Assembly (NCBI GenBank): GCA_028876655.1
Contig: JAGWRA010000244.1
Span: 1-44,478 of the forward strand
Direction: 5' to 3'
Length of the DNA: 44,478 bases
Origin: Acidobacteriota bacterium
Lineage (GTDB): Bacteria > Acidobacteriota > Vicinamibacteria > Vicinamibacterales > CAVVIG01
A model generated the notes under the pieces. That model did not search any database. It was not told the DNA's origin and saw only the letters and a list, made by a program, of their open reading frames with translations. A program made the translations under genes and the position numbers. Position 1 is the stretch's first letter. Every line of letters begins with the position of its first letter. Shown here piece by piece: positions 1-44,478 of this stretch.

Positions 1-596
1 GCCAGGTTCTTCTGCAGCGAGGCGGCCACCTTCGGGTCCAGCGAGCCCTCGCCGGCCTTCGCAATCTGCTGCAGCCCCGCGATCGCCTTCTCGTAGTGCG
101 CCTCGGCCTGCTTCAGCTCGCCGGCCACCGATTCCGGCGTGGCCGGCGCGGCGCTGGCCTGCGACGCCGGGGCCGCGCCCGTGCTGGCCGTCACCGGGGC
201 CTGCCGGCCCCCCGGCCGCTCGATCAGCCAGACGATGGAGGCCGTGACGGTGATCAGGGCGAGGACCGCTGCCGCGGCGAGCCCGGCCTGCCAGGCGGGC
301 GACAGCCAGGCGCTCAGCCCGGCGCGCCGCGCCGGGACCGCCTGCGCGGGGCCGGCCGCCCGGATCGCGCCGCTCTCGGCCGCGATCCGCCGGGAGATCT
401 CCTGCCAGACGCGGGCCGGCGGCTGGAGCGGCTCGAACTGCCGCGCCGCGCCGTGGATCTGCCGGAGGTCGGCCACCAGCGCCCGGCACGCGGGGCAGTC
501 CGCGAGGTGCCGATCGACCTCGGCGCGCCGGCGCTCGTCGAGCGTGCCGTCCACGTAGTCGCCGATCGCCTCGGTATATCGATCGCAGTCCATCAT
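1..596 (-). CDS. zf-HC2 anti-sigma factor (partial, C-terminus off the window)
   Basis: The product is a membrane-anchored anti-sigma factor expected to hold the ECF sigma factor encoded just upstream in an inactive state. Reading on the minus strand, the protein opens with MMDCDRYTEAIGDYVDG and has a zinc-binding H-x3-C-x2-C motif at H30, C34 and C37, the hallmark of the zf-HC2/ZAS fold. One hydrophobic helix lies at about residues 103-125, followed by an Ala/Pro-rich linker and a helical, charged stretch that runs off the left edge of the window, so the C-terminal sensor part is incomplete (about 198 residues seen). The start lies 1 nt after the sigma-factor stop, so the two are co-transcribed and probably translationally coupled. 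Two ATG codons in tandem (596 and 593) make the exact start uncertain by one residue. Confidence 0.85.
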   Translation of the reverse strand, partial: MMDCDRYTEAIGDYVDGTLDERRRAEVDRHLADCPACRALVADLRQIHGAARQFEPLQPPARVWQEISRRIAAESGAIRAAGPAQAVPARRAGLSAWLSPAWQAGLAAAAVLALITVTASIVWLIERPGGRQAPVTASTGAAPASQASAAPATPESVAGELKQAEAHYEKAIAGLQQIAKAGEGSLDPKVAASLQKNL

Positions 597-597
597 G

Positions 598-1161
598 TCA
601 GTCACCCGCCGGCACGGTCTGGCGTCCGGCGAGATACGCCCGGATCTTCACGCGGGCCTTGTGCACCTGCGACTTCGAGGTGCCGGTGCTCACGCCCAGG
701 ATCGACGCCACCTCGTGGTGCTCGAACCCTTCCACGTCATGGAGCAGGAAGGCGGCGCGGCACCCGTCGGGCAGCTGGGCCACGGCCCGCTCGAGGTCCA
801 GCCGGGCCACCCCGTTGGCCGGCAGCGTCTGCGGCGACGCCGGGGCGCCGGGCCGCTCGTCGTCGAGCGAGTCGGTCAGCCGGTCGGTCCGCGCCCGCCG
901 GCTGCGGACGAAATCGAGGCAGACGTTCATGCCCAGCCGGTAGAGCCACGTCGCCAGGGCCGACTCGCCCTTGAACGTGTCGAGCTTCCGGTGGGCCAGC
1001 AGGAAGATCTCCTGCAGCAGGTCCTCCGCATCGGCGGAGGAGCCGGCCATCCGGTTCGCCAGGCTGTACAGGCGAGGGGCATGTTGCCTGTATAGCTCCT
1101 CGAAGGCCCCCAGATCGCCCGTCCGGCACCTGGCGACCAGCTCTGCGTCAGCCGTTCTCAC
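598..1161 (-). CDS. ECF-type RNA polymerase sigma factor (sigma-70 family, RpoE-like)
   Basis: This 187-residue protein is a group IV (extracytoplasmic function) sigma factor. Region 2 occupies about residues 10-80, with the helix AEDLLQEIFLLAHRKLDTF and the WLYRLGMNVCLDF segment. Region 4 lies at about 125-178, where SILGVSTGTSKSQVHKAR is the helix-turn-helix that reads the -35 element. The length is typical of the family. The start is GTG at 1161, supported by AGGAG six bases upstream; there is no competing ATG. It is followed after 1 nt by a zf-HC2 anti-sigma gene, the usual sigma/anti-sigma arrangement. A GGCAAC-N18-CGTCTAA element directly upstream suggests autoregulation. The regulon cannot be inferred from this window. 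Confidence 0.92.
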   Translation of the reverse strand: MRTADAELVARCRTGDLGAFEELYRQHAPRLYSLANRMAGSSADAEDLLQEIFLLAHRKLDTFKGESALATWLYRLGMNVCLDFVRSRRARTDRLTDSLDDERPGAPASPQTLPANGVARLDLERAVAQLPDGCRAAFLLHDVEGFEHHEVASILGVSTGTSKSQVHKARVKIRAYLAGRQTVPAGD

Positions 1162-1176
1162 GTGTCTCCTGTCTGC

Positions 1177-1207
1177 TTAGACGGGAACCCCTGCCGGAGG
1201 CGTTGCC
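1177..1207 (-). promoter_or_regulatory. Candidate autoregulated ECF promoter for the sigma/anti-sigma operon
   Basis: On the minus strand GGCAAC (1207-1202) is separated by 18 bp from CGTCTAA (1183-1177), which lies 15 bp before the GTG start of the ECF sigma gene. AAC-containing -35 boxes with CGTC-type -10 boxes are the common pattern for ECF promoters. The implied 5' leader is only about 9 nt and includes the AGGAG ribosome site. The assignment rests on pattern and position only. Confidence 0.4.
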
Positions 1208-1225
1208 TGCGGGGAAAAAAAGGTG

Positions 1226-1576
1226 TCAGCGGCGGCCCGGCCACCGGACGGCGTCGAGATGCCGGACGCGGCCGCCCGTGACCGTCAGCCCCTCGGCGGC
1301 GAGCAGGGCGCGTTTCAGTCCCTCCCGGCCGCCGTAGCCGCCGAGCCGCCCGCCGGCGGCGATCACGCGATGGCAGGGGACGTCGGGGCGGTGGCAGGTC
1401 CGCATGATGTTACCGACGGCCCGCCAGGCCCGCGGCCGGCCGGCCATCCGGGCGACGTCGCCGTAGGTGGCGACCCGGCCCGGGGGAATGCGGCAGACGA
1501 CGGCGAGCACCCGCAGGCCGAAGCGATCCCGGACGGAGGCGTCCGCCGCGTCGCGGCGTCGCGTGCCGGCGGGCAT
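1226..1576 (-). CDS. MGMT-family (Ogt C-terminal domain) DNA alkyltransferase-like protein
   Basis: The protein corresponds to the C-terminal DNA-binding and active-site domain of O6-alkylguanine-DNA alkyltransferases (116 residues; full-length Ada/Ogt proteins have an extra N-terminal ribonuclease-H-like domain). The winged-helix segment IPPGRVATYGDVARMAG is followed by the active-site motif PCHRVI with Cys68. The cysteine is retained, unlike alkyltransferase-like (ATL) proteins that carry Trp there, so alkyl transfer remains possible. RVIAAGGRLGGYGG matches the conserved stretch after the active site. The gene starts 6 nt after the stop of the outer-membrane protein gene, suggesting one transcript. 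Short MGMT-like proteins of this size are often annotated simply as MGMT family; activity versus lesion recognition cannot be decided here. Confidence 0.88.
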   Translation of the reverse strand: MPAGTRRRDAADASVRDRFGLRVLAVVCRIPPGRVATYGDVARMAGRPRAWRAVGNIMRTCHRPDVPCHRVIAAGGRLGGYGGREGLKRALLAAEGLTVTGGRVRHLDAVRWPGRR

Positions 1577-1582
1577 GCGGGA

Positions 1583-2386
1583 TCAGAACAGCAGACGGAT
1601 GCCGGCCCCGGCCTGCACGCCGCCTGCCTGCGTCGAGATGGACGGCTGGCCGCTCAGCGGGAGGCTGAGCGTGGCGCGGGTGAACCGCACCAGGCCGCCG
1701 AAGCCGATCGTCTTCGTGATCCGCCAGCTGAAGTCGGCGCCGACGTTGAAGCCGATCCCCGACTTGCTGACGCGCGTGAGGCCCGCGCTCGTGTAGGCCG
1801 CCGTGTCGTAGGGATACGACTCGCTGAAGTTGACGCTGCTGACCAGGTCCTGCTGCACGTAGAGGATCGAGGGCCCGCCGCTCAGCATCACGTCGAACCG
1901 GTCGTTGACCGGCACCAGGTACAGCGCGTCGATGTGCGTGCCGACCTCGGTCCGCTGCAGCGCGCTGGCGGTGCCGGTGATCGGCCGGAGCTGGCCGAAG
2001 TAGAACGGGTTCGGGATCTGGGCCTGCACCGAGGCATCGGTCTTCGACCGGGCGTAGGAGATCGCCACCCCGACGCCGAACCGGCCGTGCACGTGGACGC
2101 CGAGGCCGCCCTCGAGCAGCAGCGGCGACTTCGTGCCGTAGCTCACGTTGAGCGGCGCGCTCTCCTGGTAGATCTGGAGCGTGGAGCTCTGGCTGGGCGC
2201 CGAGCCGCCCCCCTGCACGCCGATGTCCACGCTCAGGCGGACCGTGTCGGCGCCCCATCCCGCGGCGGGGGCTGCCGCGCGGGCGGTGCTCGCGGCCGGC
2301 GGGGCGGCTGGAGGAGTCTGGGCGGCCGCGCCGGCGGCGCAGAACGCCACGGCGCAACAGGCGGAGACGATCGCTCGGACGCGCAT
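1583..2386 (-). CDS. Outer-membrane beta-barrel protein with signal peptide
   Basis: The 267-residue product begins with a cleavable signal peptide (MRVRAIVSACCAVAFCAAGAAA, likely cut before QTPP). A Pro/Ala-rich linker (to about residue 45) is followed by alternating hydrophobic/polar strands such as VRLSVDIGVQGGG, FGVGVAISYARSKTD and IGFNVGADFSWRI. It ends in a C-terminal phenylalanine after GAGIRLLF, the BAM-recognition signature of barrel proteins. The barrel is predicted from this pattern; no specific ligand can be named. The ATG overlaps the stop codon of the M4 metalloprotease gene by 1 nt (TGATG), implying translational coupling and a shared function or export context. It could be an OmpA/OmpW-like small barrel. 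Confidence 0.75.
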   Translation of the reverse strand: MRVRAIVSACCAVAFCAAGAAAQTPPAAPPAASTARAAAPAAGWGADTVRLSVDIGVQGGGSAPSQSSTLQIYQESAPLNVSYGTKSPLLLEGGLGVHVHGRFGVGVAISYARSKTDASVQAQIPNPFYFGQLRPITGTASALQRTEVGTHIDALYLVPVNDRFDVMLSGGPSILYVQQDLVSSVNFSESYPYDTAAYTSAGLTRVSKSGIGFNVGADFSWRITKTIGFGGLVRFTRATLSLPLSGQPSISTQAGGVQAGAGIRLLF

Positions 2387-3996
2387 CACTGGACTCCCAC
2401 GGCGTTCCAGGCCTGCTGGACCTGGGTGTATTCGTTGCTGCCCGCGCCGTAGAGATCCGACGCCGCCTGCAGCGTGGCGTTCCGGGCATCGATGAACTGC
2501 GCGTTCGACGTCAGCATGAACGCCCAGGCCCGGTAGAAGATCTTCGCCATCTCGTCGAGCTTCGCCATCCCGACGCCCTGCACCGTGATGCCCGACACCC
2601 GGTCGGTCCCGCCGTGCACCGCCAGGTAGAACGCATGGCTCACGATGGTCGAGTTGTAGTGCACGCCGCCGTTGTCGTAATCGGTGCCGATGTACTTCTC
2701 CAGGCTGTAGTGATCCGGGTAGCCGTTCGCCGCCGGATCCTGCAACGACCGGATGTAGCCGGGCGAGGTCAGCGTGACCTTCTCCCCGATCAGCCAGTCG
2801 GCCGTGGACGGCTGGGCCTCGAATTCGATGGCGGTCCCCATGATGTCGGAGAAGGCCTCGTTGAGCGCACCCGACTCGTCCTGTTCCACCAGTTGCGACG
2901 TGTAGTCGGTGACGCCGTGCGTCAGCTCGTGGCCCACCACGTCGAGGCCGCCCGACATGTAGTTGTACGAGACGCCGTCCCCGTCGCCATACAGCATGTA
3001 GCCGTTGCCCAGGTACAGCGCGTTGTTGATGTAGGTGCCGACGACCGTCGAGCTGAAGCGGCTGGCGTCGGCCCGCGCGAGCGGATGCACGATGCCGGTC
3101 ACCTGGTGGTTCGCGTCGTCCAGCCCCTTGCGCCCGAGCACCTTGTAATAGAAGTCGTAGACCATCCCCTGGAACGCATGGGCGTCGACCACCGCGCCGT
3201 CGGTCCAGGTGTTGGTCGAACTGGTGGCGATGTCCGCGTTGAAGACCTGGCCCGAGCTCAGGAAATCGTTGAACCGGGTGACGCTGCCGGCGAAGGTCAG
3301 CGTGAACGCCGCCGCGGGACGCAGGACGTCGATCGCCTGGTAGACCCCCGCCGCCTGGTTCACGCTCATCTTCTCGCGGTCGCCCGTCACGCCGGTCCCG
3401 ATGCCGATGGCGGGCGACGCGGTGTCCGCCACGACCTTGCTGATGTGCCGGACGACCGTGCCGCTCTTCGCATCGACGTAGTACTGCTCGATGTCCCACG
3501 GGCTCCGGACTTCGACCTGCCAGGCGAGTACGTAGCGCGAGCCGGCCATCGGCAGGACGCCCAGCACCGGATCGCCCGACGCCACGGCATTGGCGCCCTG
3601 GGCCGCGACCGCCGCCTTCGAGGCCGCCGCCGCCGTGATGGCCGGCTGCGTGCCGATGTCGATGCCCGTGAAGTACCGCCCGAACACGCTGACGACCGTG
3701 CCGTTGGCGACCTGCCGGACGATCTGGCCGCCGAAGACCGGCAGCCCCCGATAGGTCTGGTTCAGCCGCTCGTGCTCGCGGCTCGGCAGCACGGTGTCGC
3801 GCTGGATCCGGGAGAGGTCGAGCTGACCGTTCGACAGCATCGTGTCCACCCGGGCGTCCCAGGTGCCGAGCGACTGCCGCGTCGTCGCCACCGCCATCGA
3901 CTGTGCGACGGCCGGGGCCGGTGGAGTCTGCGCCGACGGGTGGACGCCCGCGAGGACGCCGACGGCCGTCAGCAGGGCAAGGACGCGCCATTTCAT
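2386..3996 (-). CDS. Secreted M4-family (thermolysin-like) zinc metalloprotease
   Basis: The 536-residue preproprotein is a thermolysin-family neutral protease exported through the inner membrane. It has a signal peptide (MKWRVLALLTAVGVLAGVHPSAQ), a long propeptide with FTP/PepSY-like segments up to about residue 200, then the catalytic domain. The zinc motif is H356-E-L-T-H360, and the third ligand E380 lies in GALNEAFSD, exactly the M4 arrangement. The C-terminal helical domain ends with the typical YTQVQQAWNAVGV. I chose the ATG at 3996 because upstream in-frame sequence has no signal peptide character. A 20-bp perfect palindrome at 4016-4035 and TATCCT at 4058-4053 lie in its leader. The gene is coupled to the downstream outer-membrane protein gene. 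Confidence 0.95.
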   Translation of the reverse strand: MKWRVLALLTAVGVLAGVHPSAQTPPAPAVAQSMAVATTRQSLGTWDARVDTMLSNGQLDLSRIQRDTVLPSREHERLNQTYRGLPVFGGQIVRQVANGTVVSVFGRYFTGIDIGTQPAITAAAASKAAVAAQGANAVASGDPVLGVLPMAGSRYVLAWQVEVRSPWDIEQYYVDAKSGTVVRHISKVVADTASPAIGIGTGVTGDREKMSVNQAAGVYQAIDVLRPAAAFTLTFAGSVTRFNDFLSSGQVFNADIATSSTNTWTDGAVVDAHAFQGMVYDFYYKVLGRKGLDDANHQVTGIVHPLARADASRFSSTVVGTYINNALYLGNGYMLYGDGDGVSYNYMSGGLDVVGHELTHGVTDYTSQLVEQDESGALNEAFSDIMGTAIEFEAQPSTADWLIGEKVTLTSPGYIRSLQDPAANGYPDHYSLEKYIGTDYDNGGVHYNSTIVSHAFYLAVHGGTDRVSGITVQGVGMAKLDEMAKIFYRAWAFMLTSNAQFIDARNATLQAASDLYGAGSNEYTQVQQAWNAVGVQ

Positions 3997-4015
3997 CGAC
4001 CGTGTCTCCAGGAAG

Positions 4016-4035
4016 CGCCGGCGCGCGCGCCGGCG
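4016..4035. promoter_or_regulatory. 20-bp perfect palindrome in the leader of the M4 protease gene
   Basis: The sequence CGCCGGCGCGCGCGCCGGCG is its own reverse complement and sits 20 bp before the ATG at 3996, downstream of a possible -10 (TATCCT, 4058-4053). It could be an operator or an RNA hairpin. Alternating CG palindromes also arise easily at this GC content, so a regulatory role is only a possibility. Confidence 0.3.
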
Positions 4036-4126
4036 GGGAAAATCGTCCGACAAGGATAGCAGACGCCCCCGCGGCCCGCATCTCCCTTGCGGCCGCGGCC
4101 CTGCCCGCGCGGGCCGGACCGGCGCG

Positions 4127-5497
4127 TCAGAGGTGGGCCAGCGGATCGACGTCGTATTCCGCCGGATCGACCGGGGCGACGACGGCGGACGGCGACTCGC
4201 CGCCCTCGGCGGCTTCCCACAGCGCGCACTCACGGGGCGCCGCCGGCGTGCCGTCGGGCGCGAAGAGGATCCGGACGCGCGGGCGCCGCGGGTCGGCCGC
4301 CCGCACCTGAATCACGATGCCGATCTCGCCGGTGTCGAGCCGGACGAGCGTCCCCGGGGGGTAGATGCCCATCAACTGGGTGAAGCGACGCACCAGCCGC
4401 TGGTCGAACTGCTGGCCGTCGTTGCGCTGCAGGACGGCCAGGATCCGATCGGTCGGAAACGCCTCCTGGTACTTCCGCTGCGATCGCATCGCGTCGTAGA
4501 CGTCGGCGATGCTGCACAGCATCGTCCCGAGGTTCAGCGCCGAGCGGCCGATGCCGTCGGGATACCCGGTGCCGTCGAGCCGCAGGTGGTGCTCGAAGGC
4601 CACGACCGGGGCGAGGGCGGGCATTTCGGGGGTCTCGCGCAGGATCTCGGCGCCGTCGACGACGTGGCGCTTCATCACCCCGAATTCGGCCGGCGTCAGC
4701 CGATCCGGCTTGTTCAGGATGTCGGTCGGCGTCCGCACCTTTCCGATGTCGTGCATGAGGGCCGCGAGGCCGAACTCCCGCAGCAGCGGGCCGTCGATGC
4801 CCAGGCTGCGCGCCTGGGCCATGGTGAGGATGGAGACGTTCACCATGTGCGTGAACGTGTAGTCGTCGTACCGCTTGAGTGCCGTGAGGGCGACGAGTGC
4901 CGAACGGTTGCGGGCGACGGCGCGCGCGAGGCCGTCGATGGCCGCCCGGACGGCGGCCGGATCCGGGGCCTGCCCGCCGGCGGCCTGCCGCCAGACGGCG
5001 CCCGCCACCGAGACCGCCTCGCCATAGAGCTGGCGGAGGGTATCGGCGCCGGTGGCGTCCGCGGCCTGACCGGGACGATCGACCGCGACCCGGCCGACGC
5101 GGATGTGGGGGAAGGCGAGCCGCCCGGTCTCGTCACCCGACGTGGCGGCGAGGCCCGCCAGCGCGTCCACGAATCGCGACAGCTCCTCGTCGCTGACGCC
5201 GCGATCGAACGTCATCCGCTCGACGCCGGCCGCCCGGAGCCGCTTCATCAGGTCACCCAGCGTCTCGGACGCGCGGCTCACCGGGGCGCCCTGGACGACG
5301 AGCTCGTCGCCGACCAGCCCGACGGTCACCTGCGGCTGACGCGCCAGCAGGCTCGACAGGCTCGCGCCGAAGGCGGCGGCGTTGCGGCCGATGATCGGAT
5401 GGCCGGTCGTATAGAGCTGCGAGGCCCGCAGCGCAGCGGCCAGGCGGCGCGGCAGGTCCTCGGCGGCGGTTCCGGCGGGGCGGCTGTCTGGGGGCAT
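4127..5497 (-). CDS. HD-GYP domain protein (putative c-di-GMP phosphodiesterase), last gene of HEAT/HD-GYP operon
   Basis: The 456-residue protein has an N-terminal module (about residues 15-115; motifs LY at 28-29, HP at 33-34, GDELVVQG at 63-70, GVS at 100-102) shared with the three upstream genes. Next comes a helical linker, then an HD-GYP domain. The metal-binding HD dyad is H249-D250 in ALMHDIGKV, the second histidine pair is H303-H304, and GTGYPDG is present. HD-GYP enzymes hydrolyse cyclic di-GMP. The usual HHE is HHL here, so activity is likely but not certain. A PilZ-like beta segment (TLVRLDTGEIGIVIQV) follows, and the protein ends DVDPLAHL. No membrane segment is visible, so it is cytoplasmic. 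The start region lies in an ACGTNNN heptamer array with no Shine-Dalgarno. Confidence 0.9.
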   Translation of the reverse strand: MPPDSRPAGTAAEDLPRRLAAALRASQLYTTGHPIIGRNAAAFGASLSSLLARQPQVTVGLVGDELVVQGAPVSRASETLGDLMKRLRAAGVERMTFDRGVSDEELSRFVDALAGLAATSGDETGRLAFPHIRVGRVAVDRPGQAADATGADTLRQLYGEAVSVAGAVWRQAAGGQAPDPAAVRAAIDGLARAVARNRSALVALTALKRYDDYTFTHMVNVSILTMAQARSLGIDGPLLREFGLAALMHDIGKVRTPTDILNKPDRLTPAEFGVMKRHVVDGAEILRETPEMPALAPVVAFEHHLRLDGTGYPDGIGRSALNLGTMLCSIADVYDAMRSQRKYQEAFPTDRILAVLQRNDGQQFDQRLVRRFTQLMGIYPPGTLVRLDTGEIGIVIQVRAADPRRPRVRILFAPDGTPAAPRECALWEAAEGGESPSAVVAPVDPAEYDVDPLAHL

Positions 5498-5502
5498 GGG
5501 TC

Positions 5503-5547
5503 ACGTCCAACGTCCGACGTCTTCCTCTTTCTACGTTCTACGTTACG
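5503..5547 (-). repeat. ACGTNNN / CTACGTT heptamer tandem array
   Basis: On the plus strand the units ACGTCCA, ACGTCCG, ACGTCTT, CCTCTTT, CTACGTT and CTACGTT follow each other with a strict 7-bp period. The array fills the 45-bp gap between two operon genes and even supplies the TAA stop of the upstream HEAT-repeat gene. It is the same unit class as the longer array at 43035-43215. Confidence 0.75.
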
Positions 5548-7762
5548 AGTGTCGTCGTCTGTCCAACGCCCCGCGCGCCGCCGCGCGGACGCCGCGTGAG
5601 CCGCCAGCGGCGGCCTCGTCCAACGCGCGCCGGGCCTCGGGGCCGTCGATCCGGGCGAGCGCGTCGGCGGCCGCGGCCCGCAGCAGCCTGGTGCGGCGCG
5701 GCGCCCACCATTCTCCACGCTGGAGCGCCTCGCCGAGCGCCGGCACCCCGGCCGGGTCGCCGAGCGTGCCGAGCAGCTCGATCCCGCGCAGCGTCACGGC
5801 GCTCAGGGCGCGGTGATCCAGGGTGCGCACCAGATAGGCGACGAGCGGCGCCGGCTGTTCCTGCCGCAGCGATGCGAGGGCACCCATGATGCGGTCGCGC
5901 ACGCGCGGATCGCCGGTGGCCACCGCCCGGCCGACGAGCGCGCAGGCATCGTCGGTCCCGATCGCCAGGATGGCCCGCACGGCCTCCCGCTGGACGGCCG
6001 GCTCCTCGTCGCCGAGCAACGCCTCGAGATCCGCCAGCGCCTCGCTCCCCCCGAAGGCGCGCAGCAGGTAGGCGGCCGTCCGCCGCACCGAGGCGCTCGC
6101 CGAGTTCTTCAGCCGTTCCACCGCCTGGCGGCCGGTCCGGCCGTAGGCGAGGAGCAGCTCCGTCAGCCGCTGCTGCGCGCGACCGCGATCCTCTGTCGAC
6201 AGCGCGTCGGCCAGCGGGGGAATCGCGCGATCGCCCAGAGAGAGGTAGAGCGCCTTGACCTGCTCGAACGTCGCATCGTCCATCGTCTGCAGGTGGGCCA
6301 CCGTGTTGCTCATCATGGCGCCCCCGACCAGCCGGTCGAGGGCGTCGCTCGCGGCCGCCCGGTGCGTGTCCCGCCCCGCGGGTCCGGCCTCGGCCGTCAG
6401 GGCCCCGACCAGCTGGCCGGCCGCGGCGGCGTCGCCGACGAGCAGCAGTTCCTCGACCGAGCCGACCACCGAGGCGGCGATTCCTGCCCAGCGCCCGGGA
6501 TCGGCTTCGATGGCGATCAGATCGAGCAACAGCCGCTGGTCGAGCGTGCGGACCGCCGAGGGCGCCACCGTCCGCAGCCATCCCGCGATCTGCGCGGGAG
6601 CGTCGTCGCGGATCTGGTCGATCTCCACGGCCTGCGCGTGGGCGCCCGACAGTTCGCGGCTGTACGCGTCGCCGACGAACGGCGAGTCCGAGTAGGAACT
6701 GAGCAGCTGAGAGACGTCGTTCCACAGGTCCTCGAACCCCTCCTCGTCGGCGAGCGGCGAGGTGGCGAGTTCGTCGCGGACGAGGCGGAGCAGGCGCCGC
6801 CGGCGATCGTCGTCGGGGACCAGCGACCCGAACGCACGCACCAGCCGCGCACTCGCCGACCGGTCGGTGACGACCGCCCGGGCGACGAAGCGGCTGACGG
6901 CTTCGTCGGACGCCAGCTGCAGGATGCCGGCCCCGTCTGGTGGTCCGTCGTCCTCCGCCGGGCCGTCATACAGCCCGAGCACCAGGTCGGGCGGCAGCCC
7001 GGCGAGCACCTTGCTGGCGCCGTCGGCCAGGGCGGCCGACCGGTCGGCGCCGTCGTGCGGCACGCCGGCGATCCCGGCGAGCAGGCGACCGAGCGCCGCT
7101 GTCCGGGCGGCCGGGCCGTCACCGGCCGCCCGGCGGTCGATCTGCGCCGCCAGCTCGGCGAGGCGCGCGCCGGCGTCCGGGCCGCTCAGCAGGGCGCCGA
7201 GCGCGCCGGCATCGATCGGGATGCCGCCGCCGAGACAGGCCTCGATGATCGCCGCCCAGCCGGCCGGCTCGCCCCCGATCCGCTCCCGCAGGACGTCGGC
7301 GTAGTCGATCTCGACGAGGTCGAGGCCCTGGCCGCCGGCGGTGAGCCAGGCGCGGGCGAAGCCGCCTTCGGCGCGCACGGCCTCGGGTGACTGGCCGAGC
7401 AGGGCGAGGAACGGCTGCCAGGAGGGCGCCGCCATGTCGGGCTGGATCGTCAGGCCGCCGATGCCGTGCGCGTGCAGCAGGGCAGCGAACTCGCCGACGG
7501 CGGCGTCGCTGCGCTCGAGGCCCCGGCCGTCCACGCGCAGGTCGTCTGGCAGGACGGTCAGCCGGAGCGGGCCGTCGGCGACCGTGCGGCGGGTCAGATC
7601 GCCGAGGCGGCCGAGCGCGGTGCCGATGGCGGGGTGGCCCCCCGGGTAGAGCGCGACGGCGCGGGCGGCGGCGCGGCAGGCGCGCGCGAAGTCGATCAGG
7701 CGGTCGGCCTCGGCGGGTGCCAGGAGCGGCGCGGCGACGGACGGGTCGTTCAGATCGGGCAT
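5543..7762 (-). CDS. HEAT-repeat protein with shared N-terminal module (third gene of HEAT/HD-GYP operon)
   Basis: The 739-residue protein starts with the same N-terminal module as its operon partners (LY at 38-39, HP at 43-44, DDLRVDG at 73-79). A long alpha-helical middle follows. From about residue 500 there are HEAT/PBS-lyase-type repeats, for example SVRRTAAYLLRAFGGSEAL, AVQREAVRAILAIGTDDAC and RVRDRIMGALASL. Such solenoids are protein-protein scaffolds, and no catalytic motif is visible. No signal peptide or membrane helix is seen. It begins 22 nt after the upstream HD-GYP stop. Its TAA stop lies inside a heptamer repeat, so its exact C-terminus may have been set by repeat insertion. 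A scaffold or partner role for the HD-GYP proteins is inferred from linkage only. Confidence 0.85.
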   Translation of the reverse strand: MPDLNDPSVAAPLLAPAEADRLIDFARACRAAARAVALYPGGHPAIGTALGRLGDLTRRTVADGPLRLTVLPDDLRVDGRGLERSDAAVGEFAALLHAHGIGGLTIQPDMAAPSWQPFLALLGQSPEAVRAEGGFARAWLTAGGQGLDLVEIDYADVLRERIGGEPAGWAAIIEACLGGGIPIDAGALGALLSGPDAGARLAELAAQIDRRAAGDGPAARTAALGRLLAGIAGVPHDGADRSAALADGASKVLAGLPPDLVLGLYDGPAEDDGPPDGAGILQLASDEAVSRFVARAVVTDRSASARLVRAFGSLVPDDDRRRRLLRLVRDELATSPLADEEGFEDLWNDVSQLLSSYSDSPFVGDAYSRELSGAHAQAVEIDQIRDDAPAQIAGWLRTVAPSAVRTLDQRLLLDLIAIEADPGRWAGIAASVVGSVEELLLVGDAAAAGQLVGALTAEAGPAGRDTHRAAASDALDRLVGGAMMSNTVAHLQTMDDATFEQVKALYLSLGDRAIPPLADALSTEDRGRAQQRLTELLLAYGRTGRQAVERLKNSASASVRRTAAYLLRAFGGSEALADLEALLGDEEPAVQREAVRAILAIGTDDACALVGRAVATGDPRVRDRIMGALASLRQEQPAPLVAYLVRTLDHRALSAVTLRGIELLGTLGDPAGVPALGEALQRGEWWAPRRTRLLRAAAADALARIDGPEARRALDEAAAGGSRGVRAAARGALDRRRHS

Positions 7763-7784
7763 CGGACTGCGCGAGGAGCCGGTC

Positions 7785-9137
7785 TCACAGGAACGACAGG
7801 GGATCCAGATCGACCGATTCGGGATCGACGGCTTCGACCACGGCGCGGGGATGTTCGCCGCCCGGGCCGCGCTCCCAGGTGTTGGCGAGCACCGGCTCTT
7901 CCAGCGGCTCGCCCTTCGCGTCCAGCACGACCTTCACCTGCGGGCGGAAGGGGTCGCCGGGATGCTCGGCCGTCACGACGGCGACCTCGTCCGTGCTGAG
8001 CCGGACCAGGTTGCCGACCGGGAAGAGGCCGACGAGGTTCACGAAGCGCTTCAGCAGCGTCTGGTGGAACGCGGGATTGCCCTGTTCGTGCATGATCGCG
8101 CGGATGCGCGCGGTCGGCAGCCCCTCGCGGTAGGGCCGGTTGCTGCGCAGCGCGTCGAAGACGTCGGCGATGCTGACGATGGTCGTGCAGAGGTTCAGCT
8201 GGCGCGCGCCGATGTGCTCGGGATAGCCGCTCAGGTCCTGCTTCAGGTGGTGCTCGAACGCGACGATCGGCGCGAGAGCCGGCATCTCCGGCGTCCGGCG
8301 CAGGATGTGCGCGCCATCGACGACGTGCCGCTTCATGATCTTGAACTCCTCGCCGGTCAGCCGGTCGGGCTTGTTCAGGATCTCGAGCGGCGTGTTCACC
8401 TTCCCGATGTCGTGCATCAGCGCCGCGAAGCCGAACTCGCGCAGCAGCGGCCCCTCGAGGTTCAGCGCCCGGGCCTGCGCCATGGCGAGGGCCGACACGT
8501 TCACCATGTGCGTGAACGTGTAGTTGTCGTAGCGCTTCAGCGCGGTGAGCGCCATCAGCGACGTCCGGTCCTCGTTGACCAGGCGTGCGAGGCTCTCGAT
8601 GATCTTGCGGGCCGACCGCGGGTCGGGCTGTTCGCCGGCCTTCGCCTGGTTCCAGAGCGACTCGGCGGTCTCGACGGCCGTGCGGTACACGCGCCGGGCG
8701 GCCGCGATGCCGACCTGGCTCTCCTCGTCCTCGTCGATGGCGAGCCGGCCGACCGTGATGTGGCGCGCCTCGCGCGCCAGCCGGTCGGCGACCGGCTGGC
8801 GCGAGGTCCGGTCGGCGAGGATCCCGACGAAGGCGCGGAACTCGTCGGCCGAGACCCCGCGCGCGAAGGTGATCTTCTCGATGTCGCGGTCGCGCAGCCC
8901 CCGCACGAAGCCCGCCAGTGAGGCCGACGACTTCGCGAGCCGCACGTCGTCGACCACGACCTCGTCGCCGATGAAGCCGATCGTGACCGTGGGGGCCGCC
9001 TGCAGCGCCTCGGTGCAGGCGGCGCCCAGCGCCGTCACGCCCCGCTGCACCAGCGGGTGCGCCGGCGAGTAGAGCTCGACGGCGCGCAACGCCGCCGCCA
9101 GCCTCCGGACCATCTCGTCAGCGCGCCTGGGCTCCAT
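7785..9137 (-). CDS. HD-GYP domain protein, second gene of HEAT/HD-GYP operon
   Basis: The 450-residue protein is a paralogue of the other HD-GYP protein in the operon, with the same architecture. The N-terminal module (LY at 22-23, HP at 27-28, GDEVVVDD from 57, GVS at 94-96) is followed by an HD-GYP domain with H242-D243 in ALMHDIGKV and H296-H297. The GYP motif is altered: the segment reads HHLKQDLSGYPEH, so the Glu of HHE and the first Gly of GxGYP are both replaced. Metal ligands of the HD core remain, so it may bind or slowly hydrolyse c-di-GMP, or act as a sensor. It starts 3 nt after the upstream HEAT-repeat stop, with GGAGAA seven bases ahead, and ends DLDPLSFL like its sister. Confidence 0.9.
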   Translation of the reverse strand: MEPRRADEMVRRLAAALRAVELYSPAHPLVQRGVTALGAACTEALQAAPTVTIGFIGDEVVVDDVRLAKSSASLAGFVRGLRDRDIEKITFARGVSADEFRAFVGILADRTSRQPVADRLAREARHITVGRLAIDEDEESQVGIAAARRVYRTAVETAESLWNQAKAGEQPDPRSARKIIESLARLVNEDRTSLMALTALKRYDNYTFTHMVNVSALAMAQARALNLEGPLLREFGFAALMHDIGKVNTPLEILNKPDRLTGEEFKIMKRHVVDGAHILRRTPEMPALAPIVAFEHHLKQDLSGYPEHIGARQLNLCTTIVSIADVFDALRSNRPYREGLPTARIRAIMHEQGNPAFHQTLLKRFVNLVGLFPVGNLVRLSTDEVAVVTAEHPGDPFRPQVKVVLDAKGEPLEEPVLANTWERGPGGEHPRAVVEAVDPESVDLDPLSFL

Positions 9138-9140
9138 ACG

Positions 9141-11369
9141 TCAGTTCTCCGGACCGGCGCCCGCCGCCCGGGCGGCCCGCCGCAGCGCGCGATGGCCCGA
9201 TCCGGCGGCCTGGCCGAGCGCCTGGCGCGCGGCGTCGGTGTCGATCCGCCGGAGCGTGTCGACCGCCGTCCGCGCCAGCGTGCGCGTCTTCTTCAGGGCG
9301 AACAGGCTGCGCGCGCGCATCACCGTCTCGACGGCCGGCACCGCCTGATCGCCACCGACGGCGCCGAGCGCGCCGAGCGTCTGCAGCACGATGTCGTGAT
9401 CGGCGCCGAGCGGCTGGCTCTCGTGCAGGATCCGGACGAGCATCGGCACGATCCGGGGATCCGGATCCGTCAGCAGCGCGCCGATCACCGCCTGGCGGAC
9501 CTCGCCCGTGGCCGCCCGCAGCACCGTGTGGAGCGCGCGGGCCGCCGCCGGGTCGTCGATCGCGGCGAGGGCGGCGACCGCCGCGCGGGCGACCTTCGGG
9601 TGCCCGCCGCGGACCAGGCCCTGGAGCAGGGGGACGCCGGCCGGCGCGGCGATCCGCCCGAGCAGGTCGGCCGCCACGACCTGCACCACCCAGCGCGGAT
9701 CGCCGGCGAGCGGCGCCAGACGCGAGACGGCATCGGCGCCGAATCCGGCCGTGAGATCGGCCGCGCGCGTCCAGGTCAGCGTGCGGGCCTCGACGGCGAG
9801 CGCGTCGCGCAGGGCCTCGACCATCGCCGGGCCGATCGCCTGCGCCAGCGCCGTCACCGCCGTCATCTGCCCGGGCGCCAGATCGCCGAGCATCGCCACC
9901 ATCTCGCGCAGCGCCAGCGTGTCGACGATGTCGTCGAGCGCGCGGCGGGCCGCCGCACGCAGCGGGCCGCCGGTGGCCGTGCGTGCCGCCTGCGCCAGCG
10001 CCCCGGTCACCCGCGCCGCCTCGGCATAGTCGCCCGACAGCAGGAGGTCCTCCGCGAGCGCCGCCAGATCCCGGGCCACGTCCGCCCCCTGCGGCGTGTC
10101 ACCTTCGAGGTGGAGGAGATCGATGAGGAGCGTCACCGACAGCGTGCGGACGTTGTCGCGATCGAGCGTCTCGAGCCAGCCGGGCAGCTCGGGCGGCAGG
10201 TCCCGCTCGGCCATGTCCCGGGCACGGGCCGTCACGCCGTCGAGCGTCGTCCGGTACGCCTCGGAGACGTACGGGGTCTCGTCGTAGGAGAGCAGCAGCT
10301 CTTCCATCGACGCCCAGAGCACCTGGAACTGTCCCGTCCGCCCGAAGTCGCTCTCGCTCAGCAGCGATCGGGTGAGGGTCATGACCCGTCGCCGGCGATC
10401 GACGTCGGGGGCGATCGTGTTGAAGACCTCGGCGAGGCGCTCCGACGCCCGCCCCTCCGTGGCCAGGGCGGTGGCCAGCAGCCGGGCGACCTGCATGTCG
10501 TCGAAGGCCGAGGCCAGGCGCCCGACGACCGGCACGACCTCCCCGGCCTCCTCCGTCGAGCGCAACATCTGGACGACGACGTGCGGATCGAGCCGGCTGG
10601 CGGCCTCGCCGAGGTTCCGCATCACCTCGGGCATCCGGTCGGCCGCCATCACCGACACGATCGAGCTGAGGTGGCGGAAGGCGGCGAGCACCGTCGCCGC
10701 CTGCGTGGTGATCATGGGCGACCCGTCGGCCGCGTGGCCCGGCGCCATGACCGCCGCGGCCAGGTCGACGATCTCGAGGGGATCGCCGGCGATCGCCAGC
10801 AGGCGCTGCTGCGCCTGCTCGTCGAACACCTTGCGTCCCTCGACGATGGCCCGCGCGATGGCCTGCCAGACGTCGTCCCGCCGGCGCGGTGCCGCGCCGG
10901 ATTCTTCCCGGTCTTCGAGGACCTTCTGGTAGTCGATCTGCTCGATCGCGATCGAGGGATGGCCGGTGGCCGCCCAGAGGGCGGTGGGGCCGCCGCCGCT
11001 CCGCCGTGCGTCGGCATCGAGCGCGAGCAGGGTCAGCAGGGCGCGCAGCGCCTGGGGCGGCACCTCGCCGGCAAAGGCGATCTGCAGGATGTCGCGATCG
11101 TGCAGGAGGGCGGCGGCCTCGCTGAGCTGCTGCTCGCGGCCGGGGACCGGCAGCCCTTCGACGAGGAGCGAGTCGGGCGTGGCGCTGACGGCGAAGAACG
11201 CCCCGGCCGTTGCCTGCGAGACCGCGTCGGCCAGCCGATCCAGCGAGGACGCCACCGCAGGATGCTCGGGCGGATACAGCGTCCAGTTGCGCGCGGCCGC
11301 CACCAGGGCGCGGGCGAAGGCGGCGACACCGCGGGCCAGTTCGGGGGACAGCTGGGGCGCTTGCGTCAT
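9141..11369 (-). CDS. HEAT-repeat protein with shared N-terminal module (first gene of HEAT/HD-GYP operon)
   Basis: The 742-residue protein is a paralogue of the 739-residue HEAT protein downstream. The N-terminal module has LY at 31-32, HP at 36-37 and DSLLVEG at 66-72. After a helical middle, C-terminal HEAT repeats include RWVVQVVAADLLGRIA, HPKVARAAVAALAAIDD and EVRQAVIGALLTDPD. No enzymatic motif is visible. I chose the ATG at 11369 because the shared module begins directly after it and the upstream frame is low-complexity antisense to the divergent permease. It heads the operon; the 141-bp gap to the divergent nucleoside permease must hold both promoters. Its function is unknown; a scaffold or substrate-sensing role is inferred from repeats and neighbours. 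Confidence 0.85.
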   Translation of the reverse strand: MTQAPQLSPELARGVAAFARALVAAARNWTLYPPEHPAVASSLDRLADAVSQATAGAFFAVSATPDSLLVEGLPVPGREQQLSEAAALLHDRDILQIAFAGEVPPQALRALLTLLALDADARRSGGGPTALWAATGHPSIAIEQIDYQKVLEDREESGAAPRRRDDVWQAIARAIVEGRKVFDEQAQQRLLAIAGDPLEIVDLAAAVMAPGHAADGSPMITTQAATVLAAFRHLSSIVSVMAADRMPEVMRNLGEAASRLDPHVVVQMLRSTEEAGEVVPVVGRLASAFDDMQVARLLATALATEGRASERLAEVFNTIAPDVDRRRRVMTLTRSLLSESDFGRTGQFQVLWASMEELLLSYDETPYVSEAYRTTLDGVTARARDMAERDLPPELPGWLETLDRDNVRTLSVTLLIDLLHLEGDTPQGADVARDLAALAEDLLLSGDYAEAARVTGALAQAARTATGGPLRAAARRALDDIVDTLALREMVAMLGDLAPGQMTAVTALAQAIGPAMVEALRDALAVEARTLTWTRAADLTAGFGADAVSRLAPLAGDPRWVVQVVAADLLGRIAAPAGVPLLQGLVRGGHPKVARAAVAALAAIDDPAAARALHTVLRAATGEVRQAVIGALLTDPDPRIVPMLVRILHESQPLGADHDIVLQTLGALGAVGGDQAVPAVETVMRARSLFALKKTRTLARTAVDTLRRIDTDAARQALGQAAGSGHRALRRAARAAGAGPEN

Positions 11370-11510
11370 GACTGCAACGTGAGCCGTTCGAGGCTGTATA
11401 TCCTTTATCGGCCGATCAAGTCCAGCCGCCGCCGGGTATACTCGGTCGGCGCCCCGAATCCGTGCCGGCCGCGGGCCTGGCGCCGGCCCGGGGACCCGGG
11501 GGAGGGTCGG

Positions 11511-12911
11511 ATGGACGGAGAACTGACGATCGGCGAAGGGGAGGCGGCAGCCGCCCCGGCGGCGGGCTGGCGCCGCCTGCGGCCCGGCCGCCTCAGCCGC
11601 CGCGATCTGATCCTGCTGGGCGCGGCATTCGCCGTGGCCCTCGCGGCGTTCCTCGCCGCCCGCGTGGATGGCTCGCTGCGCCTGCAGTCGGTCATCGGCG
11701 TCGTGCTCATCCTGACGCTGGCCTACGCCGGCTCGGCCGACCGGCAGGCGATCCACTGGCCGACGGTCGGCTGGGGCCTGGGGCTGCAGTTCGCCATCGC
11801 GGTGGTCGTCCTCAAGACGTCCGTCGGACAGCGGATCTTCGAGCGGATCGGCGATCTCATCGGCAGCCTGCTGGGCTTTGCCGACGTCGGCGCCGCCTTC
11901 GTCTTCGGCCCGCTCGGCGACAAGTCGGCGTGGCCGCGGATCATGACCGGCGCGCTCGGGGCCGCCGGCGCGCAGTACAGCACCATCTTCGCCTTCCAGG
12001 TGCTGCCGACCATCATCTTCTTTGCCGCCCTGTCGGCGGTCCTCTACCATCTCGGCGTGCTGCCGGCCATCGTCCGGGCGTTCGCCTGGGGGATGCGCCG
12101 CGTGATGCGCGCGAGCGGGGCCGAGTCGCTGAACGTGGCCGCCAGCGTGTTCATGGGCATGACCGAGGCCCCGCTGACGATCCGCCCGTACCTGCCCGAC
12201 CTGACGCAGTCCGAACTGATGACCGTGATGACCTCGGGCATGGCCCACGTCTCGGGCGGGATGATGGGCGCCTACATCCTGTACGGCATCAGCGCGCGCC
12301 ATCTGGTGACGGCCGTTGTGATGACCGCGCCCGGGACGATCCTCATCGCGAAGATGCTCGTCCCCGAGACCGAGCAGCCGCGCACGATGGGAACGGTGCC
12401 GATCGGGCGGGAGCAGACCGACGTCAACGTCATCGATGCCGCCGGGCGCGGCACGCTGGAGGGCCTGAGCCTGGCGCTGAACGTCGGCGCGATCCTCATC
12501 GCGTTCCTGGCCCTCATCGCGATGGCCAACGCGGTGCTCGGCCTGGCGGGCCTGAGCCTGCAGGAGATCTTCGGCTGGGTCTTCTCGCCGATCGCCTGGA
12601 GCCTCGGCGTCCCCTGGCACGAAGCGGCGACGGTCGGCAACCTGCTCGGCACGCGCATGACGCTGAACGAACTGGTGGCGTACGCCCAGCTCGGTTCGCT
12701 GAAGGGAGGACTCGACGCCCGGACCTTCACGCTGGCGACCTTCGCGCTCTGCGGGTTCGCCAACTTCGGATCGATCGGCATCGAGATTGGCGGCATCGGG
12801 TCGCTCGCGCCCAACCGGCGGCACGACCTGGCGCGGCTCGGCCTGATCGCCATGATGGCCGGGACGCTGGCGAACTTCCTCACGGCCGCCATCGCCGGGA
12901 TCCTGCTCTGA
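11511..12911 (+). CDS. CNT-family nucleoside permease (NupC-like)
   Basis: The 466-residue integral membrane protein belongs to the concentrative nucleoside transporters, which import nucleosides with H+ or Na+. After a charged N-terminus of about 35 residues there are many hydrophobic helices. Diagnostic motifs are present: [13 protein letters not shown] (the G-x-TEAPL substrate-site motif), [20 protein letters not shown], and near the C-terminus [19 protein letters not shown]. The start ATG at 11511 follows GGGGGAGGGTCGG, which contains a good ribosome site; TATACT at 11437-11442 is a possible -10. The stop overlaps the start of the purine nucleoside phosphorylase gene by 1 nt, so uptake and phosphorolysis are genetically coupled. 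Confidence 0.95.
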
Positions 12912-13771
12912 TGGCGTCGAGCGACCTCTTCGATCGCGTGGCCGAGGCGGCGGCCGTCGTCCGCGCCCGGATCCCGGCCTTCCCGGAGGTCGCCGTGGTG
13001 CTGGGGTCGGGGCTTGGCGGGTTCGCCGAACGGTTGACCGGCGGGGTCACGATCCCCTATGCGGAGATTCCGCACTGGCCGCCCGTGTCGGTGGCCGGCC
13101 ACGACGGCCGGCTCGTCGTGGGGGCGGCCGGCGGCACGCGCGTCGCGCTGCTGGCGGGGCGGACGCACCTGTACGAGGGGGCGCAGCCCGAGGAGGTGAC
13201 CTTCGGCGTGCGCGTGCTGGCGACGGCCGGCGTGAAGACGCTGATCCTCACCAACGCCGCCGGCGGCATCAACGCCAGCTATCCCCAGGGGGCGCTGATG
13301 GTCATCGACGATCATCTGAACCTGACCGGCGCCAACCCCCTGGTGGGGCCGCACGACGAGCGGTTCGGCGCGCGCTTTCCCGATATGACCGAGGCCTGGT
13401 CGCGCCGCCTGCGGCGGCTGGCGACCGCGGCGGGCCGCGACATCGGGCTCCTGCTGACGCGGGGCGTGTACGCGGCCGTGCTGGGACCCAGCTACGAGAC
13501 GCCCGCCGAGATCCGCGCGCTGCGGACGCTCGGCGCCGACGCGGTGGGGATGTCCACCGTGCCGGAGCTCCTCGTGGCCCGGCAGATGGGCCTCGAGGTC
13601 CTCGGCCTCTCCTGCATCACCAACGCCGCCGCCGGCGTACGCGCCCAGCCGCTCAGTCACGACGAGGTCGTGGCGAGCGCCGGCCGGACCGCCGACCGGT
13701 TCGCCCGCCTGCTGGAGCGGATCCTGGCGCGCCTGGGCGACGAGACGGAGCCCGCGGCCGCCGAGCCGTGA
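12911..13771 (+). CDS. Purine nucleoside phosphorylase (NP-II / PunA type)
   Basis: This 286-residue cytoplasmic enzyme splits purine (deoxy)nucleosides with phosphate into base and (deoxy)ribose-1-phosphate. Family motifs are the phosphate-binding LGSGLGGF near the N-terminus, [28 protein letters not shown] and [22 protein letters not shown] has the Asn that favours 6-oxopurines (inosine, guanosine); methylthioadenosine phosphorylases carry Asp there. The start ATG overlaps the permease stop (TGATG). The gene is followed by mtnA, which uses methylthioribose-1-phosphate, so a dual role in methylthioadenosine salvage is conceivable but not supported by the Asn. Confidence 0.95.
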
Positions 13772-13785
13772 CCCGCAGCCGTCAT

Positions 13786-13817
13786 CCCCCAATCCCCAAT
13801 CCCCAATCCCCAACCCC
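13786..13817 (+). repeat. AATCCCC heptamer tandem repeat upstream of mtnA
   Basis: CCCCC is followed by three exact AATCCCC units (13791-13811) and a degenerate AACCCC. The complementary strand is G-rich (GGGGATT), with four G-runs that could form a G-quadruplex. It fills most of the 65-bp gap between the phosphorylase gene and mtnA. The same unit recurs at 16992-17088. Confidence 0.8.
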
Positions 13818-13823
13818 GCCTGT

Positions 13824-13829
13824 TATCAT
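13824..13829 (+). promoter_or_regulatory. -10-like TATCAT exactly 7 bp before the mtnA ATG
   Basis: TATCAT ends 7 bases before the ATG at 13837 and there is no Shine-Dalgarno between them, the layout expected for a leaderless transcript. No convincing -35 is visible because the upstream bases are the heptamer repeat. Confidence 0.4.
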
Positions 13830-13836
13830 TGGACCC

Positions 13837-14898
13837 ATGCTGCCGACGATTGCCCGCACGGGCGAGACCATCGTGATGATCGACCAGCGGAAACTGCCCG
13901 GCGTGGAGCTCTACGTCAGCTGCCACACCGTGGCCGAGGTCGCCCGCGCCATCAAGACGATGGTGATCCGCGGGGCGCCGGCCATCGGCGTGGCGGCCGC
14001 CTACGGTCTGGCGCTCGGCGTGCGGAAGAGCCGGGTCAGCGGGACGCAGAAGCTGGCCGCCGAGTTCTACAAGATCTGCGAACTGATGGCCGCCACGCGC
14101 CCGACCGCGGTCAACCTCTTCTGGGCGATCGACCGCATGAAGCAGACCTTCGCCGCCGGCGCCGCCGCCGGCGAGTCGGTCGACCAGATCAAGGATCGGA
14201 TGGACGCCGAGGCCGGGCGGATCCACGACGAGGACGTCGAGAGCTGCCGCGCGATCGGCCGGCACGGCGGCGCGCTCGTGCCCGACGGCGCCCGCATCCT
14301 GACGCACTGCAACGCCGGCGCCCTCGCGACGGCCGGGTACGGGACGGCGCTCGGCGTCATCCGCGGGGCCGTGGAGCAGGGCAAACAGGTGACCGTGCTC
14401 GCCGACGAGACGCGCCCGTTCCTGCAGGGGGCGCGGCTGACCGCCTGGGAACTCGTGCGCGACGGCATCGACACGACGGTCATCACCGACAACATGGCCG
14501 GGGCGCTGATGCGCCAGGGGCTCGTCGACTTCGTCGTCGTCGGTGCCGACCGGATTGCCGCCAACGGCGACGTCGCCAACAAGATCGGCACCTACACCGT
14601 GGCCGTGCTGGCCCGCGAGCACGGGATCCCGTTCTACGTCGCCGCGCCGGCGTCCACGATCGACCTGGCGACGCCGGATGGTTCGCGGATCCCGATCGAG
14701 GAGCGCAACGCCCGCGAGGTCACGCACGTCGGGCCCACGCGCCTGGCACCGGAGGGGGCGCACGTCCGCAACCCGGCCTTCGACGTCACGCCGAACGCCC
14801 TGGTCGCCGGCATCATCACCGAGCGGGGCGTCTTCCGCGCGCCGTACGTCGAGACGCTCCCATCGGCCGTGCATGGTGATGTGTCAGTCAGCCGCTGA
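13837..14898 (+). CDS. mtnA: S-methyl-5-thioribose-1-phosphate isomerase
   Basis: The 353-residue enzyme isomerises methylthioribose-1-phosphate to methylthioribulose-1-phosphate in the methionine salvage pathway. It shows the eIF2B-alpha-like fold signature: [15 protein letters not shown] near residues 43-57, catalytic Cys158 in [12 protein letters not shown] and catalytic Asp238 in [20 protein letters not shown], plus [19 protein letters not shown]. Length and motifs fit MtnA rather than true eIF2B regulators. The ATG at 13837 was chosen because conserved sequence starts there and a -10-like TATCAT lies 7 bp upstream, suggesting leaderless translation. Other salvage genes (mtnB, C, D) are not in this window. 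Confidence 0.95.
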
Positions 14899-14920
14899 AA
14901 TCGGCACCGTCGTGAATCGC

Positions 14921-14976
14921 AGGATCCGGAGCGTAAGCGACGGCTGCGCGTGGGGGTGGGGCCCCACGCGGACTCA
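14921..14976 (+). repeat. Dispersed hairpin repeat (GTGGGGCCCCAC family), copy 1
   Basis: The unit starts AGGATCCGGAGCGTAAGCGA and ends in the hairpin CGCGTGGGG-(gtgggg)-CCCCACGCG at 14947-14970. A copy at 33517-33570 matches over about 50 bp with three differences. Here the hairpin ends 6 bp before the tsaD ATG, where a ribosome site would be expected. Related shorter copies lie at 30876-30899, 33438-33487 and 26563-26579. Confidence 0.8.
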
Positions 14977-16137
14977 ATGATGCAGATCCTCGGCATCGAG
15001 ACCTCGTGCGACGAGACGGCGGCCGCCGTCGTGGCCGAGACGGACGACCCCGCGCGGCCGTGGGCGATCCGCTCCTCGGTCGTCGCCTCGCAGGTCCCCA
15101 TCCATCGCGAGTGGGGCGGCGTCGTCCCTGAGCTGGCGTCCCGGCAGCACGTGCGCGACATCTGCGGTGTCGTCGAGAAGGCGCTGGAGGAGGCGGACAC
15201 CGGCCTGGACGGCCTCGACGCGATTGCCGTGACGCAGGGGCCCGGGCTGGTCGGCTCGCTGCTCGTCGGCCTGTCGTTCGCCAAGTCGCTCGCGGCGTCG
15301 CGCGGGCTGCCGCTCGTGCCGGTGCACCATCTGGCCGGGCACATCGAGTCGCTGTTCCTGCAGCACGGGCCGCTGCCGCTGCCGGCGATCGTGCTCGTCG
15401 TCTCCGGCGGCCATACGAACCTGTACCGCGTGGATGCCCCCGGCCACTACCACCCGCTGAGCCGCACGCGTGACGACGCGGCCGGGGAGGCGTACGACAA
15501 GGTGGCCAGGCTGCTCGGGCTGGGCTATCCCGGCGGCCCCGTGATCGACCGTCTGGCGAAGCAGGGGAACGATCGGGCCGTCGACCTGCCGATCGCCCGG
15601 ATGACCCACGCCGACCGGAACGCCCCCTTCGACCCGGGCCAGTTCGACTTCAGCTTCAGCGGCGTGAAGACGGCCGTGCTGCGGTACGTGAAGGGGCGCA
15701 CGGCGGGCGAGGCGGCGCGGCAGGCCGGGCGCCGCGGGACGGTGTGGGCCGGTGCCGAGCCCGAGGGGCAGGCGCTCCCGGCGCAGGACATCGCCGACGT
15801 CTGCGCCAGCTTCCAGCGCGTCGTGGTCGAGGCGCTGCTCGATCGGACGTTCGCCGCGGCCGAGCGGTGGCACGCCCGCAGCGTCGGGATTGCCGGCGGC
15901 GTGTCGGCCAACAGCCGCCTGCGCGCCGACGCGGCGGCTCGCGGCGAGGCCTTCGGGTTGCCCGTGTACGTGCCGACCATCAAGCTGTCGACCGACAATG
16001 CCGCGATGATTGCCGCCGCCGGCCTGCGTGCCTTCCGCGCCGGCGTCCGGGCGGACTGGCGCCTCAACGCCGACGCGAGTCTGGACCTGGCGGCCACCAC
16101 CCCGCCTCCTTCGCCATCTCCACACCCCGGGCAATGA
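14977..16137 (+). CDS. tsaD: tRNA N6-adenosine threonylcarbamoyltransferase (TsaD)
   Basis: The 386-residue ASKHA-fold protein transfers the threonylcarbamoyl group to A37 of ANN-decoding tRNAs, working with TsaB and TsaE (not in this window). Motifs: ILGIETSCDETAAAVV at the N-terminus, metal-binding H118 and H122 in PVHHLAGHIESL, VLVVSGGHTNLY, and GIAGGVSANSRLR near the C-terminus. Somewhat longer than E. coli TsaD, with a GC-rich insert around residues 240-265. Two tandem ATGs (14977, 14980) compete. No Shine-Dalgarno is present; the 5' flank is a GTGGGGCCCCAC hairpin repeat. The 3' end overlaps the convergent NUDIX gene by 74 bp. Confidence 0.95.
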   Translation: MMQILGIETSCDETAAAVVAETDDPARPWAIRSSVVASQVPIHREWGGVVPELASRQHVRDICGVVEKALEEADTGLDGLDAIAVTQGPGLVGSLLVGLSFAKSLAASRGLPLVPVHHLAGHIESLFLQHGPLPLPAIVLVVSGGHTNLYRVDAPGHYHPLSRTRDDAAGEAYDKVARLLGLGYPGGPVIDRLAKQGNDRAVDLPIARMTHADRNAPFDPGQFDFSFSGVKTAVLRYVKGRTAGEAARQAGRRGTVWAGAEPEGQALPAQDIADVCASFQRVVVEALLDRTFAAAERWHARSVGIAGGVSANSRLRADAAARGEAFGLPVYVPTIKLSTDNAAMIAAAGLRAFRAGVRADWRLNADASLDLAATTPPPSPSPHPGQ

Positions 16138-16561
16138 CGCGTGTGGCGGCGCTGGTGAGGCCGTAGACGGACAGGTCGTCCGGATCGGCCAGGGCCACGT
16201 CGCTCACATCCGACCCGGCCACCGGCGTGCCGTCCTCCACGCGGCACAGGTAGTCGACGATGACGTACTGATGGCGGATGCGTCCGTCGGCGTCGCGCAG
16301 GATCGGCTCGAAGATTTCGATGAGAGGACCAACCTCCCCCTCGAGCCCGGTTTCTTCCCGCAGTTCGCGGCGAACCGCCTCCCGCAGGGTTTCTCCCAGC
16401 TCCAGTCGGCCGCCCGGCAGGCTCCACTCGCCGGCCAGCGGCTCGAACCGCCGCCGGATCAGGACGACGCGCCGGTCGTGGATGGCGACGGCGCCGACGC
16501 CCGCGATCGGGCGGTCCGGGTAGCGGCGATCCTCGCGCTCCTCGGGTGCCGGCCCGGTCAC
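16064..16561 (-). CDS. NUDIX hydrolase
   Basis: The 165-residue protein has a full Nudix box, [20 protein letters not shown] followed by TGL, at about residues 51-73, matching G-x5-E-x7-REUxEExGU, which binds Mg2+ for hydrolysis of nucleoside diphosphates linked to another moiety. The flanking sequence [24 protein letters not shown] is like ADP-ribose/MutT-type members; the substrate cannot be set from sequence. The start is GTG at 16561, forming a 4-nt GTGA overlap with the stop of the upstream yjbQ-like gene, so the two are coupled. The last 74 bp overlap the end of tsaD on the other strand, an unusually long convergent overlap. Confidence 0.9.
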
Positions 16562-16974
16562 GCGACGCCCATCACCTTGACGATCACCCGCTTGCGCCGC
16601 CGGCCGTCGAACTCCGCATAGAAGATCTGCTCCCACGGGCCGAGGTCGAGATCGCCGTTGGTGATCGGCACCATCACCTGGTGGCCCATGATCGTCCGCT
16701 TCAGGTGGGCGTCAGCGTTGTCCTCGCCGGTCTGGTGATGGCGGTAGTCGAGGCCGGCGGGCGCCAGTTGCTCGAGCCAGACCTGGAAGTCCTCGATGAG
16801 GCCGCTCTCCCAGTCGTTCACGTAGACGCCGGCGGTGATGTGCATGGCGGAAACCAGCGCCATGCCGTCGCGGACGCCGGAGGCCTGGACGATCTGCCGG
16901 ACGTCGTCGGTGATGCGGACGAATTCCTGCCGCTTCTGCGTGTGGAACCAGAGGTAGTCGGTGTGGGTGCGCAT
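16558..16974 (-). CDS. YjbQ family protein (UPF0047)
   Basis: The 138-residue protein belongs to the YjbQ/UPF0047 family, a small beta-rich fold that forms trimers; members can have weak thiamine-phosphate synthase activity but the physiological role is unsettled. Conserved stretches include [36 protein letters not shown] and the C-terminal [13 protein letters not shown] followed by [12 protein letters not shown]. His residues in [18 protein letters not shown] and GHQ are the candidate metal ligands. It lies upstream of, and overlaps by 4 nt, the NUDIX hydrolase. Its own upstream region holds the G-rich heptamer repeats. Confidence 0.92.
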
Positions 16975-16991
16975 GATGCTTGATGCCTGAC

Positions 16992-17088
16992 GGGATTGGG
17001 GGTTGGGGATTGGGGATTAGGGGCAGTCGCGGTTGGGAACTCGACGCCTACTTCTCGGCCAATCCCGAATCCCGAACCCCTAATCCCG
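16992..17088. repeat. Inverted pair of GGGGATT / AATCCCG heptamer arrays
   Basis: The left arm (16992-17023) reads GGGATT, GGGGGTT, GGGGATT, GGGGATTA, GGGG: five G-runs with 2-4 base loops, a textbook G-quadruplex pattern. The right arm (17061-17088) is AATCCCG, AATCCCG, AACCCCT, AATCCCG. GGGATTAGGGG (17013-17023) is perfectly complementary to CCCCTAATCCC (17077-17087), giving an 11-bp stem with a 53-nt loop. The block fills the gap between the 3' end of the APC permease gene and the 5' end of the yjbQ-like gene. Confidence 0.75.
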
Positions 17089-17094
17089 ATCCGT

Positions 17095-18579
17095 TCAGTC
17101 CCGCGGCCTCCACAGAAAGTACACCGGCACCCCCAGCAACACGATCGCGAGGCCCGGCCAGGTGGTCGAGGTCCGGTAGCCGAACAGGACGAAGAGGATG
17201 GCGGCGGCGCCGGCGATGTAGAGCAGCGGCACCACCGGATAGCCGAACGCCTTGTACGGCCGCTCGATGTCCGGTCGCGTGCGGCGCAGCCGGAAGATCC
17301 CCGAGATGGTCAGGATGTAGAAGACCAGGGCGGCCGAGATGACGTACTCGAGCAGGTCGCTGTAGAGGTTGCCGTAGACCTTCGTCGCGGGGTCGTAGGT
17401 GCGCGGCAGGACGAGGAACGCGGCCCAGAGTCCCTGCACGACGAGCCCCCAGGCCGGGACCTTCCGTGCGTTCAACCGGCCTGCGCCCCGGAAGAACAGG
17501 CCGTCGCGCGCCATGGCGTAGTAGGCGCGCGCGCCGGCGAGGATCAGCCCGTTGTTGCAGCCGAAGGTCGATACCATGATGGCGACCGCCATGAGGGTGA
17601 CGCCGAGGCCGGGGAAGATGGCGTCGAGCGCCGCGGTGGCGACGCGATCGTCGGTGGCGTGCTGGATCTGCGGCAGCGACAGCGTGACGAGGTAGGCGAG
17701 GTTGGCCAGCAGGTAGAGGCCGATGACGATCGACGTGCCCAGCGCGAGCGACAGCGGGATGTTCCGCCGCGGATCCTTCACCTCGCCGGCCGTGAACGTG
17801 ATGTTGTTCCAGGCGTCCGACGAGAACAGCGAGCCGGTCTGCGCGACGCCGACGGCGAGGAACAGGCCGAAGACGCTCGTCGCCGACAGGCCGGGCACGA
17901 TGTCGATGGCGCCGGTGGCGGTCCACATGTGGCTGAAGTTGGCGTGGACGACGGTCGCGTTCCAGCCGAGGAACAGCCCGACGGCGACCAGGCCGAGCAG
18001 CGCGCCCGTCTTCGCCACCGTGAAGACGTTCTGGATGAGGCGTCCCCAGTTCAGCCCGCGCGTGTTCGTCCAGGTCAGCAGCGCGATCAGCAGGAGGCCG
18101 ACGAACTGGGTCGTCGACAGCGAGAGGGCGTAGCCGGCCGTGACGTGCACCGGCGGGATGAGGTAGCGCCCGTCGGAGATCCAGGGGATGAGGACGCCGA
18201 GGTAGCGGGCGAAGCCGACGGCCACGGCGGCAATCGTGCCGGTCTGGATGACCAGGAACAGCGTCCAGCCGTAGAGGAAGCCCCAGAGCGGCGAGAAGGC
18301 CTCGCGCAGGTAGACGTACTGGCCGCCGGCGCGCGGCATCATGGCGGCCAGCTCGCCGTAGGAGAGCGCGGCCGTGACGGTGAGGATGCCCGTGATGACC
18401 CACGACAGCAGCAGCCAGCCGGCGCTGCCGACCTGCCGCGTCATGGCGGCCGACACGATGAAGATCCCCGAGCCGATCATCGATCCGACCACGACCATGG
18501 TCGAGTCGAAGAGCCCGAGGCCGCGGTGGAATTCGGTGTCGAGCGAGGTCGCCGTCGAGGCCGACGCAGCATCCGCCAT
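17095..18579 (-). CDS. APC-superfamily amino acid permease
   Basis: The 494-residue inner-membrane transporter has the APC signature: GSMIGSGIFIVSAAM in the first helix, SYGELAAMMPRAGGQYVYL between helices 2 and 3, and about 12 hydrophobic segments overall. It resembles the LAT/amino acid-polyamine branch (long extracellular segment around residues 200-245, RNIPLSLALGTSIVIGLYLL). The C-terminus RPYKAFGYPVVPLLYIAGA is typical of this group. The substrate cannot be assigned. A short GGGGATTGGGG repeat remnant lies just upstream at 18599-18610. Downstream is an inverted heptamer repeat that may end transcription. Confidence 0.93.
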   Translation of the reverse strand: MADAASASTATSLDTEFHRGLGLFDSTMVVVGSMIGSGIFIVSAAMTRQVGSAGWLLLSWVITGILTVTAALSYGELAAMMPRAGGQYVYLREAFSPLWGFLYGWTLFLVIQTGTIAAVAVGFARYLGVLIPWISDGRYLIPPVHVTAGYALSLSTTQFVGLLLIALLTWTNTRGLNWGRLIQNVFTVAKTGALLGLVAVGLFLGWNATVVHANFSHMWTATGAIDIVPGLSATSVFGLFLAVGVAQTGSLFSSDAWNNITFTAGEVKDPRRNIPLSLALGTSIVIGLYLLANLAYLVTLSLPQIQHATDDRVATAALDAIFPGLGVTLMAVAIMVSTFGCNNGLILAGARAYYAMARDGLFFRGAGRLNARKVPAWGLVVQGLWAAFLVLPRTYDPATKVYGNLYSDLLEYVISAALVFYILTISGIFRLRRTRPDIERPYKAFGYPVVPLLYIAGAAAILFVLFGYRTSTTWPGLAIVLLGVPVYFLWRPRD

Positions 18580-18660
18580 GCGAGTCTCCTTCGGGCGCGG
18601 GGATTGGGGTTGTTATATCACGCGGGCCACGGGCGCGGGCGACGGGGACGTCGGACGGAG

Positions 18661-18666
18661 TATGAT
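18661..18666 (+). promoter_or_regulatory. -10-like TATGAT 7 bp before the HD hydrolase ATG
   Basis: TATGAT at 18661-18666 precedes the ATG at 18674 by 7 bases, the spacing expected if transcription starts at or next to the start codon. A GGAG at 18657-18660 is too far (13 nt) for the ATG at 18674 and too close (1 nt) for the alternative ATG at 18662. Confidence 0.4.
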
Positions 18667-18673
18667 TCCCGCC

Positions 18674-19243
18674 ATGGAGCTGACACGAGACGCCGCCTGG
18701 CAGTTGCTGACCGAGTACACGCAGGGCGAGAGCCTGCGCAAGCACGCGCTCGCGGTCGAGGCCGCGGTCCGTGGCTACGCGCGCCTGTCCGGCGAGGACG
18801 AGACCGTCTGGGGCGTGGTCGCGCTGCTGCACGACTTCGACTACGAGCGCTGGCCGACGCCGCCCGACCATCCGCTGAAGGGGGCCGAGATCCTGCGGGA
18901 GCACGGCTATCCCGAATTCGTCATCCGGGCGATTCTGTCGCACGCCGACTATACCGGCACGCCGCGCCAGTCGCGCCTCGAGCACACGCTGTTCGCCTGC
19001 GACGAGATGGCCGGCTTCATCACGGCCGCCTCCCTGGTCCGCCCGTCGAAGAGCGTGCTCGACCTCGAGGCCAAATCGGTCGTGAAGCGGATGAAGGACA
19101 AGGCGTTCGCCCGCGCGGTCAGCCGCGACGACCTCCGGCTCGGGGCCGACGAGCTCGGGCTGCCGCTCGACGAGCACATCACCAACGTCATCACCTTCAT
19201 GCGGGCGCAGGCGGACGACCTGGGCCTGCGGGGGACGCTCTAG
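18674..19243 (+). CDS. HD-domain hydrolase (COG2316-like)
   Basis: The 189-residue protein is a small HD-superfamily predicted phosphohydrolase. The metal-binding residues are visible in RKHALAVEAAVRGYA, VVALLHDFDYERWP (the HD dyad) and RAILSHADYTGTP, followed by DEMAGFITAASLVRPSK. This matches uncharacterised HDIG-type proteins; the substrate is unknown. An upstream in-frame ATG at 18662 would add MIPA; I prefer 18674 because of the promoter-like TATGAT 7 bp upstream. Not obviously an operon with the ABC genes that follow 60 bp later, but in the same direction. Confidence 0.88.
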   Translation: MELTRDAAWQLLTEYTQGESLRKHALAVEAAVRGYARLSGEDETVWGVVALLHDFDYERWPTPPDHPLKGAEILREHGYPEFVIRAILSHADYTGTPRQSRLEHTLFACDEMAGFITAASLVRPSKSVLDLEAKSVVKRMKDKAFARAVSRDDLRLGADELGLPLDEHITNVITFMRAQADDLGLRGTL

Positions 19244-19302
19244 CCGGCGCGGCCCGCGCGCACCCGAACTGCCGGCCCTCCCGCTCCGTCTATGGCATTG
19301 AC

Positions 19303-20301
19303 ATGATGGCTGAACCGGCTGCCGACGCCCCGGTGGTCCGTCTCGACGGCGTGAGCGTGGCCTACGGCGCCAAGCTGGCGCTCCGCGACGTCACGGTGGC
19401 CTTCCGCCCGGGCGCCGTCGGGCTGCTCGGGCCGAACGGGGCGGGGAAGAGCACGCTGATCAAGGCGCTGCTCGGCTTCGTCACCCCGTCGGCCGGCCGG
19501 ATGCAGGTGCTCGGTCTCGACGTCACCGAGGCGCCGCTGGAGATCCGATCCCGGATCGGCTACATGCCCGAGATGGACGCCTACATCGCGGGCATGAACG
19601 CGGTCACCTTCGTGGCCTACTGCGGCGAGCTCGCCGGCCTGCCGGGCGCCGACGCCATGCAGCGCGCCCACGAGGTGCTGCAGTACGTCGGGCTCGGCGA
19701 GGCGCGCTACCGGCGGGTCGAAACCTATTCGACCGGCATGCGCCAGCGCATCAAGCTGGCGCAGGCGCTCGTCCACGATCCCGACCTGCTGTTCCTCGAC
19801 GAGCCGACCAACGGGATGGACCCGAAGGGGCGCGACGAGATGCTCGCCCTCATCCACGACCTCGCCCACGGCCGCGGCCTGAACCTCATCCTCTCCTCGC
19901 ACGTGCTGCCCGACGTGGAAGCCACCTGCGACCACGTCGTGGTGCTCGATCAGGGCCGGGTCGCGACCGAGGGGGCGATCGAGCAGCTGCGCGGCACCCG
20001 CGGCCGCGTCTTCGAACTGCGGGTGAAGGGCGAGCCGGAGCGGTTCGTGCCGGTGCTGCAGGCGGCGGGCATGGAGTGCCGCGCCACCGACGAGGACGTC
20101 ATGCGGGTGTTCGTGCCGCCGGACGCGACGGCGCGGACGCTGTTCGGCCTGGCGGCCCGCGAGGGGATCCAGGTCCGTCACCTGCGGCCCAGCACGCCGA
20201 CCCTCGAGGACGTGTTCGTCCGTGCACTCGGGGAAGAAGACGCTGACGCGGCCGCGCACGACGCGGCGAGCGCCCGAGCGCCCGAGTCCCCGAGCGCCTG
20301 A
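19303..20301 (+). CDS. ABC transporter ATP-binding protein (ABC-2 type, first pair)
   Basis: The 332-residue ATPase energises an ABC-2 type exporter. Walker A is GPNGAGKST at 43-51, the signature motif is YSTGMRQRIKLAQAL and Walker B is LLFLDEPTNGMDP, followed by the H-loop in LSSHVLPDVEATCD. A C-terminal regulatory extension of about 90 residues ends in a TLEDVFVRAL motif typical of drug, lipid or polysaccharide-type exporters. The last residues (SARAPESPSA) are encoded by an 8-bp tandem repeat that also contains the stop codon. The permease gene starts 12 bp downstream. Tandem ATGs at 19303 and 19306 leave one residue of uncertainty; no Shine-Dalgarno is seen. Confidence 0.93.
   Translation: MMAEPAADAPVVRLDGVSVAYGAKLALRDVTVAFRPGAVGLLGPNGAGKSTLIKALLGFVTPSAGRMQVLGLDVTEAPLEIRSRIGYMPEMDAYIAGMNAVTFVAYCGELAGLPGADAMQRAHEVLQYVGLGEARYRRVETYSTGMRQRIKLAQALVHDPDLLFLDEPTNGMDPKGRDEMLALIHDLAHGRGLNLILSSHVLPDVEATCDHVVVLDQGRVATEGAIEQLRGTRGRVFELRVKGEPERFVPVLQAAGMECRATDEDVMRVFVPPDATARTLFGLAAREGIQVRHLRPSTPTLEDVFVRALGEEDADAAAHDAASARAPESPSA
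20268..20299 (+). repeat. 8-bp tandem repeat (GAGCGCCC) at the 3' end of an ABC ATPase gene
   Basis: Units GAGCGCCC, GAGCGCCC, GAGTCCCC and GAGCGCCT follow each other in tandem. Because 8 is not a multiple of 3, each copy is read in a different frame. The repeat supplies the C-terminal tail and the stop codon of the ATPase. Confidence 0.65.
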
Positions 20302-20313
20302 CAGAGATCAGAC

Positions 20314-21153
20314 ATGGCCATTCACGATCAGGGCTACCGGCGGTACGGCGGGCGCCGCGAGCAGCGGGGCACGGCCTGGACGGTCATCGCGCTGGCCGGC
20401 CTGCGCGCGATCGTCCGCCGGCGCGCCTTCCTCGCCCTGCTGCTCCTCGCCTGGATCCTCTTCATCGTCCGGGCCGTGCAGTTCTATGCCGCGGCGAACT
20501 TCCCGCAGGCGGCCTTCCTGGCGCCGAGCGCGAGCACGTTCCGCCAGTTCCTCGAGCAGCAGAGCTTCTGGGTCTTCATCATCACCGTCTGGGTCGGATC
20601 CGGCCTGATTGCCGACGACCGCCGGACCAATGCGCTGCAGCTCTACCTGTCGAAGCCGCTGACGCGGGCCGAGTACGTGGCGGGGAAGGCGGCCATCCTG
20701 GGGACGCTGCTGCTCTTCATCACCTGGGTGCCGGCCATCCTGCTGCTGCTCGTGCAGATCGTGTTCGCCGGGAACCTGACGTTCCTGCGGCAGAACCTGT
20801 TCCTCTTCCCCGCGATCACGATCTTCTCGTTCGTCGAAGTGCTGATGACGACCGTGGTCATGCTGGCGCTGTCGTCGCTCTCGCGCAGCCGCCTGTTCGT
20901 CGGCATCCTGTACACCGCCCTCATCTTCTTCAGCCAGGCGCTCTTCGGCGTGCTGGTGGCGGTCACCGGCGGGACGATGATCGCGTGGATCTCGTATCCG
21001 GCCAACCTCACCCAGATCGGCGACGCCATCTTCCGCCTGCCGCTGCACTACGAGACCCCCTGGCCCGTGGCCCTGATCATGATCGCGGCGCTCGTGCTCG
21101 CGTCGGTCGCCACGCTCGCCTGGCGCGTGCGCGGCGTCGAGGTGGTCGCATGA
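20314..21153 (+). CDS. ABC-2 type transporter permease (first pair)
   Basis: The 279-residue membrane protein has about six hydrophobic helices (for example AFLALLLLAWILFIVRAVQF, AILGTLLLFITWVPAILLLL and TVVMLALSSLSRSRLFVGIL). The segment SGLIADDRRTNALQLYLSKPLTRAEYVAGKA is the typical cytoplasmic loop of ABC-2 permeases with coupling-helix function. It pairs with the ATPase ending 12 bp upstream. Its stop overlaps the start of the second ATPase by 4 nt (ATGA), so all four transporter genes form one operon. The exported substrate is unknown. Confidence 0.9.
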   Translation: MAIHDQGYRRYGGRREQRGTAWTVIALAGLRAIVRRRAFLALLLLAWILFIVRAVQFYAAANFPQAAFLAPSASTFRQFLEQQSFWVFIITVWVGSGLIADDRRTNALQLYLSKPLTRAEYVAGKAAILGTLLLFITWVPAILLLLVQIVFAGNLTFLRQNLFLFPAITIFSFVEVLMTTVVMLALSSLSRSRLFVGILYTALIFFSQALFGVLVAVTGGTMIAWISYPANLTQIGDAIFRLPLHYETPWPVALIMIAALVLASVATLAWRVRGVEVVA

Positions 21154-22079
21154 CCGGCGCGGGCGCCGTCGTCCAGGCCGAGCACCTGTCGAAGTGGTAC
21201 GGACAGGTCATCGGCCTCAACGACGTCACCGTCACCGTGCCGCCGGGCGTCACCGGATTGCTCGGGCCGAACGGCGCCGGGAAGTCGACGTTGCTGAAGC
21301 TGCTGACCGGCCAGCTGAAGCCGAGCCACGGGACGCTCGCCGTGCTGGGCGGACCGATCTGGGGCCGGCCCGAGGTGTTCCGGCGGATCGGGTTCTGTCC
21401 CGAGCAGGACGCCTTCTACGAGCGGATGACCGGCGCGAACTGGATCGCCGGCCTGCTCCGGCTGAACGGCCTCGACGAGGCCGCCAGCCGCGAGGCGGCG
21501 GCGCGGGCGCTGGAGCAGGTCGATCTGATGGCGGCGGCCGACCGGAAGATCGGCGGCTACAGCAAGGGGATGCGGCAGCGGCTGAAGCTGGCGCAGGCGC
21601 TCGCGCACGACCCCGACCTGCTGATCCTCGACGAGCCGCTCTCGGGGCTCGACCCGATCGCCCGCCGCAAGGCGATCCGCCTGATCCGCGATCTCGGGCG
21701 AGCCGGCCGGAGCCTCATCGTCTCGAGCCACGTGCTGCACGAGGTCGAGATGATGACGTCGAACATCCTGCTGATCAATCACGGCCGGATCCTGGCCGAG
21801 GGGGACGTCCACCAGATCCGCGATCTCATCGACGAGCACCCGCACACCGTGTCGATCCGGGCCGACGACCCGCGGGCGCTCGCCCGCCTGCTGCTGGCCG
21901 ACGACGACGTGCTGAGCCTGCGGTTCGGCGAGGGGAGCGTGACGGTGGAGACGGCGAAGCCCGATGCCTTCTACAGCCGGCTGACCGGGCTGGCGGCCTC
22001 CGAGGCGGCCGGTCCGATCCGCGAAGTGACGTCGCCCGACGACAATCTGCAGGCGGTCTTCCGCTACCTGGTGAAGTGA
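21150..22079 (+). CDS. ABC transporter ATP-binding protein (ABC-2 type, second pair)
   Basis: This 309-residue ATPase is a paralogue of the one at 19303-20301. Walker A is LLGPNGAGKST, the signature is YSKGMRQRLKLAQAL and Walker B is LLILDEPLSGLDP, followed by SLIVSSHVLHEVEMM. A C-terminal domain of about 80 residues follows (VSIRADDPRALARLLLADD). The start overlaps the upstream permease stop (ATGA) and its own stop overlaps the next permease start (TGATG), so translation is coupled along the set. The two ATPases may serve separate permeases or form a heteromeric complex; this cannot be decided from sequence. Confidence 0.93.
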   Translation: MTGAGAVVQAEHLSKWYGQVIGLNDVTVTVPPGVTGLLGPNGAGKSTLLKLLTGQLKPSHGTLAVLGGPIWGRPEVFRRIGFCPEQDAFYERMTGANWIAGLLRLNGLDEAASREAAARALEQVDLMAAADRKIGGYSKGMRQRLKLAQALAHDPDLLILDEPLSGLDPIARRKAIRLIRDLGRAGRSLIVSSHVLHEVEMMTSNILLINHGRILAEGDVHQIRDLIDEHPHTVSIRADDPRALARLLLADDDVLSLRFGEGSVTVETAKPDAFYSRLTGLAASEAAGPIREVTSPDDNLQAVFRYLVK

Positions 22080-22930
22080 TGGCCCAGTCCTCCGCGCCGC
22101 ACGACGGTGACGCCCGCACGCCGTTCCTGACGGCGGCCCTGCGGGTGTTCGACCTCTCGCTCGGGGAAATGCTCTGGTCGCGCCGGACGATCCTGCTGCT
22201 CATCCTCGCCGTCGGCCCCGTGGCGCTGACCATCGCGGTCCGCATCCTGTCGAGCGCGACGCACCTCGGGCCCGTGCAGGTGAACGGGGTGCGGCTGGAC
22301 GGCGCGGCGCTGTTCGGCCTCCTCGTCTGGACGCTGTTCATCCGCTTCGTGGTCCCCGTGCTGGGGGTGTTCTACGGGACCGGCCTGATTGCCGACGAGG
22401 TCGACGACAAGACCATCACCTACCTGTTCGTCCGCCCGATTCCCCGCGGCGCGGTGCTGGTCGGCAAGTACCTGGCGTATCTCGCGTGCGCCGGGCTCAT
22501 CACGCTGCCGGCCGTCATGATCAGCTACTTCGTGCTCGTCCCTCTCGCGTCGATTCCGGCGACGTTCCCGTCGCTCGTCGTCGATCTCGCGGTGATCCTG
22601 CTCGGGCTGGCGGTCTACGGTGCGCTGTTCGCCTGGGTCGGCGCCTTCTTCCGGCGGCCGCTGATTCTCGGCCTCGTCTTCGTGTTCGGCTGGGAGCAGG
22701 TCGCCCTGCTGATTCCGGGATACCTGCGGCAGCTGACGATTGCCTACTACCTGCAGGCGCTGGTGCCGCAGGCCATGCCGCAGGACTCCACGCTGAGCAT
22801 GCTCCAGGGACTCTTCCGGACGATGCCGACGACGATGACCAGCCTGGGCTGGCTGGCGGTCTTCTGGGCCGGGTTCCTGTGGCTGGCCGCCCGCACGGTG
22901 GCCGCGCGCGAATACATCCTGGAGCCCTGA
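22079..22930 (+). CDS. ABC-2 type transporter permease (second pair)
   Basis: The 283-residue integral membrane protein has about six helices, including TILLLILAVGPVALTIAVRIL, LFGLLVWTLFIRFVVPVLGV, LVVDLAVILLGLAVYGALF and a C-terminal LGWLAVFWAGFLWLAARTVA. The cytoplasmic loop GTGLIADEVDDKTITYLFVRPIPR parallels the equivalent loop of the first permease, so the two permeases are probably distant paralogues from a duplicated ATPase/permease pair. It is the last gene of the four-gene operon. A 96-bp gap without an obvious U-tract terminator follows. Confidence 0.9.
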   Translation: MAQSSAPHDGDARTPFLTAALRVFDLSLGEMLWSRRTILLLILAVGPVALTIAVRILSSATHLGPVQVNGVRLDGAALFGLLVWTLFIRFVVPVLGVFYGTGLIADEVDDKTITYLFVRPIPRGAVLVGKYLAYLACAGLITLPAVMISYFVLVPLASIPATFPSLVVDLAVILLGLAVYGALFAWVGAFFRRPLILGLVFVFGWEQVALLIPGYLRQLTIAYYLQALVPQAMPQDSTLSMLQGLFRTMPTTMTSLGWLAVFWAGFLWLAARTVAAREYILEP

Positions 22931-23026
22931 GCCGCGGGCCCGGCCGTCCCGGCGGGAACCCCGGCCGGCAGGTGTCCGTATTAGCAGGGTAGACGCTTCA
23001 GGCGAATCTCCAAGGGACGGCCGCAC

Positions 23027-24052
23027 ATGACCAGCAGGAACCGCTACTTTCTCATCGGCGCGTTGCTCGTCCTCGTTGCCGGGTTGGGTGTGGGCGTGGT
23101 CGCGTACTACACCGGCGCGCTCCCCGGTTCGCCGGCCGCCCGCCTGAACGGTCCGGCCGAGCTGCGGTACGTCCCGGCGGACGCCAGTCTGGTGGCCTAT
23201 GCGGACGTGCGCGGGGTCATGCAGTCCCGCTTCCGGCAGCAGATGCTGAAGGTCGAGCCGGACGAGCAGGGCCGGCGGCAGTTCGAGGCGAAGACCGGGA
23301 TCGACGTCCAGCGCGACATCGATCATGTCGTGGCCTGCGTGACGCCGGGGACGGGGGCCGACCGCGCCGACCGTTCCAGCGGCCTGGTGCTGGCCAGCGG
23401 CCGGTTCGATCAGGCGAAGATTGCCGCGCTCCTGCAGGAGAAGGGAGCGCAGAAGGAAAGCTACGGCGGCGTGGACCTCTTCACGCAGGAGGCGTCCGGC
23501 CACATGGCGGGGCTCGAAGGCGGGCCGCACTGGGGGCTCGCGTTCCTGGCGCCCGGCACGGTGGCGATCGGCAGCCTGCGGCTCGTGAAGTCGGCCATCG
23601 ACCTGCGGAACGGCCGTGGAGCCAACGTCACCTCGAATGCCGAGCTGATGAAGCTCATCAGGGCCAACGACCAGGGGACGACCTGGGCGGTCGGCCGGTT
23701 CGACCAGCTGCGTGAGCAGGCGCGGATTCCCGATCAGGTCGCGAGCCGGATTCCGCCGATCACCTGGTTCTCGGTGGCCGGGCACGTGGACGACGGCATC
23801 AGCGGGACGCTGCGGGCGGAGACCCGCGACGATCAGGCCGCCGAGAACCTGCGTCAGGTCGTGCAGGGGTTCGTGGCGCTGGCCCGCATGCAGGCCGGGT
23901 CCCAGCCCGATCTGGCCTCGGTGCTCCAGTCGGTGCAGCTCAGCGGAACCGGCCGGGAAGTCTCCCTCAGCTTTGCGGTGCCGGCCCGGGTGCTCGAGCG
24001 GATTCCCGGCGCCGACCACCGGCGGGACGGCGACCAGCACCCACGACCCTGA
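23027..24052 (+). CDS. Membrane-anchored periplasmic protein of unknown function
   Basis: The 341-residue protein is not assigned to a family. It begins with one hydrophobic helix (YFLIGALLVLVAGLGVGVVAYY, about residues 8-29) with a positively charged N-terminus, so the rest is expected outside the inner membrane. The bulk is a soluble alpha/beta domain with segments such as LRYVPADASLVAYADVRGV, ITWFSVAGHVDDGISGTLRA and SQPDLASVLQSVQLSGTGR. The opening 'VPADASLVAYADV' pattern resembles periplasmic DUF3352-like proteins, but this is weak recognition only. It stands alone, 96 bp after the ABC operon. Confidence 0.8.
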   Translation: MTSRNRYFLIGALLVLVAGLGVGVVAYYTGALPGSPAARLNGPAELRYVPADASLVAYADVRGVMQSRFRQQMLKVEPDEQGRRQFEAKTGIDVQRDIDHVVACVTPGTGADRADRSSGLVLASGRFDQAKIAALLQEKGAQKESYGGVDLFTQEASGHMAGLEGGPHWGLAFLAPGTVAIGSLRLVKSAIDLRNGRGANVTSNAELMKLIRANDQGTTWAVGRFDQLREQARIPDQVASRIPPITWFSVAGHVDDGISGTLRAETRDDQAAENLRQVVQGFVALARMQAGSQPDLASVLQSVQLSGTGREVSLSFAVPARVLERIPGADHRRDGDQHPRP

Positions 24053-24376
24053 GGTCGTGGGTCCGGAACGTAATATTTTGTCATCCGCCGGGCGCCTGCC
24101 CGGCGGCGTCTTGACTCCCCCGGGCCCTCCTCCTACACTGGCCCATACTCATTCCGGCAGACGGTTCGGCCTGGCCGCCTACTGAATTCTTTCCTCGAGC
24201 AGCAGTCATTCCCCGGTGCAGGACCGCGTCGCGGCACGCGGATGGTCCGTGCAGGGCCTCGCGGGAGCGCCGCGTGCGCCAAGCGAGTATGATCGGGTCG
24301 CGTCGGCAGCGGATCCGCCCGGCCGGGCGGTGCGGCTGACGTTTACGGAGGCCCGCCTCCGGGCGGGCGCGAGCAC
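24053..24376. other. 324-bp intergenic region with a perfect hairpin
   Basis: No coding frame with family character was found. CCGCCGGGC-(gcct)-GCCCGGCGG at 24085-24106 is a perfect 9-bp hairpin just after the upstream gene; there is no U-tract, so termination is only possible. TATGAT at 24288-24293 is a candidate -10 for the downstream cyclotransferase gene, giving a leader of about 80 nt. In that leader GCCCGCC-(tcc)-GGGCGGGC (about 24352-24370) folds just before the ATG and lies beside GGAGG (24347-24351). Confidence 0.5.
24085..24106 (+). terminator. GC-rich hairpin, possible terminator
   Basis: A perfect 9-bp stem (CCGCCGGGC / GCCCGGCGG) with a GCCT loop lies 33 bp after the stop at 24052. 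The following bases (CGTCTTGACTCC) are not a U-tract, so this is a weak or Rho-assisted terminator at best. Confidence 0.4.
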
Positions 24377-24778
24377 ATGACTGACCTCGTCTTCTTCTAC
24401 GGCACGCTGATGAGGGGGTTCGCACGGCCGGGTCGCGCGCAGCTCGAGACGAGCCTGCGTCCGGTCGGCCGCGGCTGGATTCAGGCCGCCCTCTTCGACG
24501 TGGGGATCTATCCGGCGGCCGTGCCGGCCTCCGAGGGCCGGGTGCGGGGCGAGGTCTACCGGATGCTCGAATCGGCGCCGGTCCTGCGGGAACTGGATGC
24601 CATCGAGGGCTACCGGGCCGACGACCCGGACACCAGCCTGTACACCCGCGTCGAAACGCCGGTGACACTCGAGGACGGCGGGATCGAGACCGCGTGGGTG
24701 TACTTCTACAACGCGCCGCTCGGCCGCGCGCAGCGGATCGAGTCGGGGGACTACCTCGAGTACCTGAAGGTCAAATGA
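24377..24778 (+). CDS. Gamma-glutamylcyclotransferase-like (AIG2/GGCT fold) protein
   Basis: The 133-residue cytoplasmic protein has the GGCT fold signature: FFYGTLMRGF at residues 6-15 (the YGTL anion-binding motif) and the catalytic glutamate E77 in LDAIEGYR. These are the two diagnostic sites of gamma-glutamylcyclotransferase/AIG2-like enzymes, which cyclise gamma-glutamyl amines to 5-oxoproline. The substrate could be a gamma-glutamyl amino acid, amine or peptide. Its stop overlaps the start of the secreted M28 peptidase by 4 nt (ATGA), an interesting coupling of peptide breakdown outside and gamma-glutamyl handling inside the cell. Confidence 0.92.
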   Translation: MTDLVFFYGTLMRGFARPGRAQLETSLRPVGRGWIQAALFDVGIYPAAVPASEGRVRGEVYRMLESAPVLRELDAIEGYRADDPDTSLYTRVETPVTLEDGGIETAWVYFYNAPLGRAQRIESGDYLEYLKVK

Positions 24779-26196
24779 CCACCAGCAGAACGCGCTCACT
24801 CGGCCTGTTCCTCCTCGCCGCATTCGTCCTCACCCTCGGCGTCGCCCCGGCGGCCTCCGCCCAGCAGACCGGCAGCGAACTCGACACCCGCGACCCGCGC
24901 GTCGTCAAGCTGCTGCAGCAGATTTCCCCGGACCGGCTCAGCACCATCGTCGAGAAGCTCGCCAGCTTCCACACGCGCAACCTGATGTCGTCGACCACCT
25001 CGTCGACCGAGGGGATCGGCGCCGCGCGCCAGTGGATCTTCGATCAGTTCAAGAGCTACAGCCCCCGGCTGCAGGTCAGCTTCGACACCTACGAGGTCGC
25101 CAAGCAGGGGCCGCGGATTGCGCGGGACGTCGAGCTGCGCAACGTGATGGCCATCCTGCCCGGCCGGACCAGCCGCCGCATCTACGTGAGCGGCCACTAC
25201 GACACGGTGGCGCGCATTCCCGAGAAGAGCGGCAGCCAGGGGGCGGCCGATGCGCACGGCGGCGTGTTCGACTGGGCGCACGGCGACAACTATGCGCCGG
25301 GCGCCAACGACGATGGCAGCGGCACCGCCCTGACGATGGAGCTGGCCCGGGTGTTCTCGCAGAGCGGCATCCAGTTCAACGACACGCTGGTGTTCATCGC
25401 CTTCGCCGGCGAGGAAGAAGGGCTCGTCGGCTCGTGGCTCCACGCCCACAAGGCGTTCGAGGAGAAGCTGGTCATCGACGCCGACCTGAACAACGACATC
25501 GTCGGCGATCCATCGACGGGCACCGGGGTCGTCGACTCGAGCAGCGTCCGCGTCTTCTCGGTCGGCCCGGCCGACTCGCCGTCGCGCGAGCTGGCCCGCT
25601 ACATCTGGCAGATGGCCGGGATCTACGTCCCCTGGCACAAGGTGACGCTCATCGCCCGGCAGGACCGGTTCGGGCGTGGCGGCGATCACAGCTCGTTCAA
25701 CCAGTTCGGCTACACCGCCGTCCGGTTCACGACGTCGGGCGAGGCGTACGACCGGCAGCACTCGATCTACGACACGGCCGATCACGTGTCCGGGACCTAC
25801 CTGGCCGACAACGCACGGGTGAACGCGGCCGCGGCGGCCAGTCTGGCGCTGGCGCCGCCGGCGCCCGTCGTGGTCGACGCCCACGGGCGGGCGACGATCG
25901 GCCGCGGGCCGACCGGCTACGACGCCGCGCTCCACTGGCAGGCGTCGCCGGGCGCCGTCGGTTACCGGATTGTCTGGCGGAGCGGCTGGGCGCTGAACTG
26001 GCAGCACGAGCTGCGGGTGGGGAACGTGACCGAGGCAATCCTGCCGTCGACGTCGATCGACAATTACATCTTCGGCGTGGCGGCCATCGGTCCCGACGGG
26101 CACGAGAGCCTCGTGTCGGCCTACGTGAACCCGGCGCGGCCGATGACCCCGATCAAGACGGTGGGCGGCGCTAGCCAGCCCGGCGGCCGGCCCTGA
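24775..26196 (+). CDS. Secreted M28-family zinc aminopeptidase
   Basis: The 473-residue protein has a signal peptide (LGLFLLAAFVLTLGVAPAASA, likely cut before QQTGSE) and an M28 peptidase domain. Zinc ligands are seen at H141 and D143 (SGHYDTV), D179-D180 (GANDDGSG), the catalytic Glu pair E213-E214 in AGEEEG, and D241 in LNNDIVG, with a late His in the segment DTADH. These define two-zinc exopeptidases of the aminopeptidase Y/S type. A C-terminal fibronectin-III-like domain (about residues 365-455, YRIVWRSGWALNWQH) follows the catalytic part. The start overlaps the GGCT-like gene stop. The 3' end overlaps the convergent PilZ gene by 26 bp. Confidence 0.93.
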   Translation: MTTSRTRSLGLFLLAAFVLTLGVAPAASAQQTGSELDTRDPRVVKLLQQISPDRLSTIVEKLASFHTRNLMSSTTSSTEGIGAARQWIFDQFKSYSPRLQVSFDTYEVAKQGPRIARDVELRNVMAILPGRTSRRIYVSGHYDTVARIPEKSGSQGAADAHGGVFDWAHGDNYAPGANDDGSGTALTMELARVFSQSGIQFNDTLVFIAFAGEEEGLVGSWLHAHKAFEEKLVIDADLNNDIVGDPSTGTGVVDSSSVRVFSVGPADSPSRELARYIWQMAGIYVPWHKVTLIARQDRFGRGGDHSSFNQFGYTAVRFTTSGEAYDRQHSIYDTADHVSGTYLADNARVNAAAAASLALAPPAPVVVDAHGRATIGRGPTGYDAALHWQASPGAVGYRIVWRSGWALNWQHELRVGNVTEAILPSTSIDNYIFGVAAIGPDGHESLVSAYVNPARPMTPIKTVGGASQPGGRP

Positions 26197-26515
26197 TCGC
26201 TTCGATGAAGTCGGTGATGACCGTGGTGACGCGGGGATCGGGCTCCACGAACTCGATCCCCGCGCGATAGACCACCGCCTCGTGCTCGACGTCGCTGATC
26301 CGGCAATGGGCCACCCGGCCCTTCACCACGATCGACCGCTCGCCCAGCGTCAGCCGGAACTCGTGCAGGGAATCGAGCTGGAGAGGGAAGGCGGCTTCGA
26401 TCTGCGCCCCGCCGCGGCTGATCTCCCTGATCGCCATCGGCTGGAACACCATGACCTCGCCCCGGAGCTCCCCCAGGATTTCGAGCCGTTCGGTATCGCG
26501 CTTGTCGAGGGACAT
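26171..26515 (-). CDS. PilZ-domain protein
   Basis: The 114-residue single-domain protein resembles PilZ, the c-di-GMP effector fold. An RxxxR motif is present in KRDTER near the N-terminus. The second motif (D/N)xSxxG appears as EISRGG, with Glu replacing Asp/Asn, followed by AQIEAAFPLQ. The end IEFVEPDPRVTTVITDFI is typical of PilZ proteins. Binding is therefore plausible but altered. The start ATG at 26515 is 12 bp after a TATAGT element (26533-26528), so the leader is almost absent. It is downstream of the degenerate receiver gene in the same orientation, with a hairpin repeat between. Confidence 0.8.
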   Translation of the reverse strand: MSLDKRDTERLEILGELRGEVMVFQPMAIREISRGGAQIEAAFPLQLDSLHEFRLTLGERSIVVKGRVAHCRISDVEHEAVVYRAGIEFVEPDPRVTTVITDFIEAIRAGRRAG

Positions 26516-26527
26516 GCGTCGGCTGGC

Positions 26528-26533
26528 ACTATA
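26528..26533 (-). promoter_or_regulatory. -10-like TATAGT upstream of the PilZ gene
   Basis: On the minus strand TGCTATAGT lies 12 bp before the PilZ ATG, so transcription would start about 5 nt before the start codon. No Shine-Dalgarno is visible. The -35 side overlaps the hairpin GTGGGGCTCCGCCCCAC at 26579-26563. Confidence 0.4.
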
Positions 26534-26562
26534 GCACGCCGCCCGAGGGACCATCGGAGGGT

Positions 26563-26579
26563 GTGGGGCGGAGCCCCAC
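26563..26579. repeat. GTGGGGC-gga-GCCCCAC hairpin, variant of the dispersed hairpin family
   Basis: A perfect 7-bp stem with a 3-nt loop lies between the receiver gene stop (26587) and the PilZ promoter. It shares the GTGGGG/CCCCAC core and the flanking CAATG with copies at 14921 and 33517. In this position it may act as a terminator for the receiver gene. Confidence 0.6.
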
Positions 26580-26586
26580 GTAAGAA

Positions 26587-26979
26587 TCAATGCATGCGGA
26601 GGGCGGGTAGCAGCGTGGTCTCGGGGAGCGCCGCCCCGTCGAACTCGGTGTCGAGATCCTGTCCCTCGAACTCCGTCGTGTAGGTGAGCACCGGGATGTC
26701 GCGCGTCTCGGGATCGAGCTTCAGCATGGACAGCACGTGGAAGCCGCCGGGCTCCTCGATGCGCATGCAGAGGATGACCAGGTTCGGCTGGACCCGCTTG
26801 ACCTGCGTATAGGCGTGCTCGCCCGACTCGACGAACACGACGTCGTAGTGGCCGACGTCCAGCGCGGCTTCGAGCAGATCGAGGATGGCCGTGTCGCCGT
26901 TGATGACCACGACCTTCTGGGGAGCGCGGCCTGCCGGCCGGCTGTCGTGCCCGCGCGGTGTCGTTGGAGTGGTCATCAT
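26587..26979 (-). CDS. Degenerate receiver-domain (CheY-like) protein without phospho-acceptor
   Basis: The 130-residue protein keeps the receiver fold pattern (KVVVINGDTAILDLLEAAL; DVVFVESGEHAYTQVKR; NLVILCMRIEEPGGFHVLSM; IPVLTYTTEFEG). The aspartate normally phosphorylated at the end of beta-3 is replaced by Cys (LVILCM), and the acidic pair at the end of beta-1 reads NGD. The Thr/Ser switch position is retained in TYTT, but no conserved Lys is evident. It is best called a pseudo-receiver that may signal by protein contact. The start has tandem ATGs, preceded by AAGGGGGC. Divergent from the histidine kinase 428 bp away. Confidence 0.78.
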   Translation of the reverse strand: MMTTPTTPRGHDSRPAGRAPQKVVVINGDTAILDLLEAALDVGHYDVVFVESGEHAYTQVKRVQPNLVILCMRIEEPGGFHVLSMLKLDPETRDIPVLTYTTEFEGQDLDTEFDGAALPETTLLPALRMH

Positions 26980-27407
26980 GGCTGCCCCCTTCGCTGCCGT
27001 TCAATACAAGAATCGCGCCACGGCTGGCCGGCGGACCGCGACCCGCCGCCCACTGCCGCACGGTGCAAAAACAGGCCTAAAGTACCGTGGACCGGCCCGT
27101 TCTCGCCGGCCGGCCGTCACGGCTCCAGGTCAAAAGTGTCCGCTTGCCGCCCACGGCGGGTGGCAGAATCGTCCGACTGCCGTCTGGCCATTCAATCGGC
27201 CGGATCGCGCCGAAGCACAACCCGGATTCGGCGCGGGGGGCATGCGCGGCCGAATTCGCGTTCCACGGTCGAGCGGCCGATATAGGAACGAGACGGGGCA
27301 CGGCCGGACGCGGCGTATTGCACAGTTTCTCGGGCCAGCCCCTGCGGGCGCGTTGTTGCTCGAGCCGGCTGCTGCGATGATCGGACGGCGGGGGTACTGA
27401 GATCCAG
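26980..27407. other. 428-bp divergent intergenic region
   Basis: This region separates the minus-strand receiver gene from the plus-strand histidine kinase and must hold both promoters. I see no coding frame with family features and no strong hairpin with a U-tract. Candidate promoter-like stretches are TATAGG at 27280-27285 and an A/T-richer island GCAAAAACAGGCCTAAAGTAC at about 27065-27084. Nothing decisive can be assigned. Confidence 0.5.
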
Positions 27408-29471
27408 ATGAGGCTCTTCAGAGCGGGCCTGCTGTACTGCGCGGCGTATGCGGTGGTGGCCTGGCTGTTGTCGGGCCACCTGGCCGCCGCGCGGGTCTTC
27501 GGGAATTTCGGCATGTTCGTCGTTCCCGGGCTGCTCGTCTGGGCGATCCTCCGCCGCCGGCACGACTGGGCCGGCTGTCAGTGGCTGTTCTGGGCCGCGT
27601 TCCTGCTCGGCGTCTCGCTGTGGACGCTGGGCCAGGTGGGTTGGGCGTTCGACGAACTGCTGTTCGGCCGCGACCTCCCGTGGCTGCGGTGGCATTCGAT
27701 CCTCCAGCTGTTCGGCTCGCTCGCGCCGGTCCTGGCGCTGCTCGCCCGGCCGCAGGCGGGCGTCCGCGAGGACGACGTCGCCCCGATTTCGCTCGACATC
27801 GTCGCCATCGCGATCGTCACCGGCTTCCTGTACTCCTTCTTCATCGTCGCCCCCAGCTTCGCGTCGTCGCAGCAGGTCTTCGCGATGACGGCGCTCGACG
27901 TCTTCGTGTCGCTGCAGCGGACGCTGCTGCTGGCCGGGGCGATCTGGGCGGTCTACGACGCCCGCCTCACCCCGTGGCGGCCGGTGTACACGCGCATCCT
28001 GGCCGGCGCGGCCATCGGCATCGTGCTCCGTGAGCTGTCGCTGCGGGCCGTGGCCGCGGGGACGTATCACACCGGCTCGGTGTACGACCTCAGCTGGATG
28101 CTGCCGCTCGCCTGCTACATCTGGGCGGCCGAGGCGGCCCCCTCCTCGGCGGTGGCCGTCGGCACCGAGGCGACTGCAACCGATGCCCGCAACCGCCAGC
28201 CCTTGCTGATCTTCGCCGCGCTGGCGGTGGTGCCGATCGTCGCCTACGCCGGCGGGCAGTTGTGGCCGCTGCGGGGGCCGCTGGCGGGTTTCCGCGACCT
28301 GTCGGTGGGGGTGACGCTGGTGTCGATGCTGGCGCTGCTGATGGGGCGCTTCGCGATCCAGCGGCTGGCGCTGAAGGAGGCGGACGCGCGCAGCGGCCTG
28401 CTGGCCAAGGCGCTCGAGCAGACCGACGGCCTGGTCATGATCCTGCACCGCGACAGCCGGGTGGCGTATGCCAACTCGGCATTCTGCCGCGCCCTGCGCC
28501 GCGAGGCCAATGAGCTGCGGGGAACGCCGGCCACGGCCCTGTTCGCCGAGTCGTCGCGCCATCTCTACGACGAGCTGACCGGCGCGGCGCTCTCGCGTGG
28601 CGCCTCCCAGGGGAACCTCCTGCGCCAGCGCGCCGACGGCTCGACGTTCTTCACGGCCTGCAGTGTCGTCCCGCTGTTCGACGCTGCCGGAGGGCTGACG
28701 CACTTCGTCTGGGTGGAGCGGGACATCACCGACGATCTGCGCATGCGCGAGCAGCTGATCCAGTCCGAGCGGCTGTCGGCCGTCGGCCAGCTGGTGGCCG
28801 GGGTCGCGCACGAAATCAACAACCCGCTCCAGTCGATCGTCGGCCTGACCGAGCTGATGCTGGCGACGCCGCAGGAGCCGGCGATCCGCGGCGACGTCGA
28901 TCGCATCCGCGAGGCCGCCGTCCGCGCGGGGCGCATCGTCCGCAACCTGCTCGCCTTCGTCCGCAAGTCGCCGCGGGAGCGCGAGCAGGTGAACCTGAAC
29001 GAGGTCGTCGAGTCGACCGTCGCCCTGCGGGCCTACGAGCTGCGGGCCGCGCGCGTGGACGTCGAGGAGGACTACTTCCCGGACCTGCCGCCGGTCGTGA
29101 TCAACCGCGAGGAGATCCAGCAGGTCGTGCTGAACCTCCTGCTGAACGCCGAGCAGGCCATCGCCTCGACGGGCCGGCGCGGGTGCATCCACCTGCGGAC
29201 CGGGTTGTCGGGAGGAGCCGTCCTCCTCGAAATCCGCGACGATGGGCCTGGCGTGCCGGCCGAGGTGGCGGGCCGGATCTTCGAGCCGTTCTTCACGACG
29301 CGTGAGGTGGGGACCGGCACCGGGCTCGGCCTGTCGATCGCCTTCGGCATCGCCAGCGCCCACGGCGGCTCGCTCGACCTCATGCCCTCTTCGGCGGGTG
29401 CCTGCTTCCGCCTGACCCTGCCGGCCGTCCGCCTGGCTCGTCTCGGTGGCGTTCCCGTCCGGGTCGCCTGA
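27408..29471 (+). CDS. Membrane PAS-domain sensor histidine kinase (NtrB-like)
   Basis: The 687-residue sensor kinase has an N-terminal membrane region of 7-9 hydrophobic helices (to about residue 320), a PAS domain at about 335-450 (VMILHRDSRVAYANSAFCRA; FVWVERDITDD) and a HisKA/HATPase core. The phospho-acceptor is H468 in VAGVAHEINNPLQ, a class typical of NtrB/AtoS kinases. ATP-binding N and G boxes are QQVVLNLLLNAEQAI, EIRDDGPGV and GTGTGLGLSIAFGIASAHGG. No cognate full response regulator is adjacent; the only receiver nearby, at 26587, lacks its Asp. The ATG at 27408 starts the first helix directly. Confidence 0.93.
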   Translation: MRLFRAGLLYCAAYAVVAWLLSGHLAAARVFGNFGMFVVPGLLVWAILRRRHDWAGCQWLFWAAFLLGVSLWTLGQVGWAFDELLFGRDLPWLRWHSILQLFGSLAPVLALLARPQAGVREDDVAPISLDIVAIAIVTGFLYSFFIVAPSFASSQQVFAMTALDVFVSLQRTLLLAGAIWAVYDARLTPWRPVYTRILAGAAIGIVLRELSLRAVAAGTYHTGSVYDLSWMLPLACYIWAAEAAPSSAVAVGTEATATDARNRQPLLIFAALAVVPIVAYAGGQLWPLRGPLAGFRDLSVGVTLVSMLALLMGRFAIQRLALKEADARSGLLAKALEQTDGLVMILHRDSRVAYANSAFCRALRREANELRGTPATALFAESSRHLYDELTGAALSRGASQGNLLRQRADGSTFFTACSVVPLFDAAGGLTHFVWVERDITDDLRMREQLIQSERLSAVGQLVAGVAHEINNPLQSIVGLTELMLATPQEPAIRGDVDRIREAAVRAGRIVRNLLAFVRKSPREREQVNLNEVVESTVALRAYELRAARVDVEEDYFPDLPPVVINREEIQQVVLNLLLNAEQAIASTGRRGCIHLRTGLSGGAVLLEIRDDGPGVPAEVAGRIFEPFFTTREVGTGTGLGLSIAFGIASAHGGSLDLMPSSAGACFRLTLPAVRLARLGGVPVRVA

Positions 29472-29562
29472 CCTCGACGGCGAGCCCGTCCGTTTCCCCT
29501 CCGTCCGTCCCGCCGCTCGCGGCTCCCGCGGCTGGCTTGCCCGAGGCCGGCGGCGAGTGTTG

Positions 29563-29568
29563 TACAAT
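29563..29568 (+). promoter_or_regulatory. -10-like TACAAT upstream of thiolase 1
   Basis: TGTACAATTG lies 9 bp before the ATG at 29578, so a transcript would have a leader of only a few nucleotides. No Shine-Dalgarno is seen in between. Confidence 0.35.
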
Positions 29569-29577
29569 TGAGCGCTT

Positions 29578-30783
29578 ATGGCAGTGCGGACCGTCTTCAT
29601 ACTGAGTGCCGCGCGCACGCCGATCGGGAAGTACGGCGGATCGTTCAAGGACGTGCACCCGGCTGAGCTGGGGGGCGTCGCCTCGCGTGCTGCGATCGAA
29701 CGGGCCGGGCTCCAGCCGGCCGACATCGACGAAGTGCTGATGGGCCACGGCCGGCAGGCCGGCTCCGGCCCCAACCCGGCCCGGCAGGTCGCCATGCGGG
29801 CCGGCATCCCCTGGGAGGCTCCGGCGCAGACGCTGAACAAGGCCTGCGCCTCCGGACTCCAGGCGATCGCCTCCGGCGCGCAGTCGATCGTGCTGGGCGA
29901 GTCGGACGTGGTGCTGGCCGGCGGCATCGAGTCGATGAGCCGGATGCCCTACCTGGTCGATGCGATCGACGCCCGGTGGGGCCACCGGATGGGGAACTTC
30001 GCGCTGGTCGACGCGATGTACCGCGACGGGTTCCAGTGCCCGTTGTCCGGCCTCATCATGGGCGAGACCGCCGAGGTCCTCGCGCACCAGTACGGCATCA
30101 CCCGTGGCGAGTCGGACGCCTACGCGCTGGAGAGCCAGACTCGCGCCCAGGCTGCGATCGCCGAGGGGCGGTTCACGGCCGAGATCGCGCCGGTGACGCT
30201 GACCGACGCCCGCGGCCGATCGACCACGGTCGCCAGCGACGAGCATCCCCGGGCCGGCGCGACGCTCGAGGGGCTGGCGAAGCTGCCGCCGGTGTTCGGC
30301 GAGGTCGACGGCCATCCGGGCATCGTGACCGCCGGGTCCTCGTCGGGCATCACCGACGGCGGCGCGGCGCTCGTGCTGGCGGGCGAGGGGGCCGCGAAGG
30401 CGGCCGGGGCGAGGCCGCTCGCGCGGATCCTCGGGTGGGCGAGCGCCGGCGTGGACCCGCGGATCATGGGGATCGGGCCGGTGCCGGCGATGCGGAAGCT
30501 GTTCGCGCGGACCGGGCTCGGCCTCGACGACTTCGATCTGGTCGAGCTGAACGAGGCGTTCGCGGTGCAGGTGCTGGCGGTGCTCCGCGACGTGCCGATC
30601 GCACGCGATCGGCTGAACGTCAACGGCGGCGCGATCGCCCTGGGGCATCCGATCGGCTGCACCGGCGCCCGGATCGTCGTCACGCTGCTGCACGAGATGC
30701 AGCGCCGCGGCGCACGCCGCGGCCTGGCCACGCTCTGCGTGAGCGGCGGCATGGGGATGGCGATGGCGGTGGAGCGGGTGTGA
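29578..30783 (+). CDS. Acetyl-CoA C-acetyltransferase / thiolase (thiolase 1)
   Basis: The 401-residue enzyme condenses or cleaves acyl-CoA thioesters (2 acetyl-CoA to acetoacetyl-CoA, or the reverse). The nucleophile is C90 in LNKACASGLQA, and the His and second Cys appear in NGGAIALGHPIGCTGAR and TLCVSGGMGMA. NEAF in VELNEAFAVQ completes the active site. The biosynthetic/degradative direction cannot be told from sequence. It leads a same-strand cluster with a dehydrogenase, a second thiolase and a 3-hydroxyacyl-CoA dehydrogenase, consistent with acetoacetyl-CoA or beta-oxidation metabolism. Confidence 0.95.
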   Translation: MAVRTVFILSAARTPIGKYGGSFKDVHPAELGGVASRAAIERAGLQPADIDEVLMGHGRQAGSGPNPARQVAMRAGIPWEAPAQTLNKACASGLQAIASGAQSIVLGESDVVLAGGIESMSRMPYLVDAIDARWGHRMGNFALVDAMYRDGFQCPLSGLIMGETAEVLAHQYGITRGESDAYALESQTRAQAAIAEGRFTAEIAPVTLTDARGRSTTVASDEHPRAGATLEGLAKLPPVFGEVDGHPGIVTAGSSSGITDGGAALVLAGEGAAKAAGARPLARILGWASAGVDPRIMGIGPVPAMRKLFARTGLGLDDFDLVELNEAFAVQVLAVLRDVPIARDRLNVNGGAIALGHPIGCTGARIVVTLLHEMQRRGARRGLATLCVSGGMGMAMAVERV

Positions 30784-30875
30784 CGGACGCCCGCCTGCCC
30801 AACGAAGAGCGCTTCGCCGGAGGCCACGCCGAGCCGAGGACATGGAGATCCGGGGCGAGGCGTCGGCGTGAGTTC

Positions 30876-30899
30876 CGCGTGGGGGTGGGGCCCCACGCG
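30876..30899 (+). repeat. Dispersed hairpin repeat (GTGGGGCCCCAC family), copy 2
   Basis: The hairpin CGCGTGGGG-(gtgggg)-CCCCACGCG is identical in its core to copies 1 and 4. The preceding bases (GATCCGGGGCGAGGCGTCGGC from about 30847) are a diverged version of the family's 5' part. It lies between thiolase 1 and the isocitrate/isopropylmalate-type dehydrogenase gene. Confidence 0.75.
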
Positions 30900-30920
30900 C
30901 ATTGAACGACGCTCACGAAA

Positions 30921-30948
30921 GACCGTAGACCGTAGACCGAAGACGACA
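30921..30948 (+). repeat. GACCGTA heptamer tandem repeat upstream of a dehydrogenase gene
   Basis: GACCGTA, GACCGTA, GACCGAA and GACGACA follow in a 7-bp period and end 6 bp before the ATG at 30955. The repeat occupies the position of the ribosome-binding site, and no canonical Shine-Dalgarno is present. Confidence 0.7.
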
Positions 30949-30954
30949 TTCATC

Positions 30955-32013
30955 ATGCGCATTGCAGTTATCCCTGGAGATGGCATCGGCCAGGACGTGA
31001 CGGCCGAAGCGGTGAAGGTGATCAGGCGGGTGGGCGAGGTGTTCGGCCGCTCGTTCGATCTGGAGATGCTGCCCTACGGGGCGGACTACTACCTGCAGAC
31101 GGGCATCACGCTGCCGCCGAACGGCTACGCGATGCTGCGTGACGAGTTCGACGCGATCTACGTCGGCGCGCTGGGCGACCCGCGCATCCCCGACATGCGG
31201 CACGGGCGCGACATCCTGCTCGGCACCCGGTTCGAGCTCGACCTCTACGTGAACCACCGCCCGGTGAAGCTGCTCCACGAGCGGCTGTGCCCGCTGAAGG
31301 GCCGCGGGACGGCCGACGTGAACATGGTGATCTTCCGGGAGAACACGGAGAGCCTCTACGTCGGCATCGGCGGCCGCTTCAAGGCCGGGACCGAGGACGA
31401 GGTGGCGATCCAGGAGGACATCAACACGTACAAGGGCGTCCACCGGATCATCCGGCACGCCTTCGAGTACGCGAAGGCGAACGGGCTCACGAAGGTCTGC
31501 ATGGCCGACAAGAGCAACGCCGTCACGCACGGCCACGCGCTGTGGCAGCGGGTGTTCAAGGAGGTCGCGCCGCAGTACCCGGGGATCGAGCCGACGCACT
31601 GGTTCATCGACGCGCTCTGCATGCAGATGATCAAGAACCCCGCGCAGTTCGAGGTGATCGTCACCAACAACATGTTCGGCGACATCATCACCGACGTCGG
31701 GGCGCAGCTGCAGGGCGGGCTCGGCATGGCGGCCTCCGGCAACATCCATCCGGGCCGGACGTCGCTCTTCGAGCCGGTCCACGGCTCGGCGCCGAAGTAC
31801 GCGGGCAAGAACGTCGCGAATCCCGTCGGTGCGATCCTGTCGGCGGCGCTGATGCTCGACTTCCTGGGGCTCAGGCAGGAGGCGGCCGCCGTCGAAGCGG
31901 CCGTCAAGGAGTCGGTCGTGACCGTCAACGGGACGGCCGAAATCGGCGGCACGCTCGGCACGCGCGAGACCGGCGACTACATCGCCGCCGCCATCAAGGC
32001 CCCGAAGGCCTGA
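30955..32013 (+). CDS. Isocitrate/isopropylmalate dehydrogenase family protein
   Basis: The 352-residue enzyme belongs to the beta-decarboxylating dehydrogenases: IAVIPGDGIGQDVTAEAV, VIFRENTESLYVGIGG, VCMADKSNAVTHG, VTNNMFGDIITDVGAQLQGG and FEPVHGSAPKYAGKNVANP. The substrate loop reads TRFELDLYVNHRPV, more like tartrate/D-malate or isopropylmalate types than isocitrate dehydrogenase, so the substrate is uncertain. APKYAG has the Lys-Tyr pair that in E. coli isocitrate dehydrogenase binds the NADP+ phosphate, so NADP+ use is inferred. The ATG at 30955 is preceded by heptamer repeats instead of a ribosome site. A degenerate copy of its last 18 codons lies 203 bp downstream. Confidence 0.9.
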   Translation: MRIAVIPGDGIGQDVTAEAVKVIRRVGEVFGRSFDLEMLPYGADYYLQTGITLPPNGYAMLRDEFDAIYVGALGDPRIPDMRHGRDILLGTRFELDLYVNHRPVKLLHERLCPLKGRGTADVNMVIFRENTESLYVGIGGRFKAGTEDEVAIQEDINTYKGVHRIIRHAFEYAKANGLTKVCMADKSNAVTHGHALWQRVFKEVAPQYPGIEPTHWFIDALCMQMIKNPAQFEVIVTNNMFGDIITDVGAQLQGGLGMAASGNIHPGRTSLFEPVHGSAPKYAGKNVANPVGAILSAALMLDFLGLRQEAAAVEAAVKESVVTVNGTAEIGGTLGTRETGDYIAAAIKAPKA

Positions 32014-32040
32014 GGGTGGTGGCTCATGCGGCCGGTCTTT

Positions 32041-32150
32041 GATTCGGAGCCCCGCAGGGGAACGCCGCGCACGGCGCAGCCGCGACCGGAGTGGAGCGAG
32101 CCGGATCGCGAGCGCAACGGAGGGAGCCGGGGTTCGGGGCAGCGCCCCGA
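32041..32150 (+). repeat. GC-rich multi-hairpin intergenic element
   Basis: The 110-bp segment between the dehydrogenase gene and thiolase 2 contains several short hairpins: CCCC-gca-GGGG (32050-32060), GCCG-cgca-CGGC near 32064-32075 and CGGGGC-agc-GCCCCG (32135-32149). The last resembles the GGGG/CCCC cores of the dispersed hairpin family. It is flanked by the dehydrogenase tail and its degenerate copy. It could be a repeat, a small structured RNA or a terminator. Confidence 0.5.
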
Positions 32151-32162
32151 CTGAAGATGCCC

Positions 32163-32216
32163 ACGCGGGAGACGGGCCATGACATCGCCGCGGCCATCAC
32201 GCCACCGAAGGCCTGA
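32163..32216 (+). pseudogene. Degenerate duplicate of the 3' end of the dehydrogenase gene
   Basis: These 54 bases align without gaps to 31960-32013, the last 18 codons (including stop) of the upstream dehydrogenase gene, with 9 mismatches. The reading frame is kept: TRETGHDIAAAITPPKA-stop against TRETGDYIAAAIKAPKA-stop. About a third of the differences are silent third-position changes, suggesting divergence while still coding. It is probably the remnant of a tandem paralogue lost by deletion. Confidence 0.65.
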
Positions 32217-32244
32217 GGCTGCGGCGCGCAACCGGGAGAACAGC

Positions 32245-33432
32245 GTGAGTATGAAGACAGACGTATTCGTGGTGGGCGGGGCGCGGACTCCGATGACGGA
32301 TTACACGGGCGCGCTGAAGGACGTCTCGGCGCTCGAGCTGGGGGCGATCGCGGCGCGCGCGGCGTTCGCGAAGACCGGCGTGGACGCCGGGTGGATCGAG
32401 CACACCGTGGTCGGCAACGTCATGCAGACCAGTGCCGATGCCATCTACGGCGCCCGTCATGTCGCCCTGAAGGCCGGCGTGCCGGTCGACGTCCCCGCCC
32501 TCACCGTGAACCGGCTGTGCGGCTCCGGCATCCAGGCGGCCGTCAGCGGCGCGCAGCTCATCCAGCTGGGCGAGGCCGGGCTGGTGCTGACCGGCGGCAT
32601 CGAGAACATGACGCAGGCGCCCCACGTCATCCGCGGCCTGCGCACCGGGCTGAAGCTGAATCAGGGCAAGCTCGAGGACTCGCTCTGGGAGGGGCTCCTC
32701 GATCCCTACTGCGGCTGCACCATGGCCAAGACGGCCGAGAACTGCGCCGCCAAGTACGGCATCTCGCGCGAGCAGCAGGACGAATACGCCGTCCGCAGCC
32801 AGCAGGCGGCGGCGAAGGCGTGGGCGGCCGGCCGGTTCGCCGACGAGGTCGTGCCGGTCGAGATCAAGAGCCGCAAGGGGACGACGATCGTCGACAAGGA
32901 CGATCACCTGCGGCCCGAGACGACGATGGAGATCCTGGCGAAGCTGCCGCCGGCCTTCAGCAAGGACGGCATGGTGACGGCCGGCAACGCCAGCGGCATC
33001 GTCGACGGCGGCGCGGCGCTGATCCTCGCCTCGGCCGACGCCGTGAAGCAGCGCGGGCTGAAGCCGATCGGCCGGATCACCGGCTGGGCGACGGTCGGCG
33101 TGGAGCCGAGCCTGATGGGCATGGGGCCGGCGCCGGCGACGCGCAAGCTGCTGAAGCAGCTCGGGCTGACGCTGAACGACGTGGACCTCATCGAGGTCAA
33201 CGAGGCGTTCGCCGGGCAGTACCTCGCGGTGGAGAAGGATCTCGGCCTCGACCGCAGCCGCGTGAACGTGAACGGCGGCGCGATTGCGCTCGGCCATCCG
33301 CTCGGCATGACGGGGACGCGGCTGCTGCTCACGCTGCTGCTCGAACTGCGGCGGCAGGGGAAGACGCGCGGCCTGGCGACGGCCTGCATCGGCGGCGGCC
33401 AGGGGATCGCGGCGATGGTGGAGACGGTGTAA
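32245..33432 (+). CDS. Thiolase family acetyl-CoA acyltransferase (thiolase 2)
   Basis: The 395-residue enzyme is a second thiolase, distinct from the one at 29578. The nucleophile is C92 in VNRLCGSGIQA; the second half has VNEAFAGQ, NGGAIALGHPLGMTG and TACIGGGQGIA. Compared with thiolase 1 it has Met instead of Cys in GHPLGMTG, a usual variation between subfamilies. I chose GTG at 32245 because GGGAG lies six bases ahead; an ATG at 32251 is the alternative. The short spacing to hbd-like downstream (157 bp, two hairpin repeats) and shared pathway suggest that the two work together in beta-oxidation or acetoacetyl-CoA metabolism. Confidence 0.93.
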   Translation: MSMKTDVFVVGGARTPMTDYTGALKDVSALELGAIAARAAFAKTGVDAGWIEHTVVGNVMQTSADAIYGARHVALKAGVPVDVPALTVNRLCGSGIQAAVSGAQLIQLGEAGLVLTGGIENMTQAPHVIRGLRTGLKLNQGKLEDSLWEGLLDPYCGCTMAKTAENCAAKYGISREQQDEYAVRSQQAAAKAWAAGRFADEVVPVEIKSRKGTTIVDKDDHLRPETTMEILAKLPPAFSKDGMVTAGNASGIVDGGAALILASADAVKQRGLKPIGRITGWATVGVEPSLMGMGPAPATRKLLKQLGLTLNDVDLIEVNEAFAGQYLAVEKDLGLDRSRVNVNGGAIALGHPLGMTGTRLLLTLLLELRRQGKTRGLATACIGGGQGIAAMVETV

Positions 33433-33437
33433 GAGGC

Positions 33438-33487
33438 AGGATCCGGCGCGTCAGCGACGGCCACGCGCGGGGGTGGGGCCCGACGTG
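33438..33487 (+). repeat. Dispersed hairpin repeat, copy 3 (degenerate)
   Basis: AGGATCCGGCGCGTCAGCGA is followed by CGCGCGGGGGTGGGGCCCGACGTG, a decayed form of the hairpin in copies 1 and 4. It directly follows the thiolase 2 stop and is in tandem with copy 4, 30 bp further on. Confidence 0.7.
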
Positions 33488-33516
33488 CCAGTCCAGGTGG
33501 CCATGCCGCCTGTCGA

Positions 33517-33570
33517 AGGATCCGGAGCGTAAGCGACGGCAACGCGTGGGGGTGGGGCCCCACGCGAACT
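33517..33570 (+). repeat. Dispersed hairpin repeat, copy 4
   Basis: The unit starts AGGATCCGGAGCGTAAGCGA and has the hairpin CGCGTGGGG-(gtgggg)-CCCCACGCG at 33543-33566. It is nearly identical to the copy upstream of tsaD, 18.6 kb away. It precedes the 3-hydroxyacyl-CoA dehydrogenase gene, whose own ribosome site (CGGAGACAG) lies after the repeat. Confidence 0.8.
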
Positions 33571-33588
33571 GATAAATCGGAGACAGAC

Positions 33589-34443
33589 ATGGAGATTCGT
33601 ACCGTTGGCGTGCTCGGATGCGGCCTGATGGGCTCGGGTATCGCGCAGGTCTGCGCGCAGTCCGGCTACAAGACGATCGTGCGCGAGGTCGACGATGCCT
33701 TCCTGCAGCGGGGGCTGACGCGCATCAAGAAGTTCCTCGAGGACGGGGTCACCAAGGGGAAGGTCACGGCCGAGGTGCGCGACAAGACGCTCGCGAACCT
33801 CAGCGGCACCACCTCCTTCAACGAGATGAAGGAGTGCGACCTCATCATCGAGGCCATCGTCGAGAACCTCGACGACAAGCTCCAGACCTACGCCGGGCTC
33901 GACGCCGTGGTGAAGGACCACACGATCTTCGTCAGCAACACCTCGTCGCTGTGCGTCACGCAGCTGGCGGCCGGCACGAAGCGGCCCGACCGGTTCGCGG
34001 GGCTGCACTTCTTCAACCCGGTGCCGATCATGAAGCTCGTCGAGGTGATCCGCGCGCTGCAGACCAGCGACGAGACCTACGAGCGGGTGTTCGGGTTCGC
34101 CCAGTCGCTGGGCAAGGACCCCGTGACGGCGCCCGATCGGCCGGGCTTCATCGTGAACCGGCTGCTCGTCCCCTACCTGCTCGACGCCATCCGGTGCTAC
34201 GAGAACGGGCTCGGGACGCTCGAGGACATCGACAAGGGGATGAAGCTGGGCTGCGGCTACCCGATGGGGCCGTTCACGCTGCTGGACTTTGTGGGGCTCG
34301 ACACGACGTACTACATCGCGAACATCATGTTCGAGGAGTACCGTGAGCCGGCCTTCGCGCCGCCACCGCTGCTGAAGCGGATGGTGGCCGCCGGCCGCCT
34401 GGGCCGCAAGAGCGGCCGCGGCTTCTATACCTACAGCAAGTGA
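33589..34443 (+). CDS. 3-hydroxybutyryl-CoA (3-hydroxyacyl-CoA) dehydrogenase
   Basis: The 284-residue NAD-dependent enzyme interconverts 3-hydroxyacyl-CoA and 3-ketoacyl-CoA. The Rossmann motif [17 protein letters not shown] (residues 9-25), SNTSSL and the catalytic H140 in [17 protein letters not shown] are all present. The C-terminal domain has [15 protein letters not shown] and [21 protein letters not shown]. Length fits stand-alone Hbd/PaaH proteins rather than the FadB fusion. CGGAGACAG just before the ATG is a good ribosome site. It follows thiolase 2, consistent with consecutive beta-oxidation steps. A strong 12-bp hairpin follows the stop. Confidence 0.95.
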
Positions 34444-34452
34444 GACCGGCCG

Positions 34453-34482
34453 GGGAGCGGCCCGCCACGCCGGGCCGCTCCC
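34453..34482 (+). terminator. 12-bp perfect hairpin after the 3-hydroxyacyl-CoA dehydrogenase gene
   Basis: GGGAGCGGCCCG-(ccacgc)-CGGGCCGCTCCC starts 9 bp after the stop codon. No U-tract follows, so it is a likely but not canonical intrinsic terminator; a similar stem lies at 38354-38383. Confidence 0.5.
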
Positions 34483-34528
34483 GCGCCGTCATCGCTTCGT
34501 GGCCGGGCCGGCCCGGCCGACACATCTC

Positions 34529-35128
34529 ATGCAGAACCTGATCCGCGATCTGCTCGCCGCGCTGGGGGAGGACCCCGATCGCGAGGGACTCCTCGACACG
34601 CCGAAGCGCGTCGAGAAGGCCCTGCGCTTCCTGACGAGCGGCTACGAGGCCGACGTCGCACAGGTGCTCAACAACGCCCTCTTCACGGTCGACTACAGCG
34701 AGATGGTCATCGTGAAGGACATCGACTTCTACAGCCTCTGCGAGCACCACCTGCTGCCGTTCTTCGGGAAGTGCCACGTCGCCTACATCCCGAGCACGAA
34801 GGTCATCGGCCTCAGCAAGGTGCCGCGCCTGGTCGACATCTTCAGCCGCCGGCTGCAGATCCAGGAGCGGCTGACCAGCCAGATCGCCGAGACGATCCAG
34901 GACACCATCCAGCCGCTGGGCGTCGCCGTCGTCATGGAGGCCACGCACCTGTGCATGGCCATGCGCGGCGTCGAGAAGCAGAACTCGTTCGCCGTCACCA
35001 GCGCCATGCTGGGCGCGTTCCGCAACAGCGCGCGCACCCGCCTCGAGTTCCTCGAGCTGATCCGCCGCCGCAGCGCCGTGCCGTCCGCCGTCGACGCCGT
35101 CGCCGCGATCTCGCGCGCCGAGGACTGA
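34529..35128 (+). CDS. folE: GTP cyclohydrolase I
   Basis: The 199-residue enzyme converts GTP to 7,8-dihydroneopterin triphosphate, the first step of folate (and pterin) synthesis. Zinc ligands C71, H74 and C142 are in [20 protein letters not shown] and [13 protein letters not shown]. Other family motifs are [19 protein letters not shown] and [20 protein letters not shown]. The ATG at 34529 begins the family's N-terminal helix; an in-frame GTG at 34499 would add ten residues encoded by an 18-bp palindrome (34501-34518), less likely. No Shine-Dalgarno is apparent. The SLC13-type transporter gene follows 11 bp later. Confidence 0.95.
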
Positions 35129-35139
35129 GCGCCCCGGGG

Positions 35140-36357
35140 ATGGCTGCCGGATCCGCGGCGCCCGCCCTCATCTTCCTGCTGACCTACCTCGTGGTGGCCG
35201 TCGGACGGCTGCCGTTCCTGCGCGTCGACCGGACCGGCGCCGCCGTCATCGGCGCCATCCTGATGGTCGTCGCCGGCGGCCTGGGCCTGGACGCCGCCTA
35301 CCGCACGATCGACTACCGGACGCTCGGCCTGCTGTTCGGCATGATGGTCCTCGTCGCCCACCTGCGCCTGTCGGGGGCCTTCGCCTGGCTCGCCGAGTGG
35401 ATCGTCCAGCGCGTCCGCCGCCCGCTCGCCCTGCTGGCCGTCATCGTCGCGGTCGCCGGGACGCTGTCGGCCCTGTTCGTGAACGACACCATCTGCCTCG
35501 TCTTCACCCCCGTGGTGCTCGACCTGGCCGAGGCGCGCGGGCTGTCGCCGCTGCCGCTGCTGGTGGGCCTGGCGACCGGCGCCAACATCGGCAGCGTGGC
35601 GACGGTGACCGGCAACCCGCAGAACATGCTGATCGGCAGCCTGTCGCGGATGACCTATCTCGGGTTCCTCGGCCACCTGGCACCGGTCGCCGTCGTCGGC
35701 CTCGGTCTCGACGTGCTGGTCATCGGCCTCGTCTTCCGCCAGGAACTCGCGAGGGGCGGCCGGACGGCCACCCTGCCGGCGCCGCCGGTGCACCGCGGCC
35801 TGATGATCAAGGCCCTCGTCGTCGCCGCCGGCGTCCTGGCGGGCTTCCTCGCCGGCTACGACACGGCGGTGGTCGCCCTGGCCGGCGCCGCCGTCCTGCT
35901 GGTGACGCGCCGCGTCAACCCGCGCAAGGTCTACCAGGAGATCGACTGGGACCTGCTGATGCTGTTCATCGGCCTCTTCGTCGTCATCGGCGGCGTGGAG
36001 CACGCCGGGCTCGACCAGGTCTTCTTCACCCTGCTGCAGCCGATCGGCGTGGCGACGGTGGGCGGCCTGACGGTCGCGGCGGCCGTTCTGTCGAATCTGG
36101 TGAGCAACGTCCCCGCCGTCATGCTGTTCACCCGCCTGGTCCCGCGCCTGCCCGATCCCGGCACGGCCTGGCTGACGCTGGCCATGGCGAGCACCCTCGC
36201 CGGGAACCTGACGATCGTCGGCTCCATCGCGAACCTGATCGTCGTGGAAGGCGCCGCCCGGCGCCGCGTCCGCCTGTCGTTCTGGCAGTACCTGAAGGTC
36301 GGCGTGCCGCTCACGCTGTGCACCCTCCTCGTCGGCATCCTCTGGCTGGGGCGCTGA
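35140..36357 (+). CDS. SLC13/ArsB-type (ion transporter superfamily) anion permease
   Basis: The 405-residue inner-membrane protein has 10-11 hydrophobic helices. Two-fold repeated motifs mark the ion-transporter superfamily: FVNDTICLVFTPVVL with TGANIGSVATVTGNPQNMLI in the first half, and VSNVPAVMLF with LAGNLTIVGSIANLIVVEGA in the second. ArsB, NhaD, and SLC13 carriers for dicarboxylates or sulfate share them. The substrate cannot be set from sequence. It begins 11 bp after folE with CCGGGGA as a weak ribosome site, so it may be co-transcribed, without obvious functional link. Confidence 0.9.
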   Translation: MAAGSAAPALIFLLTYLVVAVGRLPFLRVDRTGAAVIGAILMVVAGGLGLDAAYRTIDYRTLGLLFGMMVLVAHLRLSGAFAWLAEWIVQRVRRPLALLAVIVAVAGTLSALFVNDTICLVFTPVVLDLAEARGLSPLPLLVGLATGANIGSVATVTGNPQNMLIGSLSRMTYLGFLGHLAPVAVVGLGLDVLVIGLVFRQELARGGRTATLPAPPVHRGLMIKALVVAAGVLAGFLAGYDTAVVALAGAAVLLVTRRVNPRKVYQEIDWDLLMLFIGLFVVIGGVEHAGLDQVFFTLLQPIGVATVGGLTVAAAVLSNLVSNVPAVMLFTRLVPRLPDPGTAWLTLAMASTLAGNLTIVGSIANLIVVEGAARRRVRLSFWQYLKVGVPLTLCTLLVGILWLGR

Positions 36358-36510
36358 CCGTCCGGCGGAAGAATCGCCGCACGGGCCCGTGTTGTGTGCT
36401 ATCGTCCGACGCGCTCCGCGGTCGAACCGGCGGGGCGGTTCAGCGGAGCGGGGGCTCGCCCGGTAGCTGGCGCGGGGATACGCCGGCAGTCATTGCACAA
36501 CGGAGGCATC

Positions 36511-37836
36511 ATGACGCGAAGGATGGCGGCGATGGGAGTGCTCGGGCTGGCGCTGGCGGCGACGCCGCTGGTGCACGCGCAGCCCGCGGGGCAAGGGGCG
36601 GCCGGGACGGCTGCGAAGGCGAGCACGACGTTCGTGCACTGCGGCACGCTGATCGCGGACGCGGACCAGCCGGCCATTCCGGGCGGCGACGTGATCATCA
36701 CCAACGGGCAGGTGACGGCGGTCGGCCCCAGCCTCACCGCGCCGGCCGGAGCGGAGCGGCAGGACCTGTCGCGCTACACCTGCATGCCGGGACTCGTCGA
36801 TGCGCACATCCACCTCACGACCGGGCCGCGGGGGCAGTATCCCTCGCTGCCCCTGGCCGCGATCCGGGCGTCCAAGGACATGGAATACGCGCTGCATTCC
36901 GGCATCGTCGGCGTGCGCGTGCTGGGCACGGACGGATTCATCGACGTGGCGGTGAAGGATGCCATCGACGAAGGGACCATTCCCGGCCCGCACATGATTC
37001 CGGCGGCCCACGCGATCTCCATTCCCGGCGGCCACGGCGACTTCTACAACTTCCCGCCGAGCCTGACGCCGGAGAACTACTACACGCCCGTGAACGGCTT
37101 CATCAATTCGCCAGCCGACGCCGAGGCGGCGGTGCACTGGCAGCTGAAGTACGGGGCGCGCGTCATCAAGGTTCTCGCGTCCGGCGGCGTGCTGTCACCT
37201 CTGGACTCACCGATGTCGGAACAGGTCTCGCCCGAGGAACTGAAGGTGATCGTCGAGCAGGCGCACGCCGCGCACGTGAAGGTGGCGGCGCACGACGAGA
37301 ACCTGCCGACGATCTGGGCGGCGCTGCGCGCGGGCGTCGACTCCATCGAGCACGGCGCCGGGCTGGATCAGGACGCGGCGAATTACATGAAAGAGCACGG
37401 TGTGTACCTGACGGAGACGTTGTACATCGCGAACAACATCGTCGAGCAGGGGGCGAAGGTGCACATGCCGGACTACGTGGTTCGCAAGGCGAACATGATC
37501 TGGCAGGGGGAGCTGCAGGGGTTCAGGATTGCGCTGAAGAGCGGCCTCAAGATCGACGCGGGCTCCGATCAGGGCTATGGGCCGGGGACGGCCACGCTGC
37601 GCGACGAGCTCATGACCGAGGTGCGGTTCGGGGCGACGCCGCAGCAGGCGCTGCGCTTCGGCACGAAGGCGAGCGCCGATCTGCTGGGCCTCGACGACCT
37701 GGGGACGATTGCGAAGGGGAAGGAAGGCGACATCGTGGCCGTGGAGGGGAACCCGCTCGAGGACATCCACGCGCTGGAACGGGTGCGCGCCGTGATCTTC
37801 AAGGGGCACGCCGTCCCGCCCGCGAACGAGCGCTAG
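36511..37836 (+). CDS. Secreted amidohydrolase family protein
   Basis: The 441-residue protein carries a signal peptide (MAAMGVLGLALAATPLVHA, cut before QPAG) and a metal-dependent amidohydrolase (TIM-barrel) domain similar to imidazolonepropionase/prolidase-like enzymes. Metal-binding residues: H99 and H101 in LVDAHIHLTTG, the carbamylated-lysine candidate in ARVIKVLASGGV, His in VAAHDEN and SIEHGAG, and the catalytic Asp in DAGSDQG. The C-terminal beta-sandwich tail is AKGKEGDIVAVEGNPLEDI. Members with signal peptides often hydrolyse Xaa-Pro dipeptides or cyclic amides; the substrate is not predicted. GGAGG four bases before the ATG decides the start. The DinB-like gene follows after 1 nt. 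Confidence 0.93.
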   Translation: MTRRMAAMGVLGLALAATPLVHAQPAGQGAAGTAAKASTTFVHCGTLIADADQPAIPGGDVIITNGQVTAVGPSLTAPAGAERQDLSRYTCMPGLVDAHIHLTTGPRGQYPSLPLAAIRASKDMEYALHSGIVGVRVLGTDGFIDVAVKDAIDEGTIPGPHMIPAAHAISIPGGHGDFYNFPPSLTPENYYTPVNGFINSPADAEAAVHWQLKYGARVIKVLASGGVLSPLDSPMSEQVSPEELKVIVEQAHAAHVKVAAHDENLPTIWAALRAGVDSIEHGAGLDQDAANYMKEHGVYLTETLYIANNIVEQGAKVHMPDYVVRKANMIWQGELQGFRIALKSGLKIDAGSDQGYGPGTATLRDELMTEVRFGATPQQALRFGTKASADLLGLDDLGTIAKGKEGDIVAVEGNPLEDIHALERVRAVIFKGHAVPPANER

Positions 37837-37837
37837 G

Positions 37838-38347
37838 ATGACCGCGACGCCTGAGGCCGCGCTGGAGGAACCCGGGGCACGCCAGCTGCTCCGGCACGCC
37901 GTGGCGACGCTGGCCTATCGCGGGGGCAAGGTCCTGCGCGGCGTTCCCCCGGAGGTCGCCGGGTTCAAGGCCGGGCCGGCGACCCGGACGCCGGCCGAGA
38001 TCCTGGCGCACGTCTGCGACCTGCTCGACTGGGCGCTGTCGATTGCCAGGGGCCAGCAGGCCTGGCACGACTCGACGCCGCAAGCCGAGTGGGGGCGCGA
38101 CGTGGCCCGGTTCCACGAGGGGCTGGCGGCCTTCGACGCCTGCCTGGCCTCCGACGCCCCGCTCGGCGCCTCCGCCAGCCTGCTCTTCCAGGGGCCGATC
38201 GCGGACGCGCTGACACACGTTGGCCAGATCGCGCTCCTCAGGCGGTTGGCCGGGGCGCCGGTGAAGGGGGAGAACTACGCGAAGGCCGAGATCGTGGCGG
38301 GACGGGTCGGACCGGAGCAGGCGGCCCCGCGCCGCGAGTTAGACTGA
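37838..38347 (+). CDS. DinB-like (DinB_2 superfamily) four-helix protein
   Basis: The 169-residue protein is recognised as DinB/YfiT-like from helical pattern and His placement: ILAHVCDLLDWALSIARGQ (about residues 55-73) and ADALTHVGQIALLRRLAG near the C-terminus, where THxGQxxxLRR is typical. Proteins of this superfamily bind a metal through three His and include thiol transferases; a specific reaction is not predictable. The start follows the amidohydrolase stop by 1 nt (TAGGATG), so the two are co-translated. A strong hairpin separates it from the convergent receptor gene. Confidence 0.8.
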   Translation: MTATPEAALEEPGARQLLRHAVATLAYRGGKVLRGVPPEVAGFKAGPATRTPAEILAHVCDLLDWALSIARGQQAWHDSTPQAEWGRDVARFHEGLAAFDACLASDAPLGASASLLFQGPIADALTHVGQIALLRRLAGAPVKGENYAKAEIVAGRVGPEQAAPRRELD

Positions 38348-38353
38348 CCCGGC

Positions 38354-38383
38354 GGGCGGGAGCGGCCGTGACCGCTCCCGCCC
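38354..38383. terminator. Bidirectional hairpin between convergent genes
   Basis: GGGCGGGAGCGG-(ccgtga)-CCGCTCCCGCCC is a perfect 12-bp stem 7 bp after the DinB-like stop and 17 bp beyond the end of the TonB-dependent receptor gene. Its symmetry and location between convergent ends support a two-way terminator, though no U-tract is present. Confidence 0.55.
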
Positions 38384-38399
38384 GTGAGGGTTGGCGAGG

Positions 38400-41243
38400 C
38401 TAGAAGGTGTAGCTGATCCCCAGCCGCATGATCCGCGGCCCGAGCAGGCCGGTCGGCAGCCCGAAGCTGGGGTAGGTGTTCACCACGCCCGTCACCGGGT
38501 TGGTGACCCTCGACACGCCGGTGAACGGGTTCCAGTCGTAGGCCGTCGCGGCGTTGAACAGGTTGTAGGCGTCGAAGCTCGCCTCGAGAGTGCCGTTGCC
38601 GAGACGGAAGCTCTTGGCGAGGCGGATGTCCATGGTCTTGATCGCCGGCGTCCGGACCGTGCCGGGCGCGTTCGCGAAGATCACCGTGTTCCCCTGGTTC
38701 AACTTCACGCGCAGCACGCGGAACGGCGCACCCGACGTGTTCGACCAGGGCGTGCCGCTCTGTGCACGGATGTTCGCGCTGAACAGGATCCCGTGCGGGA
38801 ACAGGTAGCTGCCGGTCAGCTTGAAGGTCTGCGGGCGGTCGAAGAAGGTCGCCCCCTTCGAGTTGATCAGCGTGTTCGGATCGTTCAGGGCGGCGCTCCC
38901 GTTGTAGATCCCGACGTACGTGTTGTCCTGCGTCGCCTTGCCGTAGGTGTAGCCCGCCAGCATCTGCCAGCGGTGTGACAGCCGCTTGGTGGCCGTGATT
39001 TCGATCCCCTTGTAGTCCTGGTTCAGTTCGGCGCTGTTCGTGTAGTAGAGGTGCGTCAGCGCCAGGGTCGCCGGGTCCTGGTTGTACACCGTCAGCGTGC
39101 TGTCATCGGCCGTGCCGACGACGCCGTCCGGGCCGGGGTCGACCACGGTCATCGGCGTGTAGGAGGCGGCGGTGACGGCCGTGTTGATCGGGCCGAACTG
39201 GTTGCGCTCCTGCCGGTACGTCCCCGTGACGCTCAACCGGAAGTCCGGCATCAGCTCGCGGTCGATGCCGAGGATCACCTCGTTGGTGTACGGCTGCTTG
39301 AGGTTCGGATTGAACGAGGAGATGTTCGCGCCGCCGACGGCGACGAGGGCGCCGGTCTCGTTCGGCTGGAATTTGCCGTCGCCGTTCAGGTCGTTCCAGA
39401 CGTACTGCTGGTAGGAGGACCCGTTCAGGTTGACGGTGTTCGGCGTGCCGGTGCTCAGCGTGTAGTAGTACCGCGCCGCCGACGCCTTGATGGCCGTCTT
39501 GCCGTCGCCGGTCACGTCGTAGATGACGCCGACGCGCGGCGACACCGTGTTCCAGGTGATGACGTTGTTGACGGCGGAGAAGGAACGGGCGGGCGCGAAG
39601 GTCCCCGCCGGGCTGGACTGCGCCGGCAGGTAGCCGTTGGTCCGCTGGTAGCGCAGGCCCCCGTTGATCGTCCAGTTCTTGACGCTGATCGAGTCCTGTC
39701 CGAAGACGGCGAACGTGTCGACGTTGGCGGCCGAGTCGACCGGCGTGTTGTACTCCGTGACGTACGCCGGGGCGCCGTTCAGCGTGTACTGCAGGATGTC
39801 CCCGTTGCGCGTCTGGTCGGACACGGTCGGCGCGTGGGCGTAGTCGATGCCAACCCGGAATTCGTGTCGCGTGCCGTGGAAGTTGTCCACGTAGTACGAG
39901 AGGTTCGCGTTGGTCTGCAGCCGCTTCCGGAGGAACCGGTACCCGACCGTGTTCGCGCCGCTCGTGATGTTCGTCGCCAGATCGTACGTCGAGACGTCCG
40001 TCGACTTCAGGTACAGCGGGAACAGCAGGTCGTTGTAGCTGATGCGCGCGTCGAGGAACGCGTGGCTGCTCAGGACCGAGTTCCACAGCCCCTGGTAGAT
40101 GGAGGTGGTGTCGTCCTCCTTCCAGTCCGAGGCCGGCGTGTTGAACGCGCTCGCCCCGCGGTTCGGCTTGTAGTACTTCTGCCGGCTCACGAAGCCGGTG
40201 AACCGGTTGTTCTGGTTCAGCTGGTAGGTGAAGTTGCCGATGCCGGACGTGATGTTCGTCTGCTCGATCTGCGGGAAGCCCGGCACGTTGACGTGCACGC
40301 GCCAGTCGCGGAACGAGGTGAAGAACTGCAGCTTGTGCTTCACGATCGGGCCGCCGAGCTGGAAGTTGGCGTCCGACACGAAGTCGACGTTGCCGGCCGA
40401 GGGCGCCAGCCCCTGGTTCTCCAGCGCGCTGTCGATGTTCGACGACTGCGTCTGGTGCCCCTGCCAGTAGAACGACCCCGAGCCGTGGAACTCGTCGGTG
40501 CCGCTCTTGGTCACCATGTTCATGAAGACGCCGCCCGACGGCACCGACAGGTCGATGGCGCCGACCGACACCTGGATTTCCTGGAAGGCGTCGTAGTCGT
40601 AGTAGAACTGCGTGTACCCGATGGCCGCCGGGTCGCCGACGTTGATGCCGTTCAGGTACTGCGTGTTCTGCCCGTTGCTCGTGCCGCGCGCCGACATGCC
40701 CGCCTGCAGGCCACCCTGGTCGCCGCCGACGTCGGGCCGGTTGGTCGCCAGGCCGGGAATCTTGTACTCGGCCATCGACCAGATGTCGCGCCCGCCCGGC
40801 GTCGATTCCAGCAGCTGCTTGCTCAGCGTCGTGCTCACGGTCGCGCTGGTCGTATCGACGGTGGGCGACTCACCCGTGACCGTGACCGACTGTTCGACCT
40901 TGGCCAGCTCCATCTGCAGCTCGAGCGGCGTGGTCTGCCCGACGCTCACGATGATGCCGGGCCGCATCAGCGTGGCGAAGCCCTGCAGCTCGATCTTCAC
41001 TTCGTACGTGCCCGGGAAGAGCGACGGAAAGCGGTAGACGCCGGTGGAGTCGGTGACGCCGGTCATCGAGCCCGCGACCAGCACGGGGCTGCTGATCGTG
41101 ATCGTGGCGCCGGGCAGGGCGCCGCCCTGCGCGTCCTTCAGGTGGATCAGAATGCTGCCGGTCTGGATCTGCGCCTGCGCCGGCACCTGTGCCAGCAGCA
41201 GGACGGCCAGCCCCAGGAGTACGGTCTTGCCAAGTCGGACCAT
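38400..41243 (-). CDS. TonB-dependent receptor with carboxypeptidase-regulatory N-domain (Oar-like)
   Basis: The 947-residue outer-membrane protein starts with a signal peptide (MVRLGKTVLLGLAVLLLAQV, cut after AQA). A carboxypeptidase-regulatory/beta-sandwich domain follows at about 27-110 (GALPGATITISSP; GVYRFPSLFPGTYEVKIELQ). The plug spans about 120-240 (GGVFMNMVTKSGTDEFHGSG). The 22-strand barrel runs to the C-terminal aromatic IMRLGISYTF. This layout is typical of the Oar-like receptors expanded in Acidobacteriota; the ligand is unknown and no SusD-like partner lies nearby. The start at 41243 is set by GGGGGGAGACC. A 9-bp hairpin (41305-41325) and TATCAT (41364-41359) lie in the leader. 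Confidence 0.95.
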   Translation of the reverse strand: MVRLGKTVLLGLAVLLLAQVPAQAQIQTGSILIHLKDAQGGALPGATITISSPVLVAGSMTGVTDSTGVYRFPSLFPGTYEVKIELQGFATLMRPGIIVSVGQTTPLELQMELAKVEQSVTVTGESPTVDTTSATVSTTLSKQLLESTPGGRDIWSMAEYKIPGLATNRPDVGGDQGGLQAGMSARGTSNGQNTQYLNGINVGDPAAIGYTQFYYDYDAFQEIQVSVGAIDLSVPSGGVFMNMVTKSGTDEFHGSGSFYWQGHQTQSSNIDSALENQGLAPSAGNVDFVSDANFQLGGPIVKHKLQFFTSFRDWRVHVNVPGFPQIEQTNITSGIGNFTYQLNQNNRFTGFVSRQKYYKPNRGASAFNTPASDWKEDDTTSIYQGLWNSVLSSHAFLDARISYNDLLFPLYLKSTDVSTYDLATNITSGANTVGYRFLRKRLQTNANLSYYVDNFHGTRHEFRVGIDYAHAPTVSDQTRNGDILQYTLNGAPAYVTEYNTPVDSAANVDTFAVFGQDSISVKNWTINGGLRYQRTNGYLPAQSSPAGTFAPARSFSAVNNVITWNTVSPRVGVIYDVTGDGKTAIKASAARYYYTLSTGTPNTVNLNGSSYQQYVWNDLNGDGKFQPNETGALVAVGGANISSFNPNLKQPYTNEVILGIDRELMPDFRLSVTGTYRQERNQFGPINTAVTAASYTPMTVVDPGPDGVVGTADDSTLTVYNQDPATLALTHLYYTNSAELNQDYKGIEITATKRLSHRWQMLAGYTYGKATQDNTYVGIYNGSAALNDPNTLINSKGATFFDRPQTFKLTGSYLFPHGILFSANIRAQSGTPWSNTSGAPFRVLRVKLNQGNTVIFANAPGTVRTPAIKTMDIRLAKSFRLGNGTLEASFDAYNLFNAATAYDWNPFTGVSRVTNPVTGVVNTYPSFGLPTGLLGPRIMRLGISYTF

Positions 41244-41304
41244 GGTCTCCCCCCTTGCGAACCGCCACGCGAGCGGCACGCCGGACCGATTGCACGGCCG
41301 CCGG

Positions 41305-41325
41305 GCCCGCGCGCCGCGCGCGGGC
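41305..41325 (-). promoter_or_regulatory. Leader hairpin of the TonB-dependent receptor gene
   Basis: GCCCGCGCG-(ccg)-CGCGCGGGC is a perfect 9-bp stem about 60 bp before the receptor ATG at 41243 and downstream of a -10-like TATCAT (41364-41359). It could affect translation or stabilise the mRNA; its role is unproven. Confidence 0.35.
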
Positions 41326-41495
41326 TCGACGCCCAACCTTGCAGTTGTTGAGCAAAGGATGATAGCGCCGCGCGGGGCGGCATCTTCACGGGAACTCAGC
41401 GGGCGAATGGCTTGTGTGCAATACCGCCGAGCTGTCCGGCACGGCGTTCAGGTCGCGTCCCGGACGTGGCGGGATGAAGGGTTGGACCAGGACGG

Positions 41496-41501
41496 TATAC
41501 T
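41496..41501 (+). promoter_or_regulatory. -10-like TATACT 7 bp before an ATG
   Basis: TATACT at 41496-41501 ends 7 bp before the ATG at 41509 and no Shine-Dalgarno is present, the same spacing as for mtnA and the HD hydrolase gene. It suggests a leaderless transcript. Confidence 0.45.
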
Positions 41502-41508
41502 GTGGCTC

Positions 41509-42186
41509 ATGATGAGACGTCTGCTGGCGGCGACCCTCGTCGCGGCGCTCACCGTTCCGGCGGCGGCGGCCGTCCAGACCCGCCGGCGCCCGCCGGTCCG
41601 CAGGCGTCCGCCGGTCAAGATGGAGACGGTACGGCCCGAGATGAAGTGCCCGTCGCCGCTCGGCGTGGGGGTCCGGACCGGCCTCCAGTTCTGCGACGTC
41701 CTCACCGGGACCGACCCGTCGACCGGCATCCTCGTGACGATTCCGCCCCATCGCGGAGATGCCACGCTCACCTTCGACCTCCACAACCGTCAGACGTACT
41801 CCGCCGAGCAGGTCAAGGCACACCGGGCCTACGCCCGCTATACGGCCACGGTCGACGTCGTGACGGGTGACGGGACGATCCTGGATCGCGGCGTCGTCCG
41901 CAGCGAGTTCAGGACCCAGGCGGATCTGCTGGATTGGATTGGCGGGGGAGCGGGGCCAGGCGGCGTGAAGGCGGTCGCCCCCACCGGCACCGAGCCGATC
42001 GTCATCACGGTGCCGCAGAAGGTGGAGCAGGTGAGCATCCTCGGCGAGAAGCTCGAGGTGCTCCGGCTGGACGGCTCCTACACCTATCAGGCGGCGGGGC
42101 TGCCGATCGCCGACATCAGCAACGTGTCGCTGCAGTACCACCCGGCGCCGGTCCGCAAGCGGCCCGTCCGCCACCACAAACCGTAG
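41509..42186 (+). CDS. Secreted protein of unknown function
   Basis: The 225-residue protein starts with a signal peptide (MMRRLLAATLVAALTVPAAAA, cut before VQT), then a short basic Pro/Arg repeat (RRRPPVRRRPPVK). The rest has a mixed beta pattern: GDATLTFDLHNRQTYSAEQ, YARYTATVDVVTGDGTILDR and GLPIADISNVSLQYHPAPV. I do not recognise a family. Two Cys in MKCPSPLG and QFCDVL could form a disulfide in the periplasm. It lies divergent to the TonB-dependent receptor gene and ends with a basic tail (RKRPVRHHKP). Confidence 0.75.
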   Translation: MMRRLLAATLVAALTVPAAAAVQTRRRPPVRRRPPVKMETVRPEMKCPSPLGVGVRTGLQFCDVLTGTDPSTGILVTIPPHRGDATLTFDLHNRQTYSAEQVKAHRAYARYTATVDVVTGDGTILDRGVVRSEFRTQADLLDWIGGGAGPGGVKAVAPTGTEPIVITVPQKVEQVSILGEKLEVLRLDGSYTYQAAGLPIADISNVSLQYHPAPVRKRPVRHHKP

Positions 42187-42256
42187 GCGCCAGGTTCAGG
42201 AGCGCACGCCGTACGGACGCTCTGCCACAGGTCGTAGGCGCCGAGCTTCAGCTCGG
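42182..42256. repeat. Paired CGTAGGCGCC repeat with hairpin between convergent genes
   Basis: CGTAGGCGCC followed by a TTCAG appears twice (42182-42199 and 42233-42256). The second contains a perfect CCGAGC-(ttca)-GCTCGG hairpin (42241-42256), located between two converging genes, so it may serve as a terminator. Confidence 0.55.
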
Positions 42257-42265
42257 GGCTCGCGC

Positions 42266-43021
42266 TCACAGATTCAGCGTCTGGCCGTCCTGGGGGATCT
42301 TGATCCGGCCGCTCAGCCCCGCCTGCCGCACCAGTTCGCCCAGCCGGCCCCGTCCCAGACTGCAGTGGTTCCAGGCCTCCATGTGCACCGCGATCACCGT
42401 CGCGTCGGGGGCCATCTCCGCCACCCGCAACACCGCGTCCGAGTCCATCGTGATCGGATCACTGTCGATGAACTCGGCCGCCCCCGCGTTGAGGACGATG
42501 ACGCCCGGCTGGTGTCGCTTCAGGACGTCGGCCACGATCGGGCACCAGACCGTGTCGCCGGCGATATACAGGGACCGCTCGCGGGGGGCGTGAAAGACGA
42601 AGCCGGAGATGGGGCCCATCTGGCGGGCCAGTTCGCCGGTGCCGTGGCGCCCGCCGGTCCGGACGATCTCGACGCCTTCCCACTCCACCGGGTCGGTGAC
42701 CGGGCGGACGTCCCGGAACCCGCGCTGGGCCAGCGTGTCGGCATCCTCCGGCTGGCAGAAGAGCGGCAGCCCGTGAGGCAGCTGCTGCACGGCCTCGTCG
42801 TCCAGGTGATCGCGGTGGGTGTGGGTGACCACCAGGGCCTGGACCCCCTTCACGATCTCGGGAATCGACGCCGGCAGGTCGACGAGCGGGTTGCGGCGGT
42901 CGTTGTCCGAGTTCTGGATGGGCGGCTGCATGCCGGCCGCGCCGAACGATGGGTCGAGCAGGAAGTGCCGGCCGGCGAACTCGACCCGCAGCGTGGCGTG
43001 GCGGATGAGGTGGATGTGCAT
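42266..43021 (-). CDS. Metallo-beta-lactamase-fold hydrolase (UlaG-like)
   Basis: The 251-residue protein has the zinc-binding motif HTHRDHLDD (H-x-H-x-D-H) at about 91-99, with further metal ligands in GRHGTG and AGDTVW and a late His in VHMEAWNHC. It opens MHIHLIRHATLRVEFAGRHFLLDPSF, typical of UlaG/L-ascorbate-6-phosphate lactonase-like and YtkL-type proteins. The substrate is unknown. The ATG at 43021 begins the fold; the 22 codons further upstream in frame are encoded by heptamer repeats (ARRTSYV-type) and are not thought to be translated. It is probably a separate unit from the radical SAM gene upstream. Confidence 0.88.
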   Translation of the reverse strand: MHIHLIRHATLRVEFAGRHFLLDPSFGAAGMQPPIQNSDNDRRNPLVDLPASIPEIVKGVQALVVTHTHRDHLDDEAVQQLPHGLPLFCQPEDADTLAQRGFRDVRPVTDPVEWEGVEIVRTGGRHGTGELARQMGPISGFVFHAPRERSLYIAGDTVWCPIVADVLKRHQPGVIVLNAGAAEFIDSDPITMDSDAVLRVAEMAPDATVIAVHMEAWNHCSLGRGRLGELVRQAGLSGRIKIPQDGQTLNL

Positions 43022-43034
43022 GGGGAATCGTGTC

Positions 43035-43215
43035 ACGTACGACGTACGACGTGCAACGTACGACGTGCGCGACGTACGACGTGCCACGTATCACGTACCA
43101 CGTATCACTTGCGGCGATTATTGGCCCCGGCGGTCGAACCGGCGTCGCACGTCCGTACGCCGTACGTGGTACGTCCCGCACGTCTGTACGTCGGACGTGC
43201 CACGTTGTACGTGAC
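43035..43215. repeat. Long ACGTNNN heptamer tandem array in two blocks
   Basis: Block 1 (43035-43113) has eleven near-perfect 7-bp units, for example ACGTACG, ACGTGCA, ACGTATC, ACGTACC, with one 2-nt slip at 43070. Block 2 (43149-43215) continues with ACGTCCG, TACGCCG, TACGTGG, TACGTCC, ACGTCTG, TACGTCG, ACGTGCC, ACGTTGT and ACGTGAC. The ACGT core is kept while the other three bases vary. The array fills most of the gap between the radical SAM and MBL-fold genes. Confidence 0.85.
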
Positions 43216-43230
43216 AGCTGCCGTACACAC

Positions 43231-43265
43231 CAACGGCCGGCCCCCGGTGGGGGAGCCGGCCGTTG
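43231..43265 (-). terminator. Hairpin after the radical SAM gene
   Basis: CAACGGCCGGC (43231-43241) pairs with GCCGGCCGTTG (43255-43265), extended inwards by CCCC/GGGG with a GGT loop and a 2-nt bulge. It lies 27 bp beyond the stop of the minus-strand radical SAM gene. No clear U-tract follows. Confidence 0.5.
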
Positions 43266-43291
43266 AACCGTCTTCGAACGCCAGGTGCCGC

Positions 43292-44478
<1,187 letters not shown>

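Follow-up and report, generated by a model that had tools for sequence, protein, structure and literature searches.

The window analysed here is a stretch of 44,478 nucleotides from a contig of an Acidobacteriota bacterium (JAGWRA010000244.1). On its minus strand, from position 11369 down to 4127, it carries four genes in the order HEATa, HDa, HEATb and HDb, separated by gaps of 3, 22 and 45 bp (Table 1). Gene calls and Pfam matches bear out the alternation of HEAT and HD-GYP genes, in one direction and at these spacings, that had been described in an initial sequence-only reading. The HEAT_2 family is matched in HEATa with E = 2e-11 (44.3 bits against a cut-off of 27.7) and in HEATb with E = 5e-15 (56.1 bits, same cut-off), while HD_5/HD is matched in HDa with E = 5e-19 (69 bits against a cut-off of 27.2) and in HDb with E = 1e-21 (77.6 bits, same cut-off). 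The HEATb model is alpha-helical and the PDB matches are of the HEAT/ARM type, which places the two among HEAT-repeat proteins. Their likeness to HEAT/armadillo scaffolds (PP2A PR65, NblB/CpcE-type bacterial HEAT proteins) lies in the C-terminal solenoid and the kinship extends to the repeats only, NblB scoring 27-28 bits against a cut-off of 300. HEATa and HEATb are 33% identical over their full length, and HDa and HDb 51%, which implies that a two-gene unit was duplicated. No transmembrane-like segment was found in the proteins of the pair, and neither a c-di-GMP riboswitch nor another known RNA in the window at gathering scores.

Table 1. Features of the four-gene locus, in window positions; residue ranges refer to the proteins.
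Feature	Position	Strand	Description or basis
HEATa, 742 aa	9141..11369	-	N-module ~10-150, helical middle, C-terminal HEAT repeats
HEATa N-module, core in alignment A3	10995..11369	-	Profile comparison
HDa, 450 aa	7785..9137	-	N-module ~4-135, linker helices, HD-GYP domain 201-369 (FEHHLKQDLSGYP), C-terminal beta domain
HDa N-module core	8793..9137	-	Profile comparison
HEATb, 739 aa	5543..7762	-	N-module ~18-155, helical middle, C-terminal HEAT repeats
HEATb N-module core	7367..7762	-	Profile comparison and AlphaFold2 model
HDb, 456 aa	4127..5497	-	N-module ~8-140, linker helices 146-207, HD-GYP domain 208-376, C-terminal beta domain 377-456
HDb N-module core	5138..5497	-	Profile comparison and AlphaFold2 model
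HDb HD-GYP domain 208-376			Motifs HDIGK and FEHHLRLDGTGYP

The shared N-terminal module

All four proteins begin with a homologous module, which we name NMOD. The N-termini of HEATa and HDa align in a single-sequence BLASTP comparison (E = 1e-6). Profile-profile comparison of the HEAT and HD-GYP N-termini, with each profile built from 27 to 69 relatives, gave P = 9e-13 to 4e-11 over ~105 columns in all four combinations. Other regions of the HEAT proteins, compared with the HD-GYP N-terminus as controls, gave P values of 0.03 to 0.3, ruling out a chance resemblance. The proposal that a single domain is common to the enzyme-like and the scaffold-like proteins is thus supported for all four N-termini. 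The length of roughly 100 residues first assigned to it has to be revised, since a further strand (HDb 132-135, HEATb 147-151) extends the module to ~135 residues.

Single-chain AlphaFold2 models of HDb (pLDDT 88.9) and HEATb (pLDDT 90.0) display one and the same order of secondary-structure elements in NMOD rather than different folds, namely alpha-alpha-beta-beta-(beta)-alpha-beta-alpha...beta. The corresponding elements are H8-28, H34-51, E56-62, E65-68, H76-89, E94-98, H103-116 and E132-135 in HDb, and H16-38, H44-60, E66-70, E75-77, H87-98, E101-106, H112-122 and E147-151 in HEATb. Two helices are joined by an LYxxxHP turn and followed by a beta hairpin, a helix, a strand, a helix and the further strand. 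The turn, conserved in HEAT and HD-GYP classes alike, and a PDxLxVxG/GDEVVVxD strand in the hairpin correspond to the LY...HP and D-x-L-x-V-x-G pattern noticed in the sequence-only reading.

None of the known Pfam or PDB domains matches NMOD consistently. No Pfam family matched more than one of the 58 members scanned, and DUF3391, considered as a possible identity, gave a match to HDa below the cut-off (E = 0.14) that covers only part of the DUF3391 family. PDB searches returned no match at E < 0.05 for alignment A3, and for alignment A8 only a short match of 36 residues to a designed protein. The Bdellovibrio HDGYP-like protein Bd1817 (PDB 3TM8), with a Foldseek alignment of 325 columns, is matched at the profile level from the linker helices onward, while its N-terminus does not match NMOD at the sequence level. 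In the source genome, NMOD is present in these four genes only.

Inheritance of the gene pair

Scanning species genomes yielded 76 loci; almost all of them bear the name Acidobacteria and match Vicinamibacterales. HEATb lies immediately upstream of HDb in essentially all Vicinamibacterales-like loci with enough upstream sequence; in most of them the two genes overlap by 4 bp, implying that their translation is coupled. The full HEATa-HDa-HEATb-HDb arrangement is present at ~25 loci, HEATb-HDb alone at ~28 and HEATa-HDa alone at two. Where the flanks are covered, all three kinds of loci occupy one syntenic site, with divergent MtnA, Cdd-like, PNP and NupC genes on one side and a protease gene, an ECF sigma factor and Rng-RodA-MrdA genes on the other. 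The trees of the HEAT and HD-GYP proteins match: the a and b units form sister clades (support 100/100) within the phylum, and the remaining pairs are grouped alike in both. The matching trees and the shared site indicate that the tandem duplication suggested by the sequence-only reading was a single event on the Vicinamibacterales stem that copied the entire pair, and that subsequent losses removed one complete pair or the other. The four-gene order is real, yet the notion of a four-gene operon with a role of its own has to be given up; since pairs occur alone in many genomes, it is the pair of genes that forms the functional unit.

Distances between partners correlate with r of 0.87-0.92. 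Those between HEATa and HEATb do so equally (0.92), so that the partner correlations mostly reflect the species tree, and co-divergence was set aside as proof of interaction. The plasmid search returned no match, and spread by plasmids was accordingly discarded; in viral contigs there were four matches only, all to the HD domain alone. Three contigs labelled Myxococcales, Cyanobacteria or Bifidobacterium are probably mis-binned, because their genes closely match Acidobacteriota sets.

Acidobacteriota are a large, poorly studied phylum of soil and water bacteria. NMOD is present in 44 to 47 of the 149 genomes sampled from it, and in seven genomes two pairs lie on separate contigs. Phylum-wide, 30 of the 32 intact NMOD-HD-GYP genes (a truncated one, L160, was left out of the count) have an NMOD-bearing gene directly upstream, so that homologues are almost always found beside a partner rather than unlinked. 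Of the two exceptions, one (L225) is preceded by a HEAT gene that runs off the contig, and the other (L222) follows a gene with neither NMOD nor a Pfam HEAT match. Most NMOD partners have recognisable HEAT repeats; four (L154, L155, L159 and L163) are without a Pfam HEAT match.

NMOD-HEAT genes are also found without an NMOD-HD-GYP gene at no fewer than 14 loci (at least 14 were counted), hence the module does not require this partner. Members of one family (f36) have a standalone HD-domain gene upstream and a histidine kinase gene downstream; Pfam identified both neighbours at L173 and the kinase at L145, and two further loci look similar by eye. The neighbours of other lone NMOD-HEAT genes encode a Ser/Thr kinase, a STAS protein or a hybrid kinase (one locus each). 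Two HEAT-type proteins lacking an NMOD-HD-GYP partner (L148 and L171) have two NMODs per chain, which fits a domain acting in pairs.

Possible association of the two proteins

In most descriptions, an HD-GYP enzyme is a single chain equipped with a sensor domain of its own. Here the enzyme is strictly coupled in its inheritance to a HEAT protein that shares its unnamed N-terminal domain; this holds in many families of Acidobacteriota, with two copies of the pair in a number of genomes. The sequence-only reading knew of no named system with this arrangement, and our full-text search of open-licence papers, in which absence is not proof, likewise found nothing on such a pair. As far as could be checked, this conserved pair is an undescribed form of HD-GYP signalling.

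At roughly even odds, we consider that the locus encodes a cytosolic two-protein module, in two paralogous copies, in which HEAT and HD-GYP proteins joined through NMOD form a complex with hydrolytic activity towards c-di-GMP or a related dinucleotide. The two proteins would be co-translated as a pair, NMOD would mediate their pairwise association as homo- or heterodimers, and the HEAT solenoid would hold, target or gate the HD-GYP enzyme, with regulation presumably running in that direction; the enzyme, through a two-metal centre, would then hydrolyse the cyclic dinucleotide. We infer complex formation through NMOD because the genes are paired, both products begin with this domain and some proteins carry it in tandem. 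The NMOD-HEAT loci without an NMOD-HD-GYP gene, the upstream gene at L222, and the four partners without a Pfam HEAT match, speak against it. If NMOD does join both proteins, this would be a new way to gate a cyclic-dinucleotide phosphodiesterase.

Instead of joining the proteins, NMOD might serve in each of them separately as a ligand-binding sensor, the HEAT protein being a parallel effector that responds to the same cue with no stable complex. The N-terminus is indeed the usual place of sensors in HD-GYP proteins, such as GAF in PmGH, the GAF-HD-GYP phosphodiesterase of Persephonella marina, or PAS and dCache in DvhD, the HD-GYP c-di-GMP receptor of Desulfovibrio vulgaris. The conservation of LYxxxHP in both protein classes and the NMOD-HEAT genes standing alone beside kinases or STAS proteins would also suit a sensor. 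However, the near-strict genetic pairing and the overlapping genes point to stoichiometric partners, and the tandem NMODs of L148 and L171 are also at odds with separate sensing, making this alternative somewhat unlikely.

A broader version of the joined-complex reading, which we advance tentatively, is that NMOD is an undescribed pairing domain defining a new HEAT/HD-GYP two-protein second-messenger module of Acidobacteriota, and that NMOD-HEAT proteins may also work beside other signalling enzymes. Parallel versions would then include a standalone HD protein with a histidine kinase in one family, and a Ser/Thr kinase or STAS protein elsewhere.

Active site and predicted substrate of the HD-GYP enzymes

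PmGH (PDB 4MCW/4MDZ/4ME4) has the HD-GYP fold in common with HDa and HDb, and its metal ligands and active-site residues served as the reference (PMC4159591; PmGH numbering throughout). H189, H221, D222, H250, H276, H277, D305, K225 and D308 are kept in 102 of 102 HDa/HDb proteins and D183 in 101 of 102, while the position of E185 is occupied by Tyr in all 102. For the class with Tyr or Phe at this position a binuclear metal centre has been predicted (PMC4159591), and HDa and HDb are predicted to belong to this two-metal subfamily. HDIGK and GYP are both present, with the HHExxDGxGYP motif altered: HHE is replaced by HHL in nearly all proteins, and DG by DL (Leu for Gly in DGxGYP) in 32 of 33 HDa. 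The position of K317 is Arg in every HDa and Gln in every HDb. Apart from Tyr at E185 and HHL for HHE, HDa and HDb differ from PmGH in that NMOD replaces GAF, and in having an additional C-terminal beta domain and a paired HEAT gene. In distant pairs the GYP loop varies and some members have lost the GYP motif, with the HD ligands mostly kept; K225 is lost in three (L162, L164 and L174). Proteins with an altered or lost GYP motif or without K225 could use other substrates or act as receptors.

The best PDB sequence match is PmGH (1e-38), followed by the 3'3'-cGAMP phosphodiesterase V-cGAP3, and Foldseek retrieved PmGH, Bd1817, PA4781 and DvhD as fold matches. PA4781 of Pseudomonas aeruginosa (PDB 4R8Z) resembles HDa and HDb in its HD-GYP fold with a bimetallic site and differs in having no NMOD match; we know of no pairing of PA4781 with a HEAT protein. 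HDa and HDb would most likely hydrolyse c-di-GMP or a related dinucleotide. GGDEF domains are encoded in 144 of the 149 sampled genomes, and the source genome has six of these domains; being near-universal in the phylum, their co-occurrence does not discriminate between substrates.

It is unlikely that the enzyme acts on another phosphoester (3'3'-cGAMP, pGpG or some other nucleotide) and not on c-di-GMP. The rank of V-cGAP3 among the PDB matches would agree with such a substrate, yet PmGH is the best match by far. The residues at the K317 position would agree as well, but K317, a guanine contact in PmGH, can be changed to alanine there with little effect (PMC4159591). Finally, the conserved divergent neighbours NupC, PNP, Cdd-like and MtnA are nucleoside transport and salvage genes; they lie on the other strand, however, and may reflect vertical synteny only.

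It is less likely still that the HD-GYP protein works chiefly as a switch that binds c-di-GMP and controls the HEAT protein, and not as an enzyme lowering c-di-GMP: although DvhD (PDB 9RBZ/9RC0) is a fold match and an HD-GYP receptor (PMC13090378), and the altered GYP loop (HHL; DL in HDa), degenerate in some distant pairs, and the three losses of K225 would fit such a role, the metal ligands together with D183, K225 and D308 are essentially invariant in the 102 HDa/HDb sequences, which is the signature of an enzyme and not of a DvhD-type receptor with its catalytic residues lost, and PmGH itself loses little activity on alanine changes of GYP residues (PMC4159591). DvhD shares an operon with a partner under its control (PMC13090378), an arrangement resembling that of the HEAT/HD-GYP pair. 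DvhD is, however, a receptor with a PAS domain and a periplasmic dCache domain, whereas HDa and HDb are soluble, keep their metal ligands and have a HEAT protein as partner.

Other genes in the window

Across about 50 loci, the neighbourhood of genes for a NupC-like nucleoside transporter, PNP and MtnA is kept, together with a Cdd-like gene. That nucleoside salvage is tied to the breakdown of dinucleotides is a speculative possibility. Elsewhere in the window lies a gene for a PilZ-domain protein, a candidate c-di-GMP effector; the receiver-domain ORF beside it scores slightly under its cut-off.

Features of the window outside the HEAT/HD-GYP operon
Feature	Position	Strand	Remarks
NupC-like nucleoside transporter, PNP and MtnA block	11500-14895	+	divergent from operon
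PNP	12911-13768	+	
MtnA	13837-14895	+	
PilZ-domain protein and adjoining receiver-domain ORF	26174-26910	-	PilZ domain E 2e-7

Variant arrangements of the N-module at other loci

In three distant pairs (L162, L164 and L174), K225 (PmGH numbering) and the GYP motif are gone from the HD-GYP partner, and these partners are possibly inactive or receptor-like. At four loci of the Acidobacteriota family f36 (L145, L152, L172 and L173), the N-module-HEAT gene has a histidine kinase gene on one side and a standalone HD-domain gene on the other, an arrangement that possibly represents a parallel N-module-HEAT system. The HEAT-type proteins of L148 and L171 each carry a tandem pair of N-modules within a single chain; no N-module-HD-GYP partner was found at either locus, L171 ending at its contig edge.

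Taxonomic labels

Genomes labelled Myxococcales, Cyanobacteria, Acidimicrobiia and Bifidobacterium breve (L112, L050, L064 and L094) look mislabelled or contaminated, because their contigs carry acidobacterial versions of the operon.
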